Virus record (IMG/VR): IMGVR_UViG_3300025853_000145
Span: 1 to 48,779 of that record
Length of the DNA stretch: 48,779 nt
Source of the DNA: a virus
Direction: 5' to 3' (one strand)
Part shown: in pieces, positions 1 through 48,779 of the stretch
Numbering within the stretch: position 1 is the stretch's first letter
Layout: every line of letters begins with the position of its first letter
Translations under genes and position numbers: made by a program
Notes under the pieces: generated by a model
The model's database searches: none
What the model was told of the DNA's origin: nothing
The model's input: the letters and a program-made list of their open reading frames with translations, nothing else

Positions 1-293
1 ATGATATAAAAGTAAAGACACCAACTGGATTTCAATCATTTAGTGGAATACAAAAAGTTTTCAAACCATTTTATCATTGGATTATTTTTGATGATGGAAG
101 TGAAATAAAATGTTCCGATAACCATTCATTCGGTAGTGAGAAGGTGAAGGCATCTTCTTTGAGACTTGATGATATTATTCAAGGTAAAAAAGTTGTTTAT
201 AATGAAATAGTTGAGAAAGGAATATACCTATATGATTTATTGGATGTAGGAGAAGAAAACCTATACATTACCAATAAAATAATTTCACATAAT
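1..293 (+). mobile_element. C-terminal portion of an intein inserted in gp17
   Basis: About 97 residues precede the gp17 extein and have the C-terminal architecture of a Hint-domain intein. They show a TPTG...SG strand pair, a block-B-like DNHSF histidine near 126-131, a block-F-like stretch DLLDVGEENLYITN, and a block-G end IISHN followed by Cys+1 at 294-296. There is no room for a homing endonuclease domain in the visible part. The sequence strongly resembles what I remember of the AceL-TerL metagenomic intein, which is naturally split near residue 25. The visible part would correspond to its C-fragment. Splicing would join the upstream ATPase half to CEFLGS. Confidence 0.88.
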
Positions 294-1166
294 TGCGAGT
301 TTTTAGGTTCTGTTGATACTCTGATTGCTCCGAGTAAACTTAAAAGTCTTGTTTACGAAAATCCAATTCAAAAAAGTGCAAGTCTGGATATTTATGAAAG
401 TGTAATCAGTGGTCATGATTATATTATTACTGTTGACGTAGCGAGAGGAGTTGGTAATGATTATTCTGCATTTGTAGTTGTTGATATTTCAAAGTTCCCA
501 CATAAACTTGTTGCAAAGTATAGAAATAATGAGATTAAACCAATGTTATTTCCAAATGTAATTTGGGAGGTAGCAAAAAAATATAACGATGCATTTATTT
601 TATGTGAAGTAAATGATATTGGGGATCAGGTAGCAAGTATTCTTCAGTATGATCTTGAGTATCAGAATTTGTTAATGTGTTCTATGAGGGGTAGAGCAGG
701 ACAGATTGTCGGTCAGGGTTTCTCTGGTAAAAAGACACAGTTAGGTGTCAAGATGTCTAAGACTGTGAAGAAAGTTGGATCTCTCAATCTCAAAACAATG
801 ATTGAGGAAAGTAAACTTTTACTATGTGATTATGATATCATATCGGAACTTACGACTTTCATTCAGAAAAAAAATTCTTTTGAAGCTGAAGAAGGTTGTA
901 ATGATGACTTGGCTATGTGTTTAGTCATCTATGCATGGTTAGTTGCTCAGGACTATTTTAAGGAACTCACTGACCAGGATGTCAGAAAAAGAATTTACGA
1001 GGAACAAAAAAATCAAATTGACCAAGATATGGCACCTTTTGGTTTTCTAAATGACGGTTTAGATGATACTACATTTGTTGATGCTGATGGTGACAGATGG
1101 ACGACTTCATCTACGATGGATGAATACGGAAATACCGCAGGTGGTTGGACTCTCTGGAATTACTAA
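1..1166 (+). CDS. gp17: Terminase large subunit gp17, C-terminal part, 5' end outside window
   Basis: The DNA-packaging motor ATPase/nuclease; only the C-terminal end of an intein plus the nuclease half of gp17 is in the window. The reading frame is open from base 3 to the TAA at 1164-1166, with no in-frame ATG before base 143, so the true start is upstream. After the intein boundary at 293/294 the extein begins CEFLGS. The RNase H-like nuclease acidic residues are visible: Asp at 435-437 (TVDVARG), Glu at 606-608 (CEVND) and an Asp pair near 903-908 (NDDLA). The ATPase half (Walker A and B) must lie upstream. The stop overlaps the next ATG by one base. Identification as T4-type gp17 is firm from motifs and from synteny with gp18-gp23. 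Whether the upstream half is the same gene or a separate one cannot be seen here. Confidence 0.93.
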   Translation, partial: DIKVKTPTGFQSFSGIQKVFKPFYHWIIFDDGSEIKCSDNHSFGSEKVKASSLRLDDIIQGKKVVYNEIVEKGIYLYDLLDVGEENLYITNKIISHNCEFLGSVDTLIAPSKLKSLVYENPIQKSASLDIYESVISGHDYIITVDVARGVGNDYSAFVVVDISKFPHKLVAKYRNNEIKPMLFPNVIWEVAKKYNDAFILCEVNDIGDQVASILQYDLEYQNLLMCSMRGRAGQIVGQGFSGKKTQLGVKMSKTVKKVGSLNLKTMIEESKLLLCDYDIISELTTFIQKKNSFEAEEGCNDDLAMCLVIYAWLVAQDYFKELTDQDVRKRIYEEQKNQIDQDMAPFGFLNDGLDDTTFVDADGDRWTTSSTMDEYGNTAGGWTLWNY

Positions 1167-1387
1167 TGGATTTAGACAAACAAATAAAATTAGGTCATCT
1201 TCTACTCAATGATAGGAAATGTAGAACATGTGGAGAAGAAAAAAATTTAATTGATGGTTTTTATCGAATTCGTAAAGATAGAGGACCAGTAGCATCTTCT
1301 TACTCCTATGAGTGTAAAGAATGTACAAAGAAGAGGATAATACAAAATAAAAAGTGTAAGAATGATTGGCTTTATCCCGATTGGTAG
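1166..1387 (+). CDS. Small Cys4 zinc-ribbon-like protein
   Basis: A 73-residue protein starting at the ATG that overlaps the gp17 stop (TAATG). It has two CxxC pairs, CRTC at about residues 19-22 and CKEC near residue 53, the usual layout of a small zinc ribbon. The same arrangement (CxxCGExK..FY..CKxC) forms the N-terminal zinc module of many phage HNH endonucleases, but no HNH residues follow before the stop. It could be a remnant of such an endonuclease or a genuine small gene kept between gp17 and gp18. No specific function can be assigned. Confidence 0.75.
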   Translation: MDLDKQIKLGHLLLNDRKCRTCGEEKNLIDGFYRIRKDRGPVASSYSYECKECTKKRIIQNKKCKNDWLYPDW

Positions 1388-1424
1388 GTTCACGTCACAT
1401 TTCCCCACTGAAAGGTCTATTTTT

Positions 1425-1440
1425 TCTAAATATTTTTAGA
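1425..1440 (+). promoter_or_regulatory. Possible late promoter CTAAATA inside a hairpin, upstream of gp18
   Basis: CTAAATA at 1426-1432 resembles the T4-type late motif (T)ATAAATA with one mismatch. It lies inside a perfect 6-bp inverted repeat TCTAAA-TATT-TTTAGA. A good ribosome binding site (AAAGGAG) follows just before the gp18 ATG at 1468. Confidence 0.45.
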
Positions 1441-1467
1441 TAAACTGAGATCCTAAAGGAGAAAAAC

Positions 1468-3672
1468 ATGGCAACTCCTCAATTATCTCCAGGCGTACTC
1501 GTCAGAGAGGTTGATTTAACAGTTGGTAGAGGCAATAATGTCCTCGATAACATTGGTGCTATTGCTGGTCCCTTCAGAATTGGTCCTGTTGACGAACCAA
1601 TTCAAGTTTCCAATCAGCAAGAGTTAATCAATACTTTTGGTACTCCCCTTGGAACTGACAGACAGTACGAATACTGGATGAGTGCTTCTTCCTTCCTTTC
1701 ATATGGAGGGGTTCTTAAGGTTGTAAGAACAAACGACGATAATCTTGTAAACGGTAATGCTGGTGTTGGAGTCGCTTCGACTGGAACACTTAACATCACA
1801 AACTATGATGATTACGAAGCTAATCACACTAACGACACTACTTATTACTGGGCAGCTAGAAACCCTGGCTCTTGGTCAAACTCAATGAGAGTTTGTGTCA
1901 TTGACGACGCAGCTGACCAAATTATTGGTATCACAACAGATAGTCTTGCTGGTTTAGGTGCTACTGTTGGTTATGGTGTTACATCACCACTTTCAAGTAC
2001 TGTTCTTCCTGGTGCTGGTACAACATCAACATTTGATGGATATCTGAAAGGTATTATTACTGGTGTTAGTACTGATTCTACAAATAGTAATAGTACTATT
2101 AACGTTAAAATTCTTTCCAGAGTTTCGACAGCTGGTACAGAATATCCAATTACTTATAGGGAGAATGATACAAATTCTTCTTTTGAAGTTAGTGACTCAC
2201 TGACATTCTGGACAAACGCCGGAGCAAACGCCGGAACAGCTACTGTAGCTACTGAAAAAGATTGGTATAACGAACAAACTCTTGGTCTTACCAATTCAAC
2301 TGTTTATTGGAAGTCAATCGCTCCTAGACCAATCTCCTCAAATTACTCCACTTCTAGAAGTGGTAGAGGTGATTCGATTCACGTTGTAGTTTATGACGAC
2401 ACTGGATCAATTACAGGTATTCAAGGTAATATCTTAGAGAAGCATTTGTTCCTCTCCAAAGCAGTTGATGCTGGGGCGAACGCAGATAATCCAACGAAGA
2501 TCTACTATAAGGACTTTGTTGCAAGAAATTCTACACAAATCTTCCCTGGATATAGTCCATCAAATGCAGCTGATTCATACTGGAATACTGAACCTCTTGC
2601 TGTTGGTTTCTCCACTAACTATGTGAAGTATACAACCGCTGAAGGTCTTTGGGGTCAAACAGCTCAAGATACTGTATTCAGTGCTATTGGTAATAAATCT
2701 TATGATTTTGGTGGTGGTAAAGACTATTCTGGAAATGTTCCAGAAATTGGTGGAACCGGTGGAATGGAGGCAACTTTAGGTAATCTAGCTACCTCATATA
2801 GATTGTTCTCAAATAAAGATGATGAAGCTGTTGATTATCTGATAATGGGCCCTGGACTTTCAAACGAGAGTGAATCACAAGCTAAGGCAAATCTCTTGAT
2901 TTCTATAGCTGAAGGTAGAAAGGACTGTGTTGCTACAGTTGGTCCACACAGAGCTAACATCGTCAATGTTACAAATTCAACAACTCAAACAACAAATCTT
3001 CTGAGATTCTTTAGTCCATTACAATCTTCTTCATACGCTGTATTTGATAGTGGATATAAGTATACTTATGACAGATTTAACAATGAGTTCCGTTATATTC
3101 CAACTAACGGTGACGTTGCTGGTCTGATGGTTAGAACTGGAATTCTGGCTTATCCTTGGTTCTCACCAGCTGGATTACAAAGAGGTGTTCTGAATAACGC
3201 TGTTAAACTGGCTTATAATCCAGATAAGTCTCAAAGAGATCTTCTCTATCCAGCAAGAGTTAATTCTATCATTAACAGAAAAGGTTCTGGAGTGGTTCTC
3301 TTCGGAGATAAGACAGCTCTTGGTTATTCTTCGGCATTTGACAGAATCAATGTTAGAAGATTGTTCTTGACTGTTGAACAGGCTCTCGAAGAGGCAGCTC
3401 AAACTCAACTCTTCGAACTGAATGATGAGAACACAAGAGCAAACTTTGTTAACATCGTTGAACCTTACCTCCGTGATGTTCAGGCTAAGAGAGGTCTTTA
3501 CGACTTCTTAGTTGTTTGTGACACTTCAAACAATACTCCTGAAGTTATTGATAATAATGAATTTAGAGCTGATATTTACTTGAAGCCAACCAAGTCTATC
3601 AATTATATTACATTGACCTTCGTAGCAACTCGTACTGGTGTTGCATTCGAAGAAGTTGTTGGTACTGTTTGA
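1468..3672 (+). CDS. gp18: Tail sheath protein gp18
   Basis: Contractile tail sheath subunit, 734 residues, slightly longer than T4 gp18 (659). It opens with the typical sheath N-terminus LSPGVLVREVD, and the C-terminal region carries the conserved core (QRDLLYPARVNSI, GVVLFGDKTALG, IEPYLRDVQ-like). The variable glycine/threonine-rich middle (about residues 100-400) corresponds to the surface-exposed insertion domains of sheath proteins. AAAGGAG lies 6 bases upstream of the ATG. The gene sits directly before the tube gene gp19, as in all T4-like genomes, and is probably expressed late. Confidence 0.96.
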   Translation: MATPQLSPGVLVREVDLTVGRGNNVLDNIGAIAGPFRIGPVDEPIQVSNQQELINTFGTPLGTDRQYEYWMSASSFLSYGGVLKVVRTNDDNLVNGNAGVGVASTGTLNITNYDDYEANHTNDTTYYWAARNPGSWSNSMRVCVIDDAADQIIGITTDSLAGLGATVGYGVTSPLSSTVLPGAGTTSTFDGYLKGIITGVSTDSTNSNSTINVKILSRVSTAGTEYPITYRENDTNSSFEVSDSLTFWTNAGANAGTATVATEKDWYNEQTLGLTNSTVYWKSIAPRPISSNYSTSRSGRGDSIHVVVYDDTGSITGIQGNILEKHLFLSKAVDAGANADNPTKIYYKDFVARNSTQIFPGYSPSNAADSYWNTEPLAVGFSTNYVKYTTAEGLWGQTAQDTVFSAIGNKSYDFGGGKDYSGNVPEIGGTGGMEATLGNLATSYRLFSNKDDEAVDYLIMGPGLSNESESQAKANLLISIAEGRKDCVATVGPHRANIVNVTNSTTQTTNLLRFFSPLQSSSYAVFDSGYKYTYDRFNNEFRYIPTNGDVAGLMVRTGILAYPWFSPAGLQRGVLNNAVKLAYNPDKSQRDLLYPARVNSIINRKGSGVVLFGDKTALGYSSAFDRINVRRLFLTVEQALEEAAQTQLFELNDENTRANFVNIVEPYLRDVQAKRGLYDFLVVCDTSNNTPEVIDNNEFRADIYLKPTKSINYITLTFVATRTGVAFEEVVGTV

Positions 3673-3709
3673 TTTTTTAAATTATAAAAACATTTAGGAG
3701 GAACTAACA

Positions 3710-4294
3710 ATGCCAAACGCAAGTCTCGCAGATTTTAAATCAAAACTGGTGGGCGGTGGCGCCCGCCCCAATTTATTTGAGGTTTCAATTCCAGCTCTTC
3801 CAGAAGCTGCTCAAACATCAATCAATGATGAAACTTTCAAGTTCTTATGTAAAGCTTCTAATCTTCCAGCTTCAAATATCGCTGAAGTCATTGTTCCTTT
3901 TAGAGGAAGAAACTTCAAAGTTGCTGGTGACAGAACAGTTGATCCATGGACTGTAACTGTTATCAACGATGAAAACTTCGAGTTTAGAAGTGTATTTGAA
4001 CAGTGGGCAAATGGATTGGGTAAACTTGATAATGGTACTGGTGCTACTGAACCAGCTTCATATATGACCAATGCTTATGTTAGACAACTTGGTAGAGGTG
4101 ATAGCCCCTCTGCTAGAACCAATGGTTCAAACATGGTCACTCTTAGAGAGTACAAGTTTGTTGACATCTGGCCAAGTTCAGTTAGTGAAATTTCTGTAAG
4201 TTATGATGAAGGAAACGCCATTGAACAGTTCGATGTAACCTTCCAGGTACAAACCTTCGAAGTTTCTGGTGGTGAAGGACCAACAATATCCTGA
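3710..4294 (+). CDS. gp19: Tail tube protein gp19
   Basis: Inner tail tube subunit of the contractile tail, 194 residues (T4 gp19 is 163). It contains features of the T4 tube fold: LADFKSKLVGGGARPNLFEVSIP at the N-terminus, the FLCKASNLPASNIAEVIVPFRGR strand-loop, and the C-terminal LREYKFVDIWPSSVSEI...EQFDVTFQVQ region. It follows gp18 by 37 bases. The start has a strong AGGAGG (3696-3701) spaced 8 bases. That site lies in the loop of a small TTAG/CTAA hairpin. Confidence 0.96.
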   Translation: MPNASLADFKSKLVGGGARPNLFEVSIPALPEAAQTSINDETFKFLCKASNLPASNIAEVIVPFRGRNFKVAGDRTVDPWTVTVINDENFEFRSVFEQWANGLGKLDNGTGATEPASYMTNAYVRQLGRGDSPSARTNGSNMVTLREYKFVDIWPSSVSEISVSYDEGNAIEQFDVTFQVQTFEVSGGEGPTIS

Positions 4295-4305
4295 TATCTA
4301 ATCTC

Positions 4306-4330
4306 ATAAATAACTAGAAGGACTTCTAGT
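4306..4330 (+). promoter_or_regulatory. Late promoter ATAAATA followed by a perfect palindrome, upstream of portal gene
   Basis: ATAAATA at 4306-4312 matches the T4-type late promoter. It is immediately followed by an 18-bp perfect palindrome, ACTAGAAG|GA|CTTCTAGT at 4313-4330. There is no T-run after the hairpin, so it is not a simple terminator. Transcripts started at the late promoter would begin inside the palindrome. Read-through transcripts from gp18-gp19 would carry the whole hairpin with AGGA at its tip. Confidence 0.6.
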
Positions 4331-4339
4331 ATATTTGAA

Positions 4340-6001
4340 ATGGCGAGATTATTTGGTTTTTCAATTGAAGATAACGAAAAAACGCCACCTAGTGTAGTTT
4401 CTCCGGTCCCTCCTAACAATCAGGATGGATCGGAGAATTATGTTAGCAGTGGTTTTTTTGGTAGTTATGTAGATATTGAAGGCGTTTATAGAAATGAATC
4501 CGATTTAATTAGAAGATATAGAACTATGGCACTCTATCCAGAGTGTGATAGTGCTATTGAAGATATTGTTAATGAAGCTATTGTATCAGATACGAATGAT
4601 TCCCCAGTTCAAATTGAACTTTCCAATTTAAATGCAAGTGATAATATCAAAAAGAAAGTAAGAGAAGAATTTAGATATATTCTTGAACTTCTTGATTTTG
4701 ATAAGAAGTCTCATGAAATTTTTAGAAATTGGTATATTGACGGAAGACTTTATTATAATAAAGTAATCGATCAAAAAAATCCTCAGGCTGGTATTCAAGA
4801 ACTGAGATATATTGACGCGTCAAAGATACGTTATGTTCGTCAAATTAAAAAATCTGGAAAAGACAGTATTCAGTCAGCACAAAGTCAATATCAGAATAGT
4901 GATCAATTAGGTTATAACTTTCCAGAAATAGAAGAATATTTCATCTATACCCCTAATACTGGTGGTGGTGTATCTAGTTTTGGTTCTTCCAAAAAAGGAG
5001 TCAAGATGACTCGTGATTCTATCACTTATTGCACCTCTGGTCTAGTAGATAGAAATAAGGGTTTGACTCTTTCTTGGTTACATAAAGCAATTAAACCAAT
5101 CAATCAACTAATGATGATTGAGGATTCTCTTGTCATTTACAGATTATCAAGAGCACCAGAAAGAAGAATTTTTTATATTGATGTTGGTAATCTTCCTAAG
5201 ATCAAAGCGGAACAATATCTTCGTGATGTAATGACACGTTATAGAAATAAACTTGTCTATGATGCAAACACTGGAGAAGTTCGTGATGATAAGAAGTTTA
5301 TGTCCATGATGGAAGACTTCTGGCTTCCTAGAAGAGAAGGTGGTAGAGGAACAGAAATTACTACACTTCCTGGTGGACAAAATCTCGGAGAAATTACTGA
5401 TATCAATTATTTCCAGAGAAAGTTATATAGAGCTTTAAATGTTCCTGAAACTAGAATTCAAGGAGAGGGTGGATTTTCACTTGGTCGTTCTTCAGAAATT
5501 TTGAGAGATGAGATTAAATTCTCCAAGTTTGTTGGAAGAATGAGGAAGAGATTTTCTTCAATGTTCAATGATATGTTGAAGACTCAACTTCTACTGAAAA
5601 ACATTGTAACCCCTGAAGATTGGGAGTATATGGCAGATCATATTCAATATGATTTTGTTTATGATAATCACTTCGCAGAACTTAAGAACGCGGAATTGAC
5701 AACTGAAAGACTCAATCTTGCTCAACTTGCAGAACCTTATGTGGGTAAATATTATTCACAGGATTATTTGAGAAGAAATATTCTTAGACAAACTGACGAG
5801 GAAATTATTGAACAGGATATGTTAATTGAAAAAGAAATTGAGAACGGAATAATTCCTGATCCAAATGCATTGGTTGATTCGGAAGGTGAAATGCCTCCTG
5901 AGACATCTGCTCCCACTTCATCTACATCAGATGCAATTCAAGCACCTACTTCACCTAAAGATCCTGAACCCCCAGAAACTCCAGCTGGTGGTGAAATCTA
6001 A
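4340..6001 (+). CDS. gp20: Portal vertex protein gp20
   Basis: Dodecameric portal through which DNA is packaged and ejected, 553 residues (T4 gp20 is 524). Recognisable conserved portal segments include RYRTMALYPECDSAIEDIVNEAI, LYYNKVID, ELRYIDASKIRYVR, YRLSRAPERRIFYIDVGNLPK and FWLPRREGGRGTEI. The last of these is the region commonly used as the cyanophage g20 marker. The C-terminal tail (about residues 500-553) is Pro/Ser/Thr-rich and probably disordered. There is no good Shine-Dalgarno close to the ATG; the nearest AGGA is in the hairpin loop 17 bases upstream. Confidence 0.97.
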   Translation: MARLFGFSIEDNEKTPPSVVSPVPPNNQDGSENYVSSGFFGSYVDIEGVYRNESDLIRRYRTMALYPECDSAIEDIVNEAIVSDTNDSPVQIELSNLNASDNIKKKVREEFRYILELLDFDKKSHEIFRNWYIDGRLYYNKVIDQKNPQAGIQELRYIDASKIRYVRQIKKSGKDSIQSAQSQYQNSDQLGYNFPEIEEYFIYTPNTGGGVSSFGSSKKGVKMTRDSITYCTSGLVDRNKGLTLSWLHKAIKPINQLMMIEDSLVIYRLSRAPERRIFYIDVGNLPKIKAEQYLRDVMTRYRNKLVYDANTGEVRDDKKFMSMMEDFWLPRREGGRGTEITTLPGGQNLGEITDINYFQRKLYRALNVPETRIQGEGGFSLGRSSEILRDEIKFSKFVGRMRKRFSSMFNDMLKTQLLLKNIVTPEDWEYMADHIQYDFVYDNHFAELKNAELTTERLNLAQLAEPYVGKYYSQDYLRRNILRQTDEEIIEQDMLIEKEIENGIIPDPNALVDSEGEMPPETSAPTSSTSDAIQAPTSPKDPEPPETPAGGEI

Positions 6002-6028
6002 ATAGATTAGAGTTATTTTTTAATATCA

Positions 6029-6223
6029 ATGGAAGAATTAATGGACTTACTTGTGAAAGATGAATCTCCTTCACAAATCAGTGATAAAATTAAAGATATT
6101 CTTTTCTCAAAATCAGCTGAAAAAATTGAAGCGATTAGACCTCAAGTTGCAAATTCAATTTTCGACAGTGATGTAGAATCTGATCAAGAAACAGATTTCG
6201 AACAGGGAACTGAAGAAGAATAA
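6029..6223 (+). CDS. gp67: Prohead core protein, gp67-like
   Basis: A 64-residue protein with a short amphipathic helical N-terminal half (MEELMDLLVKDE, ISDKIKDILFSK) and a strongly acidic tail (SDVESDQETDFEQGTEEE). T4 gp67 (PIP, about 80 residues) has the same design and lies between gp20 and gp21 (with gp68 alongside). That combination of architecture and position supports the call; direct sequence similarity is weak because the family diverges quickly. It would be an internal scaffold component degraded by gp21. The stop overlaps an ATAAATA motif for the next gene. Confidence 0.7.
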   Translation: MEELMDLLVKDESPSQISDKIKDILFSKSAEKIEAIRPQVANSIFDSDVESDQETDFEQGTEEE

Positions 6224-6229
6224 TAAATA
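6223..6229 (+). promoter_or_regulatory. Late promoter motif ATAAATA
   Basis: ATAAATA overlaps the stop codon of the gp67-like gene, 33 bases before the ATG at 6262. It matches the T4-type late promoter consensus used by gp55-containing RNA polymerase. Confidence 0.5.
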
Positions 6230-6261
6230 GATACTATAAGACTATTGTATAATTTAGAATA

Positions 6262-6810
6262 ATGGCCGCACTCAAACCAGTTGGTGACAACCAAGTTATA
6301 GCTACAAGTGGTGTTTCAACACAGTCTTCTGCAATATCCCAACAATCTGATGCACTCAGAGTTGTAGCAGAGGGAGCTGGAGTTCATGTTGCTATTGGAA
6401 CAAATCCAACAGCAGCTGCTACTCATTATTATGTTTCGTCAAATGAGAGTGATGTAATTACCATAGGACCTATCACCTCACAAAGAGTTGTTGGTATTAC
6501 TACTGGTTCTACCACAACTATTGATTTTCCAGAAGGAACTGGTTGTCCATTTGATATTGGTGATGCGGTTACTTTGACGGTGAATGGTCAATCTTACTAT
6601 GATTTTACCCACCAAATTCTTTCGGATATCAATACCACTTCGAATGTTGGTGGATATTTTAATACTAGAGTGACAATTAATTACAATTCTTCTGGAGTTG
6701 CAACCGCATTCAATGCACCTTATGCGGAACTGAGAAAGTCTATTAAAGTGGCAGTTAAAACAAATTCTGGAACTGGCACAGCATTCATTCAACAAGTCCA
6801 AGATTCCTGA
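6262..6810 (+). CDS. Conserved virion-region protein of unknown function
   Basis: A 182-residue protein rich in Thr, Ser, Gly and Val, with predicted beta strands throughout and no catalytic motif. The N-terminus has QSSAISQQSDALRVVAEGAGVHVAIG. The middle has a TSQRVVGITTGSTTTIDFPEGTG segment, which looks like a small beta-sandwich or cytoplasmic-repeat-like fold. It is placed between the core protein and gp21 and preceded by a late promoter motif, so a structural or decoration role is likely. I do not recognise a named family, and T4 has no obvious counterpart at this position. Confidence 0.8.
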   Translation: MAALKPVGDNQVIATSGVSTQSSAISQQSDALRVVAEGAGVHVAIGTNPTAAATHYYVSSNESDVITIGPITSQRVVGITTGSTTTIDFPEGTGCPFDIGDAVTLTVNGQSYYDFTHQILSDINTTSNVGGYFNTRVTINYNSSGVATAFNAPYAELRKSIKVAVKTNSGTGTAFIQQVQDS

Positions 6811-6818
6811 GAAAACCA

Positions 6819-7469
6819 ATGAAACTCATCAGAGAAGAAATCGAAACCGTTGACTTCATTATAGAAGAAAACAACGGTAAAAAGTCCATGTTTATTGAGG
6901 GTATCTTTCTTCAAGGAGACCTTCAAAATAGAAATGGTCGTATGTATCCAATGAGTACTCTCCGTAAGGAAGTTCAAAGATACAACGAAAATCATATTCA
7001 GTCGGGAAGAGCTTTAGGAGAACTTGGTCATCCTGATGGACCTACTGTTAATCTCGACAGAGTTTCTCATAAAATTGTTTCACTGAAAGAAAGTGGAAAC
7101 AATTTTATCGGAAAGGCAAAGATTCTCAATACACCTATGGGTAAGATTGCAGAATCACTTATTTCAGAGGGTGTAAAACTTGGTGTTTCATCAAGAGGCA
7201 TTGGGTCATTGAGAGCCACAAGAGAGGGTGTCAATATTGTTGGTGATGATTTTATGTTGTCAACAGCAGCTGATATCGTAGCTGATCCTTCTGCTCCTGA
7301 TGCATTTGTTGAAGGAATTATGGAAGGTAAAGAGTGGATATGGGAAGGAGGAATTCTGAGAGAACAACTGGCTAAGAAGACTTACAAACATATTAACACT
7401 CTTGTCACTCAAAAACAACTTGATGAACAGAAACTTGATTTATTTAATGACTTTTTAAATAATCTTTAA
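6819..7469 (+). CDS. gp21: Prohead core protease gp21
   Basis: Serine protease that matures the prohead by cutting scaffold, capsid and internal proteins; 216 residues, close to T4 gp21 (212). It has the herpes-protease-like U9/S78 layout: FIEGIFLQGDLQNRNGRMYP near the N-terminus, the catalytic His71 in LGELGHPDG, and the catalytic Ser at 124/125 in LGVSSRGIGS. The lost tail after residue 180 probably acts as the propeptide. Its cleavage consensus in T4, (L/I)-x-E before the scissile bond, is relevant to the packaged proteins near 40-43 kb. It lies between the core gene and scaffold gp22, as expected. Confidence 0.95.
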   Translation: MKLIREEIETVDFIIEENNGKKSMFIEGIFLQGDLQNRNGRMYPMSTLRKEVQRYNENHIQSGRALGELGHPDGPTVNLDRVSHKIVSLKESGNNFIGKAKILNTPMGKIAESLISEGVKLGVSSRGIGSLRATREGVNIVGDDFMLSTAADIVADPSAPDAFVEGIMEGKEWIWEGGILREQLAKKTYKHINTLVTQKQLDEQKLDLFNDFLNNL

Positions 7470-7489
7470 TTATAGTAAAATACACAATT

Positions 7490-7497
7490 TATAAATA
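7490..7497 (+). promoter_or_regulatory. Late promoter TATAAATA upstream of gp22
   Basis: Perfect 8-base match to the T4 late promoter, with a second overlapping ATAAATA at 7495-7501. About 30 bases downstream, an AGGTTA/TAACTT hairpin (7513-7531) carries CGGAG in its loop just before the gp22 ATG at 7535. Confidence 0.7.
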
Positions 7498-7534
7498 AAT
7501 ATAGATTAAAATAGGTTAATCGGAGTAACTTCAA

Positions 7535-8587
7535 ATGTCTCGTGGAGATTTACAAGAAATGGAGCAATCTAAAACTGCTGTGAACGCGAACGCAAAACCA
7601 GCTGAGCCAATGCAGCACGTCGATAACGTAACACCTGGTCAATCAGGTTCTTATGAAGATTTGGGTGGACCAACACCTGAAAACTATAGACCTGATGATG
7701 ATTCAGCAAAACTTAATGAGCCTAAGATTAAGACCGTTAAGGACGTTGTGAATCGTGGGGCTAAGCCAGCTGAACCAATGAAGACTACCAAAGAAGAAAC
7801 TGAAACCGAAGAAGAAGTTATCGAAGAGGAAACTCTCGAAACTGAATCTGAAGTTGAAGAGTCTATCGATATTGAAGAAGATGTTAACGCACTTCTTGGT
7901 GGTGAAGAACTCTCCGAAGAGTTCAGAGAAAAGGCTAAGATTATTTTTGAAGCGGCTCTGAATTCTAAAATCAAAGAAATCCAAGAAACTCTTGAAGTTC
8001 AGTACGAAGAAAAACTGGACGAAGCAAAAGAGGGACTTAAAGAGTCTTTGACCGAAAGAGTTGACGCATATCTCGAATACGTCTGTGAAGAATGGATGAC
8101 CGAGAATGAGTTAGCTGTAGAACATGGTCTTAAGACCGAAATGACCGAATCATTCCTTTCAGGAATGAAGGGTCTTTTTGAAGAACATTATGTAACAATC
8201 CCTGAAGAGAAATATGATGTAGTTGAGAGCATGGTAGAAAAACTTGATGATATGGAGACAAAACTCAACGAGCAGATTGAGAAGAATATTGGACTGAACA
8301 AGAGACTCGCTGAGTCTGTTGCAGACAATATCTTAGATCAGATTTCTGAAGGTCTCGCAGAGACACAGAAAGAGAAGCTCGCTTCACTTGCCGAAAGTGT
8401 TGAGTTTGAAAGTGAAGAAGAATATCGTGAAAAGCTGGAAACTCTGAAGGAGTCATACTTCTCCAGAACTCCCGCAAATAAGTCTGAAGCACCACAAACA
8501 CTCTCAGAAGGAGTAGATTCTACTCCAGCTCCTGTTTCTACCGGCATGGATGCGTATCTGAGAACCTTAGGTGCATTCAAGAAGTGA
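7535..8587 (+). CDS. gp22: Prohead scaffold core protein gp22
   Basis: Major internal scaffold of the prohead, removed by gp21; 350 residues, longer than T4 gp22 (269). It has a Pro/Asn-rich head (about residues 1-90), then a very acidic stretch (about 85-125, Glu-rich) and long alpha-helical coiled segments to about residue 320. Inside is the motif VDAYLEYVCEEWMTENELAVEHGLKTEMTESFLSGMKGLFEEH, which is highly typical of marine T4-like gp22. The C-terminus MDAYLRTLGAFKK is the conserved capsid-contact tail. It lies directly upstream of gp23. Confidence 0.95.
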   Translation: MSRGDLQEMEQSKTAVNANAKPAEPMQHVDNVTPGQSGSYEDLGGPTPENYRPDDDSAKLNEPKIKTVKDVVNRGAKPAEPMKTTKEETETEEEVIEEETLETESEVEESIDIEEDVNALLGGEELSEEFREKAKIIFEAALNSKIKEIQETLEVQYEEKLDEAKEGLKESLTERVDAYLEYVCEEWMTENELAVEHGLKTEMTESFLSGMKGLFEEHYVTIPEEKYDVVESMVEKLDDMETKLNEQIEKNIGLNKRLAESVADNILDQISEGLAETQKEKLASLAESVEFESEEEYREKLETLKESYFSRTPANKSEAPQTLSEGVDSTPAPVSTGMDAYLRTLGAFKK

Positions 8588-8636
8588 ATTTAATATTAAT
8601 TCAAACAAACCACTAAACTTTTAAGAGGTAAAGCAA

Positions 8637-10067
8637 ATGTTCCAATCCGAACATCTGCAGGAAAAGTGGAGTCCTCTCCTCGATTATGAGGGTCTTGATC
8701 CAATCAAAGATTCTCATCGTAGATCTGTCACCGCTGTCCTGCTCGAAAACCAAGAAAAATTCCTCCGTGAGGAGCAAGCATTCCAGTCAGGTATCAACCT
8801 GATGGAAACCCCAACCAACTCCGGTAACGCCGCTGGTGCTTCCGGTGGATTTGGTGGTGGTTCGGAAGCTGCTGGTCCTACCGCAGGTTTCGATCCCGTA
8901 CTGATCTCCCTGATCAGACGTGCGATGCCTAACCTGGTTGCATATGACCTGGCAGGTGTCCAACCAATGAACGGTCCTACTGGACTGATCTTCGCAATGA
9001 GATCCAGATATGAAAATCAGTCTGGAGACGAAGCATTCTATAACGAAGCTGATTCCGCGTTCTCTGGTCAGGACGATGGATTCAACCTTACCGCAGGTTT
9101 CTCTGACGTTACCGCTGGTCTGGGTACAACTGCTCAGTCTGGTACTAACCCTTCAGTTCTTAACCCTGTTGGTACTGCTACCTCAACCGCCTATGACGTT
9201 GGTCAGGGTATGGTTACTGGTGACGCTGAAAATCTGGGTGTAGGTACTAACGACCACTTCAACCAGATGGCTTTCTCGATTGAGAAAGTTACTGTCACCG
9301 CTAAGTCAAGAGCACTCAAGGCTGAGTACTCCTTGGAACTGGCACAAGACCTTAAGGCAATCCACGGTCTGAACGCTGAAGCTGAGTTGGCAAACATCCT
9401 GTCAACTGAGATTCTGGCTGAAATCAACCGTGAGGTTATCAGAACCATCTATAAGGTTGCTGAACAGGGTGCTGTTTCTAACACCGCTACTGCTGGTGTA
9501 TTTGACCTTGACGTTGACTCCAACGGTCGTTGGTCTGTTGAGAAGTTCAAAGGACTTCTTTTCCAAATCGAGAGAGACGCTAACGCGATCGCACAAAGAA
9601 CTCGTCGTGGAAAGGGCAACATGATTCTGTGTTCCGCAGATGTTGCTTCCGCTCTGACCATGGCTGGTATCCTCGATTACACCCCAGCACTGAACGCTAA
9701 CCTGAATGTTGACGACGCAGGTAACACCTTCGCCGGTACAATCAACGGTAAGTTCCGTGTTTATATTGACCCATACGCAGCTAACCTGAGTGCAGCCAAC
9801 TCGGCTTCCAACTCTGGTAATCAGTACTACGTTGTTGGTTATAAGGGTTCTTCACCTTATGACGCAGGTCTGTTCTATTGTCCTTATGTTCCTCTCCAGA
9901 TGGTTCGTGCCGTCGGTGAGAACACCTTCCAGCCCAAGATTGGCTTCAAGACCCGTTACGGTTTGGTCGCTAACCCATTCGCTGAAGGAACCACTCAGGG
10001 ACTCGGTAGACTCCGTGTTAACTCCAACCGTTACTACAGACGTGTTGCGGTCAAAAATTTAATGTGA
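8637..10067 (+). CDS. gp23: Major capsid protein gp23
   Basis: HK97-fold hexameric capsid subunit, 476 residues (T4 gp23 is 521). It has the conserved N-terminal propeptide MFQSEHLQEKWSPLLD and a Gly-rich linker GGFGGGSEAAGPTAGFDPV near residues 72-94, which covers the gp21 maturation region. RRAMPNLVAYDLAGVQPM follows, and the C-terminal KTRYGLVANPF and RYYRRVAVKNLM are typical. Base composition is visibly richer in GC and in C-ending codons than neighbouring genes, as usual for a very highly expressed capsid gene. AAGAGG precedes the ATG. Confidence 0.98.
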   Translation: MFQSEHLQEKWSPLLDYEGLDPIKDSHRRSVTAVLLENQEKFLREEQAFQSGINLMETPTNSGNAAGASGGFGGGSEAAGPTAGFDPVLISLIRRAMPNLVAYDLAGVQPMNGPTGLIFAMRSRYENQSGDEAFYNEADSAFSGQDDGFNLTAGFSDVTAGLGTTAQSGTNPSVLNPVGTATSTAYDVGQGMVTGDAENLGVGTNDHFNQMAFSIEKVTVTAKSRALKAEYSLELAQDLKAIHGLNAEAELANILSTEILAEINREVIRTIYKVAEQGAVSNTATAGVFDLDVDSNGRWSVEKFKGLLFQIERDANAIAQRTRRGKGNMILCSADVASALTMAGILDYTPALNANLNVDDAGNTFAGTINGKFRVYIDPYAANLSAANSASNSGNQYYVVGYKGSSPYDAGLFYCPYVPLQMVRAVGENTFQPKIGFKTRYGLVANPFAEGTTQGLGRLRVNSNRYYRRVAVKNLM

Positions 10068-10087
10068 AGATTGTTCACATTTTCACT

Positions 10088-10111
10088 GGAGACCTTCGGG
10101 TCTCCTTTTTT
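10088..10111 (+). terminator. Rho-independent terminator after gp23
   Basis: Perfect 7-bp stem GGAGACC / GGTCTCC closed by a very stable TTCG tetraloop and followed by six T. It ends the head gene transcript 20 bases after the gp23 stop. Confidence 0.93.
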
Positions 10112-10120
10112 ATGCCCATC

Positions 10121-10128
10121 TATAAATA
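10121..10128 (+). promoter_or_regulatory. Late promoter TATAAATA
   Basis: Perfect T4-type late motif placed ten bases after the gp23 terminator and 20 bases before the ATG at 10148. It restarts late transcription for the tail completion gene. Confidence 0.72.
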
Positions 10129-10147
10129 ACTAAAAATAATTGATTCA

Positions 10148-10714
10148 ATGGCATTACAAAAGCCTGTAGCTACACAAATTGAAAATAGAAACTTTTTACA
10201 ACCAACAGGTTTTAGGTTTCAAGTCAATAGAGCACCAAAGATATCTTTTTTCGGTAAGTCTGTAAATATTCCTTCATTGGATTTGGGTGTTGCTATTCAA
10301 CCAAATTATCTGACACCAATACCTTTGCCAGGTGAAATTATTGAATTTGAAGATTTGACCTTTAGTTTCTTAGTTGATGAAGGTCTTGAAAACTATATGG
10401 AGATTCAAAACTGGATTCGTGGAATTGGATTTCCAGAAAGTCTTCAACAAATTTATGAATTTCAAAGAGAAAATACACCAATTAAATCCAGAAGTGAAAA
10501 TACAGAACAATTAAATTTATATTCTGATGGTACTTTAACTGTTCTCGATTCATCGAATCAACCTAAATTTAAGGTTAAGTTTCAGAATCTTTTCCCATAT
10601 CGTCTTTCTACTCTTGAGTTTGACGCAACACAAACTAATGTAGAATACTTTACAGCTGTGGTATCTTTCAAGTATACTATCTACAATATAGATGAAATTA
10701 CTTCTTGTTGCTAA
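10148..10714 (+). CDS. gp3: Tail-associated protein, probable gp3-like tail completion/sheath stabiliser
   Basis: A 188-residue, beta-rich protein with NFLQPTGFRFQVNRAPKISFFGKSVNIPSLDLGVAIQPN at the N-terminus and FKVKFQNLFPYRLSTLEFD...YFTAVVSFKYTIYNI at the C-terminus. The overall pattern resembles tail tube (gp19-like) folds. Proteins of this type in marine T4-likes, lying between gp23 and uvsY, are commonly labelled gp3 or tail completion; I use that name with moderate confidence from memory. T4 gp3 is 176 residues, so the length fits. It is preceded by a perfect late promoter and no strong Shine-Dalgarno. Confidence 0.55.
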   Translation: MALQKPVATQIENRNFLQPTGFRFQVNRAPKISFFGKSVNIPSLDLGVAIQPNYLTPIPLPGEIIEFEDLTFSFLVDEGLENYMEIQNWIRGIGFPESLQQIYEFQRENTPIKSRSENTEQLNLYSDGTLTVLDSSNQPKFKVKFQNLFPYRLSTLEFDATQTNVEYFTAVVSFKYTIYNIDEITSCC

Positions 10715-11148
10715 TGATTGATCTTGATACGATTCAAAAGATGTGGGAAAAGGATTCGAATATTGATCCTGATAATTTACATACAGAATCTTTGAATATT
10801 CCAGTTCTACATTCCAAGTATTTTGATCTTTACAATAACATAAATCTTTTAAGAAAAAAGGCAGAACAACAAAAAAAGAATATAAGGCATGAAAGATATG
10901 AATACTACTCCGGAAAAGCAGACCCAGAAGTCTATGTCAAAGACCCCTTTCCAAAGAAGGTTAGGGATAAGTCAGCTATGGAAAAGTATTTGGATGCAGA
11001 TACTAAACTCTCAGGAATTTCGTTGAAGATTGATTATTATATCACGATGCAAAACTATCTGGAAGAAATTCTAAAGATGATATCTCAAAGAACTTATCAT
11101 ATTAAGAATGCAATTGAGTTTATGAGATTTTCTTCAGGTTTAGGGTGA
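10714..11148 (+). CDS. uvsY: Recombination mediator UvsY
   Basis: Loads the UvsX recombinase onto gp32-coated single-stranded DNA; 144 residues (T4 UvsY is 137). Helical, charged protein with the family pattern LDTIQKMWEKDSNID near the N-terminus, then SKYFDLYNNINLLRKKAEQQKK and the C-terminal QRTYHIKNAIEFMRFSSG. I chose the ATG overlapping the upstream stop (TAATG) over the TTG codons just before it because homologs begin shortly before the DLDxIQ motif. It sits two genes before uvsW, and its stop again overlaps the next start (TGATG). Confidence 0.92.
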   Translation: MIDLDTIQKMWEKDSNIDPDNLHTESLNIPVLHSKYFDLYNNINLLRKKAEQQKKNIRHERYEYYSGKADPEVYVKDPFPKKVRDKSAMEKYLDADTKLSGISLKIDYYITMQNYLEEILKMISQRTYHIKNAIEFMRFSSGLG

Positions 11149-11327
11149 TGGAAGAGGAATATTATAATTTAGAATTACCGATTGAAGCCGTCCGTATCAT
11201 TCATACCGGTCTGTCCCAAGCAGTTCAAAAATGGTCTGGAGGAAAACCAGAAGAGCAAGAAGATTTAATTTCAATGAGAGATCATTTTTACAGAATTATA
11301 TTGGAAGATAGATTTAGAAATATGTAA
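11148..11327 (+). CDS. Small acidic protein between uvsY and uvsW
   Basis: A 59-residue protein starting at the ATG that overlaps the uvsY stop. Predicted helical, with a PEEQEDLISMRDHFYRIILEDRF C-terminal half. No domain or catalytic motif. Translational coupling to uvsY suggests a role linked to recombination, but this rests on position only. I do not recognise a named family. An ATAAATA late motif overlaps its stop. Confidence 0.8.
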   Translation: MEEEYYNLELPIEAVRIIHTGLSQAVQKWSGGKPEEQEDLISMRDHFYRIILEDRFRNM

Positions 11328-11353
11328 TAAATACGTGTAGGTGAGAACCTATA
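11327..11353 (+). promoter_or_regulatory. Late promoter ATAAATA and leader hairpin upstream of uvsW
   Basis: ATAAATA at 11327-11333 is followed by a hairpin TGTAGGT-GAGA-ACCTATA (11336-11353), which includes one G-T pair and a GNRA tetraloop. It ends three bases before the uvsW ATG. T4 uvsW is itself a late gene, which fits a late promoter here. Confidence 0.6.
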
Positions 11354-11356
11354 TGT

Positions 11357-12820
11357 ATGGCTGATTTGACGATTCAAAAGGTAAATGAGATTTACCTGAA
11401 GATTACAACGGAACCTCATATTGAATATGAGTTAAGAGACCGATTTACTTTTGAGGTTCCTAATAAAAAATTCATGCCTCAATATCGGAGTAAGTATTGG
11501 GATGGATTTGTTCATCTTTTTAACATGAAGACTAAAAGAATCTATGTTGGTCTTCTTGATAAAATTGTAGCTTTTTGTGAGAGTTCGGGATATTCTTATT
11601 CTTTTCAAGATAATAAGTTTTATGGTCCTCCATTTGAAGTCAATGAAATGATTTCAATGGAAGGCGTAAAAGATTACATGTATTCAATTACAGATCTCAA
11701 ACCAAGAGATTATCAAATTGAAGCTGTTTATGATGCTTTAAGATATAATCGAAAACTTCTTATTTCACCAACAGCTTCTGGTAAGTCGTTGATGATTTAT
11801 TCAATCACAAGATATTTTGTATCCAAAGGTAAAAAGATACTTCTTGTCGTTCCAACAACATCACTTGTAGAACAGATGTTTAAGGATTTCCAAGATTATG
11901 GATGGGATGCAGAAAATCATTGTCACAGAATTTATGCAGGTAGAGAAAGAATTAATACAAATGAAGTAACAATCACAACTTGGCAGTCTGTTTATAAGTT
12001 AGATAGAAATTTCTTTGAAGAGTATGATGTAGTCATTGGTGATGAAGCACACTTGTTCAAAAGTAAGTCTCTTATCGGTATTATGGACAAGTTAGATCAT
12101 GCAAAGTATAGATATGGGTTCACAGGAACTTTAGACGGCACACAGACCCATAAATGGGTCTTAGAGGGATTGTTTGGACCATCATACAAAGTTACTCAAA
12201 CTAAGAAGTTAATTGATGAGGGTCACTTAGCTACTTTAGATATTCAATGTTTAATTCTCAAACACAAACCACAGAAGTTTGAAACTTATGAGGATGAGAT
12301 TAAATATCTTATCAGTCATGAAAATAGAAACAAATTCATTTCAAATTTATCTGTTGATTTGAAGGGAAATACTCTTGTTCTTTATACGAGAGTAGAAACT
12401 CATGGAGCTATTCTTTATGAGATGATAAATAAAAAAGTATCTGATAAAAGAAAAGTCTTCTTCATCCATGGCGGTGTAGATGCAGAAGACAGGGAGTTAG
12501 TTAGAAAAATTACTGAAAATGAAAAAGATGCTATCATTGTTGCATCTTTTGGAACATTTAGTACTGGTATTAATATTAAAAACTTACACAATGTTATATT
12601 TGCCTCTCCATCAAAATCTAGAGTAAGAAACTTACAAAGTATTGGTAGAGTCCTAAGAAAAGGCAAAGATAAAGTGAAAGCAAAACTTTATGATATTGCT
12701 GATGACATCAGTAGTGGATCGAGAAAGAATTATACATTAAATCATTTTATTGAACGTATCAAAATTTATGTTTCAGAACAATTTAACTATGACATTATAT
12801 CGATCAATTTAAAAGAATAG
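11357..12820 (+). CDS. uvsW: DNA/RNA helicase UvsW
   Basis: SF2 helicase that unwinds R-loops and branched recombination intermediates and shuts down origin replication late in infection. 487 residues (T4 UvsW is 503). An N-terminal DNA-binding region (about 1-100) is followed by the Q-like motif LKPRDYQ at 114-120, Walker A SPTASGKS at 137-144, DEAH at 229-232, GFTGTL near 254-259 and motif VI QSIGRVLRKG near 430. All the expected motifs are intact. It lies downstream of uvsY as in related marine phages. Confidence 0.96.
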   Translation: MADLTIQKVNEIYLKITTEPHIEYELRDRFTFEVPNKKFMPQYRSKYWDGFVHLFNMKTKRIYVGLLDKIVAFCESSGYSYSFQDNKFYGPPFEVNEMISMEGVKDYMYSITDLKPRDYQIEAVYDALRYNRKLLISPTASGKSLMIYSITRYFVSKGKKILLVVPTTSLVEQMFKDFQDYGWDAENHCHRIYAGRERINTNEVTITTWQSVYKLDRNFFEEYDVVIGDEAHLFKSKSLIGIMDKLDHAKYRYGFTGTLDGTQTHKWVLEGLFGPSYKVTQTKKLIDEGHLATLDIQCLILKHKPQKFETYEDEIKYLISHENRNKFISNLSVDLKGNTLVLYTRVETHGAILYEMINKKVSDKRKVFFIHGGVDAEDRELVRKITENEKDAIIVASFGTFSTGINIKNLHNVIFASPSKSRVRNLQSIGRVLRKGKDKVKAKLYDIADDISSGSRKNYTLNHFIERIKIYVSEQFNYDIISINLKE

Positions 12821-12831
12821 GAGGAGATTGT

Positions 12832-13218
12832 ATGATTGAAGATGATTTTTATGCAACAATTAAACTAAAATGTGGTGATGAAATATTCTGTAAAGTAGCT
12901 GCTTCTGAAGAAGATAGCAGAACAATGTTGATTATTTCAAATCCTATTATGATGGAAGAAATTTCAATCAGAGGCCAAGTAACGGGATACAGGTTTGAAC
13001 CATGGTTGAAAAGTTCTAAGGAAGACATGTTCATCATCAACATGGATGATGTCTTAACAATGTCTGAATCTAATGACATTGATATGATCCTTTACTATCA
13101 AGAGTATATTCGTAAAGTAAGTAAAGGTAATTATTCTAAACCAAGTAGAAAGATGGGATATCTTGGTAACGTTAATGAAACTAAAGAAGTCTTAGAGAAG
13201 CTCTTTAATAAAAGCTAA
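12832..13218 (+). CDS. Sm-like small protein (copy 1 of 4)
   Basis: 128 residues. The N-terminal half has an Sm/LSm-like strand pattern: a TIKLKCGDEIFCKV opening, an ISNPIMMEE turn, FEPWLKSS, then FIINMDDVLTMSES. Three other proteins in this window (24881, 27387, 27694) repeat the same order: hydrophobic strand with G-[DE]-x-[IV], NP or EP turn, PW, then an I-x-x-D-x-[IV] strand. The C-terminal 40 residues are an extra basic tail. It is separated from uvsW by 11 bases with a good GGAGG. Function unknown; an oligomeric nucleic-acid-binding ring is only an inference from the fold pattern. Confidence 0.75.
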   Translation: MIEDDFYATIKLKCGDEIFCKVAASEEDSRTMLIISNPIMMEEISIRGQVTGYRFEPWLKSSKEDMFIINMDDVLTMSESNDIDMILYYQEYIRKVSKGNYSKPSRKMGYLGNVNETKEVLEKLFNKS

Positions 13219-13274
13219 AGCAATCCCTTCAAACCAGACAAAGGTATTCTACTCATATTTTAAGTATCTGTCAA

Positions 13275-13307
13275 ATACTTGATAAGTATCAACATATCTG
13301 TTATACT
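13275..13307 (+). promoter_or_regulatory. Sigma-70-type promoter with palindromic operator-like site, upstream of gp55
   Basis: TTGATA at 13279-13284, a 17-base spacer and TATACT at 13302-13307 make a good sigma-70 promoter, start expected near 13314. The -35 box lies within inverted AAGTAT arms (ATACTT-GAT-AAGTAT, 13275-13289), with a further AAGTAT at 13262-13267. This is the only intergenic gap over 100 bases in this gene group. A repressor or activator site overlapping -35 is plausible. Confidence 0.6.
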
Positions 13308-13361
13308 GATGTCAAGATATAAAACTATATTATGGTAACCAATACAACTTCATATTCAAAA

Positions 13362-13838
13362 ATGGCTCGACCAAAAAAATCCGAACACTACGTTAATAAT
13401 AAAGATTTTTTAAATGCACTTGAGAATTATTTTGCAGAGGTTGAAAGAGCTAAATTAAATGATAAACCGAAACCTCCAATTCCAAGATACATTGGTGAGT
13501 GTTTTCTAAAGATTGCAAATCATCTTTCATATAAACCAAACTTTGTGAATTATATGTTTAAAGATGATATGATTTGTGATGGTATTGAAAATTGTGTGAG
13601 ATATATTCATAATTTTAATCCAGAGAAATCTAAAAATCCTTTTGCATATTTTACTCAAATTATCTACTATGCATTTCTGAGAAGAATCTCTCAGGAGAAA
13701 AAACAACTTGAGATTAAGAATAAAATCCTTGAGAAGACTGGATTTGATGAAGTCTTCGATTCTAATGATCTTGACAGTGATAACTATTCCGACTACAATT
13801 CAATCAAAGATGCAGTACACACTAAGCTTAGATACTAA
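13362..13838 (+). CDS. gp55: Late transcription sigma factor gp55
   Basis: Phage sigma factor that directs host RNA polymerase to (T)ATAAATA late promoters; 158 residues from this start (T4 gp55 is 185). The family core is clear: YVNNKDFLNALENYF at the N-terminus, then FKDDMICDGIENCVRYIHNFNPEKSKNPFAYFTQIIYYAFLRRISQEKKQ, which is the region-2-like helix pair. I chose the ATG at 13362 (MARPKKS) because it places YVNN at residue 10, as I recall for T4. The ATG at 13332, ten codons upstream, is an alternative. Neither has a clear Shine-Dalgarno. It is driven by the promoter at 13275-13307. Its many target motifs in this window fit its role. Confidence 0.92.
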   Translation: MARPKKSEHYVNNKDFLNALENYFAEVERAKLNDKPKPPIPRYIGECFLKIANHLSYKPNFVNYMFKDDMICDGIENCVRYIHNFNPEKSKNPFAYFTQIIYYAFLRRISQEKKQLEIKNKILEKTGFDEVFDSNDLDSDNYSDYNSIKDAVHTKLRY

Positions 13839-14155
13839 TGATTGGAAATCTTGAACCAGAAGAAAATGTCATGAATGAGACTGTAACGTATCCAGGTAAA
13901 ATGCTTGGTGAACTTGCTATTGTACTTGAGAAACTTGGTTGGGAGTATGGTGACGAAATCGATGTAGAGATTGGTGGAACTCAAGTCTCTGGTATTGATG
14001 TCGGTGAAGAGTATAATAAGAAGTGGCAATCACCAATTGGTACTCGTAAGTATAACAAAGATGCCTTCATTGTAATCAAGAATCAATCTCGTAGAGACTT
14101 GACTGGATCACAACCAATGAAAGAATTCAAACCAAAGCATACAGATGCTCCATAA
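13838..14155 (+). CDS. Conserved small protein downstream of gp55
   Basis: 105 residues, coupled to gp55 by a TAATG overlap. It contains LEKLGWEYGDEIDVEIGG, GIDVGEEY and KDAFIVIKNQSRR. The mixed alpha/beta pattern has no recognisable catalytic or metal-binding residues. Position suggests co-expression with the late sigma factor. I do not recognise the family. Confidence 0.8.
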   Translation: MIGNLEPEENVMNETVTYPGKMLGELAIVLEKLGWEYGDEIDVEIGGTQVSGIDVGEEYNKKWQSPIGTRKYNKDAFIVIKNQSRRDLTGSQPMKEFKPKHTDAP

Positions 14156-14160
14156 TGTGT

Positions 14161-14176
14161 TATAATTCTATATAAT
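14161..14176 (+). promoter_or_regulatory. Possible -10 elements upstream of the HNH gene
   Basis: Two TATAAT hexamers lie at 14161-14166 and 14171-14176, 20-35 bases before the HNH start at 14196. No clear -35 box is visible, so the call is tentative. Confidence 0.4.
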
Positions 14177-14195
14177 ATAGACACTATGGTGCTGT

Positions 14196-14726
14196 ATGGC
14201 TAATCAATATCCTGCTGAGAGTAAAAAGAACAGAGACCAAGCAATATCAGAGGGGAAGAAGAGATACCTCTCTGCCACTCCATGTAAGAAATGTGGAACA
14301 TATGAGAGGTATGTTTCAACTTATGGTTGCTGTAAGTGTGTGGTGGAAGCAGGATTAAAGAAACTTGCTGATAAGGAGTTGATGGCACCTTATAGAACAA
14401 AGGAGAATCAATTAAAGAAACAAAAAGCCTGGAGGGAAAAGAACTACGAAAAGTATCAACAACAGTGGTTGAGGGTACCCAAAGAGAAAGTAAACGCCAG
14501 AGCAGCAAATAGGAGAGCGAAGGTGAGAAACCAAACTCCAGACCTGACTGAAGCAGAAAAGGATGTTATACTGGAGTTATATGCTGAAGCAAAACGATTG
14601 ACTGAAGAGACAGGCATTCCCTATGAGGTCGATCATATTATTCCAATATGTAAGGGCGGACTTCATCACCCAGACAATCTACAAGTAATTACTCAAAAAG
14701 AAAATAGGAAAAAAGGAGGAAAATGA
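14196..14726 (+). CDS. HNH homing endonuclease (free-standing)
   Basis: 176 residues. The N-terminal zinc module has CxxC pairs (CKKC, then CCKC) at about residues 29-50. A highly basic linker follows (KKQKAWREKNYEKYQQQW...). A C-terminal HNH domain has the motif VDHIIPICKGGLHHPDNLQVIT near residues 144-165 (catalytic His in DHI, Asn in DNL). It is inserted between the gene after gp55 and gp47. Its last four bases overlap the gp47 start (ATGA), so it is inserted tightly without disrupting the neighbour. It is likely a mobile selfish gene. Confidence 0.93.
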   Translation: MANQYPAESKKNRDQAISEGKKRYLSATPCKKCGTYERYVSTYGCCKCVVEAGLKKLADKELMAPYRTKENQLKKQKAWREKNYEKYQQQWLRVPKEKVNARAANRRAKVRNQTPDLTEAEKDVILELYAEAKRLTEETGIPYEVDHIIPICKGGLHHPDNLQVITQKENRKKGGK

Positions 14727-15769
14727 AAATTGGTATTTTGAGTGACACTCATTATGGTGCTAGAAAGGGTTCTAAACTCTTTCATGATTATTTTGAGGAG
14801 TTCTATAAAAATACTTTCTTCCCAACTCTAGATGAACAAGGTATTGATACTGTAGTTCATATGGGTGATGCTTTTGATAGTAGGAAAGGTATTGAATTTA
14901 AATCTCTTGATTGGGCAAAAAGAGTTGTTTTTAATCCTCTTAAACAAAGAGGAATTCAAGTTCACTTGATGGTTGGTAATCATGATGCCTACTATAAAAA
15001 CACAAATGAAATCAATGCAATAAATCTTCTACTCAAAGAGTATGATAATGTTAAAGTTTATTCTTCTGCAACAGAAGTTGAACTTGGAAATCTGAAAACA
15101 CTTTTTATTCCTTGGATTAATGAACAAAATCAAAATCAAACTGAAAAACTTATTCAAAAGACATCTTGCAAGTGTGCGATGGGGCACCTTGAGCTCCAGG
15201 GATTTAGAATTAATAAACAAATCACCATGGATCATGGTATGGAGAGCAAACTATTTGACAAGTTCACCAAAGTCTTCAGCGGTCACTATCACACTAGATC
15301 GGACAACGGAAGAATATTCTACTTAGGAAATCCTTATGAAATTTATTGGACTGATGTAAATGATCCAAGAGGATTTACTGTTTTTGATACAGAAACTCTA
15401 GAACATTATCCGGTAAATAATCCTTATCGTATCTTTTACAATATCTATTACGAAGATCAAGATTATCAAATATTCGATACTTCAGAATACAAGAATAAAA
15501 TTGTCAAACTTATTGTTCGTAAGAAGAGTGATATTAAAAAGTTTGAGAAGTTTGTTGATAAACTTTATTCTTCCGGAATTGCTGATTTGAAGGTTGTAGA
15601 AAATTTTGACTTTTCTTCTCTTACTGAAGAACAAAGTGAAGTTTTTGAATCTGAAGATACACTTTCTATTCTTGATAGATATATACAAGAGACTGATACT
15701 GAACTCGATAAATCCAACATCCAGTCAATTATCAGAGAAATATATCAAGAAGCGTGTGAATTAGGGTAA
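14723..15769 (+). CDS. gp47: Recombination endonuclease subunit gp47 (Mre11/SbcD-like)
   Basis: Nuclease subunit of the gp46/gp47 complex that resects DNA ends for recombination-dependent replication and host DNA degradation; 348 residues (T4 gp47 is 339). The calcineurin-like metallophosphoesterase motifs are intact: D8-x-H10 (LSDTHYG), GD at 48-49 (HMGDAFDSR), GNH at 85-87 (VGNHDAYY), a GH segment and GHYHTR. The C-terminal third is the capping region. It overlaps the HNH gene by four bases and shares its stop with the next ATG. Confidence 0.96.
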   Translation: MKIGILSDTHYGARKGSKLFHDYFEEFYKNTFFPTLDEQGIDTVVHMGDAFDSRKGIEFKSLDWAKRVVFNPLKQRGIQVHLMVGNHDAYYKNTNEINAINLLLKEYDNVKVYSSATEVELGNLKTLFIPWINEQNQNQTEKLIQKTSCKCAMGHLELQGFRINKQITMDHGMESKLFDKFTKVFSGHYHTRSDNGRIFYLGNPYEIYWTDVNDPRGFTVFDTETLEHYPVNNPYRIFYNIYYEDQDYQIFDTSEYKNKIVKLIVRKKSDIKKFEKFVDKLYSSGIADLKVVENFDFSSLTEEQSEVFESEDTLSILDRYIQETDTELDKSNIQSIIREIYQEACELG

Positions 15770-16047
15770 TGTATATTATTACAGTTGCTGGTAAAGAAAA
15801 GAAGGGAGCTTATTCTCTCATTGATGAGGATAATGAAGAAGTTCTTTTTATTTTTGAAGAAGAAGATGATGCTACCAGATATGTAATGCAACTGGAAGAT
15901 ATGGGTTATCCTAAAATGAAAGTTCTTGAAATTGAAGATGAAGTGATGATAAAAACTTGTGAAATGCATGGGCACAGATATACTGTTATAACTTCTAATG
16001 ATATTGTAATTCCTCCTGATATTGATACCTCTGATGATCACATTTAA
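15769..16047 (+). CDS. DUF3110-like protein between gp47 and gp46
   Basis: 92 residues. The pattern GAYSLIDEDNEEVLFIFEEEDDATRYVMQLEDMGYP closely follows the cyanobacterial and plastid DUF3110 family as I remember it: E-G-I-H-S, V-L-x-F-E-x-E-D-D-A-x-R-Y, then L-E-D-x-x-[FY]-P. DUF3110 is essentially restricted to oxygenic phototrophs, so this gene argues for a cyanobacterial host or gene source. Function unknown. It overlaps gp47 by one base and gp46 by 14 bases, implying coupled translation with the recombination nuclease. Confidence 0.78.
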   Translation: MYIITVAGKEKKGAYSLIDEDNEEVLFIFEEEDDATRYVMQLEDMGYPKMKVLEIEDEVMIKTCEMHGHRYTVITSNDIVIPPDIDTSDDHI

Positions 16048-17770
16048 AAATATTCGTTGGCGTAATTTTCTTTCTACCGGGCAACATTTCACAGAAGTTG
16101 AACTGGATAAAACTTCTACAACTCTTATTATCGGAACAAACGGGGCTGGCAAGTCAACTATTCTTGATGCATTGACTTTTTCTTTGTATGGAAAGTCATT
16201 CCGTAAGATTAATAAAAATCAACTCATCAATACTACCAATGAGAAGAATTGTTTGGTAGAAATTGAATTTGATTTGAATGGAACTGAGTGGAAAATTGAG
16301 AGAGGAATTAAACCTAATATTTTTAAAATTCATAGAGATGGTGAAGAGTTAGATCAATCACACTCTGCCATTGATCAACAAAAGTGGTTGGAACAGAATG
16401 TCTTAAAGATGAACTATAAGAGTTTTACTCAAATTGTAATTCTTGGTTCTTCCACTTTTGTTCCTTTTATGCAACTTCCTGTTTCGAGTAGAAGAGAAGT
16501 TGTGGAAGATCTTTTGGATATTAAGATTTTTTCATCGATGAATACTCTCATCAAGGAAAAGATTCGAACAATTCGAGATGAAATTAAAACCTTTGAATTG
16601 AAAAAAGAATCACTTAAAGATAAAGTTGAAATGCAAAAAAACTTTATTGATGAGATTCTGAGTGAAGGTAAGAAGAATATTGAGGAAAAGTGTCAAGTTA
16701 TTAGTGATCTCAATGTAGAAATTGAAAAGTATACACAAGATAATGATCATCTTCGTGAAGAGGTAGATACTCAATCATCAATTGTCAGTGAGTTTGAAGA
16801 TGCTTCCTCTAAATTGAAAGAATATGGAAACTGTAAAGGTAAGATTACTCAAAAAATTAGTAACATCGTAAAAGAACACAAATTTTTTACTGAGAATACT
16901 GTATGTCCTACCTGTGATCAAGATATTGAAGAATCATTTCGTGTAAATAGAATCAAGGACTCTCAAGATAAAGCACAAGAATTGCAGAAGGGATTTCAAG
17001 AACTTCAAGAAGCAATTGAAAAAGAGGAGTTGAGAGAGTCAAAATTTAATACTATTTCAGGAGTTATTCGAAAGTTACTTAATGACGTTAATCAAAACAA
17101 TACTAACATCTCTGGATGTCAGAAACAGATCAAGAGACTGGAATCAGAAATTCAAACTACTGCCAACAGACTTGAAAATAGAAATTCTGAACATGAGAAG
17201 TTAGAGTCTTTCAGAGAAAAGTTGGAAGATACTTACCAACAACTTGCCGATTTAAAAGAAAAAATTTCATATTATGATTTTTCTTATAATCTTCTGAAAG
17301 ACGGTGGAGTAAAATCTCTAATCGTCAAAAAGTATCTTCCACTGATTAATCAATCGGTGAACAAGTATCTCCAGTTAATGGACTTTTATATCAATTTTAA
17401 ACTCGATGATGAGTTTAATGAAACAATTGAATCTCCAATTCATGAAGACTTTTCATATTCTTCTTTTTCTGAAGGAGAGAAAATGAGAATTGATTTAGCT
17501 CTTCTTTTCACTTGGAGAGAGATTGCAAGATTTAAAAATTCTGTAAATACAAATCTTTTGATTATGGATGAGGTTTTTGACTCTTCTCTTGATGGATTTG
17601 GAACTGAAGAATTCTTAAAAATTATTAGATATGTGATTAAAGATGCTAACATCTTTGTCATTTCTCATAAAAATGGTCTTGAAGATAAGTTTGATGATGT
17701 AATAAAATTTGAAAAGGTCAAAGGATTCTCAAGGATGGTGACAGAAGATGGTTCTCAAGTGGACACATGA
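16034..17770 (+). CDS. gp46: Recombination endonuclease subunit gp46 (Rad50/SbcC-like)
   Basis: SMC-like ATPase partner of gp47; 578 residues (T4 gp46 is 560). Walker A IGTNGAGKST lies at residues 33-42 and the zinc-hook CPTC at about 290-293 between two coiled-coil arms. The ABC signature SFSEGEKMR lies near 477, and Walker B LLIMDEVFDSSLD near 508. The ATG at 16034 gives the standard MITFKNIRWRNFLS start; an upstream TTG at 16022 is not needed. It overlaps the DUF3110-like gene by 14 bases. Confidence 0.96.
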   Translation: MITFKNIRWRNFLSTGQHFTEVELDKTSTTLIIGTNGAGKSTILDALTFSLYGKSFRKINKNQLINTTNEKNCLVEIEFDLNGTEWKIERGIKPNIFKIHRDGEELDQSHSAIDQQKWLEQNVLKMNYKSFTQIVILGSSTFVPFMQLPVSSRREVVEDLLDIKIFSSMNTLIKEKIRTIRDEIKTFELKKESLKDKVEMQKNFIDEILSEGKKNIEEKCQVISDLNVEIEKYTQDNDHLREEVDTQSSIVSEFEDASSKLKEYGNCKGKITQKISNIVKEHKFFTENTVCPTCDQDIEESFRVNRIKDSQDKAQELQKGFQELQEAIEKEELRESKFNTISGVIRKLLNDVNQNNTNISGCQKQIKRLESEIQTTANRLENRNSEHEKLESFREKLEDTYQQLADLKEKISYYDFSYNLLKDGGVKSLIVKKYLPLINQSVNKYLQLMDFYINFKLDDEFNETIESPIHEDFSYSSFSEGEKMRIDLALLFTWREIARFKNSVNTNLLIMDEVFDSSLDGFGTEEFLKIIRYVIKDANIFVISHKNGLEDKFDDVIKFEKVKGFSRMVTEDGSQVDT

Positions 17771-17811
17771 AAAACTGTCACTGGTAACTCCCAGCAGGAT
17801 CTGAAGTTTGG

Positions 17812-17840
17812 TATTATATGGGTAACGGAGAAAACTACCC
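17812..17840 (+). promoter_or_regulatory. -10 element and Shine-Dalgarno-bearing hairpin before the VWA gene
   Basis: TATTAT at 17812-17817 could be a -10 box, with no clear -35. A GGGTA / TACCC hairpin (17820-17840) directly abuts the ATG at 17841 and displays CGGAG in its loop. The start region would be close to the transcript 5' end if this promoter is used. Confidence 0.45.
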
Positions 17841-19970
17841 ATGCCGATCAATTACGAAATCAAGTCCCAGCTGGCTAAACTTCTTGCAACAGAAGATCTG
17901 ATTGTAGAGAATCGTAATGTTGAGACGGCTCAATTTGATGTTGAACGTCGTATTCTGACTCTTCCTATGTGGAAACGAGCCAGTAATGATGTCTACGATA
18001 TGCTTGTAGGTCATGAAGTTGGTCATGCACTTTACACTCCTAATGATTGGTCTTTTGAGGGTAAGATTCCTAAACAGTTTGTCAATGTGACTGAAGATGC
18101 TCGTATTGAGAAACTGATGAAACGTCGGTATTCTGGTATCTCAAAAACCTTTTACAGAGGTTATAAAGAACTTTCTGAAGATGATTTCTTTGGTCTTGAA
18201 GAAGAAGATCTTTCTAAAATGAATCTTGCAGATCGTGTAAATCTTTGGTTCAAGATTGGTAACTTTGTTGATATTCCTATCCAAAGAGGTGAGGAGATGG
18301 AAATTGTCAACATGATTTCTGAATGTGAGACTTTTTCAGATGCAGTTCTTGCAGCTGAGGTTCTGTACAAGTACTGTAAATCTGAACAACAGAAAGTTTC
18401 AGATATTGAAACTCCCAATCAGAAATCTGGTAAAGGTGAAGATGGTATGACTCATGAAGAAATGATTGAGGAGGCAGAAAAGAGAGAAGATGAAAATCTT
18501 GAATCAAGTAGTGGTGGTGATAGTAGTTCAAGTGTAGATAGTTCTAATGATACTAATGAAGAACCAAAGGTTGAAACTGATAGTACTTTTAGTGATGGAG
18601 TTCAGGAACTGAACGGGAATGAGAGTTCCAGTGATTCGGTTTATTTTGAAGTTCCTAAAGTAAATCTTGAAGAAATTGTAATTTCTAATAACAAAGTTTA
18701 TTCTGAATTGCAAGATTTCTTTACTGATCAGACAACTTCCAAAGAATATTGGGATTCATATTATGAAGAATATCTTTGGCCTAAACCTACAGATTATAGT
18801 ATTGCTGACAATGATTATAAAAAATTCAAGTCTTCTGCACAAAAAGAAGTGAATTACTTGGTGAAAGAGTTTGAATCTAAAAAGTCTGCAGATTCTTATT
18901 CACGAGCCACAACTGCAAGAACTGGTGTTTTGGATTGTTCTAAACTCCATACTTACAAATATAATGAAGACCTATTCAAGAGAGTTACTACTCTTGCTGA
19001 TGGTAAAAATCATGGATTGATTTTTATTCTTGATTGGTCTGGTTCAATGTCAAATACTCTTCTTGATACTGTTAAACAACTCTACAATCTGATTATTTTT
19101 TGTAATAAAGTAAAAATTCCCTTTGATGTTTATGCCTTTACTAATAATTACATCGACGAAAATTGCTCAAGGTATAATAAAAAATGGCAAGACATCACCT
19201 ATCAGGAGTTTGGTGAATATAAGTTGAACATCGGTAGAGATATGAATCTTATTCATTTTTTCACCAGTGATGTGAAAAAGAATGAACTTGAAAAGCAGAT
19301 GCTTTATTTTTGGAGATTGGCTTACTCTAATTCATGTAGGGGTTACTATGACATTCCTTCAAATTATTCTCTAAGTGGAACTCCTTTGAATGAGTCTATT
19401 ATTTGTCTTCATGAGATTATTCCTCAATTTCAAAAGAAGAATAAGGTTCAAAAAGTTCAATGTGTTATTTTGACGGATGGAGAAGCTAATTCTGTTCCAT
19501 TTTTTAGTCCCTATACTTATAATGGTGTTACGGAAATTGGAAATCATTATCCTAAAATTGGAAGTTATCTTCGAAATCGTAAAACAGGACACACTTACCA
19601 GATTGAATATGAATTTTATAAATTTACAGAAGTTTTGTTGAAAGACTTGAGGGAGAAATTTCCACAGGTAAATTTTATTGGAATTCGTATTCTTACAAGT
19701 AGTGAATTTAGTAAATTCATTCATAGGTATGAATCTTCCATTAGTGATGATAAATATAAAAAAATGAAAAAAGAAAAATTTTGTAACATTAAAACTTCTG
19801 GATATACTTCTTACTTTGGTATGTTAAATTCTTCTTTGAATACTGATACGAATTTTGATGTTGAAGATGGAGCTTCTAAATCAAAAATTAAGTCAGCTTT
19901 CATCAAAAACTTGAAATCTAAATCAATGAACAAAAAGGTTCTAAATCAGTTCATCGATCTGATTTGTTGA
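17841..19970 (+). CDS. Metallopeptidase-VWA protein (DUF2201/CobT-like), partner of the CobS-like ATPase
   Basis: 709 residues. N-terminal gluzincin-like peptidase site: HEVGH at 58-62, then VNVTEDARIEKLMKRRY, which supplies a likely third ligand region. A Ser/Asp/Glu-rich linker spans about 195-270. A C-terminal VWA domain has the MIDAS motif DWSGS near residues 399-403 and later ILTDGE. This HExxH plus VWA layout matches the DUF2201-type putative metallopeptidases normally encoded beside MoxR-type ATPases. CobT of cobaltochelatase shares the VWA part. The next gene is such an ATPase. Substrate unknown; a chaperone or protein-remodelling role is inferred. Followed by a strong hairpin. Confidence 0.85.
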   Translation: MPINYEIKSQLAKLLATEDLIVENRNVETAQFDVERRILTLPMWKRASNDVYDMLVGHEVGHALYTPNDWSFEGKIPKQFVNVTEDARIEKLMKRRYSGISKTFYRGYKELSEDDFFGLEEEDLSKMNLADRVNLWFKIGNFVDIPIQRGEEMEIVNMISECETFSDAVLAAEVLYKYCKSEQQKVSDIETPNQKSGKGEDGMTHEEMIEEAEKREDENLESSSGGDSSSSVDSSNDTNEEPKVETDSTFSDGVQELNGNESSSDSVYFEVPKVNLEEIVISNNKVYSELQDFFTDQTTSKEYWDSYYEEYLWPKPTDYSIADNDYKKFKSSAQKEVNYLVKEFESKKSADSYSRATTARTGVLDCSKLHTYKYNEDLFKRVTTLADGKNHGLIFILDWSGSMSNTLLDTVKQLYNLIIFCNKVKIPFDVYAFTNNYIDENCSRYNKKWQDITYQEFGEYKLNIGRDMNLIHFFTSDVKKNELEKQMLYFWRLAYSNSCRGYYDIPSNYSLSGTPLNESIICLHEIIPQFQKKNKVQKVQCVILTDGEANSVPFFSPYTYNGVTEIGNHYPKIGSYLRNRKTGHTYQIEYEFYKFTEVLLKDLREKFPQVNFIGIRILTSSEFSKFIHRYESSISDDKYKKMKKEKFCNIKTSGYTSYFGMLNSSLNTDTNFDVEDGASKSKIKSAFIKNLKSKSMNKKVLNQFIDLIC

Positions 19971-19986
19971 CCACTTTGATAAGTGT

Positions 19987-20016
19987 CACAGGAGGTGGGG
20001 AGACCTCCCTCCTGTG
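19987..20016 (+). terminator. Hairpin terminator or attenuator after the VWA gene
   Basis: A 9-bp perfect stem CACAGGAGG / CCTCCTGTG spans 19987-20016, with an alternative inner pairing GGAGGT / ACCTCC. No long T-run follows (GGGTTATAAT), so termination may be partial. Confidence 0.6.
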
Positions 20017-20019
20017 GGT

Positions 20020-20025
20020 TATAAT
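20020..20025 (+). promoter_or_regulatory. -10 box TATAAT upstream of cobS-like gene
   Basis: TATAAT lies four bases after the hairpin and 30 bases before the cobS-like ATG at 20056. A matching -35 box is not evident. It would allow the ATPase to be expressed separately from the VWA gene. Confidence 0.5.
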
Positions 20026-20055
20026 ATACTCGTAGGACAAAACCACTACTTCATC

Positions 20056-21162
20056 ATGTCTATCTCTTCTGAATACATTGTCAGTTCACTTCAAAACCTT
20101 TACGGGGAAAACGTTACATCTGGTGACATTCGTGCCTGGTGTGCAATGAATGGATGTAACTATCAAACGGTTACTAACAAACTGACTGATTATAAAATCG
20201 GTCGTGGTAAATGGAATCTTGAAGTAACAAAAGAATCAGTTCAGGAATTGGAAGTATCTTATAATTCTCCTGCAGTAACACCTGCAATCGAACAAAACCT
20301 TATCCCAGAAAAAGATGATACCTTCGTCAAGTTTGGTAATTTCGGTGATATTAAAAAGATTATTCAGTCCAATCTTTTCTATCCTGCGTTCATTACAGGA
20401 CTTTCTGGAAACGGTAAAACGTTCCTGGTTGAACAGTCATGTGCACAACTCAAGAGGGAATTGATCCGTGTTAACATCACGATCGAAACTGATGAGGATG
20501 ATCTTATTGGTGGTTTTCGTCTTGTTAATGGTGAAACTGTATGGCACAATGGTCCTGTCATTGAGGCACTTGATCGGGGAGCTGTGTTGCTTCTAGATGA
20601 GATTGACTTGGCATCTAATAAGATTCTGTGTCTTCAATCTATTCTTGAAGGTAAGGGAGTCTTCTTGAAAAAGATTGGTAAGTTCGTTCAACCTAAAGAT
20701 GGTTTCAACGTTATTGCCACAGCAAACACTAAGGGTAAGGGTTCAGATGATGGACGATTTATTGGAACCAACGTTCTCAATGAAGCATTCCTAGAACGAT
20801 TCCCTGTAACTTTTGAGCAAGAGTATCCTACTCCTGCCAATGAATCAAAGATTCTGATGAAGGTTGCTGAGTCTCTTGGTGTTAATGATGATAATTTCAT
20901 CACTCGTCTTGTAGATTGGGGTGACATTATTCGTAAAACCTTCTATGATGGTGGTATTGACGAGATTATCAGTACTCGTCGTTTGGTTCATATCATCAAA
21001 GCATTTGAAATTTTTGGTGATAAAGCAAAAGCAATTCAGGTATGTCTGAATCGTTTTGATGATGAAACCAAACAAGTTTTTATGGAACTTTATGATAAAG
21101 TAGATTCTGAGTTCCAAATGCCTTCTGAAAAAGGATCTCTTGACTCTGAAAACTTCTCTTGA
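20056..21162 (+). CDS. cobS: CobS-like (MoxR family) AAA+ ATPase
   Basis: 368 residues from the ATG at 20056; an in-frame TTG 42 bases upstream lies in the terminator hairpin and is unlikely. Walker A GLSGNGKT lies at about residue 114 and Walker B LLLDEIDLAS near 178. Sensor-type segments follow (VIATANTKGKG, FLERFP). An N-terminal extension of about 90 residues has its own small helical domain. Cyanophages commonly carry this gene as cobS, named for the cobaltochelatase subunit. Its direct neighbour here is a metallopeptidase-VWA protein, which makes a MoxR-VWA remodelling pair more likely than cobalt insertion into cobalamin. No other cobalamin gene is present. Confidence 0.9.
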   Translation: MSISSEYIVSSLQNLYGENVTSGDIRAWCAMNGCNYQTVTNKLTDYKIGRGKWNLEVTKESVQELEVSYNSPAVTPAIEQNLIPEKDDTFVKFGNFGDIKKIIQSNLFYPAFITGLSGNGKTFLVEQSCAQLKRELIRVNITIETDEDDLIGGFRLVNGETVWHNGPVIEALDRGAVLLLDEIDLASNKILCLQSILEGKGVFLKKIGKFVQPKDGFNVIATANTKGKGSDDGRFIGTNVLNEAFLERFPVTFEQEYPTPANESKILMKVAESLGVNDDNFITRLVDWGDIIRKTFYDGGIDEIISTRRLVHIIKAFEIFGDKAKAIQVCLNRFDDETKQVFMELYDKVDSEFQMPSEKGSLDSENFS

Positions 21163-21168
21163 TATAAT
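21140..21168 (+). promoter_or_regulatory. Sigma-70-type promoter at the 3' end of cobS
   Basis: TTGACT at 21140-21145, a 17-base spacer and TATAAT at 21163-21168. Expected transcription start is about 21175, practically on the next gene's ATG at 21174. That message would be leaderless, or would serve from an internal start and the clamp gene. Confidence 0.65.
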
Positions 21169-21173
21169 CTAAT

Positions 21174-21614
21174 ATGAAAAACTCTGAATCAAATTGTCAA
21201 AGTGAATTCTGGGACAATTACTGGAAAACCCACGATGAAATTTATGGTAGTGGTGATGATTACTTACAAATTATTGGAAATGCAATGAACGAAAATAATT
21301 ATGTTAATGAAGAATTAAATCCTCCAAATCACTGGAAGTATAATGAAGAAGAGATTGTAAAAGAACTCCTTGAATATATTCGAGGAACTTACAGTCAGCA
21401 CTATTCTGCTGGTGATGATAAAATCCAAACACTGGATTTGATTGAGGCATGTGGTGATGGTGAAGCATTCTGTAGATCTAACATTCTGAAGTATGCTTCT
21501 CGATATGATAAAAAAGGTACTGCTCGTATGGACATCATGAAGGTTATGCATTATGCAGTTCTTCTCATGAATTTCAACGATCGCAATGCACAACGTGAAA
21601 CTTACAACCAATGA
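21174..21614 (+). CDS. DUF3310 protein (SaV-like/T7 gp1.7-related)
   Basis: 146 residues. The C-terminal two thirds carry the DUF3310 signature: PPNHWKY, then YIRGTYSQHY, TLDLIEACG, FCRSNILKYASRYDKKG and DIMKVMHYAVLL. T7 gp1.7, a nucleotide kinase, belongs to this family, so a role in nucleotide metabolism is possible but not proven. The first 37 residues are not conserved in the family, and an internal ATG at 21285 is an alternative start. That matters because the promoter at 21140-21168 would start transcription right at 21174. It overlaps the clamp gene by four bases. Confidence 0.85.
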   Translation: MKNSESNCQSEFWDNYWKTHDEIYGSGDDYLQIIGNAMNENNYVNEELNPPNHWKYNEEEIVKELLEYIRGTYSQHYSAGDDKIQTLDLIEACGDGEAFCRSNILKYASRYDKKGTARMDIMKVMHYAVLLMNFNDRNAQRETYNQ

Positions 21615-22282
21615 ACATGAAACTGTCTGAAACTACTGTCAATTTTCTCAAAAACTTTTCTTCGATCAATCAATCGATTCTTTTCAAAGAAGGTAACAAA
21701 CTGAGATCTATTTCTGTTATGAAGAATATTCTTGCAGAAGCAACAATTACGGAAGATATTCCTAAAGATTTTGGTATCTATGATCTCAATCAATTTTTGA
21801 ATGGTCTGAGCCTCCACTCAAATCCAGATCTTGATTTTACAAATAATGAGTATGTTCTCATCAAAGAAGGAAAGATGAGATCCAAGTACTTCTTTGCAGA
21901 TCCTACAGTAATTGTTTCTCCTCCTGAAAAAGAAATTTCACTTCCCACTGAAGATGTGAGTTTCGTAATCACAAGTCAACAACTTGAGAAACTTAAGAAA
22001 GCATCTTCTGTTTATCAACTTCCAGATATTTCTGTTATTGGTGAAGATGGTATTGTAAAACTGGTTGTTCGTGATAAGAAGAACGATACCTCTCACAAAT
22101 TTGATATCGAAGTTGGTGAAACTGATTCCGACTTTGTATTTAATTTCAAAGAGGAGAATTTGAAGATCCTTCCTGGAACCTATGATGTTGTAGTTTCCTC
22201 CAAACTTCTTTCTAGGTTTACGAGTCAGAATCACGATCTTTGTTATTATATCGCTCTTGAACCAGATTCTACTTTTGGGTGA
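21611..22282 (+). CDS. gp45: Sliding clamp gp45
   Basis: Trimeric DNA polymerase processivity clamp, also the coactivator of T4-type late transcription; 223 residues (T4 gp45 is 228). The N-terminal MKLSETTVNFLKNFSSINQSILF is typical, followed by the paired clamp domains DFGIYDLNQFLNGLSL and, near the end, ILPGTYDVVVSSKLLSRF. It overlaps DUF3310 (ATGA) and its stop overlaps the speD ATG (TGATG). A second ATG two codons later is possible. Confidence 0.95.
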   Translation: MNMKLSETTVNFLKNFSSINQSILFKEGNKLRSISVMKNILAEATITEDIPKDFGIYDLNQFLNGLSLHSNPDLDFTNNEYVLIKEGKMRSKYFFADPTVIVSPPEKEISLPTEDVSFVITSQQLEKLKKASSVYQLPDISVIGEDGIVKLVVRDKKNDTSHKFDIEVGETDSDFVFNFKEENLKILPGTYDVVVSSKLLSRFTSQNHDLCYYIALEPDSTFG

Positions 22283-22617
22283 TGAAACATATACTCTTCA
22301 CATTAAAGGGTTGTCCTTTTGAGTTATTGGATGATGAGGCACATATTCGTAATGTCCTTACAAATGCTGCCTCATTATCTGAGAGTACACTTCTAGGTAT
22401 TCAATCTCACAAATTTCAACCTCAAGGAGTTACTGCTGTTGCTCTTCTCGCAGAGTCTCACATCTCAATCCACACATGGCCTGAGAATGGTATGGCAGTC
22501 TGTGATGTGTTTACATGTGGTGAACATACAAATCCAAGGTCTGGTGCAACTTATATGTACGAGGCCATGGGTGCAACTGATTTAGTTTCTGAAACTTTTA
22601 AGAGACCTTTGGGATGA
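22282..22617 (+). CDS. speD: S-adenosylmethionine decarboxylase SpeD
   Basis: Makes decarboxylated SAM for spermidine synthesis. 111 residues, the small prokaryotic class, about 20 shorter than the Thermotoga enzyme. The self-cleavage site Glu58-Ser59 (LLAESHISIHTWPE) would generate the pyruvoyl cofactor. His64 and Cys79 (FTCGEH) complete the active site, with exactly the spacing I recall for Ser63/His68/Cys83 of Thermotoga SpeD. It is inserted within the clamp and clamp-loader gene group, with TGATG and ATGA overlaps on either side. speD is a known cyanophage auxiliary metabolic gene. No spermidine synthase gene is in this window. Confidence 0.93.
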   Translation: MKHILFTLKGCPFELLDDEAHIRNVLTNAASLSESTLLGIQSHKFQPQGVTAVALLAESHISIHTWPENGMAVCDVFTCGEHTNPRSGATYMYEAMGATDLVSETFKRPLG

Positions 22618-23150
22618 ATATTTTGAATATTTTTATTACTTCTCCGGACCCTTGGGAATCTGCAAGGGTTCTTCCTGACAAACACATCGTTAAGATGCCT
22701 TTAGAGACCTGTCAGATGCTTGCCATTGTGTGTTCTGAGAAATGGGGTCATGGGTTTGGAACCCTCCCTAAGGTCGATGGAACCCCCTACAAGACGGATA
22801 AAGGGTCTTTTAGGAATCATCCCTGTACCATATGGGCAAATGATTTTGTGATGAACTGGCAGTGGCTCTTGTCTCATGGATTGGCCCTTTGTAAGGAGTA
22901 TACGTTGAGGTATGGTAAGGTTCATACCTGTGAAGGTACTCTACTTCATGCTAAGACCATTCTCCCAACTGGAGATCCCACAGGACGTAGTGGTAAGGGT
23001 CCTAAACCCTTTGTGTTTGCAGGACCTGATGAGTTCAAGTATAATGAAACTGTTGATATCTATACAAAGTATAAGATGTATATTGCATCTAAACCTTGGG
23101 TAAAGGATAATTACCTTCGATTACCTAACCGTAAACCTGAATGGGTATGA
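22614..23150 (+). CDS. Conserved phage protein, possible distant endonuclease V-type fold
   Basis: 178 residues with well-conserved blocks: LPDKHIVKMPLETCQML near the N-terminus, then RNHPCTIWA, NWQWLLSHGLALCKEY, PDEFKYNE and a C-terminal SKPWVKDNYLRLPNRKPEW. The layout (LxDxH...E, central helical HG..LxxEY, C-terminal KPxW) recalls T4 endonuclease V (DenV), a pyrimidine-dimer glycosylase, but the resemblance is faint and remembered rather than computed. It is widespread in T4-like cyanophages. It overlaps speD by four bases and the next small gene by four bases. Confidence 0.6.
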   Translation: MNILNIFITSPDPWESARVLPDKHIVKMPLETCQMLAIVCSEKWGHGFGTLPKVDGTPYKTDKGSFRNHPCTIWANDFVMNWQWLLSHGLALCKEYTLRYGKVHTCEGTLLHAKTILPTGDPTGRSGKGPKPFVFAGPDEFKYNETVDIYTKYKMYIASKPWVKDNYLRLPNRKPEWV

Positions 23151-23296
23151 AAACAACATTGACTATTGATGATGATGGAGTATTGACATTCACAGAAGAA
23201 ATTCTCCAAGAAACTGGATGGAAAGAAGGAGATGTGTTAGAATGGATTGACTGTAAAGACGGTTCTTTTGAATTGAGGAAAATTGATGAGTCGTAA
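23147..23296 (+). CDS. Small AbrB/MazE-like DNA-binding protein
   Basis: 49 residues, ATG overlapping the previous stop (ATGA). TLTIDDDGVLTFTEEILQETGWKEGDVLEW...GSFELRK follows the swapped-hairpin AbrB/MazE pattern (v-x-i-d-x-d-G-r-i...lgl-x-x-G-D-x-l-x-w). It would act as a dimeric DNA-binding regulator. There is no toxin gene beside it, so an antitoxin role is not supported here. It ends five bases from the 3' end of the convergent GIY-YIG gene. Confidence 0.78.
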   Translation: MKTTLTIDDDGVLTFTEEILQETGWKEGDVLEWIDCKDGSFELRKIDES

Positions 23297-23300
23297 TGAA

Positions 23301-23879
23301 TTATCTGTGTATAACTCTTTTAGGTCTAATTCTATACCAATCTTTATGTTTGGGACTATCAATTCTTTTCCTTACAGATTTTGGTGTTCCTAAGGCTCTG
23401 TAGTATTCTTCTGCTTTTTTTATTGATTGAAACTCTTTTCCTTCACATACTACTGGATACGAGTTGGCCTTTGAAACTTTTTCTCTTGATGATTTAGGTT
23501 GAGTTTTCCCCAACATTCCATATGTTGCATATTCTTCTCTTGGTTTTCTTTTATGATATTCTTTCATTGATTGAATAAAGTTTGGGGAGTTTGATGTATC
23601 TCCTCCCTCTCCACCTTTAGTTAGATTGTAATGAGGTTGTAGTTTTTCAATCCAATACTTTTCTCTATCATCAAGTTCTAATACGGGAACTTCACATTCT
23701 ACAATTTTTATGGTAAAATTATTTTTCCCATATTTCCTAATTGCCTTGTATAAGGGAGTGTTACTTCTTTTGTATGATGACTCGTAGAGATGATTTCTAA
23801 ACCTCTCTTCAATAGTTTTTGTAGTTTTTCCAATATAAAAATTACCATTGATTTCATTGGTTATTTTGTATATAATCAT
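23301..23879 (-). CDS. GIY-YIG homing endonuclease
   Basis: 192 residues, the only minus-strand gene in the window. The catalytic domain opens with IIYKITNEINGNFYIGKT (a YKI / YIG form of GIY-YIG), followed by the conserved Arg in EERFRNH and the Glu in the DREKYWIEKL region. NUMOD3-like repeats (SMKEYHKRKP, GMLGKTQPKSSREKVSKA) and a C-terminal NUMOD1-like helix-turn-helix (FQSIKKAEEYYRALG) would bind DNA. This is the Seg-type architecture of free-standing T4 homing enzymes. It is inserted antiparallel between the AbrB-like gene and gp44, leaving both intact. Confidence 0.93.
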   Translation of the reverse strand: MIIYKITNEINGNFYIGKTTKTIEERFRNHLYESSYKRSNTPLYKAIRKYGKNNFTIKIVECEVPVLELDDREKYWIEKLQPHYNLTKGGEGGDTSNSPNFIQSMKEYHKRKPREEYATYGMLGKTQPKSSREKVSKANSYPVVCEGKEFQSIKKAEEYYRALGTPKSVRKRIDSPKHKDWYRIRPKRVIHR

Positions 23880-23901
23880 TATTGAAACTTACAGACCCTT
23901 T

Positions 23902-23908
23902 TATTTAT
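23902..23908 (-). promoter_or_regulatory. Late promoter motif on the minus strand for the GIY-YIG gene
   Basis: Read on the minus strand the sequence is TATAATAAATA, containing ATAAATA at 23902-23908 and an overlapping TATAAT. It lies about 23 bases upstream of the GIY-YIG ATG at 23879. This suggests an independent promoter that also faces away from gp44. Confidence 0.5.
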
Positions 23909-23914
23909 TATAAC

Positions 23915-24871
23915 ATGTCTCCTATTGATAGAAAACATTTCGTCTGGTGTGAATCTTATCGCCCACAAACAATTGAAGAATGTATCCTTCCAGAGGGTAT
24001 TAAAAAGACCTTCAAGGACTTCCTAACACAAGGAGAGGTCCCAAATCTCCTCTTATCCGGTCCTCCTGGATGTGGTAAAACTACCGTAGCTAAAGCACTT
24101 TGTAATGAACTTGGAGTAGATGTTTATGTCATTAATGGATCCGACGAGGGTAGATTCATCGATACTGTCAGAAACAATGCGAAGAACTTCGCTTCGACCG
24201 TATCACTTTCATCAGATGCTAAACACAAAGTCATCATCATTGATGAGGCAGATAACACAACCCCGGATGTACAACTCGCCCTTAGGGCGTTTACAGAGGA
24301 ATTTGTTGGTAATTGTAGATTCGTCTTTACATGTAACTACAAAAACAAAATCATTGAACCTCTCCACTCTCGTTGTGCCGTCATTGACTTCTCCCTCAAA
24401 GGAAAGGAACGACAAGAACTTGCAGCGAAGTTTTTCAACCGTCTCCGGTCTATACTTGAGACGGAGAGTGTGGAATATGATCCAAAAGTTCTTGTAGAAC
24501 TTATCAATAAACACTTCCCAGATTGGAGACGTGTTCTTAACGAGTGTCAAAGATATTCTGTTAGTGGTAAAATTGACACTGGAATTCTAGCAACCTTTAG
24601 TGATGTAAAAACAGATGATCTCTTTAAAAACCTCAAAGAAAAAAACTTTTCTGAAGTACGGAAGTGGGTCGTTAATAACTTGGATAATGATCCTTCTTTA
24701 CTTCTTCGCCGCATTTACGATGGTTGTTATAATGCCCTGGACGGCCCTGGTATTGCTGCTGCTGTCCTTATTATTGCTAAGTATCAGTATCAAATTGCGT
24801 TCGTCGCAGATCAAGAAATTAATCTTCTGGCGGCGTTGACGGAAATTATGGTTGAATGTAATTTTAAATGA
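23915..24871 (+). CDS. gp44: Clamp loader large subunit gp44
   Basis: AAA+ ATPase that opens and loads the gp45 clamp with gp62; 318 residues from the ATG at 23915 (T4 gp44 is 319). Walker A LLSGPPGCGKTT lies at residues 46-57 and Walker B IIIDEADN near 107. The clamp-loader SRC motif (HSRCA) is present, and a C-terminal collar follows. An upstream in-frame TTG at 23882 exists, but the 23915 ATG gives the expected length and the SPIDRKHFVWCESYRPQTI start. Confidence 0.96.
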   Translation: MSPIDRKHFVWCESYRPQTIEECILPEGIKKTFKDFLTQGEVPNLLLSGPPGCGKTTVAKALCNELGVDVYVINGSDEGRFIDTVRNNAKNFASTVSLSSDAKHKVIIIDEADNTTPDVQLALRAFTEEFVGNCRFVFTCNYKNKIIEPLHSRCAVIDFSLKGKERQELAAKFFNRLRSILETESVEYDPKVLVELINKHFPDWRRVLNECQRYSVSGKIDTGILATFSDVKTDDLFKNLKEKNFSEVRKWVVNNLDNDPSLLLRRIYDGCYNALDGPGIAAAVLIIAKYQYQIAFVADQEINLLAALTEIMVECNFK

Positions 24872-24880
24872 TTTATTAAA

Positions 24881-25165
24881 ATGAACGTTAAAGTATTTCG
24901 TATGAACACGGGTGAAGAAGTTATCTTTACCCTCATCAATGAAGATGAAAACACTATTGAGATTGAGAACCCACTTGTAGCAATTCCTAATGCATCTGGA
25001 CAAGTTGGTTTTGGGCCCTGGTCTATTCTTCAAAAAGATAAGACAACATTGACAATTGACAAACAATTTATTGTTTATCAATGTGATGCCAGAGATGATG
25101 TAGTGGAGAATTATGAAAAGATTTTTTCTCCAATTGCAACACCTAATAAAAAGTTGATTCTTTGA
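24881..25165 (+). CDS. Sm-like small protein (copy 2 of 4)
   Basis: 94 residues, the most compact of the four. VKVFRMNTGEEVIFTLI forms the first strand pair with the GEEVI motif. IEIENPLVAIP, FGPW and a TLTIDKQFIVYQ strand follow, then DDVVENYEKIF. The order matches the proteins at 12832, 27387 and 27694. It lies exactly between gp44 and gp62, whose products form one complex, so it is co-expressed with the clamp loader. Function unknown. Confidence 0.8.
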   Translation: MNVKVFRMNTGEEVIFTLINEDENTIEIENPLVAIPNASGQVGFGPWSILQKDKTTLTIDKQFIVYQCDARDDVVENYEKIFSPIATPNKKLIL

Positions 25166-25166
25166 T

Positions 25167-25547
25167 ATGGAACTTAAGGATTGGTTAAACTCAATTAATT
25201 TTACAAAGAAAAATCTTTTGGAGGAGGATCCATCTCTCAAGAAGGATTATCCTCCTTTTATTGTAAATAAATGCCTGTCAGGTCATCTTGACTGTATTCT
25301 CTTCGCTAATGAAATGAATAAGTATCATTTCTTAGATAAAGATATACAATATAATTTTTATATAAATATTCTGAGAAAGAAGAAAAGGTTCTCTCCTTGG
25401 ATTCGAAAGGATAAGATCACAGATCTTGAATATGTAAAGAGTTACTATGGTTATAGTAATGAAAAAGCATCTCAGGTAATGAAAATTTTATCTCATGAAC
25501 AAATTGAATTTATAAAGAAACGACTTGACACTGGTGGAAAAAAATGA
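25167..25547 (+). CDS. gp62: Clamp loader small subunit gp62
   Basis: The ATPase-lacking clamp loader subunit that pairs with gp44 in a 4:1 complex; 126 residues, clearly shorter than T4 gp62 (187) as is usual in marine T4-likes. Family features are LKDWLNSINFTKKNLL, YPPFIVNKCLSGHLDCILFANEMN, and FSPWIRKDKITDLEYVKSYYGYSNEKA. The PPFIVNxxLS and YYGYS motifs are diagnostic. It begins one base after the preceding stop and overlaps regA by four bases. Confidence 0.93.
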   Translation: MELKDWLNSINFTKKNLLEEDPSLKKDYPPFIVNKCLSGHLDCILFANEMNKYHFLDKDIQYNFYINILRKKKRFSPWIRKDKITDLEYVKSYYGYSNEKASQVMKILSHEQIEFIKKRLDTGGKK

Positions 25548-25981
25548 ATCAAACTGTTGAACCTCAGGTTAATTGGTCTCAAGAGAAAATGGTTGAGGTT
25601 AGGTTAAATGAACCTGATGATTTTCTTAAGGTCCGTGAAACACTTACAAGAATTGGTGTAGCTTCTCGTAAGGAAAAGAAACTCTATCAATCTTGTCATA
25701 TCCTTCATAAACAAGGTAAGTATTATATTGTTCACTTCAAAGAACTGTTTGCACTTGATGGTAAGTATGCAAATCTTACAGTGAATGATGTTCAGAGAAG
25801 AAACCGTATTACCAGACTTCTTGTTGACTGGGGTTTGATTCAAGTTGTAAAGGAAGATTTAATTCTTGATATTGCACCATTAAATCAGATTAAAGTTCTT
25901 CCTTACAGAGATAAGAATGAGTGGAATCTGCAACAGAAGTATAATATTGGTAAGAAAGGTAAGGCTCAGGAAGATGAATAA
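25544..25981 (+). CDS. regA: Translational repressor RegA
   Basis: RNA-binding protein that represses translation of early phage mRNAs; 145 residues (T4 RegA is 122). MVEVRLNEPDDFLKVRETLTRIGVASRKEKKLYQSCHILHKQGKYYIVHFKELFALDG is the conserved core, followed by RRNRITRLLVDWGLI. A short N-terminal extension (about 15 residues) precedes the usual start. It follows gp62 as in T4 (gp44-gp62-regA) and is terminated by the hairpin at 26034-26066. Confidence 0.95.
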   Translation: MNQTVEPQVNWSQEKMVEVRLNEPDDFLKVRETLTRIGVASRKEKKLYQSCHILHKQGKYYIVHFKELFALDGKYANLTVNDVQRRNRITRLLVDWGLIQVVKEDLILDIAPLNQIKVLPYRDKNEWNLQQKYNIGKKGKAQEDE

Positions 25982-26066
25982 ATAAATTTGCGATCTTTCG
26001 TGCGGTCGCTTCAAAAGTCGGAAACCCATATAAGATGGTGTGGTTATTACTACATCATCTTTTTTT
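25978..26066 (+). ncRNA. Possible small late RNA: late motif, hairpin and terminator after regA
   Basis: ATAAATA at 25978-25984 overlaps the regA stop. A GCGATC / GGTCGC stem (25990-26009) follows. A rho-independent terminator then has stem GATGGTGT / ACATCATC at 26034-26059 and seven T. If the motif is an active late promoter it would make a structured RNA of about 77 bases with no reading frame. No homology to a known RNA is claimed. Confidence 0.3.
26034..26066 (+). terminator. Rho-independent terminator after regA
   Basis: An 8-bp stem GATGGTGT / ACATCATC (one G-T pair) with a 10-base loop is followed by seven T. It separates the clamp loader and regA transcript from hsp20. Confidence 0.85.
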
Positions 26067-26074
26067 GTATCGTG

Positions 26075-26080
26075 TATAAT
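26075..26080 (+). promoter_or_regulatory. -10 box TATAAT upstream of hsp20
   Basis: TATAAT nine bases after the regA terminator; transcription would start near 26087. The leader begins with a GGATGCC-TTCG-GGGTCC hairpin (26088-26104) and ends with AAGGAG before the ATG at 26140. No -35 consensus is visible. Confidence 0.55.
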
Positions 26081-26139
26081 TAGTATTGGATGCCTTCGGG
26101 GTCCACACAATCAAATCTCGCTCAAGAAGGAGAAGTAAA

Positions 26140-26574
26140 ATGACCAACCTTATGAAGTATAATGCCGCAAATTTGAATCAGTTTCTAGACCTCATAAATA
26201 GAAACAGCATTGGTATGGAAGATTACTTTGATCGTATTACAACTTTGCATGAAACAACAAGTAATTATCCACCATACAATCTAGTTACGATCAGCAACAC
26301 AGAATCGAGATTAGAACTTGCATTAGCAGGATTCAGAAAAGCAGAAGTCAATGTCTACACACAAGATGGTAAACTCTTTGTCGAAGGACAAAAAGAGGAT
26401 AAAGAAACAGGAACAGAATACGTCCACCGAGGAGTGGCTCAGAGACCTTTCACCAGATCTTGGACACTCTCAGATGAAACGGAAGTTAGATCAGTTACTT
26501 TTGAGGATGGGTTACTGAGTATTACACTCGGTAAAGTCGTTCCAGAACATCATCAAAGAAAAGATTACCTATAA
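26140..26574 (+). CDS. hsp20: Small heat shock protein Hsp20
   Basis: 144 residues with an alpha-crystallin domain: NLVTISNTESRLELALAGFRKAEVNVYTQDGKLFVEGQ, then VHRGVAQRPFTRSWTLSDETEV and FEDGLLSITLGKVVPE. The A-x-x-x-G-L-like signature at the domain end is present as DGLLSITL. It is an ATP-independent holdase widespread in T4-like cyanophages. The ATG at 26140 has AAGGAG at the proper distance; an upstream TTG at 26086 has none. It is flanked by its own promoter and terminator, so it is an independent unit. Confidence 0.94.
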   Translation: MTNLMKYNAANLNQFLDLINRNSIGMEDYFDRITTLHETTSNYPPYNLVTISNTESRLELALAGFRKAEVNVYTQDGKLFVEGQKEDKETGTEYVHRGVAQRPFTRSWTLSDETEVRSVTFEDGLLSITLGKVVPEHHQRKDYL

Positions 26575-26577
26575 ATA
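26570..26577 (+). promoter_or_regulatory. Late motif TATAAATA overlapping the hsp20 stop
   Basis: A perfect 8-base late motif, but the only thing between it and the terminator at 26598-26637 is about 20 bases. It may drive a very short RNA or be chance in AT-rich DNA. CTAAATA at 26639-26645, after the terminator, is a weaker candidate for the next gene. Confidence 0.4.
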
Positions 26578-26597
26578 TTAGGTATCGTCGCCGCATA

Positions 26598-26637
26598 GGA
26601 GATCCTGGCAAAATCCAGGAATCTCCTTATTTTTTTC
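26598..26637 (+). terminator. Rho-independent terminator after hsp20
   Basis: An 11-bp stem, GGAGAT+CCTGG paired with CCAGG+ATCTCC with one bulged A, has a CAAAAT loop. It is followed by TTATTTTTTT. Confidence 0.92.
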
Positions 26638-26668
26638 CCTAAATATCACAGATGTGATTAGACATTCT

Positions 26669-26980
26669 ATGTTATCAACCCAATACAGACTACGGTTGGA
26701 GTTCATTTGTAAGTGTATTGTAAATAGGGAAGAGGTAAAATTAGATGATATGATATGGGCGGAAAAGTTATCAAAAGCTAATACTTCTGCTCGTGAGATG
26801 TTAAATAAAGCAAGACGCCAAGCATCTGGAATTGAGGAAGGTAGTATGGATGATTTTTTGAATAAAATGGGATTAGGTGATCCTGATCCTTCAAATCATA
26901 CAAACGGATTTCATGGTGCTGACGAAATTGTAGAGTGGTTTAAACAAGATAAACCTGATGACTGGAGACAAAGAGACTGA
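26669..26980 (+). CDS. Conserved small helical protein
   Basis: 103 residues from ATG 26669; a GTG at 26654 would add five residues. TQYRLRLEFICKCIVNREEVKLDDMIWAEKLSKANTSAREMLNKARRQA forms a basic helical N-terminal half. The C-terminal half is acidic with repeated D and P (MGLGDPDPSNH) and a tail DEIVEWFKQDKPDDWRQRD. No catalytic motif. It starts a dense operon running into DNA polymerase. I recognise it only as a typical cyanophage hypothetical. Confidence 0.8.
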   Translation: MLSTQYRLRLEFICKCIVNREEVKLDDMIWAEKLSKANTSAREMLNKARRQASGIEEGSMDDFLNKMGLGDPDPSNHTNGFHGADEIVEWFKQDKPDDWRQRD

Positions 26981-26984
26981 GACT

Positions 26985-27224
26985 ATGAAAGTAGTGATAT
27001 ACACAAATGGGAATCAAGAATCGGAAAGGGCTAAAAGTCTTTTTGAATCTTTAAATTCAAAGATTCTAGAATACAAGTTGAATAACCATTTCAGCCAAAA
27101 ATCATTTGAGTCTGAATTTGGTGAGAACGCTGAATATCCACAAATTTCAATAGGATATGCTCACATTGGTAGTTTAAAAGATACTCTTAAGTTTCTTGAA
27201 AAGAATGGTGTATTTGTGGTATAA
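26985..27224 (+). CDS. Glutaredoxin-like protein lacking active-site cysteines
   Basis: 79 residues from ATG 26985. The thioredoxin-fold pattern of small glutaredoxins is clear: MKVVIYTNGNQESERAKSLFESL, then EYKLN, then the cis-Pro loop YPQISIGYAHIGSLKDTLKFL. The redox motif CxxC, expected right after the first strand, is replaced by NGNQ, and there is no Cys in the whole protein. It cannot do thiol-disulfide exchange at the usual site, so a binding or assembly role is likely. Confidence 0.8.
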   Translation: MKVVIYTNGNQESERAKSLFESLNSKILEYKLNNHFSQKSFESEFGENAEYPQISIGYAHIGSLKDTLKFLEKNGVFVV

Positions 27225-27225
27225 T
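27196..27225 (+). promoter_or_regulatory. Sigma-70-type promoter with extended -10
   Basis: TTGAAA at 27196-27201, an 18-base spacer and TGG-TATAAT (TATAAT at 27220-27225), giving an extended -10. Start expected near 27232, just before the small gene at 27250 and the Sm-like/DNA polymerase operon. Confidence 0.72.
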
Positions 27226-27249
27226 GTAGTTGACGAATTTCTATAAAAA

Positions 27250-27390
27250 ATGACTAATAAAAAATTTGAGAAAATTGATAAAAAAGGAAGAACTGAAGAG
27301 TGGTCTTGGGTAGAAACACCTGAGACTTTGAAAGCTCTGGAAATCTATCATGAAGTTGTAAGACTTAATAAGGAGAAATTGGGAGAATGA
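27250..27390 (+). CDS. Very small protein upstream of DNA polymerase operon
   Basis: 46 residues: KKFEKIDKKGRTEEWSWVETPE followed by a helical TLKALEIYHEVVRLNKEKLGE. Supported by ATGA overlap with the next gene and by the promoter at 27196-27225. Function unknown. Confidence 0.65.
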   Translation: MTNKKFEKIDKKGRTEEWSWVETPETLKALEIYHEVVRLNKEKLGE

Positions 27391-27752
27391 CTATTAGACT
27401 TGTAATGCTTAAGTCTGGTGAAGACGTTATTGCTGATGTTAAAGAAATGACAGTTCCTGGAACTGACGGGGAAGATAAAGTAGTTGGTTATTTCTTTGGA
27501 TTTCCATGTAGAGTAAAGCTCTTTGGAGATATCCCATCTGAAAGTGTAAGTAAAAATTCACTTAAGATGCAATTGATTCCATGGGCTCCTCTCAGCCAAG
27601 ATCAATATATCCCTGTAGTATCTGATTGGGTTATTGGTATGGTCGAACCAATTGAAAAACTTAAAGAAACATATGTAAAAGGATTGGAAAAATATGAAAA
27701 ATCTAAAACTTCTAGTGTTGACGAACAATCAGATTCTGATAACACAGATTGA
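27387..27752 (+). CDS. Sm-like small protein (copy 3 of 4)
   Basis: 121 residues. IRLVMLKSGEDVIADVKEM is the first strand pair, with the S-G-E-D-V-I motif. FGFPCRVKLFGD, IPWAPLSQDQYIPVVSDWVIGMVEPIEKLKETYVKGLEKY follow. Compared with the other three Sm-like proteins it has a longer loop after strand 2 and a charged C-terminal tail. Its last 59 bases overlap the next gene in another frame. It precedes DNA polymerase in the same transcript. Confidence 0.8.
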   Translation: MTIRLVMLKSGEDVIADVKEMTVPGTDGEDKVVGYFFGFPCRVKLFGDIPSESVSKNSLKMQLIPWAPLSQDQYIPVVSDWVIGMVEPIEKLKETYVKGLEKYEKSKTSSVDEQSDSDNTD

Positions 27753-27951
27753 AGAAGTATCAACTGATCTCGGAGAACCTGATTGTAAATTGATAGAACC
27801 CTTCATTTTAAATCAATCCGATCTTTCTCTTTCTCCTTGGATGGTTGATTATTCAACTCAAAACACATTCATGATTCATTCGGATAAGATCTTGACGATT
27901 GCAGATCCAAACGGTAAACTTAAAGACAAGTATGAAAGCCTAGTTGAATAA
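27694..27951 (+). CDS. Sm-like small protein (copy 4 of 4)
   Basis: 85 residues. LKLLVLTNNQILITQIEEV, then IEPFILNQ, LSPWMVD, FMIHSDKILTIADPNGKLKDKYESL. The Gly of the usual G-E-x-[VI] motif is Asn here. The start cannot be moved downstream without losing the first strand, so the 59-base overlap with the previous gene is probably real. It ends on the first base of the DNA polymerase ATG (TAATG). Confidence 0.8.
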   Translation: MKNLKLLVLTNNQILITQIEEVSTDLGEPDCKLIEPFILNQSDLSLSPWMVDYSTQNTFMIHSDKILTIADPNGKLKDKYESLVE

Positions 27952-29414
27952 TGCGTTATTATACGAATGTCCAGATGGTTGGTAACAACTTTTTGGTCCG
28001 TGGATATGAAAATGGGAAAAGCGTCATCTTCAAAGAGGAATTTCAACCAACTCTTTATGTGAAATCAAATAAAGAAACTGGATGGAAAACTCTTGATGGT
28101 GAGAATGTAGAACCTATTCAACCAGGTACAGTGAAGGATTGTAGGGAGTTTTATAAGAAGTATGAAGATGTAGATGGATTCAAAATCTATGGTAATGAAA
28201 GGTACATCTACCAATACATTTCTGATAAGTATCCTGAAAATGAGATCAAGTTTGATATTAAAAAAATCAATCTTGTGACCATTGATATTGAGGTCAAATC
28301 TGAACAAGGATTTCCTGATCCGGATTCTTGTTCAGAGGAGATGCTCACTATCTCCATGCAGGATTATGCCACTAAAAAAATTAAGACCTGGGGAAGAAAA
28401 CCTTATACTCCTACTCAGGATAATGTAACTTATTATCATTATGATGATGAAGTTGATATGCTTAATTCTTTCATCTATCATTGGAATAAAAATCCCCCTG
28501 AGGTTGTGACTGGTTGGAATTGTCGTCTTTATGATATTCCATATCTTTGTGGCCGTATTGACAGAATTATGGGACAGAAGAAACTTAAACTTCTTTCACC
28601 ATGGGGACTGGTAAGTCATGAAGAGATCTATATCTCGGGTAGAAAGTTTAATGTTTATGATATTGCTGGCACAACTACTCTAGATTACCTGGAGTTGTAT
28701 AAGAAGTTTACTTATACAAATCAAGAGAGTTATCGACTAGACTATATTGCTAATATTGAACTCGGTCAGAAGAAGTTGGATCACTCCGAGTTTGATACTT
28801 TCAAAGACTTCTATAACGGGAACTGGAAGAAGTTTGTAGATTACAACATTATTGACGTGGAACTTGTTGATCGACTGGAAGACAAGTTGAGATTGATTGA
28901 ACTTGCTATCACAATGGCATATGATGGTAAAGTCAACTACACTGATGTGATGTTTCAGGTTAGATTGTGGGATACCATTATCTACAATTATTTGAAAAAG
29001 AAGAAAATTGTAGTTCCCCCAAAGGATAGAAGTGAGAAAGATTCTAAGTTTGCTGGAGCTTATGTCAAAGAACCTAAACCAGGTCTTTATGATTATGTGG
29101 TTTCTTTTGACCTTAACTCCCTATATCCTCACTTAATCATGCAATACAATATCTCACCAGAAACACTTTTGGATGAGAAACATCCAAGTGTGAGTGTGGA
29201 TAAACTTCTTAATGAAGAAGTTACATTTGAGATGTATAAGGACTATGCGGTTTGTGCTAATGGTGCAATGTATAGAAAGGATGAAAGGGGATTTCTACCT
29301 GAATTGATGGAGAAGATGTATGCTGAACGTAAGGCCTTTAAGAAGGAGATGTTGAAGAGTAAACAGAAACTAGTTGATATTGAATCGGAGATGAAGAGAA
29401 GGGGTCTTAAGTAA
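27951..29414 (+). CDS. gp43: DNA polymerase gp43, N-terminal fragment (exonuclease and motif A)
   Basis: Family B replicative polymerase, first half only; 487 residues of an expected 830-900. 3'-5' exonuclease motifs are intact: DIE near 110-112 (Exo I), NCRLYD (Exo II) and YNIIDVELV (Exo III). Polymerase motif A DLNSLYP lies near residue 388. The frame stops (TAA at 29412-29414) after the helical segment KQKLVDIESEMKRRGLK, between the palm and fingers parts. Motifs B and C are in a separate gene at 29955-31133, beyond an HNH gene. The two products must associate, or the RNA must be spliced, to give an active enzyme. Confidence 0.94.
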   Translation: MRYYTNVQMVGNNFLVRGYENGKSVIFKEEFQPTLYVKSNKETGWKTLDGENVEPIQPGTVKDCREFYKKYEDVDGFKIYGNERYIYQYISDKYPENEIKFDIKKINLVTIDIEVKSEQGFPDPDSCSEEMLTISMQDYATKKIKTWGRKPYTPTQDNVTYYHYDDEVDMLNSFIYHWNKNPPEVVTGWNCRLYDIPYLCGRIDRIMGQKKLKLLSPWGLVSHEEIYISGRKFNVYDIAGTTTLDYLELYKKFTYTNQESYRLDYIANIELGQKKLDHSEFDTFKDFYNGNWKKFVDYNIIDVELVDRLEDKLRLIELAITMAYDGKVNYTDVMFQVRLWDTIIYNYLKKKKIVVPPKDRSEKDSKFAGAYVKEPKPGLYDYVVSFDLNSLYPHLIMQYNISPETLLDEKHPSVSVDKLLNEEVTFEMYKDYAVCANGAMYRKDERGFLPELMEKMYAERKAFKKEMLKSKQKLVDIESEMKRRGLK

Positions 29415-29441
29415 ACACCTCCCCTATAAAATATCATATAA

Positions 29442-29449
29442 TATAAATA
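29442..29449 (+). promoter_or_regulatory. Late promoter TATAAATA upstream of the HNH gene in gp43
   Basis: Perfect late motif 20 bases before the HNH ATG at 29469. It gives the inserted endonuclease its own late expression, different from the early polymerase operon. Confidence 0.65.
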
Positions 29450-29468
29450 ATACTTTATTGGGGGTATT

Positions 29469-29936
29469 ATGTTAGAAGATTTGACCGGACAAACATTTGG
29501 TAGGCTTACTGCTCTTTCTGTTGAAAGGAGAGGGAGACGCACATATTGGTTGTGTGAATGTTCCTGTGGAAATGAGAAATCTGTAAGGAGGGAGAAGTTA
29601 AAAAATGGAACAACTATATCCTGTGGTTGTGCTAGAAAAGAAAGAAACCATCAACATACTAAAACAAAACTTTATGGTAGGTGGAACTCTATGGTAATGA
29701 GATGCCATAACCCCAATAGTGTTGGTTATCATAAGTATGGGGCAAAAGGTATAAAAGTTTGTGATAGGTGGAGAACCTTTATAAACTTTTATGAGGATAT
29801 GGGTGAACCACCAGAAGGTATGACACTTGAAAGATTGGATAGTAGTGGTGATTATTGTCCGGAGAATGTTGTGTGGGCGGATTATGTAACACAGAACAAT
29901 AATCGTCCTTCATTTAATAAGAAAAATGTGGTATAA
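29469..29936 (+). CDS. HNH homing endonuclease between the two gp43 genes
   Basis: 155 residues. N-terminal zinc module LTGQTFGRLTAL...WLCECSCGN...GTTISCGC, then the WNSMVMRCHNPNSVGYHKYGAKGIKVCDRWRTFINFYEDMG block. The HNH-type core ends in LERLDSSGDYCPENVVWADYVTQNNNR. This matches the LxRIDNxGxYxPxNCRW group of phage homing enzymes. It sits exactly at the break between the exonuclease/motif A part and the motif B/C part of DNA polymerase, the usual behaviour of an invader of a conserved gene. Confidence 0.92.
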   Translation: MLEDLTGQTFGRLTALSVERRGRRTYWLCECSCGNEKSVRREKLKNGTTISCGCARKERNHQHTKTKLYGRWNSMVMRCHNPNSVGYHKYGAKGIKVCDRWRTFINFYEDMGEPPEGMTLERLDSSGDYCPENVVWADYVTQNNNRPSFNKKNVV

Positions 29937-29937
29937 T
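29929..29937 (+). promoter_or_regulatory. Extended -10 promoter before gp43 C-terminal fragment
   Basis: TGG-TATAAT (TATAAT at 29932-29937), an extended -10, overlaps the end of the HNH gene and lies 17 bases before the GTG start of the second polymerase gene. No -35 is visible. It would let the C-terminal fragment be transcribed on its own. Confidence 0.5.
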
Positions 29938-29954
29938 TTAATGAGAGATGCTGT

Positions 29955-31133
29955 GTGCCGGAGGTTGTTATTGGGTATTTAATCGGAGGTGCAGGAGAAG
30001 GTGCACAAAAGGAGATAGTGGTATCAGATAAGGACTATTCTAAATTGACTGATACACAACTTCTGAAACTTCGTGATCAGACTGTGAAAGATATTGCAAA
30101 GTTCAATAACTTTCAAATGGTTAGAAAGATTACACTGAACTCAGCTTATGGTGCCGTTGGTAATCAGTACTTCAGATATTACAAACTTGCAAATGCAGAA
30201 GCTATCACACTGAGTGGTCAGGTATCTATTCGGTGGATTGAAAACCGTATGAATGGTTATCTAAATAATCTATTACAAACGGAGGGGATTGATTATGTCA
30301 TTGCATCTGACACTGATTCAATCTATCTTAATTTTGGACCTCTTGTTAATAAATTTTTTAGTAATAAGCTTGACGATAAGAATAAGATTGTTACGATCAT
30401 TGACCAGATCTGTAAGGACAAGTTGGAACCGTTCATCGATTCCTCTTATCAAAATCTTGCGTCGTATGTAAATGCATATGATCAGAAGATGCAGATGAAA
30501 CGGGAGAACATTGCAGACCGTGGAATCTGGACAGCAAAGAAACGATACATTCTTAATGTTTGGGATAGTGAGGGAGTTAGATATGAAGATCCTAAACTTA
30601 AGATTATGGGTATAGAAGCTGTAAAGTCTTCTACTCCAGCTCCATGTAGGTCAATGATTAAAGACGCTCTCAAACTTATGATGAAAGCGACTGAAGATGA
30701 TTTGATTGATTTTATTGAAAATTGTAGAACAAAATTCAAAAACCTTTCTCCGGAAGAAATTGCATTTCCTCGAATGGTTTCTGATGTAAATAAGTATAAG
30801 TCTCACTCTTCAATTTATATAAAAGGAACACCGATTCATGCTAGAGGTGCTCTTCTTTTCAATCATTATATTAGAGAAAAGAATCTTCAAAACAAATATT
30901 CTTTCATCAACAATGGTGAAAAGATTAAGTTTGTTTACCTGAAAAAAGCTAACCCTATCAGAGAGAATGTGATTTCTTTCATCTCAGACTTTCCTGTTGA
31001 AACTGGTCTTGACAAATACATTGATTACGAACTACAATTTGAAAAGGCATTCTTAGAACCAGTCAAGACTATTCTTGATTCTATTGGGTGGAACGTTGAA
31101 AAAACTGTAAACTTAGAATTATTTTTTGGATGA
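29955..31133 (+). CDS. gp43: DNA polymerase gp43, C-terminal fragment (motifs B and C, thumb)
   Basis: 392 residues from a GTG preceded by GAGAG. The frame is closed upstream by TAA at 29934-29936 and has no ATG until about residue 55. Fingers motif B KITLNSAYGAVGN lies near residues 59-71, and motif C SDTDSIY near 118. Then come the thumb and the C-terminal clamp-binding peptide LELFF. Residues 1-25 (PEVVIGYLIGGAGEGAQKEI) do not look like normal polymerase and may be newly recruited. The stop overlaps uvsX. Confidence 0.92.
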   Translation: MPEVVIGYLIGGAGEGAQKEIVVSDKDYSKLTDTQLLKLRDQTVKDIAKFNNFQMVRKITLNSAYGAVGNQYFRYYKLANAEAITLSGQVSIRWIENRMNGYLNNLLQTEGIDYVIASDTDSIYLNFGPLVNKFFSNKLDDKNKIVTIIDQICKDKLEPFIDSSYQNLASYVNAYDQKMQMKRENIADRGIWTAKKRYILNVWDSEGVRYEDPKLKIMGIEAVKSSTPAPCRSMIKDALKLMMKATEDDLIDFIENCRTKFKNLSPEEIAFPRMVSDVNKYKSHSSIYIKGTPIHARGALLFNHYIREKNLQNKYSFINNGEKIKFVYLKKANPIRENVISFISDFPVETGLDKYIDYELQFEKAFLEPVKTILDSIGWNVEKTVNLELFFG

Positions 31134-32146
31134 TGGACTTTTTACAAGATATCGTAAAAGAAATAGGCGATGACTACACAAAACTTGCATCAGATATTGA
31201 CGAAACCGAAACTTATGTGGACACAGGTTCGTACATTTTTAACGGACTTGTTTCAGGTAGTATATTTGGCGGTGTATCTGGGAATAAGATTACTGCCATT
31301 GCTGGTGAGTCTAGTACTGGAAAAACTTTTTTTAGCCTCGCAGTGGTTAAGAATTTTCTGGACTCTAATCCTGATGGATATTGCTTGTATTTTGATACTG
31401 AGGCAGCTGTCAATAAGTCACTCCTAGAAAATCGTGGTGTTGATTTGAATCGAGTTGTTGTTGTCAACGTTGTGACGATTGAAGAGTTTCGTAGTAAAGC
31501 ACTCAAGGCTGTAGATATATACTTAAAAAAACCTGAAGATGAACGTAAACCTTGTATGTTTGTGTTAGACTCTTTAGGGATGCTCTCTACAGAGAAAGAA
31601 ATTACTGACGCACTGAATGACAAACAAGTTCGTGACATGACTAAATCTCAACTAGTCAAAGGTGCTTTTAGGATGTTAACTCTGAAGTTGGGTCAGGCAA
31701 ACATTCCAATGATTGTAACCAATCATACCTATGATGTTATCGGTTCTTATGTTCCTACGAAAGAAATGGGTGGAGGTAGTGGTCTCAAATATGCTGCGTC
31801 TACAATTATCTATTTGTCTAAGAAAAAGGAGAAAGATGGAACGGAAGTTATTGGAAATCTTATCAAGGCAAAGACTGCTAAGTCACGTTTAAGTAAGGAG
31901 AATAAAGAGGTTACTATTCGTCTTTTCTATGATGAACGAGGACTTGACAAATATTATGGTCTCTTGGAACTTGGTGAACTCGGTGGGATGTGGAAAAATG
32001 TTGCCGGACGATATGATCTTGGAGACGGAAAGAAAATTTACGCCAAGGCTATTATGAAAGATCCAGAACAATATTTCACACCAGAAGTGATGGAGAAACT
32101 GGATCAAATTGCGAGAGAGGAGTTTAGTTATGGTTCAGGTGTATGA
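31133..32146 (+). CDS. uvsX: RecA-like recombinase UvsX
   Basis: Strand-exchange protein for recombination-dependent replication; 337 residues (T4 UvsX is 391). Walker A GESSTGKTFF lies near residue 57 and Walker B FVLDSLGML near 145. The L2 region VTNHTYDVIGSYVPTKEMGGGSGLKYAAS is typical of UvsX. Two adjacent ATGs (31130, 31133) overlap the gp43 stop; I prefer the second, which gives MDFLQDIVKEIG. The last 17 bases overlap the next gene. Confidence 0.96.
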   Translation: MDFLQDIVKEIGDDYTKLASDIDETETYVDTGSYIFNGLVSGSIFGGVSGNKITAIAGESSTGKTFFSLAVVKNFLDSNPDGYCLYFDTEAAVNKSLLENRGVDLNRVVVVNVVTIEEFRSKALKAVDIYLKKPEDERKPCMFVLDSLGMLSTEKEITDALNDKQVRDMTKSQLVKGAFRMLTLKLGQANIPMIVTNHTYDVIGSYVPTKEMGGGSGLKYAASTIIYLSKKKEKDGTEVIGNLIKAKTAKSRLSKENKEVTIRLFYDERGLDKYYGLLELGELGGMWKNVAGRYDLGDGKKIYAKAIMKDPEQYFTPEVMEKLDQIAREEFSYGSGV

Positions 32147-32645
32147 TAGTTTACTTTCTAAAGAAGTATGTCATTATTTGATTGAATTGATTGATAAGAG
32201 TGAGAATCAAGAGTTTGTAAATGAAGATTATAAGCCCTGTTTCACACAACTCAATATTAATAATCATCACCCAGAGGTAGTTAAATCATTAATACCTTAT
32301 GTTAGAAATGTATATCAGAAATATATTGATGATACCAAGAGTAAATATCTTCCAAAATTAAAGTTTTTGGAAGAATTTCGTATCAAAAGGTATAATGTTG
32401 GTGGAGAGGAGAGATTTGATGAACATGTTGATGTTATAGATCACGCATCAGCTAGAAGAGTCGTTGCTTTCCTTTTCTATCTCAACGATAATGATGGATT
32501 AACAAAGTTTACCGATAGGTTTGAGGTCACTCCTAAAGAAGGTAGAGTTGTTGTATTTCCACCCACTTGGGAATATCCACATTCTGGACTACCACCAAAA
32601 AATAAAACCAAGTACATCATGAGCACTTATATTCACTATGGATAA
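32130..32645 (+). CDS. 2-oxoglutarate/Fe(II)-dependent oxygenase
   Basis: 171 residues from ATG 32130 with GAGAGAGG upstream. The double-stranded beta-helix metal triad is clear: H99-x-D101 (DEHVD) and H151 (YPHSG), with K161 as the 2-oxoglutarate carboxylate ligand. RRVVAFLFYLND and GRVVVFPPTWEY are typical of prolyl-4-hydroxylase-type members. Such genes are frequent in cyanophages, with unknown substrate. It lies between uvsX and the replicative helicase, overlapping both, so it is expressed with replication genes. Confidence 0.9.
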   Translation: MVQVYDSLLSKEVCHYLIELIDKSENQEFVNEDYKPCFTQLNINNHHPEVVKSLIPYVRNVYQKYIDDTKSKYLPKLKFLEEFRIKRYNVGGEERFDEHVDVIDHASARRVVAFLFYLNDNDGLTKFTDRFEVTPKEGRVVVFPPTWEYPHSGLPPKNKTKYIMSTYIHYG

Positions 32646-34014
32646 AATCGAGTTTCTTGTTCTTAAGAATCTTTTACACAATGAGGAATATCTTCGTAAA
32701 GTTATTCCCTTTTTGAAGAGTGAATATTTTCAGGATTACAATCAAAAGATTGTCTACGAAGAAATTTTTGATTTTGTATCTCAATACAATGAAGTTCCCA
32801 CAAAAGAAATTTTATCTATTGAGATTGAAAAGAGAAAGGATATTAATGAAACTTCATTCAAAGAACTTTGTCATCTTATTGATAATCTTGATGATCAACC
32901 AGTAGAATTTGAGTGGTTGGTTGATACAACTGAAAAGTGGTGTAGAGATAGAGCAATCTATATTGCTCTTCTCGAATCAATTTCAATCGCTGATGGTAAT
33001 GTAAAAGAAAAAACTCCCGACTCTATTCCATCTATTCTTTCAGATGCTCTTGCTGTTGGTTTTGATAATCATGTTGGTCATGATTATCTTGAAGACTATG
33101 AAAATCGATTCCGAGTATATACTACCAAAGAAGAGAGAGTTGAATTTGATCTAGACTACTTTAATAAGATCACAAAAGGTGGACTTCCAAATAAGACATT
33201 GAATATCGCTCTTGCTGGAACTGGTGTAGGTAAATCTCTTTTCATGTGTCATGTTGCATCATCTGTATTGATGCAAGGGAAAAATGTTCTCTATATTACT
33301 ATGGAGATGGCAGAGGAAAAGATTGCTGAACGTATTGACGCTAATCTCTTGAATGTGAATATTCAAGAGATATCAGAACTTCCCAAACAAGTTTTTGAGA
33401 CTAAGGTTAATAACTTAGCTAAGAAAACTCAAGGAACTCTAATTATCAAAGAATACCCAACAGCATCTGCACACAGTGGACACTTTAAGTCACTTCTCAA
33501 TGAACTTGCACTTAAGAAGTCATTTAGACCTGATATTATTTTCATTGATTACCTTAATATTTGTGCTTCCAGCAGGTATAGGGGAAACAGCACTGTCAAT
33601 TCATATAGCTATATTAAAGCTATTGCTGAAGAACTTAGAGGCCTGGCTGTCGAGTTTCAAGTCCCTATCGTATCTGCCACCCAGACCACTCGTTCTGGTT
33701 TTGGTAACTCTGATGTTGACCTTACTGACACTAGTGAGTCCTTTGGTCTCCCTGCTACTGCTGATCTTATGTTTGCCCTTATTTCGACTGATGAGCTCGA
33801 GTCCTTGGGACAGATACTTGTAAAACAATTGAAGAATCGTTACAATGATCCCACAACATATAAAAGATTTGTGATCGGTATTGATCGAGCAAAAATGAGA
33901 TTGTATGATTGTGAACAGTCCGCTCAAGAAGATCTTCTTGACAATAAGAAGGAGGAAGAGTATACTTATGAAGACCAAAAACCCAAGAAATCATTTGAAG
34001 GATTCAAGTTCTAA
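32638..34014 (+). CDS. gp41: Replicative DNA helicase gp41
   Basis: Hexameric DnaB-type helicase that works with primase gp61; 458 residues (T4 gp41 is 475). An N-terminal helical domain (about 1-150) precedes the RecA-like motor: Walker A AGTGVGKSLF at about 190-199, LYITMEMAEEKIAERIDANLL (H1a), IIFIDYLNI (Walker B) and VSATQTTRSG (H3). A charged C-terminal tail follows. It overlaps the oxygenase by eight bases and the next gene by one. Confidence 0.96.
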   Translation: MDKIEFLVLKNLLHNEEYLRKVIPFLKSEYFQDYNQKIVYEEIFDFVSQYNEVPTKEILSIEIEKRKDINETSFKELCHLIDNLDDQPVEFEWLVDTTEKWCRDRAIYIALLESISIADGNVKEKTPDSIPSILSDALAVGFDNHVGHDYLEDYENRFRVYTTKEERVEFDLDYFNKITKGGLPNKTLNIALAGTGVGKSLFMCHVASSVLMQGKNVLYITMEMAEEKIAERIDANLLNVNIQEISELPKQVFETKVNNLAKKTQGTLIIKEYPTASAHSGHFKSLLNELALKKSFRPDIIFIDYLNICASSRYRGNSTVNSYSYIKAIAEELRGLAVEFQVPIVSATQTTRSGFGNSDVDLTDTSESFGLPATADLMFALISTDELESLGQILVKQLKNRYNDPTTYKRFVIGIDRAKMRLYDCEQSAQEDLLDNKKEEEYTYEDQKPKKSFEGFKF

Positions 34015-34262
34015 TGTATTCTGTATTCAACCCACTTGGTGAAAAAATTGCTGACTGTGGTTCTCTCAGAGATGCTACTAATCTTGTCGGCATGAGAAAT
34101 GCTAGATGGGATGGACATTACTATCAGTTCAAACCAGACTATCAAACAATTGATTTGGAACCATTTCCACAAAATCAACTTCCAACTATTACAATTGGGG
34201 GACAAGAAATCCCCATTCAACAAAAACTACCAAACACACAACAAGAACCACTAGACCTATGA
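34014..34262 (+). CDS. Small protein downstream of gp41
   Basis: 82 residues, coupled to gp41 by TAATG. YSVFNPLGEKIADCGSLRDATNLVGMRNARWDGHYYQ forms a compact N-terminal half. The C-terminal 40 residues are Pro/Gln-rich and probably disordered. No known motif. Confidence 0.78.
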   Translation: MYSVFNPLGEKIADCGSLRDATNLVGMRNARWDGHYYQFKPDYQTIDLEPFPQNQLPTITIGGQEIPIQQKLPNTQQEPLDL

Positions 34263-34666
34263 GCAACGTTGACACCCAAAAGTATGTTGAATTTGTCGAT
34301 GCGGTCACGTCGCAACCGTCAAAAGACCACGAAGCGTTTATCTATCGTCTTGAAGAACTCGAAGGTGAAGAGTTTCCTGCCGAGCGACTTCTTACTGCAT
34401 CTGTAGGTATGTCTGCCGAAGCAGGTGAGTTTACTGAAGTTGTCAAGAAGATTATCTTTCAAGGCAAACCTGTTAATGAAGAGAACCTATTTCATCTGAA
34501 ACGTGAACTGGGTGACATCATGTGGTATGTTGCACAAGCATGTATTGGTCTTAATACATCTATTGATGAGATTATGGAGATGAATGTTGAGAAACTGAGG
34601 TCTCGTTATCCTGGTGGTGAGTTTTCTGTAAAGAACTCCGAAGTCCGTAAAGAGGGAGACCTGTGA
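34259..34666 (+). CDS. mazG: MazG-like nucleotide pyrophosphohydrolase
   Basis: 135 residues. The all-alpha NTP pyrophosphatase site has the EAGEFTEVVKK helix (E-x-x-E) and the KRELGDIMWY helix (E-x-x-D), which together bind Mg. Cyanophage MazG is proposed to hydrolyse dGTP/dCTP or alarmone-type nucleotides to recycle host material. It overlaps both neighbours by four bases (ATGA, GTGA). The last 28 codons recur in altered form at 34976-35062. Confidence 0.93.
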   Translation: MSNVDTQKYVEFVDAVTSQPSKDHEAFIYRLEELEGEEFPAERLLTASVGMSAEAGEFTEVVKKIIFQGKPVNEENLFHLKRELGDIMWYVAQACIGLNTSIDEIMEMNVEKLRSRYPGGEFSVKNSEVRKEGDL

Positions 34667-34986
34667 TTAAAAAGTATTATCTCAAAGACCTGGATGTTTC
34701 ACAACTTCCACTTCTTGTGAGAGAGAATATTGAAAGATACAAAGACGGCACCGGCAATGGTGCTCCAGTTGAAATGGTGGGTTATTTAGATAACCGTGTA
34801 GAACCATCTGCTAATGACAAGGGAGAATATTTTACAATGTGGATTTTATCTGCTGATAACAAAAATTTTTCTAATGAATCATCTAATCATTACTGGTTTT
34901 GTTTGGTCAAAACACCATGGGTATCACCACGCATCGACAAATATCTTGAAAACATTCTAATTACTAAGGATGGAGATGAATGTTGA
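34663..34986 (+). CDS. Unknown protein between mazG and its duplicated tail
   Basis: 107 residues, GTG start overlapping the mazG stop. KKYYLKDLDVSQLPLLVRENIERYKDGTGNGAPVEMVGYLDN, then GEYFTMWILSADNKNFS and HYWFCLVKTPWVSP. An alpha+beta protein with many aromatics and no catalytic motif. Its last 17 bases run into the mazG-tail copy, so it seems to have been inserted or captured between two copies of that tail. Confidence 0.78.
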   Translation: MIKKYYLKDLDVSQLPLLVRENIERYKDGTGNGAPVEMVGYLDNRVEPSANDKGEYFTMWILSADNKNFSNESSNHYWFCLVKTPWVSPRIDKYLENILITKDGDEC

Positions 34987-35062
34987 GAAACTAGTATCAC
35001 GTTATCCTGGTGGTAACTTTGATGTCCACTATTCTGAAAACCGTAAAGAGGGTGATGTGTGA
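34976..35062 (+). pseudogene. Duplicated 3' end of mazG (remnant)
   Basis: The 29 codons from ATG 34976 to TGA 35062 encode a 28-residue copy of the MazG tail at 34580-34666: MNVEKL-x-SRYPGG-x-F-x-V...SE-x-RKEGD. Similarity extends six bases upstream (ATGGAG). Rest of mazG is absent. Differences at many positions keep the frame and most residues, so this is an old copy, possibly the end of a lost second mazG. Each copy ends at a GTG start of the next gene. Confidence 0.8.
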
Positions 35063-35412
35063 TAAGAATTAAACTCGTTGGTATTAAATTTCTTCAATCT
35101 TTTTGGGCTTGTATTTTTTGTATGGGCGGCGGCATTAGTATCTACCACATCACAGTTGCATCAAAAACTGGATTGATTGGTGCCATCGGGGTATTTGGGA
35201 CATCATTTCTTCCCGAATCATATTCTAATTGGAAAAGTAATATTACATTTACTTTCTTCACCACATTCATTGCAGATATTATCATAGTTCCTACACATTA
35301 TGGACCAATATGGATGGAAGCACTTTGTACTGGAATACTTTCTTCCATCTTTGCTGCTCTAACAATTTATGTTAGACACTTTATTAAAACAATCAGGCAA
35401 ACTTATGACTAA
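35059..35412 (+). CDS. Small membrane protein
   Basis: 117 residues, GTG start overlapping the stop of the mazG-tail remnant. Three hydrophobic segments suggest membrane spans: about residues 10-32 (FLQSFWACIFCMGGGISIY), 58-82 (FTFFTTFIADIIIV) and 92-112 (LCTGILSSIFAALTIYV). No lysis or transport motif. A holin role is possible for a protein of this size but unsupported by context. Confidence 0.78.
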   Translation: MIRIKLVGIKFLQSFWACIFCMGGGISIYHITVASKTGLIGAIGVFGTSFLPESYSNWKSNITFTFFTTFIADIIIVPTHYGPIWMEALCTGILSSIFAALTIYVRHFIKTIRQTYD

Positions 35413-35587
35413 AAAAGTAACACTAGAAATGTCTGTATATCAGGCAGCTGCAATTCGTGAATCATTATTTCAAGACACAAAGGGATATACATACGATGTA
35501 ACTTGTGTTCCGGAAAGAGTTGTTCAAATTCGTGAAGGAATTGTTAGTATCGATAATCAACTTGAAGAAATTCTCAAAGAGGACTAA
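35405..35587 (+). CDS. Small helical protein
   Basis: 60 residues from ATG 35405, overlapping the membrane-protein stop by eight bases. MTKKVTLEMSVYQAAAIRESLFQDTKGY then a helical EGIVSIDNQLEEILKED. Unrecognised; a helical-hairpin regulator or binding protein would fit the pattern. Coupled to the next gene by TAATG. Confidence 0.75.
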   Translation: MTKKVTLEMSVYQAAAIRESLFQDTKGYTYDVTCVPERVVQIREGIVSIDNQLEEILKED

Positions 35588-36309
35588 TGGCAGCACTTGT
35601 TTGTAACTTACCTTCTGTTGAAGTCTGGGTAAGGAAGGAATATCTAACTGACCATCAAAGTGGTCACGGTGAGTTTGTGAAAGGAGTTTGGGTTTCTGCA
35701 AAGTCTATTCCTGGAAGAGCGTTTTATTTTGAAACATATCTTCCTGAGTATGGTGCAATGTATGATAAATTACCTATCAGTGCATTTTTGTCAGACCCAG
35801 AAACACCTGATCCTGATATGAGTTTACATAATCTTCAGTTCTGGAACTGTATGGATTATGGTGTAGTTGCTGTTCAAAAGCAATTCATTGGATCTATGGA
35901 TTATGAAGTTTATACCAGAGATCATGGAACTATGCGTGGAACTTATATCTGTACTCTAGATAATTATCATCAAGATCCTGATGTTATAGATTATGCAACA
36001 TCAGAGAATCCTGCGGAACACAAGTCTCATAATCTAATTGAACTTGTGAACGGTCAGTATTGTCTGTATCCTAATAATAGAACTAGGATTTATGATAATA
36101 GTTTGACACCACCAGAGCCTAAGACCCCAGACTTCAAAGTTTCAACCAAATACTATCAGGTTGAGAATGGGTATGATAGAATGGGACTTGGAGATCAGGA
36201 ATCTTATTTCTGGAAAACTTCTAAAGAAAGAACTGAAATTATCAGTGATTTTAATGAAACAATTAAAGATCTTGAATCAAATGCACCTGATTATGGAGTA
36301 GGAAAATGA
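35587..36309 (+). CDS. Conserved protein of unknown function
   Basis: 240 residues, start overlapping the previous stop. Rich in aromatic residues and Pro: VEVWVRKEYLTDHQSGHGEFVKGVWVSAKSIPGRAFYFETYLPEYGAMYDKLPISAF, then NLQFWNCMDYG and MRGTYICTLDNYH. Beta-rich with no obvious catalytic site. The C-terminal 60 residues are charged. I have seen similar hypothetical proteins in cyanophage accessory regions but cannot name a family. Confidence 0.8.
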   Translation: MAALVCNLPSVEVWVRKEYLTDHQSGHGEFVKGVWVSAKSIPGRAFYFETYLPEYGAMYDKLPISAFLSDPETPDPDMSLHNLQFWNCMDYGVVAVQKQFIGSMDYEVYTRDHGTMRGTYICTLDNYHQDPDVIDYATSENPAEHKSHNLIELVNGQYCLYPNNRTRIYDNSLTPPEPKTPDFKVSTKYYQVENGYDRMGLGDQESYFWKTSKERTEIISDFNETIKDLESNAPDYGVGK

Positions 36310-36530
36310 AATTTGAGATTACAGTAGAAGATTATCAAAAAGCAGGAGAGGAGTTTTGGCCTAAGTATTGGTATGTTGCCAAAGAATTAGGTGAAAATGC
36401 TAAAGCCGAAGAAATTTTGAAAGTTATGGAATCTCTTGCCGGTGTTGCGATGAAACAAAAATCTGAAGATAAGATTGGTCCATTTGGATTTAATAAAAAA
36501 AATGATACGGTAAATTCTGATGAGTGCTGA
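36306..36530 (+). CDS. Small helical protein
   Basis: 74 residues, ATGA overlap with the preceding gene. MKFEITVEDYQKAGEEFWPKYWYVAKELGENAKAEEILKVMESLAGVAMKQK is almost entirely helical, with a disordered tail. No recognisable motif. It overlaps the next gene by 11 bases. Confidence 0.75.
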   Translation: MKFEITVEDYQKAGEEFWPKYWYVAKELGENAKAEEILKVMESLAGVAMKQKSEDKIGPFGFNKKNDTVNSDEC

Positions 36531-36819
36531 ACCTGAAAATAAACGAAAACCAAAACTATCTGATTCTTTTGGTGGTACAGTAGAAAAAAATATTCCTGAT
36601 GATGTTGAGTGGATTGATGATATTTTCTATATCAAGAAGACAAGATTTGGTCTTTATACATCTATTTTGAAGGAACCTCTTGGTCAACATTTTATTACTG
36701 GACCAACATATGAATCAGTATTAAATGTTTCTCGTTGGCATCTCAAGTGTTTGGAAGAGGGTACACTTCATCTATACACTAGAGTTGTAAATTCTGGTGT
36801 TGTTGGTGGCAAGTTGTAA
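36520..36819 (+). CDS. Small protein of unknown function
   Basis: 99 residues. A disordered basic N-terminus (EPENKRKPKLSDSFGG) precedes DDVEWIDDIFYIKKTRFGLYTSILKEPLGQHFITGPTYESVLNVSRWHLKCLEEGTL. It is the last gene of the accessory group that started after gp41; a late promoter and a structural gene follow. Unrecognised. Confidence 0.75.
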   Translation: MSAEPENKRKPKLSDSFGGTVEKNIPDDVEWIDDIFYIKKTRFGLYTSILKEPLGQHFITGPTYESVLNVSRWHLKCLEEGTLHLYTRVVNSGVVGGKL

Positions 36820-36853
36820 TATATGATTTGAATGACTGGGAGAGAAGAGATTG

Positions 36854-36861
36854 TATAAATA
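36854..36861 (+). promoter_or_regulatory. Late promoter TATAAATA
   Basis: Perfect late motif 27 bases before the ATG at 36888. It marks the switch from early accessory genes to late virion-type genes. Confidence 0.72.
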
Positions 36862-36887
36862 AGAAAAGGTAATCGTGTAGTAAGAAA

Positions 36888-38369
36888 ATGTCTGCAGATC
36901 TTCGTGGTATTCTTGAAGCCTATAGTGCTGTCTATGACAACGATGTAAAAGAAACTCTGAATTCATTTCATGATGAAGTTACAGACATGGATCTCTCACT
37001 GATTAGTGAAAGAGAATTATCTGATATTGCAGAGGAAGCACTTCAGGAACTTTTTGAAGAAGGATATTCATTGTTTGAATCGGAGATCATTCTTGAGGAT
37101 GTGATTGTTGAAGCTAGTTCTTATATGACCGCTATGATGAAAGGTCAGAATAAGTATAGAAAACAACAGAAGAGGCAAGAAAAGATTGATAGGGTTAAGG
37201 GTGCTATCAAGGGTGCCCTTGATACGGCAAAGATGAAAGCATCTACTGGAGCTGTTAAGGCATACGGAGCTTACAGAAAGGCTAAACAAGCAGCTGATGA
37301 TAAAGCTAGAAGAACATCTCAAACCGCTAAGAATGTTTCAGCACAAACTTCTAGAAAGGCTTCTGAGGCTAAGGCTCAAGTTAAGTCTGGACTGAAAGGA
37401 ATGATTCGTAAGGCAGCTGAGAGAGTTGCTTCTGGAGCTTCTAAAGTTGCTAAGAGAATGACTGAAGGTAAAGATTCTTCATATCTTGAGACAGATATGA
37501 AGAAGAGGCAGGAGAATAACGAGAAGGCTCGTAAGGAAATGGCAAAGGTGAAGGGTCAGAAGAACCCACATTTTGAAGAAGTATCACAAATCCGTAAGGG
37601 TTGGGGTGATGCTTACAGATCCATCTATGAGAAGAAGCTTGACCCCGTAGGTAAGGAAGATGGTGATGTAGACAATGATGGTGACGAGGATTCTTCAGAC
37701 GAGTATCTGATGAAGCGTCGTAAGGCCATTGGTAAGGCAATGGGTAAGAAGAAAGAGAAAGTTGAAGAGGGTATGAAGCCTTATCCTGCTGAGAAAGTTG
37801 CCCGTAAGCGTGAAGCAGTTAAGAAGAAGGAAGACATCCACGTTGCACGTGGTGAATACGACCAGGCAGACAAGCAGTATAAGCGTGGTGTTGCTCTTGC
37901 CTTCAAGAAAAAGATGAAGAATGAAGAGTTTGAAGACTTTGATCAGATGTTTGATTCTCTGATTGAAGAGGGTTATACAAAGTCTGAAGCTCTTCAGATC
38001 ATGACTCAGATAGCACTTGATGAGGATTCACGTCGTACCAGTAATAAACAACAAACTGCTCGTGTAAAGGCTAACATTAAGTCTTTTGGAAGTAACTATA
38101 CTCCTCCTAGTAATTATGATCCTGATGCTAATCGTGGTCAAGGAGAAGTTGTTACTCGTAAACAGATGGAGAAGAAGCGTCGTAAAGCACTTCGTCAAGA
38201 AGATTATGTAAATGAAGCACAAGCAGCAAGAAACAACCCTGAAAAGTATGAGAGAGAGCAGGCAAAGAAATCTGCTCCTGTTCGTGGAGAAAGAACTCCT
38301 ATGCCACCAAGAGGTGATAAGCGTAGAGAGGACTTTGAGAAGTGGTATGCTAAACAGATGGGTCGCTGA
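36888..38369 (+). CDS. Large charged virion-type protein with EF-hand-like loop
   Basis: 493 residues. The N-terminal 80 residues are acidic and helical. A long Lys/Ala-rich helical region follows (about 90-215, KGAIKGALDTAKMKAS...AYRKAKQAADDKARR), resembling a DNA-binding or internal head protein. At about 255-275, DPVGKEDGDVDNDGDEDSSDEY contains an EF-hand type calcium loop (D-x-D-x-D-G). The C-terminal half is basic and repeats the RKAIGKAMGKKKEKVEEGM style. It has a late promoter and its own terminator. A structural or DNA-condensing role is inferred; I cannot equate it with a T4 gene. Confidence 0.8.
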   Translation: MSADLRGILEAYSAVYDNDVKETLNSFHDEVTDMDLSLISERELSDIAEEALQELFEEGYSLFESEIILEDVIVEASSYMTAMMKGQNKYRKQQKRQEKIDRVKGAIKGALDTAKMKASTGAVKAYGAYRKAKQAADDKARRTSQTAKNVSAQTSRKASEAKAQVKSGLKGMIRKAAERVASGASKVAKRMTEGKDSSYLETDMKKRQENNEKARKEMAKVKGQKNPHFEEVSQIRKGWGDAYRSIYEKKLDPVGKEDGDVDNDGDEDSSDEYLMKRRKAIGKAMGKKKEKVEEGMKPYPAEKVARKREAVKKKEDIHVARGEYDQADKQYKRGVALAFKKKMKNEEFEDFDQMFDSLIEEGYTKSEALQIMTQIALDEDSRRTSNKQQTARVKANIKSFGSNYTPPSNYDPDANRGQGEVVTRKQMEKKRRKALRQEDYVNEAQAARNNPEKYEREQAKKSAPVRGERTPMPPRGDKRREDFEKWYAKQMGR

Positions 38370-38397
38370 TAAATAAGTCGGGAAGTTGACATTCTAG

Positions 38398-38425
38398 CCC
38401 CTTGACTTTTTAGTTGAGGGGTTTT
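38398..38425 (+). terminator. Rho-independent terminator
   Basis: A 9-bp stem CCCCTTGAC / GTTGAGGGG (two G-T pairs) with a six-base loop is followed by four T. It ends the preceding late gene. The stem also contains the -35 box of the tRNA promoter. Confidence 0.85.
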
Positions 38426-38430
38426 ATAAT
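38402..38430 (+). promoter_or_regulatory. Sigma-70-type promoter for tRNA-Ala, nested in the terminator
   Basis: TTGACT at 38402-38407, a 17-base spacer and TATAAT at 38425-38430. Start expected near 38437, five bases before the tRNA. The -35 hexamer lies in the left arm of the terminator stem. Confidence 0.75.
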
Positions 38431-38441
38431 GTTTGATACTT

Positions 38442-38513
38442 GGGGTGTTCGTATAACGGTTATTACTCTGGATTTGCATTCCAGCAATAAGGATTCGATT
38501 TCCTTACACTCCA
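38442..38513 (+). tRNA. tRNA-Ala (anticodon UGC)
   Basis: 72-base cloverleaf folded by eye. The acceptor GGGGTGT / ACACTCC includes a G3-U70 pair, the classic alanine identity element, with A73. The D arm GTA / TAC has A14, GG and A21. Anticodon stem CTGGA / TCCAG has loop TTTGCAT, anticodon TGC at 38475-38477. The variable loop has four bases. The T arm is AAGGA / TCCTT with loop TTCGATT. CCA is not encoded (TTC follows). Promoter lies immediately upstream. Confidence 0.93.
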
Positions 38514-38541
38514 TTCTAAATACTCAAAAAGTATTAATAAA

Positions 38542-39942
38542 ATGGCAACTCTTTCTGAAGTATTACTTGCTGTTAATAAAGTTACTCAAGATTTGGGAAT
38601 AACTGAACCTAAAGTAGATGCTACTGCTAGATTGACTAAAATTGTAATTAATGTTGATGATAGAGTTTCTGCTAGATCGGATATGGTGGATGCTTTAAAG
38701 GCATCTGGATTAAAGCAGGGTCCTAATAGTAAAGATGCCAAGGTTAATTTTGGCAGTTATGATTTTGTTATTAGTAAGATACCAGAATCCACTTTTGATG
38801 GTATTCAAATTAAAGAGACTTCAAAATCGGTTATAAGGTATATTTTTAAAGGAAAAAAGGGTGGTTCTGGCGCAGGTGCTACGGAAACTAAAAAGTTTGA
38901 GTGTGGTCAAGCAGTATATGCTGCTATTGCTTTTATGAAGGGAGGTAAAATAACCTCCTCAGATTTTAATGAAGAAAATATTAAATCTGCAAGTAGTATG
39001 TATGATATTGATGATACAATTGCAAACATCAAAACTTTAAGTGATGAATGGCATGAATCATGTGTGAAAGGTGCAAATGAACTGTGGGAAAAATTTAGTG
39101 AACTAAAAAATAAAGGAGTCAAGTTTCATAGAGGTGGAGCAGAAGTAAAATATATTGAGGATGCTTTTAAAAGAGTTAAGAGTGCGGAGAAAGTGAGAAT
39201 TGATATTAATAAGTGGTCTCCTGCAGACATTTATGTTACTACCAAAAATTATAAACATAAGTGTTTGGATGAAGAGAATACTTTGAAAGGATTGAATCAA
39301 TGTATGATGCATAGATTAATTGGTGAGGGTCAAGGTCCAATAATGTTTGGAGTATCTCTTAAAAAAATTACTGAAAATGCAAAACTATCAACTAAAAATG
39401 TAGATCCAAAAACTGCAAGAGATCATACCTTTGAGAATTTTAATAGGAAAGGTATAGTTGGTGCGGATCTTTATATGAAGTTTAAACCTAATGTTGAGAT
39501 TCAATTTAGAAGTTTTGATGGACCAAAGGCTACCACTGGATTTCAAGGTGAAGTAAAAGGTGCGAGTGCAAACCAGGGAAAGGTTGGTTTAGGTTCTCTT
39601 AATTTAATTTTAAAATTACATGATCTTGATCAAGTGCCAGATGTTAGACCAATTATTAATCGTGGTGGTGCTGCTAGACAAACTTTGGAATCAAATGTTA
39701 AAGAACTTATAGAAAAAACATCACCTGGATTTACTGAAAAGAAATATACGGAAGTGATTCAAAATAAAGTGAAAAAAGGAGAACTAGAGGGTTTTCTTTA
39801 CGCAATGGGGTCAAATTATTATCTTTATAAAATCATTACTGGAATATCGAATAATGATAAAAGAAATCAAGTTTGTGAAGATCTTCTCTTATATGCTTCT
39901 TCACAATCAGTCATTTCTGCACCTTATTATAAGTTAGAATAA
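38542..39942 (+). CDS. Unknown protein, faintly PD-(D/E)XK nuclease-like
   Basis: 466 residues. RIDINKWSPADIYV near residue 218-231 and GPIMFGVSLKK near 264-274 form a D...S-L-K-K arrangement. It recalls PD-(D/E)XK nucleases of the N-K-W-x-P-x-D-I type, though I cannot verify the fold. The rest is a mixed alpha/beta sequence with VEIQFRSFDGPKATTGFQGEVKGASANQGKVGLG in the last third. It lacks the capsid-targeting N-terminus of the next genes. AT-rich codon use differs from the Lys-rich gene before it. A virion or accessory role is inferred from position only. Confidence 0.78.
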   Translation: MATLSEVLLAVNKVTQDLGITEPKVDATARLTKIVINVDDRVSARSDMVDALKASGLKQGPNSKDAKVNFGSYDFVISKIPESTFDGIQIKETSKSVIRYIFKGKKGGSGAGATETKKFECGQAVYAAIAFMKGGKITSSDFNEENIKSASSMYDIDDTIANIKTLSDEWHESCVKGANELWEKFSELKNKGVKFHRGGAEVKYIEDAFKRVKSAEKVRIDINKWSPADIYVTTKNYKHKCLDEENTLKGLNQCMMHRLIGEGQGPIMFGVSLKKITENAKLSTKNVDPKTARDHTFENFNRKGIVGADLYMKFKPNVEIQFRSFDGPKATTGFQGEVKGASANQGKVGLGSLNLILKLHDLDQVPDVRPIINRGGAARQTLESNVKELIEKTSPGFTEKKYTEVIQNKVKKGELEGFLYAMGSNYYLYKIITGISNNDKRNQVCEDLLLYASSQSVISAPYYKLE

Positions 39943-39952
39943 TAACTAAATA

Positions 39953-39959
39953 ATAAATA
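39953..39959 (+). promoter_or_regulatory. Late promoter AATAAATA
   Basis: ATAAATA preceded by A, 17 bases before the ATG of the minigene at 39976 and about 90 before the large HNH protein at 40052. Confidence 0.6.
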
Positions 39960-39975
39960 AGGACTAATAATATAA

Positions 39976-40044
39976 ATGAAAAGTTTTCTACAGTTTCTAA
40001 AAGAATCAGGTGAAGGTGACTCATTACAGGTAAACCAATTGTAA
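39976..40044 (+). CDS. 22-codon minigene encoding only a capsid-targeting-like sequence
   Basis: MKSFLQFLKESGEGDSLQVNQL. The first eleven residues match the form of the T4 internal-protein targeting sequence (MKTYQEFIAEA) and include L-K-E before Ser, a gp21-type cleavage site. The frame stops right after. It could be a translated leader peptide or the leftover start of a replaced packaged protein. Late promoter directly upstream. Confidence 0.45.
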   Translation: MKSFLQFLKESGEGDSLQVNQL

Positions 40045-40051
40045 AGATATG

Positions 40052-42079
40052 ATGGATGTTTTTAAATATTTAAAAAACGTTAATACATTACTTGAGGCTA
40101 GTGCAGCTGACCAGGCTCGTGAAATGGGTTTGGAATATGCTGGTTATGGAAAATGGAGAGATCCAAGAACTGGAAAAGTAACTCATAAGAGTACTAAGAG
40201 TGGTGGTCAGACTACTCTTGAAAAACTTGATGCATCAGAAGAACCCAAACAACAACCTACTCAACAAGAACCTCAACAACAAACATTTTCTCAATTCAAA
40301 CAGATAACTCAACAACAGGCACAACCTGAACCTCCTGTAGGTGATCAGATGAATAGGGTAGTACCTGGTGGTCCTTCTGAAACTACTTTGACAAGTGGAG
40401 ACAAAAAAGAAGTAGTAAAACAACTCTCTCGTGGTCGTGGGAATGTCATGAGTCCTGCGAGAAAGAAACAGATTTCTCAACAGGCTGATGATATGATTAC
40501 AAAAGATGAGCCTCAGATAGAACCGGAGGATGAGACTCAAGAACCAGAAGGTCTTGATGATTTACTCTCTGATATTAGAGGTGAAGAAACACCTAAAGAT
40601 GAATCAGAGTTTAAAACTCTTGATGATGTTGTATCAGAAACTCAGGATGATATTGATTATACTAATGATGATGAGGCATTTGATAGTGAATATGAAGAAT
40701 TCACTAAAGAAGCTGAGATTATGATGAAGGCTCTAGCCGATCGTCAGAGAAAGATGATGGAGAAAAAGTTTACAAAGTTCCAAGAATCTTTGTCTACCAT
40801 TCCAAGTGCAACTGATAAGAGATCATTTCTTAAGTCAATGGCACATGCAAAGACATTTGAAGGAAGAGTGAATTCTGGTGCAGGTAAGAATAATTTAGGG
40901 TATGCTGATGTTCAAAACCTTATGGCAAATCGTGATCGTTTATTGGAGGGTTATGGTGATGGATCTCCAGAACAGATCAAAAAGTTTGTTGATTCTGTAA
41001 GATCCAATAAGGTATCTGATGAGTTTGTTAGTGCATCCTTTGATATTCTTCCTGATTCATTTAAGAAGTCTTTGAGTGGTAAGGGTCAGGTGACTAATGA
41101 TAAGTATGTGTCAGATGATAAGGCACATAAAGACATGCACTATCTTGGCAGAAATGAAGATGGGACAGTAAGACGAGGTGCAGCTAATAATAAGGATAGA
41201 GCAAAGTTAATGTGGCGTATTTACCTTGAACAGGGTGGTCGTGATGCATACACTGGTCTTCCTCTTGATCTTCAAGCCATGGACTTAGAACATGTTCGTG
41301 GTTTTAACAATAAAGATGGTGGTGCACCAGGTAAAGAGGAGTGGGAACAGAGAGAAAATGATGATAACTTTACTCTAATCAACTCAAATATCAACCAGAA
41401 GAAAGTTGATATGTCGATGAAAGACTTCTTTGAAAAAGAAGTTGATGTTCATAAGGATAAATCGGAGGAAGATTTTGGTGGTATCGAGAAGTTATTTGAA
41501 AAACAAAATCAAATAGGTGATGTAGGTGATCAACTCGTGAAGACACTTCTTGGTGAAGGTGGTAAAGGTCTCGGTGACGGAGTAACTAGAGAAATCTTAC
41601 AAGAACACTTTGGTGAAGATGATGGAAGATATACAAGTCTAAGAGAAGAGTTTCGTAAAGTTGCAACGGATCCAAAGGATAAGAAGAAAGCGGCAGGTAT
41701 GAAATCTAAACTTGGTAAACAATTACTTAAAGCTGCAGGATTGAGCAGAGGTATTACTGATAAGTCTGGAAGAAGGACGATTGCTCTTCAAGAAAATGTA
41801 TATCGTGGGTTCTTACAGTCCATGGCTAATGCAAAACCAAAAGATAGAAAAAGATATATGGATGGTTGGGCAGAAGCAATTGCTTCTGGTAATCAGGAAA
41901 GATCACCAAAGGCTGTCAATAAAAAATTGATTGAACTTGGTCTTATTGATCAGGATATTCTTGACGATAGGAAGGCTGGTAAGGTCTTTAAGGAAGAGTA
42001 TGAGACAGTTAAAAGAGTGTCCACTACTTATGGAAAGTCTTTTCTTTCCAAGTATAATAAGAACAATAGATTCGTATAA
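40052..42079 (+). CDS. Predicted virion-packaged HNH endonuclease-domain protein
   Basis: 675 residues from ATG 40052; ATG 40049 is equally possible. The N-terminus MDVFKYLKNVNTLLEA has the form of a capsid-targeting sequence with L-L-E before Ala, a gp21 cleavage pattern. A module follows (AREMGLEYAGYGKWRDPRTGKVT) that recurs in the next gene. Then comes a Gln/Pro/Glu-rich low-complexity region (about 60-220), a helical part, and an HNH nuclease domain at about 385-450 with DAYTGLPLD, LEHV and DDNFTLINSNINQKK. The C-terminus is basic and helical. It may be carried in the head and injected. Confidence 0.82.
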   Translation: MDVFKYLKNVNTLLEASAADQAREMGLEYAGYGKWRDPRTGKVTHKSTKSGGQTTLEKLDASEEPKQQPTQQEPQQQTFSQFKQITQQQAQPEPPVGDQMNRVVPGGPSETTLTSGDKKEVVKQLSRGRGNVMSPARKKQISQQADDMITKDEPQIEPEDETQEPEGLDDLLSDIRGEETPKDESEFKTLDDVVSETQDDIDYTNDDEAFDSEYEEFTKEAEIMMKALADRQRKMMEKKFTKFQESLSTIPSATDKRSFLKSMAHAKTFEGRVNSGAGKNNLGYADVQNLMANRDRLLEGYGDGSPEQIKKFVDSVRSNKVSDEFVSASFDILPDSFKKSLSGKGQVTNDKYVSDDKAHKDMHYLGRNEDGTVRRGAANNKDRAKLMWRIYLEQGGRDAYTGLPLDLQAMDLEHVRGFNNKDGGAPGKEEWEQRENDDNFTLINSNINQKKVDMSMKDFFEKEVDVHKDKSEEDFGGIEKLFEKQNQIGDVGDQLVKTLLGEGGKGLGDGVTREILQEHFGEDDGRYTSLREEFRKVATDPKDKKKAAGMKSKLGKQLLKAAGLSRGITDKSGRRTIALQENVYRGFLQSMANAKPKDRKRYMDGWAEAIASGNQERSPKAVNKKLIELGLIDQDILDDRKAGKVFKEEYETVKRVSTTYGKSFLSKYNKNNRFV

Positions 42080-42085
42080 TAAATA
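42079..42085 (+). promoter_or_regulatory. Late promoter ATAAATA
   Basis: The motif overlaps the end of the HNH-domain gene and lies 22 bases before the ATG at 42107. Confidence 0.6.
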
Positions 42086-42106
42086 TTATTATAAGATAAT
42101 AGAGTA

Positions 42107-43393
42107 ATGAAAAATTTCTTCAACTTTTTAAGTGAAGCACGTAAAACCAAAGCTTCTGAAAAAGCAAGACAACTTGGTTTAACTGGTGATGGAAAAGGCA
42201 ACTGGGTCAATAAACTCGGAAATGTTGTAGCCAGAACTGAAGGTGGAGAATTAGTATTTACTCAAAGAAAATCAAAGACGGCTGAAAGAGAATCTTCAAA
42301 GGAAAGTAAGTATAAGACACCAGATCAAGAAACTCAGAAAAAACCATCTAATCCAGAAGATATAAAAAAAGAAAGAGAAGTTGGTGATGAGGAAGAACAA
42401 CAACAAGAAAAGACTGGTGATACTTTGACATTGGTATTTGGCAGATTTAATCCACCTACAGTAGGACATAAAAAACTTTTAGATAACGCAAGACAAGTTG
42501 CATCTGATGGTGATTTGAGAATTTATCCTTCAAGGTCATTCGATCCAAAGAAGAATCCATTGGATCCTGATCAGAAGACGAAGTTAATGAGAAAAATGTT
42601 CCCCGATCATTCTGATAATATAGTTAATGATTCTGGTGTTAGGACTATTTTTGATGCTTTAAAGATTGCTAGTAACGATGGATATTCAAATATCAAGATT
42701 GTAGTAGGATCTGATCGTGTCTCAGAATTTGATAGTTTGGCACAGAAATATAATGGTGAACTCTATAACTTTGATGAGATTGAAACAATTTCTGCAGGTC
42801 AGAGAGATGATGAAGCATCTGATGTTACTGGTATGTCCGCATCTAAGTTGAGAAAGGCTGCGGCTGAGAATGACTTTGAAAGTTTTAGAAAAGGCATTCC
42901 TGATAATATTGATGATAAGACTGCTAAAACCATTATGAATACTGTTCGTAAGGGTATGCAGATTGCAACAGAATCTTGGAGTTTGTGGGAAATTGCTCCT
43001 AAGTTTGATTGGAAGAACTTAAGAGAAAACTATGTAACTGGTAAAATCTTTAAGATGGATCAGTTGGTTGAAAATCTGAATACTGGATTAGTTGGTAAAG
43101 TTATTCGTAGAGGAACCAATTACTTGATTTGTGTGACCGAAGAGGGTATGATGTTTAAGTCTTGGATTCGTGATCTTCGTGAGTACACTGAGGTGAAAAT
43201 GAGTAAGATCGTGAGAACTCCTAATAAACCAAATACTTTGTCTGGAACTAATGGATACTTTAAGTATGCATCTAAGATGACACCTGGATTTGAGAAGGGA
43301 GATAAGACTAATCTTCAAGATGGTGGAAAACCATATAAAGGTCCTAAGACATTTAGGGAGTTTATAAATAAGTATAAGAATAGAAGTATCTGA
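42107..43393 (+). CDS. Predicted virion-packaged nucleotidyltransferase (NMNAT-like)
   Basis: 428 residues. The N-terminus MKNFFNFLSEARKTKASEKARQLGL starts with a T4-like capsid-targeting form and L-S-E before Ala, then the same module as the upstream gene (GDGKGNWVNKLGNVVAR). After a charged linker, a nucleotidyltransferase domain begins near residue 104: TLVFGRFNPPTVGHKKLLDNA holds the HxGH-type motif (T-V-G-H here), with IKIVVGSDRVSEF and GMSASKLRKA (the second phosphate-binding motif) near 242. This is the NMN adenylyltransferase/cytidylyltransferase superfamily. The C-terminal 130 residues hold KxIRRGTNYLICVTEEGMMFKSWIRDL, a beta domain seen in other phage virion proteins. Confidence 0.87.
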   Translation: MKNFFNFLSEARKTKASEKARQLGLTGDGKGNWVNKLGNVVARTEGGELVFTQRKSKTAERESSKESKYKTPDQETQKKPSNPEDIKKEREVGDEEEQQQEKTGDTLTLVFGRFNPPTVGHKKLLDNARQVASDGDLRIYPSRSFDPKKNPLDPDQKTKLMRKMFPDHSDNIVNDSGVRTIFDALKIASNDGYSNIKIVVGSDRVSEFDSLAQKYNGELYNFDEIETISAGQRDDEASDVTGMSASKLRKAAAENDFESFRKGIPDNIDDKTAKTIMNTVRKGMQIATESWSLWEIAPKFDWKNLRENYVTGKIFKMDQLVENLNTGLVGKVIRRGTNYLICVTEEGMMFKSWIRDLREYTEVKMSKIVRTPNKPNTLSGTNGYFKYASKMTPGFEKGDKTNLQDGGKPYKGPKTFREFINKYKNRSI

Positions 43394-43401
43394 CTACTAC
43401 A

Positions 43402-44124
43402 ATGAAAAGAAATTCATATTCAAACTGGAGAGAAGATCTTCGTGAAGTTATGGATACCATTAATCCAGATACTGACGAACCTGAAAGGAGTGTTAAGGAT
43501 AAGAAAGTAAAAAACAAAGTTGTCATCAACCCTGAACTCAAGGAAGCTTTTGAAGGTATTGGTGCAACTGTCCTTGAGGTTTTTGAACTTGATGAAAAGA
43601 TTGATCTTAAAAAAGCTGATATGGGTGACGTTGTAAAAGACTTTTATAAGTCAGATGCTCCTCAGTTCAAAGGTAAGACCAAGAAGGAACGTCAGAAAAT
43701 GGCTATCGCCGCCAAGTTAACTGCAGAACGTGGTGGTAGAAAACTTGGTGAAGAGGCATCAATGTCTCAACAAGAACTCATGCTTCAGAAAAAGAAAGCA
43801 AGAATTGATAAAATGATCGCTATGAGAAGGGAACAAGAATTGAAAAAGTCGAAGAGTGGTGGTCAATCTCAACCTGCAAAGGCAATGGGTGAAGAGTTTT
43901 TTGGGGAAGAAGAATCTGATCGTTTAAAAGATCGTCATCTAGAACGTGGTGGTATGAGTGCTCGTGCCGATTACACTAAACCACCTAAGGGCATAAAGAC
44001 TGGCCCTATGACTGATACTGAAAAAGAAAAATCTAGAAAGGCATCTCAGGCCGCAATGGATTTTGTCAAATCACAGATTAAATCAAAATATGGATCAAAA
44101 TCAATTATTGATACAAAAAAATAA
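43402..44124 (+). CDS. Charged virion-region protein
   Basis: 240 residues, highly charged. MKRNSYSNWREDLREVMD, then VVINPELKEAFEGIGATVLEVFELDEKIDLKKADMGDVVKDFYKSDAPQFKGKTKKERQKMAIAAKLTAERGG, a Lys-rich helix. The block FYKSDAPQFKGKTKKERQKMAIAAKL is a recurrent element in phage structural proteins. The tail is Ser/Lys-rich. It begins nine bases after the nucleotidyltransferase gene and probably shares its late transcript. Function unknown. Confidence 0.8.
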   Translation: MKRNSYSNWREDLREVMDTINPDTDEPERSVKDKKVKNKVVINPELKEAFEGIGATVLEVFELDEKIDLKKADMGDVVKDFYKSDAPQFKGKTKKERQKMAIAAKLTAERGGRKLGEEASMSQQELMLQKKKARIDKMIAMRREQELKKSKSGGQSQPAKAMGEEFFGEEESDRLKDRHLERGGMSARADYTKPPKGIKTGPMTDTEKEKSRKASQAAMDFVKSQIKSKYGSKSIIDTKK

Positions 44125-44227
44125 TAAGGAATTTTACGAATTAGAAGCACCTTTATTTGTTTGTTGTCCTGGTCATTTCACTCAAGGTTATGGTTGGCTT
44201 GGAAGGCCTGATTATAGAAAAAAATGA
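44090..44227 (+). CDS. Possible 45-residue protein
   Basis: Overlaps the preceding gene by 35 bases in another frame. MDQNQLLIQKNNKEFYELEAPLFVCCPGHFTQGYGWLGRPDYRKK; the aromatic and Gly-rich second half with a Cys pair looks like a real protein segment. There is no other gene in this gap. No family recognised. Confidence 0.5.
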   Translation: MDQNQLLIQKNNKEFYELEAPLFVCCPGHFTQGYGWLGRPDYRKK

Positions 44228-44261
44228 TATATAGATTAGATACCTTTATTGGGAACTAATC

Positions 44262-44465
44262 ATGTTATCATTCTTACTTCCATTTGCTTACAAAATTGTA
44301 GATTCTACAGTTTCTAAAATTCCTGAAAACGAGGAACTTGGTGAAAAATTGATTGAAATCTGTCTCGTCATTCTTGGTAAAGCTGTTAAATTGACCAAGA
44401 CTGACATGGATGATCAACTACTTGAAGCTGTATCTAAGGCTATCAGGGCTAGAGAAGAGGGTTGA
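44262..44465 (+). CDS. Small helical protein
   Basis: 67 residues. An N-terminal hydrophobic stretch LSFLLPFAYKIVDSTV could insert in a membrane. An amphipathic helix KLIEICLVILGKAVKLTKTDMDDQLLEAVSKAI follows. It is a single-gene unit closed by the terminator at 44472-44504. Lysis-related or head-core functions are guesses; I cannot name a family. Confidence 0.75.
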   Translation: MLSFLLPFAYKIVDSTVSKIPENEELGEKLIEICLVILGKAVKLTKTDMDDQLLEAVSKAIRAREEG

Positions 44466-44471
44466 TTTTTC

Positions 44472-44504
44472 AATAGGAGGTCTTTATTAAGTCCTCCTAT
44501 TTTT
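44472..44504 (+). terminator. Rho-independent terminator
   Basis: A 9-bp perfect stem AATAGGAGG / CCTCCTATT with a 12-base loop, running into TTTT. The last T is the first base of a late promoter. Confidence 0.88.
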
Positions 44505-44511
44505 ATAAATA
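44504..44511 (+). promoter_or_regulatory. Late promoter TATAAATA abutting the terminator
   Basis: A perfect late motif starts within the T-run of the terminator, 33 bases before the structural gene at 44545. Confidence 0.75.
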
Positions 44512-44544
44512 TTAGTATCATAGAAATTTATCTAAGGCAAAGAC

Positions 44545-45315
44545 ATGGCACTCTGGGGTAATAATGACGCTGTAGGGTCTACAGGAACAGTATCTCTTAA
44601 CTATTCTACAGGCGTTGTAACAGGAAGTGGAACAACTTTCGGTCAAGTTGGTGCTGCAGCAACCGGCGACGTAATGAGATTTGGTATTCGTGGTTCTGGT
44701 GGAACTTATTTTGGTGATGCTGTTATTGTTGGTATTGCAAGTACCACCCAGTTAACCATTGGATCTACTGCTGGTCTGAGTGGAGCATCTATTGCATCTA
44801 CCGACTTCACAGTATCTCAACTTCCTAAGTATACCATTCTTGATAGTTCATTTAGTCAGACATTAACTTCCGCAGCAAGTTCAACTACTCTTACTCAAAC
44901 TGGAACGGCGACAACAAACTCTGGAATTGGATCAGATATTATTTCTACAGTTGTAGATTCTTTTGTAATCTCTGGTGACTTTTTAGTTAATGATGGAAAC
45001 ATCATTGAAATTTCAACTGTTGGTTCAACGACTATTTCTTTAGCTTCAACTATTTCTGCTGGAATATCGACTAATGATGTTCTTACATTCAAGAGAAATG
45101 TTGATGGATATGATAGATATGTTTTTGGTGTAGCTGAAGGTGGAGCTGATTCAGCATCTGGAACGGCATATGAAACTGGTGTAGGTTGGGTTGGAGTTAC
45201 TACTTACATTGACAATTCTGGTTCTTTAAGAGTTAAGAAAGAGATTCTAGTGGCTATGTCTGGTATTACTACTGGTAATACTCCTCTTTATAACGGTGAT
45301 CCAGATCTTTCCTGA
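44545..45315 (+). CDS. Virion structural protein, Thr/Ser/Gly-rich
   Basis: 256 residues. MALWGNNDAVGSTGTVSLNYSTGVVTGSGTTFGQVG followed by repeated beta-strand segments of T/S/G/V and a C-terminal RVKKEILVAMSGITTGNTPLYNGD. The start and the GTVSxxYxTGVVTGxGTxF motif are typical of a conserved marine T4-like virion protein of unknown location, perhaps a head or tail fibre/decoration protein. Strong late promoter upstream. No signal peptide or enzyme motif. Confidence 0.85.
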   Translation: MALWGNNDAVGSTGTVSLNYSTGVVTGSGTTFGQVGAAATGDVMRFGIRGSGGTYFGDAVIVGIASTTQLTIGSTAGLSGASIASTDFTVSQLPKYTILDSSFSQTLTSAASSTTLTQTGTATTNSGIGSDIISTVVDSFVISGDFLVNDGNIIEISTVGSTTISLASTISAGISTNDVLTFKRNVDGYDRYVFGVAEGGADSASGTAYETGVGWVGVTTYIDNSGSLRVKKEILVAMSGITTGNTPLYNGDPDLS

Positions 45316-45318
45316 TAA

Positions 45319-45705
45319 ATGATTTTTACTGAGTTGAACGAGGATAATTTTCTATTATTCGCTATTAAAAACTATGAAAATCCTCAATCGGTGACGAGAG
45401 AGGATTTTGAAAAAGATCTAAATCATTTCAGATATATCAAAAGACTTCTTAAGAGATATAAGAGTGGTGGTGAATTAAAAATTCACTTATTGATAAATCA
45501 TTTTATCATTCTTTATAATATTTTTGATGACGCTGCCACTCCTATGTTATTTTTTAAGATTGATAGATCTCTTTGGTCTACGGTAAAAACATTCATTGTT
45601 TTTCTCAATAGACTACCTGAATTTCCAAGATGTTATATTCACGAAATCGAAGATGATCAAGTTTGTTTAAGAGAATTGCAGAGGATTACCGATGGAGAAA
45701 ACTAA
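45319..45705 (+). CDS. Conserved T4-like protein (DUF7207-type)
   Basis: 128 residues: MIFTELNEDNFLLFAIKNYENPQ, then FRYIKRLLKRYKSGGELKIHLLINHFIILYNIFDDAATPMLFFKIDRSLWSTVKTFIVFLNRLPE. This is a widespread small helical protein of T4-like phages, found here between structural genes and primase. I recall it as a DUF7207-type family with unknown function. It starts three bases after the previous stop and overlaps the next gene by 14 bases. Confidence 0.8.
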   Translation: MIFTELNEDNFLLFAIKNYENPQSVTREDFEKDLNHFRYIKRLLKRYKSGGELKIHLLINHFIILYNIFDDAATPMLFFKIDRSLWSTVKTFIVFLNRLPEFPRCYIHEIEDDQVCLRELQRITDGEN

Positions 45706-46003
45706 GATTGATAGAATTATAGATGCGTTTCGTTCCGCAATGTATAGTGAATTTAGTGTCTCTGAGGAAGGAATGGTAGCAAATCCTCCTGGAGGATCTG
45801 GTGGATTTAGTGGTTCTTCTAATGCTGCTGGTCCTACTGCTGGTTATGATCCAGTTATGAAAATTGATGGTAGAAATAAGTATGTTAAAAAATACATAAA
45901 TGACCTTCTAAAAAGAAGAGAAAAGAGATCTCAGAAGAAGGCAATGAAGACAGCATTAAATTTTAATCCTTACTTCAAGCCTCACAATGGAAAATCAAGT
46001 TAA
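45692..46003 (+). CDS. Small protein with a gp23-like linker motif
   Basis: 103 residues. Residues 34-55 read GGSGGFSGSSNAAGPTAGYDPV, nearly the same as the gp23 segment near its residues 72-94 (GGFGGGSEAAGPTAGFDPV), which in the capsid protein lies at the maturation junction. The rest differs: a helical N-terminus and a very basic C-terminus (KKYINDLLKRREKRSQKKAMK). It may be a capsid-associated assembly protein that uses the same contact or cleavage motif. It overlaps both neighbours by 14-17 bases. Confidence 0.75.
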   Translation: MEKTKIDRIIDAFRSAMYSEFSVSEEGMVANPPGGSGGFSGSSNAAGPTAGYDPVMKIDGRNKYVKKYINDLLKRREKRSQKKAMKTALNFNPYFKPHNGKSS

Positions 46004-46385
46004 GATAGCCGTATTAGAACAAAAAATAGAAGATTTAAAACCTATCATTATTAGGATTGATACTGCTATTGAGAAGTTGAGTGAGGTAAATACTAGTGTG
46101 AGTAGAATGCTTGCCATTCATGAAGAAAGAATATCAAAACAGGAAGAAGTTGACGTTGTATTATTTTCAAAGGTTGACAAACTCCGTGATAAAATGGACA
46201 TCAATCATAACTGTGTGCTTGCAAGAATACAGAGATTAGAGAAAAAGGTTTGGATAATGATAGGTTGTGCCACTGCTTTATCATTTTTACTAAACAGTCC
46301 ATTTTATCAAAATAATAATAATTTAAAAAAAATCTTGACATCTTACAATCTAACTCCTATACTAACTGGTAGTCGTCTTAGTTAA
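45987..46385 (+). CDS. Coiled-coil protein with C-terminal membrane segment
   Basis: 132 residues. Heptad-rich N-terminal 85 residues (VLEQKIEDLKPIIIRIDTAIEKLSEV...RMLAIHEERISKQEE). A single hydrophobic span WIMIGCATALSFLL lies at about 90-106, followed by a polar tail. This is the layout of XhlA/haemolysin-type accessory lysis proteins and of some phage spanin-like factors, but no lysis gene is adjacent. It directly precedes primase gp61. Function uncertain. Confidence 0.75.
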   Translation: MENQVKIAVLEQKIEDLKPIIIRIDTAIEKLSEVNTSVSRMLAIHEERISKQEEVDVVLFSKVDKLRDKMDINHNCVLARIQRLEKKVWIMIGCATALSFLLNSPFYQNNNNLKKILTSYNLTPILTGSRLS

Positions 46386-46386
46386 T

Positions 46387-47379
46387 ATGGATTATATTGA
46401 TGTAAAGTACATCAATTTGATTTCCTCAAGACTTTCAAAATTCAAAAAGATTAAACCATATCTTTATAATTTTCGATGCCCTATTTGTGGAGATTCTAAA
46501 AAGAATAAAAATAAATCAAGAGGTTTTCTTTATAGGGTAAAGAATAATAGTAATTATAAGTGCCACAATTGTGGTATCAGTATTTCTTTCAATTCCTTTC
46601 TTAAAGATCTAGATACTGAAATTCATAAACAATATATTTTTGAGAAGTTTAAAGAAGGACATACCGGAAAAAACTTTGTGACTGAAACACCAGAAAGTAT
46701 TTTTGAACAAGTTAAAACCTCAAAACCAACTTTCACAACAAAAGTGAAAATTGAACTACCAAAAGCTTTTGATGTAGATGTATCTAAAAGGTATTTGGAA
46801 TCAAGAGCAATTTTTGATGGTGAATTTTATTATGTAAAAAATTTTAAAGAGTTTGTTAATTCTATTAAACCAGGAACATTTGATTCTACCAAGTATGGTG
46901 AAGAAAGAATTGTAATTCCACTTATTAGAAATAGGAAACTTATCGGAGTTCAGGGAAGAGCACTATCTTCTAACCCTGTTAAATACTTAACCATCATGTT
47001 GGATGAAGATGAACCAAAAATCTATGGGATTGATCGAGTTGATAAAGAACTTCCCGTCTATATCGTTGAAGGCCCCTTTGACAGCACTTTCCTCCCTAAT
47101 AGTGTGGCTTTGTGTGGTAGTGACGGTCAAGTTAGTGATCTTGAAGGAAGCGACAAAGTTTTTGTATATGATAACGAACCCCGTAATAAAGAAATTGTTA
47201 ATCGAATTGAACAGTGTATTGAACGGGGAGAAAGTGTCGTCATCTGGCCATCAAACATAAATCAAAAAGACATTAATGATATGATCTTGGGTGGACATAA
47301 TGTTCAAAATTTGGTAAAATTGAATACTTACAAAGGATTGGAAGCAAAACTAAAATTTACTATTTGGAAAAAGGTATGA
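46387..47379 (+). CDS. gp61: DNA primase gp61
   Basis: Makes RNA primers with helicase gp41; 330 residues (T4 gp61 is 342). An N-terminal zinc ribbon has CPIC at about 31-34 and CHNC at about 59-62. The TOPRIM domain has the Glu motif YIVEGPFDSTFLPN near 225-238 and the acidic VYDNEPRNKE near 262-271. All expected catalytic positions are present. It overlaps nrdA by four bases (ATGA). Confidence 0.95.
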   Translation: MDYIDVKYINLISSRLSKFKKIKPYLYNFRCPICGDSKKNKNKSRGFLYRVKNNSNYKCHNCGISISFNSFLKDLDTEIHKQYIFEKFKEGHTGKNFVTETPESIFEQVKTSKPTFTTKVKIELPKAFDVDVSKRYLESRAIFDGEFYYVKNFKEFVNSIKPGTFDSTKYGEERIVIPLIRNRKLIGVQGRALSSNPVKYLTIMLDEDEPKIYGIDRVDKELPVYIVEGPFDSTFLPNSVALCGSDGQVSDLEGSDKVFVYDNEPRNKEIVNRIEQCIERGESVVIWPSNINQKDINDMILGGHNVQNLVKLNTYKGLEAKLKFTIWKKV

Positions 47380-48779
47380 CTAACGGTACAAAAGTTGTTA
47401 AGAGAAATGGTAATATTGAGTCTCTTGACCTGGATAAGATGCACCTGATGGTTGCAGAGGCTTGTAGGGGTCTTGCAGGGGTCTCTGCAAGTCAAGTGGA
47501 GATGACTTCTGGTATTCAGTTTTATGATGGAATTACCACGAAAGAAATTCAGGAGATCCTGATTAAGAGTGCGAGTGATCTGATTGATCTGGAACATCCA
47601 AATTATCAATATGTTGCTGCTCGACTTCTCTTGTTTTCTCTAAGAAAACAACTTTATGGTGTTATGAGAGATCATCCTTCACTTGTTGATCATATTCAAA
47701 AACTTTGTTATGATCACATTTATGATAAGGAAATATTTTCCAAGTATTCTTTGGAAGAAATTCAAAAGGTAGAAACTTTTATTGATCATGATCGTGACTA
47801 CTTGTTTACATATGCGGGATTACGGCAGGTATCCGATAAATACTTAGTGCAGGATAGGAGCACTGGGGAGGTTTACGAAACTCCTCAGTTCATGTACATC
47901 ATGATTGCTCTGACTATTTTCCAAGAGTATCCTAAGGAGACAAGACTTTCTTACGTTAAGAGGTATTATGACGCAATCTCCAAACACAAACTCAACATCC
48001 CAACACCAATCATGGCAGGGGTCAGAACACCCCTTCGTCAATTTGCATCTTGTGTTCTCGTTGATGTTGATGACTCCCTCGATAGTATCTTTAGCAGTGA
48101 TATGGCTATTGGCAGATACGTCGCACAGAGGGCTGGTATCGGCATTAACGCTGGCAGAATCCGTGGTATCAACAGCAAAATACGAGGTGGCGAGGTACAA
48201 CATACAGGCGTTGTCCCCTTCCTTAAAAAGTTTGAAGCAACTGTCCGATGCTGTACACAGAACGGCATCAGAGGTGGTTCTGCTACAGTTCACTTTCCTA
48301 TCTGGCACAAAGAAATAGAGGACATTCTTGTTCTTAAGAACAACAAAGGTACAGAGGACAACCGAGTTCGTAAACTAGATTATAGTATTCAAATCAGTAA
48401 ACTCTTCTATGAACGTTTCATCCAAAATGGAGAAGTCTCACTCTTCTCTCCACACGACGTTCCTGGTTTGTATGATGCTTTTGGTACTGATCGATTTGAT
48501 GAGTTGTATGTGGGTTTTGAACGAGATGACTCTATTCCGAGAAAGACTATCGGAGCTCAAGAACTCATTCTGGACCTTCTGAAAGAAAGAGCAGAAACAG
48601 GTCGAATTTATATCATGAATATCGATCATTGTAACTCTCACTCCTCCTTTAAGGATAAGGTTGAGATGAGCAACTTATGTGTTGCTGGTAATACAAAGAT
48701 TAAAGTAAGAATTACTACTACTAAAGAAGTTGTTGGCAATACAACAAGCACATATCGTCTTCCTCCCCTTGAAATTGAA
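47376..48779 (+). CDS. nrdA: Ribonucleotide reductase large subunit NrdA, N-terminal part, interrupted by an intein; 3' end outside window
   Basis: Class Ia ribonucleotide reductase catalytic subunit. 434 extein residues are visible, in frame to the window end. An N-terminal ATP-cone-like region (KVVKRNGNIESLDLDKMH) precedes the alpha/beta barrel. The redox cysteine appears in QFASCVLVDVDDS. NIDHCNSHSSFKDKVEMSNL leads to the site of the thiyl-radical cysteine (SNLC, Cys439 in E. coli). At that point the sequence turns into CVAGNTKIKVR, an intein start. The start codon overlaps the gp61 stop. NrdA is common in cyanophages for dNTP supply. Confidence 0.95.
   Translation, partial: MTNGTKVVKRNGNIESLDLDKMHLMVAEACRGLAGVSASQVEMTSGIQFYDGITTKEIQEILIKSASDLIDLEHPNYQYVAARLLLFSLRKQLYGVMRDHPSLVDHIQKLCYDHIYDKEIFSKYSLEEIQKVETFIDHDRDYLFTYAGLRQVSDKYLVQDRSTGEVYETPQFMYIMIALTIFQEYPKETRLSYVKRYYDAISKHKLNIPTPIMAGVRTPLRQFASCVLVDVDDSLDSIFSSDMAIGRYVAQRAGIGINAGRIRGINSKIRGGEVQHTGVVPFLKKFEATVRCCTQNGIRGGSATVHFPIWHKEIEDILVLKNNKGTEDNRVRKLDYSIQISKLFYERFIQNGEVSLFSPHDVPGLYDAFGTDRFDELYVGFERDDSIPRKTIGAQELILDLLKERAETGRIYIMNIDHCNSHSSFKDKVEMSNLCVAGNTKIKVRITTTKEVVGNTTSTYRLPPLEIE
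48678..48779 (+). mobile_element. N-terminal portion of an intein inserted in nrdA
   Basis: After MSNL the frame continues CVAGNTKIKVRITTTKE..., the block-A form of an intein N-terminus (C-x-x-G-[DN]-T-x-[IV]). Normal NrdA would read C-x-E-I at this point. 34 intein residues are visible before the window ends, ending LEIE. The +1 extein residue after the intein would be the catalytic cysteine itself. Confidence 0.85.

What the first reader, a model, noticed from the sequence alone, without database searches (positions are those of the whole stretch)
1..1166. Terminase intein closely resembling the atypically split AceL-TerL intein
The window opens inside an intein whose visible part (TPTG-F-x-S-F-x-G-I-Q-K-V, then DNH-x-F-G, LYITN, SHN|C-EFLGS) lines up, from memory, with the C-fragment of AceL-TerL. 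That metagenomic terminase intein is naturally split after about 25 residues. The insertion site is also the same, before CEFLGS. There is no in-frame ATG in the first 143 bases, so the start is upstream. If the intein is split here too, terminase would be assembled by protein trans-splicing of two gene products. The window edge prevents seeing this.
Basis: partly seen in the sequence, partly recalled or inferred. Interest (0 to 1): 0.75.

Follow-up and report, generated by a model that had tools for sequence, protein, structure and literature searches.

The report
Half of a split phage terminase intein
The window starts inside the second half of a self-removing protein insert (a split intein) that interrupts the DNA-packaging motor gene of a marine cyanophage-like virus; the kind is known, but its relatives show how such a split insert carries its own mobile enzyme gene, loses it, and may even fuse back into one piece.

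Summary
Window 3-293 is the C-fragment (97 visible residues, ending SHN|C) of an intein in terL, followed by the gp17 C-exon (294-1166). It matches CatC, the solved consensus of the AceL-/GOS-TerL atypically split inteins (PDB 6dsl_B, E 4.8e-48). The window is the whole record, so its own N-half is not held. Relatives decide: of 82 haplotypes, 12 do not show upstream sequence; 69 of the other 70 are split, one (L133) is contiguous. The closest fragment (L006, 98.3% DNA) is split around a GIY-YIG ORF, although its exon differs by 22-28%: the cassette moves. A 95%-identical phage (L082) has the empty site. Beyond the reading: in 60 of 62 unique cassettes the endonuclease ORF follows a T4-type late promoter (TATAAATA), and 59 of 62 carry a copy of the homing site there, the plan of I-TevI's autorepressor operator. 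Four lineages lost the endonuclease but stayed split; contiguous L133 nests among split ones (AU p 0.005), so it looks re-fused. New member of a known kind; the regulatory module and the re-fusion are the new part.

The parts
3..293 (+). IntC: C-terminal fragment of the terminase intein, residues 7-103 of a predicted 103 (bases 1-2 belong to the codon before)
   Evidence: CatC match E 4.8e-48; alignment A1 with invariant H41, S95, H96, N97; predicted start 6 codons upstream from L005
288..296 (+). C-terminal splice junction: penultimate His, Asn, then Cys+1 (HN|C)
   Evidence: sequence; 140 of 140 family loci read CEFLGS after the junction; empty site in L082
294..1166 (+). C-exon of terL (gp17): nuclease half of the large terminase
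   Evidence: Pfam PF17289, PHROG phrog_2; about 80% identity to cultured Synechococcus myoviruses

Best explanation
Window 3-1166 is the second gene of a terminase made in two pieces. The first gene (not in the record) should encode the gp17 ATPase half ending in a 28-29-residue intein N-fragment that begins with Cys; the second encodes a 103-residue C-fragment plus the gp17 nuclease half. The two fragments would associate, cut themselves out and ligate ...FE to CEFLGS..., giving one gp17. Shown: the sequence relation, the exact insertion point, and the two-gene layout in relatives. Inferred: that this virus is split too, and that splicing happens. The DNA between and including the fragments is a mobile cassette: in most relatives a GIY-YIG (in one outgroup lineage an HNH) endonuclease ORF sits between the fragments and most likely cuts the empty terL site, so that repair copies IntN-endonuclease-IntC as one unit. 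Its ORF is preceded by a late promoter and a copy of the homing site, so it probably represses itself in the late phase, as I-TevI does. Endonuclease-free alleles and one re-fused contiguous allele are later products of the same cassette.
For: Family. Fold: the contiguous relative L133's intein, modelled by AlphaFold2 (pLDDT 80.9, pTM 0.68), has 6dsl chain B as first PDB match (E 1.5e-11). Split layout: 69 of 70 haplotypes with visible upstream sequence; 122 of 122 N-fragments found begin with Cys (the search pattern asked for Cys, so this is not a free test). Mobility: window IntC 98.3% identical to L006/L005 but 72% in the next 150 exon bases and 78% in bases 150-800; against empty-site L082 the exon is 99.3% and 96.6%. 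17 of 903 pairs have intein distance <=4% with exon distance >=12%, 0 of 903 have intein >=12% with exon <=4%; endonuclease and intein distances correlate at r 0.93, intein and exon at 0.55. Module: TATAAATA in the spacer of 60 of 62 unique cassettes, absent in 4 endonuclease-free ones and in L133; own-exon copy at the IntN end in 59 of 62; 6 of 8 TATAAATA in the window precede an ORF start by 16-50 nt, against 5.5% of positions, and all 8 are on the + strand.
Against: The N-half of this virus was not found. One relative whose IntC is 92 of 97 residues identical is contiguous (L133). The window's contig and its twin L083 both end inside the intein; a chimeric assembly joining an L006-like intein to this exon is not fully excluded, although the window differs from L006 at 5 of 293 positions. 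The homing-site copy is weak in some members (L007 13/21, 99 of 2000 shuffles reach it in the same 30-nt stretch), and in 6 of the 8 loci compared (all but L106 and L109) some other locus's site matches it better than its own. No splicing, cleavage or repression was measured.
Confidence: 0.87

Rival explanations
1. In this virus the intein is contiguous, as in L133: one terL gene, spliced in cis.
For: L133 is an example with an intein 95% identical to the window's fragment; its ORF runs 2110-4155 without stop. The window edge hides the difference.
Against: 1 of 70 informative haplotypes, and the only contig returned by a junction-pattern scan of viral contigs. The window's intein groups with L122/L123, not L133 (99/98 support); L123 is split with endonuclease.
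Confidence: 0.06
2. The window is an assembly chimera: this phage has the empty site, and the intein end was joined on from a co-occurring phage.
For: The 95%-identical L082 lacks the insert; L006 with a near-identical cassette comes from the same IMG sample number (3300006874) as the window's near twin L083.
Against: L083 also joins intein sequence directly to this exon. The window's IntC carries 5 differences from L006 and L005, and no held cassette is closer (highest identity in the tree is L123 = L006, 98%). L083 may not be independent of the window.
Confidence: 0.05
3. The spacer motif is not an operator but a relic of how the endonuclease gene entered the intein (a carried-over piece of its target).
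For: All four endonuclease-free lineages break off inside the copy after TGTGA or TGTGG; other phages' sites often match as well as the own one.
Against: The copy sits next to an almost invariant late promoter 16-21 nt (29 in one) before the ORF, is more conserved than the rest of the spacer (0.944 against 0.875 mean pairwise identity, in the 55 of 62 that fit the motif used to select them), and recurs in two outgroup lineages, one with another nuclease type (L106/L107, L109).
Confidence: 0.35

Closest known systems
AceL-TerL / GOS-TerL / Cat atypically split terminase inteins (Cat: PDB 6dsl)
   Same: Host protein, fragment sizes of about 28 + 103 against 25 + 104 (AceL), 37 + 115 (GOS) and 30 + 104 (Cat) by PMC11766414, Cys1/Cys+1, fold and sequence.
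   Different: Nothing in the visible fragment. In relatives: endonuclease-free and contiguous alleles, and the promoter/operator-like spacer, none of which the passages I read mention.
I-TevI and its autorepressor operator in the T4 td intron (PMC2988022, passages)
   Same: GIY-YIG ORF inside a mobile insert; just upstream a late promoter and a sequence like the homing site (I-TevI 15/20 identical; here 13-17/21).
   Different: The carrier is a split intein, not a group I intron; the copy lies beside the promoter, not over it, in most members; binding and repression are untested.
Split terL inteins of cultured phages: Aeromonas PX29, Salmonella SEA1, Yersinia phiR1-RT, E. coli phiS and kaaroe, Vibrio VP-1 and K469
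   Same: Split intein in gp17 with an endonuclease; PX29 is already annotated so in GenBank.
   Different: 35-36% identity to the window's fragment for the four listed (VP-1, SEA1, phiS, K469); site DE|CAFI in SEA1, phiS, kaaroe and phiR1-RT; endonuclease fused to IntN (phiS, VP-1, K469), or in the IntC gene by the record's note (PX29), or TnsA-like and separate (SEA1); no homing-site copy above background in the 7 tested.
Fractured genes with split inteins and free-standing endonucleases (Dassa et al. 2009, recalled)
   Same: Two split-intein genes around a free-standing endonuclease ORF.
   Different: Here GIY-YIG or HNH catalytic domains on a shared C-terminal region; the paper was not read.

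Membership tests
Atypically split TerL inteins (AceL/GOS/Cat) | IntC sequence and HINT fold | tested here: met
   6dsl_B E 4.8e-48; model of L133's intein finds 6dsl_B first
Atypically split TerL inteins (AceL/GOS/Cat) | Insertion in terL before CEFLGS, Cys+1 | tested here: met
   Window 294 on; empty site FE|CEFLGS in L082
Atypically split TerL inteins (AceL/GOS/Cat) | Break after about 25-37 residues, two genes, in this virus | tested here: inconclusive
   Upstream DNA not held; 69 of 70 informative relative haplotypes split
Atypically split TerL inteins (AceL/GOS/Cat) | Trans-splicing activity | not testable with these tools
   no assay; catalytic residues of IntC kept
I-TevI-type autorepressing homing endonuclease (relatives' cassette) | GIY-YIG domain | tested here: met
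   PF01541 above the curated cutoff in L003 and L006 and L107, below it in L106
I-TevI-type autorepressing homing endonuclease (relatives' cassette) | Homing-site-like sequence at a late promoter just upstream of the ORF | tested here: met
   59 of 62 and 60 of 62 unique cassettes; weak in some members
I-TevI-type autorepressing homing endonuclease (relatives' cassette) | Group I intron as carrier | tested here: not met
   The carrier is an intein. The only Rfam match in the window is one tRNA; the relatives' cassettes were not scanned
I-TevI-type autorepressing homing endonuclease (relatives' cassette) | Binding, repression and cleavage | not testable with these tools
   needs protein

The most novel reading that the evidence does not exclude
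This terminase insert is a self-regulating mobile unit: its endonuclease binds both the empty terL site (cuts, homes) and a copy of that site placed beside a late promoter between the two terminase half-genes (represses itself, and through that promoter also tunes the C-half of terminase). The split is not a dead end: once the endonuclease is lost the halves can stay apart or fuse back into a working contiguous intein, as in L133.
Probability: 0.4. Interest if true: 0.75.

Novelty: new member of a known kind. Interest (0 to 1): 0.58.

Why it matters
Atypically split inteins are protein-engineering tools, and the terminase ones were named from environmental sequence. Here is a natural series of closely related cassettes: an empty site (L082), split with endonuclease (L003), split without it in a phage whose flanks are 99.0% and 99.7% identical to L003's (L002), and contiguous (L133). 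It lets one ask directly how a split intein arises, moves and reverts. If the spacer is an operator, autorepression by homing endonucleases exists in inteins as in group I introns.

Tried and rejected
N-half of this virus: an exact 31-base scan with the L082 exon end found only L082; L082's N-exon protein gave no match in the record; contigs L100 and L105, which end inside L006-type cassettes, carry L006's exon, not this one. A scan of genome contigs with A1 gave no relative. A contiguous form elsewhere: one junction-pattern scan returned L133's contig alone.

The first distance correlation counted endonuclease-free loci as having one; it was redone without them. A protein tree with outgroups put all five outgroups outside the 52 rows but did not resolve L133; the nesting rests on the DNA tree (94/90, not starred) and the AU test. 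In the census I dropped L001 (the window), L092 (no exon) and loci at 70% identity or less; L083 and L108 were not among its hits. I first thought the spacer copy follows each phage's own exon; one search does not support that within the cyanophage group. RNA hairpins at the L006 and L003 spacers and at the gp43 gap are no better than shuffles.

Papers: all 10 searches used. None was aimed at operators in split inteins or at re-fused split inteins, so I make no claim that these are absent from print. Of papers I saw passages only: PMC11766414, PMC10448857, PMC10189870, PMC7090010, PMC3322345, PMC2988022. The T4 late promoter sequence TATAAATA is recalled; its use here was tested only by position.

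Full report
What is there. The window is an entire IMG/VR record of 48,779 bases. Its first frame runs from base 3 to 1166. Residues 1-97 are the C-fragment of an intein, residues 98-387 the C-terminal half of gp17. The best solved structure is CatC, 6dsl chain B; the fragment aligns from residue 2 to 96. The review PMC11766414 (passages) gives AceL-TerL as 25 + 104 residues, GOS-TerL 37 + 115, and Cat as their consensus, 30 + 104.

Relatives. Scans with the fragment and with the endonuclease gave, after merging, 140 loci above 70% identity in 82 haplotypes: 65 split with a long gap, 1 haplotype seen both with and without the endonuclease, 3 split without it, 1 contiguous, 12 whose upstream DNA is not held. 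IntN is 28 or 29 residues in 120 of the 122 loci where it was found; the others are contiguous L133 and L234, where 37 residues precede the stop (my count). Among the 80 loci, the cassette with endonuclease is 988-995 bases and holds an ORF of 189 or 191 aa in all listed but L174, where the longest found was 95; where tested (L003, L006) it is GIY-YIG. Its stop overlaps the start of IntC (L003: ORF 4020-4589, IntC gene from 4582).

Endonuclease-free and contiguous alleles. L125 (=L002), L127 and L129 have identical IntN and IntC (366 bases) to endonuclease-bearing L124 (=L003); the halves are then separated by one TGA in the same frame. L002 and L003 are 98.98% and 99.75% identical over 880 and 1977 flanking bases. 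L146, L194 and L234 lost the ORF in other parts of the family and stay split (L234 is not on the tree). L133 reads TerL-N, 25 residues of IntN (...IEDLY), then KVNNNIKVKTPTG... in one ORF. On a tree of 57 distinct IntN+IntC DNAs it sits with L134, L126, L124, L131 (94/90), all split; holding the other 12 rows of its clade together without it is rejected (AU p 0.005). The simplest reading is re-fusion of a split intein. It rests on one contig.

Mobility. The window's IntC is 98.3% identical to L006 and L005, yet the exon next to it is 72% (first 150 bases) and 78% (150-800); with empty-site L082 the exon is 99.3% and 96.6%. Over 43 distinct cassettes (of 63 loci with a confirmed endonuclease) the endonuclease follows the intein (r 0.93, 0 of 2000 permutations) more than the intein follows the exon (r 0.55, also 0 of 2000). 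L130 and L132 share an identical intein and endonuclease protein with exons 23% apart.

The spacer. The stretch between IntN and the endonuclease ORF begins, in most members, TGTGAGTTTYTTGGATTATAAATA. Its first 14 bases resemble the start of the C-exon (CEFLG), in another frame. The best match of each cassette's own first 18 exon bases within its whole cassette lies there in 59 of 62 unique cassettes; 399 of 12,400 shuffles of the spacer reach the observed score. With a 21-base empty site, eight tested loci score 13-17/21 there; the number of 2000 shuffles reaching that in the same 30-base stretch is 0 (L106), 1 (L107), 0 (L109), 12 (L003), 2 (L006), 99 (L007), 5 (L094), 15 (L104). The members are related, so these are few independent cases: the cyanophage group, L106/L107 (GIY-YIG), and L109 (HNH; its nuclease shares 48% of 101 C-terminal residues with L003's). 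TATAAATA follows at once in 60 of 62, 16-21 bases (29 in one) before the ORF; L109 and L219 are the two without it there. In L108 and L109 a TATAAATA lies just before the copy; L106 and L107 have none. In the window, 6 of 8 TATAAATA precede an ORF start by 16-50 bases, and none is on the minus strand, which supports its being a late promoter here. [quoted passage not shown] Seven cultured-phage split inteins tested lack such a copy above background.

Reading. The window itself adds a member. The relatives add a homing module with a probable operator, endonuclease loss without loss of the split, and a probable re-fusion.

Noticed in passing
window 47364-48779: The record also ends inside what looks like an intein: nrdA reads ...SNLC|VAGNTKIKV... 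up to the last base; Pfam sees only ribonucleotide reductase there. Both contig ends would then lie in inteins.
   Followed up: partly
window 27951-31133: DNA polymerase gp43 is in two ORFs with a 155-aa ORF (29469-29936) between them and TATAAATA 27 bases before it. No intron family matched; the best hits to the C part are Synechococcus phages ACG-2014f.
   Followed up: partly
window 23301-23879 (minus strand): A GIY-YIG endonuclease ORF on the opposite strand, just before the next + strand ORF (23882-24871).
   Followed up: no
window 14196-14726 and 1166-1387: An HNH-like ORF with sub-cutoff Pfam matches, and an endonuclease VII-like ORF (phrog_4723) that starts at the terL stop.
   Followed up: no
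L109 2069-2635 and L003 4020-4586: HNH and GIY-YIG endonucleases of the two cassettes share their C-terminal half (48% over 101 residues): an exchange of catalytic domains at one site.
   Followed up: partly
L106 and L107: The terL intein begins with Ser (FES|V...) and ends before CDFVGS, as in the Ser1/Cys+1 GOS-TerL kind.
   Followed up: partly
L116 1816-4035: Vibrio phage VP-1 terL carries two inteins: a contiguous one at GK|TT of the ATP-binding site, and a split one whose IntN is fused to a GIY-YIG domain.
   Followed up: no
L120, L121, L202, L237: Cultured enterobacterial T4-like phages have terL split at DE|CAFI by split inteins; the middle or first gene is often annotated as hypothetical protein.
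   Followed up: partly

Follow-up and report, generated by a model that had tools for sequence, protein, structure and literature searches.

T4-type capsid-targeting sequences predicted on an HNH nuclease-like protein and a nucleotidyltransferase of T4-like cyanophages

Among the virion proteins listed in cyanophage proteome papers are an NMNAT-like enzyme, a kinase and a 'Cas9', for which the authors state that packaged cargo could not be told from carry-over. The locus considered here, from a T4-like cyanophage, encodes an HNH nuclease-like protein (40052..42079, plus strand) and a nucleotidyltransferase (NT; 42107..43393, plus strand) in a window of 48,779 nt, the whole stretch analysed here (IMG/VR IMGVR_UViG_3300025853_000145, a record that is itself a 48.8-kb fragment). 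Since both proteins bear N-terminal tags and relatives of both occur in purified phage particles, it is very probable that the virion contains them and brings them into the cell at infection, with cleavage and injection as predicted steps. We assign a probability of roughly 0.8 to the reading that the products of both genes are internal head proteins of T4 type, which would be loaded by the tag, cut by a gp21-type protease and enter the cell as enzymes at infection. The capsid-targeting and prohead-protease signals of T4 type that a first-pass annotation had claimed for both proteins are borne out by tag conservation and by homologues of both in published virion proteomes.

The NT reading frame (42107-43393) is open and encodes 428 amino acids beginning MKNFFNFLSE|ARKTK, in which the first ten residues (42107..42136, plus strand) form the predicted capsid-targeting propeptide and the predicted cut lies between E10 and A11. 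Across 31 NT sequences with 39-80% identity to the window NT, the tag columns F/Y4, F7, I/L/F8, E10 and A11 are fixed and the other first-11 residues are free; that these columns are kept while their neighbours vary indicates more than chance. Genetic work on T4 IPIII assigned targeting to residues 4 and 7 and processing to residues 8 and 10 (PMC9026906), and the window NT matches key positions 4 and 7 exactly. The HNH frame (40049-42079; first in-frame ATG at 40049, second at 40052) is likewise open, encoding 676 amino acids beginning MMDVFKYLKNVNTLLE|ASAAD, with the predicted propeptide MDVFKYLKNVNTLLE (40052..40096, plus strand) cut after E15. Its aromatic residues stand at 4 and 6, and its fit to the T4 key residues is weaker because of this different spacing; the HNH homologues have their [L/I]-x-E farther along than IPIII does. 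The predicted cut site is well kept: [LI]xE is present in 22/22 HNH homologue N-termini listed, E15 occurs in 18 of 19 aligned rows and is displaced by one in the remaining row, and the P1' residue in the family is A, S, G, N or D. An [L/I]-x-E site ends the propeptide, and the same genome encodes a gp21-type prohead protease, the presumed cutter (6819..7469, plus strand; phrog_207, E=2.7e-82; 68% identical to S-CREM2 gp143), together with a gp22-type scaffold, the presumed tag-binding core (7535..8587, plus strand; phrog_237, E=5.6e-114). Homologues lacking N-terminal conservation, which the first-pass annotation had named as contrary evidence, were sought, and within cyanophages the N-terminus proved to be conserved.

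How much such a tag reveals depends on its form. The annotation had relied on L-x-E before a small residue, which turned out not to be diagnostic: the bare pattern [LIVMF]xE[AGS] was rejected as a virion predictor (p=0.08), as its frequency per residue in S-CREM2 is 0.0044 at N-termini vs 0.0040 elsewhere, lacking N-terminal enrichment. The longer form F..F[LMFI].E is enriched about 20-fold at N-termini. In S-CREM2, 5/6 long-tagged proteins belong to the published virion proteome (p=0.003, for a pattern fixed only after the N-termini of the S-CREM2 virion list had been seen), and in S-SCSM1 one of two tagged proteins is annotated as virion (p=0.31), too few to be informative.

The tag also behaves as a detachable unit. 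It stands on unrelated bodies (NT, HNH, kinase and SAM lyase-like proteins), and NT homologues in jumbo phages lack it, which marks it as an add-on. Behind it lies a GxW module of about 40 residues, swapped among nuclease, NT and kinase; in the NT it spans approximately residues 12-55 (42140..42271, plus strand; a predicted helix and three strands) and in the HNH protein approximately residues 16-60 (40097..40231, plus strand), both recognised by a profile search across reading frames; in the HNH family it is exchanged independently of the body. Searched together, tag and module matched 392 phage records, and in 379 of these the match covered 80% or more of the query. Judged from sequence, then, the tag is conserved at the positions known from T4, and tag and module are separable from the enzyme bodies. 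T4 IPI, IPII, IPIII and Alt share with the window proteins a short N-terminal propeptide with aromatics at 4 and 7 and an [L/I]xE site, late expression, and unrelated cargo behind a common tag. In the window proteins, by contrast, the cargo comprises a nuclease-like protein of HNH type and a nucleotidyltransferase, the swapped GxW module is additional, the phages infect cyanobacteria, and cleavage is predicted from sequence.

Evidence for virion presence comes from homologues in published proteomes of other phages. NT homologues were detected in virions of S-SM1, S-SCSM1 and S-CREM2, and all three carry the tag (MKKFSAFLNEA, MKSFLQFLKEA and MKNFSSFLTEA); the S-CREM2 NT was identified from only three peptides, and its authors could not exclude carry-over. 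This cyanophage virion NMNAT-like protein (T4-GC190) is a full-length homologue of the window NT (46% identity to S-SCSM1_91) in a shared genomic place. The accounts of it that were consulted do not point out the targeting sequence and cut site, and NMN specificity is putative throughout; a search of the open-access literature for cyanophages combined with capsid targeting sequences returned nothing beyond a T4 review. A remote relative of the window HNH protein, S-CREM2 gp12, annotated as a CRISPR-Cas9 nuclease, is represented in virions by 28 peptides. Like the window protein it is assigned to phrog_3561 and has the tag, the GxW module and the HNH residues, whereas it carries a longer N-terminal extension ahead of the tag and is only 19% identical overall. 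No family evidence backs the Cas9 label: membership of the HNH family in Cas9 was not upheld by Pfam, NCBIfam or PADLOC, and a likeness to the Cas9 HNH region is putative.

These proteomes could in principle record abundant late cytosolic enzymes carried along during virion purification, with an N-terminus that is a conserved structural piece and not a targeting signal. Both the S-CREM2 and the S-SCSM1 authors named carry-over as possible, and the particles came from phages other than that of the window. We nevertheless regard this as very unlikely, given that the same tag precedes unrelated bodies, is missing from jumbo-phage NTs and shows conservation only where its function in T4 depends on it, and that the S-CREM2 virion list contains none of these phages' replication enzymes. 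The genomic surroundings agree with a virion role. The upstream neighbour (38542..39942, plus strand) is a homologue of the annotated virion protein S-SCSM1_90 (42% identity, E=8e-115), the downstream neighbour (43402..44124, plus strand) is a partial homologue of the annotated virion protein S-SCSM1_92 (45% over 64 aa), and the block as a whole is collinear with the annotated virion protein block in S-SCSM1.

Both genes had been credited with late promoters, and this holds convincingly for the NT. A late-promoter-like ATAAATA (42079-42085, plus strand) lies 28 nt before its start, and the same motif occurs within 110 nt upstream in 34/48 NT genes, mostly at -28/-29; in sequence terms, a conserved late-type promoter of the NT accompanies gp21 and gp22 in one genome. 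For the HNH gene the claim is doubtful: its ATAAATA (39953-39959, plus strand) is 96 nt upstream and precedes a 22-codon mini-ORF, and the motif is absent within 110 nt in 16/22 HNH homologues, so that the HNH gene probably has no late promoter of its own. The mini-ORF, MKSFLQFLKESGEGDSLQVNQL (39976..40044, plus strand), is a tag without a body, and positions 39947-40009 share 95.2% identity with the promoter and first codons of the NT gene of S-SCSM1; we read it as a recombination scar.

The cargo domains differ in how firmly they can be named. The NT (phrog_395; the cyanophage core 'cytitidyltransferase' T4-GC190) contains an HxGH-type nucleotidyltransferase domain at approximately residues 107-283 (FGRFNPPTVGH ... 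SASKLR; 42425..42955, plus strand), with GxFNP..xGH and SxSxxR motifs and a match to PF01467 above the cut-off (E=1.5e-6). The fold assigned earlier stands. NMNAT activity is putative, since NadD and CoaD/PPAT folds match about equally; the NT scores far below the cut-off of the NCBIfam NMNAT models, a PDB sequence search returned no match, and 'NMNAT' is a fold-level description only. The HNH core covers residues 395-456 (DLEH at 411-414, N439, N448; 41234..41419, plus strand). The HNH domain proposed earlier is retained on the grounds that H414, N439 and N448 are invariant in 23/23 aligned homologues, down to 19% identity, although the window protein has no curated Pfam profile match of its own; two homologues match HNH_4 (PF13395) just below the cut-off (E=4-6e-4). 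A PDB sequence search gave a single chance-level match (E=0.55), and comparison of a structural model (mean pLDDT 64) with PDB folds gave nothing significant; the modelled fold does match annotated virion structural proteins of S-CBWM1 and S-TIM5.

These residues bear on whether packaged proteins would act as enzymes. Once packaged, both could instead serve in the core as structural or scaffold-associated parts that give form to the head or its DNA, keeping their folds for binding and doing nothing in the new host; an effect on head assembly is documented for T4 IPIII (PMC9026906), and both genes sit among other virion protein genes. We consider this unlikely, as neither family shows variation in its catalytic residues (H414/N439/N448; HxGH and SxSxxR) and the HNH gene is missing from a close relative (L014) whose NT is 97% identical to that of the window, an absence that speaks against the HNH protein being a core structural component. 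The same comparison shows that the pairing of the two genes is not obligatory: the NT belongs to the cyanophage core genes and the HNH gene is an accessory cassette, and calling them an 'effector pair' was an over-reading. Phage HNH genes are often mobile, and accessory status would also suit a homing-type or DNA-packaging endonuclease that acts in the producing cell and is packaged incidentally. This we hold to be the least probable of the alternatives, because a predicted cleavable N-terminus is maintained across HNH homologues of 58-81% identity and peptides of the remote relative gp12 are plentiful in S-CREM2 virions.

Under the internal head protein reading, the N-terminal 10-15 residues would bind the scaffold core of the prohead, and the gp21-type protease would cut after [L/I/F]-x-E during head maturation. 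The mature protein so freed would begin with the GxW module, followed by the enzyme, an HNH nuclease-like protein from one gene and an HxGH-type nucleotidyltransferase from the other. Both would stay beside the DNA inside the head and reach the cell upon infection, where they may act on host targets.

A hint at what the nuclease may do comes from its neighbours. In 16/22 related records a DNA methyltransferase is encoded close to the nuclease gene, against 0/13 nuclease-less NT records (p=1.9e-5, a value that ignores kinship among these related records, for which adequate flanks were judged by hand; in the body of one of the 22, L018, no HNH could be recognised). In many records the methyltransferase lies 48-52 nt downstream of the nuclease gene (Dam-type, N6_N4-type) or within about 0.4-4 kb of it (C5-type, Dam-type); these genes belong to different families, and all those examined are untagged. 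This linkage hints at a restriction-like nuclease carried in the virion: delivery of the HNH protein might serve to destroy unmodified DNA, and an untagged methyltransferase, drawn from several unrelated families in different lineages, might mark and so protect the phage's own genome. Chloroviruses offer a parallel in which the restriction enzyme is packaged and the methyltransferase, encoded by an adjacent gene, is not (PMC7019647). The analogy is one of working only: an untagged methyltransferase gene is likewise nearby in many relatives, whereas the window HNH protein is not homologous to the chlorovirus enzymes as far as tested, its cutting is putative, and the window contains no methyltransferase. 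Nor was a methyltransferase seen in a 30.6-kb contig of the same phage (L011), in L082 (38 kb) or in L068/L070 (about 16 kb); Dam genes are common in cyanophages, and PADLOC gave no match for the nuclease. The restriction-like role, a narrower form of the favoured explanation, is therefore offered tentatively. Equally speculative is the broader proposal that T4-like cyanophages use the capsid-targeting sequence and GxW module as an exchangeable enzyme-loading cassette with a virion-borne restriction-like nuclease among its cargoes, the methyltransferase of the window phage lying outside the fragment or self-protection being achieved otherwise.

A T4-type targeting sequence on cyanophage virion enzymes provides a sequence-level answer to the choice between cargo and carry-over. 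It predicts exact mature N-termini, A11 in the NT and A16 in the HNH protein (with the ATG at 40052 as residue 1), for which existing spectra can be searched, and it makes packaged effectors predictable in phages that are abundant in the sea. Should the linkage with methyltransferases stand, it would suggest that phages employ a packaged form of restriction.

The 48,779-base IMG/VR fragment belongs to a T4-like cyanophage. Its 1.5-10 kb region encodes the sheath, portal, prohead protease, scaffold and major capsid protein; the late sigma factor lies at 13.3 kb, with replication genes beyond. Both genes considered here are open, as the first-pass annotation stated: 40049-42079 encodes a 676-aa HNH protein of phrog_3561 (no function assigned), and 42107-43393 encodes a 428-aa nucleotidyltransferase (NT; phrog_395 and PF01467), known in cyanophages as 'cytitidyltransferase' and having relatives in 561 phage records. 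Two more endonuclease-like genes in the window encode a GIY-YIG protein (23301-23879, minus strand) and a small protein whose HNH matches are weak (14196-14726, plus strand). Packaging of both proteins through a T4-type targeting sequence (tag) is well supported by the tag sequence and by published virion proteomes of relatives, although the short L-x-E motif alone is weak; cleavage, injection and function of the two proteins are predicted. No link between such a tag and unexplained cyanophage virion enzymes was found in the open-access literature searched.

Across 31 NT sequences, comprising that of the window and 30 homologues with 39-80% identity to it, position 4 was F in 28 and Y in three, position 7 was F and positions 10 and 11 were E and A in all, position 8 was I, L or F, and positions 3, 5, 6 and 9 were free to vary. 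This pattern coincides exactly with T4 IPIII, where suppressor genetics assigned targeting chiefly to residues 4 and 7 and processing to residues 8 and 10, and where gp21 cleaves after L/I-x-E (PMC9026906). NT homologues of the jumbo phages Escherichia A4 and Pseudomonas PA5oct lack the tag and start at or near the catalytic domain, which argues that the tag was added to the enzyme rather than belonging to it.

The short motif cited in the original packaging proposal has little diagnostic value, since in cyanophage S-CREM2 [LIVMF]xE[AGS] occurs at 0.0044 at N-termini versus 0.0040 elsewhere and is no significant predictor of virion presence (p=0.08). The longer form F..[FY][LMFIV].E, chosen after the N-termini of listed S-CREM2 virion proteins had been seen, lies within the first 30 residues of 6/218 S-CREM2 proteins, five of which are on the published virion list (p=0.003), and is ~20x commoner in this N-terminal stretch than in the remainder of the protein sequences. 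Two S-SCSM1 proteins start with a strict tag; of these, the NT carries a virion annotation and the second (106 aa, starting MKTFKQFMSES) lacks one, giving p=0.31 for S-SCSM1 alone and p=0.001 when pooled, with 48 virion-annotated S-SCSM1 proteins counted here versus 45 in the paper.

The HNH protein has a longer N-terminus, MDVFKYLKNVNTLLE, followed by A. [LI]-x-E is kept in all 22 homologous HNH N-termini listed, the next residue being A, S, G, N or D, and E15 is kept in 18 of 19 alignment rows and offset by one in the remaining row. A loose P1' is plausible for the window protease, because the scaffold protein carries nine [LI]xE[AGSND] sites and the capsid protein has LME followed by T near residue 57.

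NTs have been detected in virions of S-SM1, as citidylyltransferase (T4-GC190; PMC3037559), of S-SCSM1, as NMNAT, where the authors also cite S-CBWM1 and one further phage (PMC9602691), and of S-CREM2, with 3 peptides, alongside a kinase (21), a SAM hydrolase (19) and 'Cas9' (28) (PMC10665884). According to the S-SCSM1 and S-CREM2 authors, co-purification is possible (PMC9602691, PMC10665884); the three detected NTs start MKKFSAFLNEA, MKSFLQFLKEA and MKNFSSFLTEA. The S-CREM2 'Cas9', gp12 (L002:7704-10313, minus strand), has no Pfam, NCBIfam or PADLOC support as a CRISPR-associated Cas9, and its HNH region probably gave rise to this wrong label. Both gp12 and the window HNH protein belong to phrog_3561 (E=5.5e-42 and 1.2e-30) and carry the tag and the module described below; gp12 matches the window HNH region weakly (pairwise E=5e-5), and an ACG-2014f protein bridges the two. 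A low-confidence HNH model, searched against structures of predicted viral proteins, matched S-CBWM1 and S-TIM5 proteins annotated as virion structural. Window genes at 38542, 42107, 43402, 44545 and 45692 are collinear with S-SCSM1_90, 91, 92, 95 and 97, each of which is annotated as a virion protein (the 43402 match is partial and that of 45692 is a 29-residue segment), and the HNH gene sits between the counterparts of S-SCSM1_90 and 91.

The small protein at 45692-46003 contains a stretch similar to the major capsid protein's N-terminal region (GGFSGSSNAAGPTAGYDPVM) and matches phrog_696, the short S-SCSM1_97 and S-CREM2 gp160, the latter two reported in virions. The product of 36888-38369 starts MSADLRGILE followed by AYSAVY, a further [LI]xE-A near an N-terminus, and is possibly another packaged protein; the annotated virion protein S-SCSM1_89 starts MDSKTFNSLSEAYAAVY. 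The virion SAM hydrolase gp6 of S-CREM2 (L002:3837-5081, minus strand; S-AdoMet lyase family, PF23780) has a tag-like start, MKDFDSFLEE, and may be another packaged counter-restriction enzyme.

Behind the predicted cut, HNH, NT and kinase proteins share a ~40-residue module (A..A..LGL...G.G.W.D..G), present twice in the S-CREM2 kinase, across which no Pfam match was seen. Relative to the window, related record L081 is 94% identical in the enzyme body and 18% in the module, whereas L013 is 82% identical in the module and 38% in the body; these opposed identities argue that the module is exchanged independently of the body. The same start precedes a different HNH body in L017 and a body without known family in L018, and in Xanthomonas phage X1 (L087:3983-4510), whose host is non-cyanobacterial, MSFETYLKESAAAEEAHKLGLSAAGYGLWRDKTGK joins tag and GxW module to an unrelated 175-aa protein. 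The motif LDDLLSDIR recurs in the linker of HNH-slot proteins (window 40553-40579, L017, L018 and S-CREM2 gp12). Window positions 39947-40009, comprising a promoter and tag start, share 95.2% identity with the beginning of the NT gene in S-SCSM1 and now form part of a 22-codon mini-ORF preceding the HNH gene, apparently a trace of tag/module exchange. L014 encodes a 97% identical NT without the HNH protein, the ~37.75-42.07 kb segment being replaced; of the two, NT is therefore the core gene, with HNH as an accessory cassette. Between the two genes, several relatives carry a sigma-factor-like gene, named from sequence and the ACG-2014f annotation (L068:8047-8733, L082:7393-8097, L020:3558-4238), and others a methyltransferase.

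Late promoters had been assigned to both genes. This holds for NT, with ATAAATA within 110 nt upstream in 34/48 genes, most commonly at -28/-29 as in the window, but is doubtful for HNH, where the element is missing in 16/22 homologues and the window copy belongs to the mini-ORF. The window contains 22 ATAAATA matches versus 16 expected, only modestly above chance, but 20 of the 22 follow the coding strand (p=1e-4).

The NT model, with a mean pLDDT of 68 and mostly 81-92 in the catalytic domain, resembles NadD and CoaD/PPAT to about the same degree; the NMNAT-like assignment thus stands at the level of the fold only. H414, N439 and N448 of the HNH protein are kept in 23/23 aligned homologues and DLEH in all except gp12; the HNH model had no significant match in the PDB.

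The METHYLTRANSFERASE linkage concerns DNA methyltransferase genes, which adjoin the nuclease gene in many relatives: a Dam-type gene 48-51 nt downstream (L067, L071, L073, L075, L078), a different Dam-type gene 50 nt downstream (S-H34), N6_N4-type genes 52 and 881 nt downstream (L018, L066) and C5-type genes 1.5-4 kb upstream (S-B05, L057-L059, L063, L081). A methyltransferase lies nearby in 16/22 nuclease-slot records versus 0/13 NT records without the slot (p=1.9e-5), with flank adequacy judged by hand, the records related by descent and the L018 body lacking a recognisable HNH; three Dam matches among the 13 are ~9-11 kb distant. The methyltransferases examined carry no tag, and no methyltransferase was seen in the 48,779-base window itself. 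Chlorovirus virions carry restriction enzymes but lack the matching methyltransferases (PMC7019647), and this precedent, together with the linkage in relatives, suggests that the HNH protein may be a packaged restriction-like nuclease.
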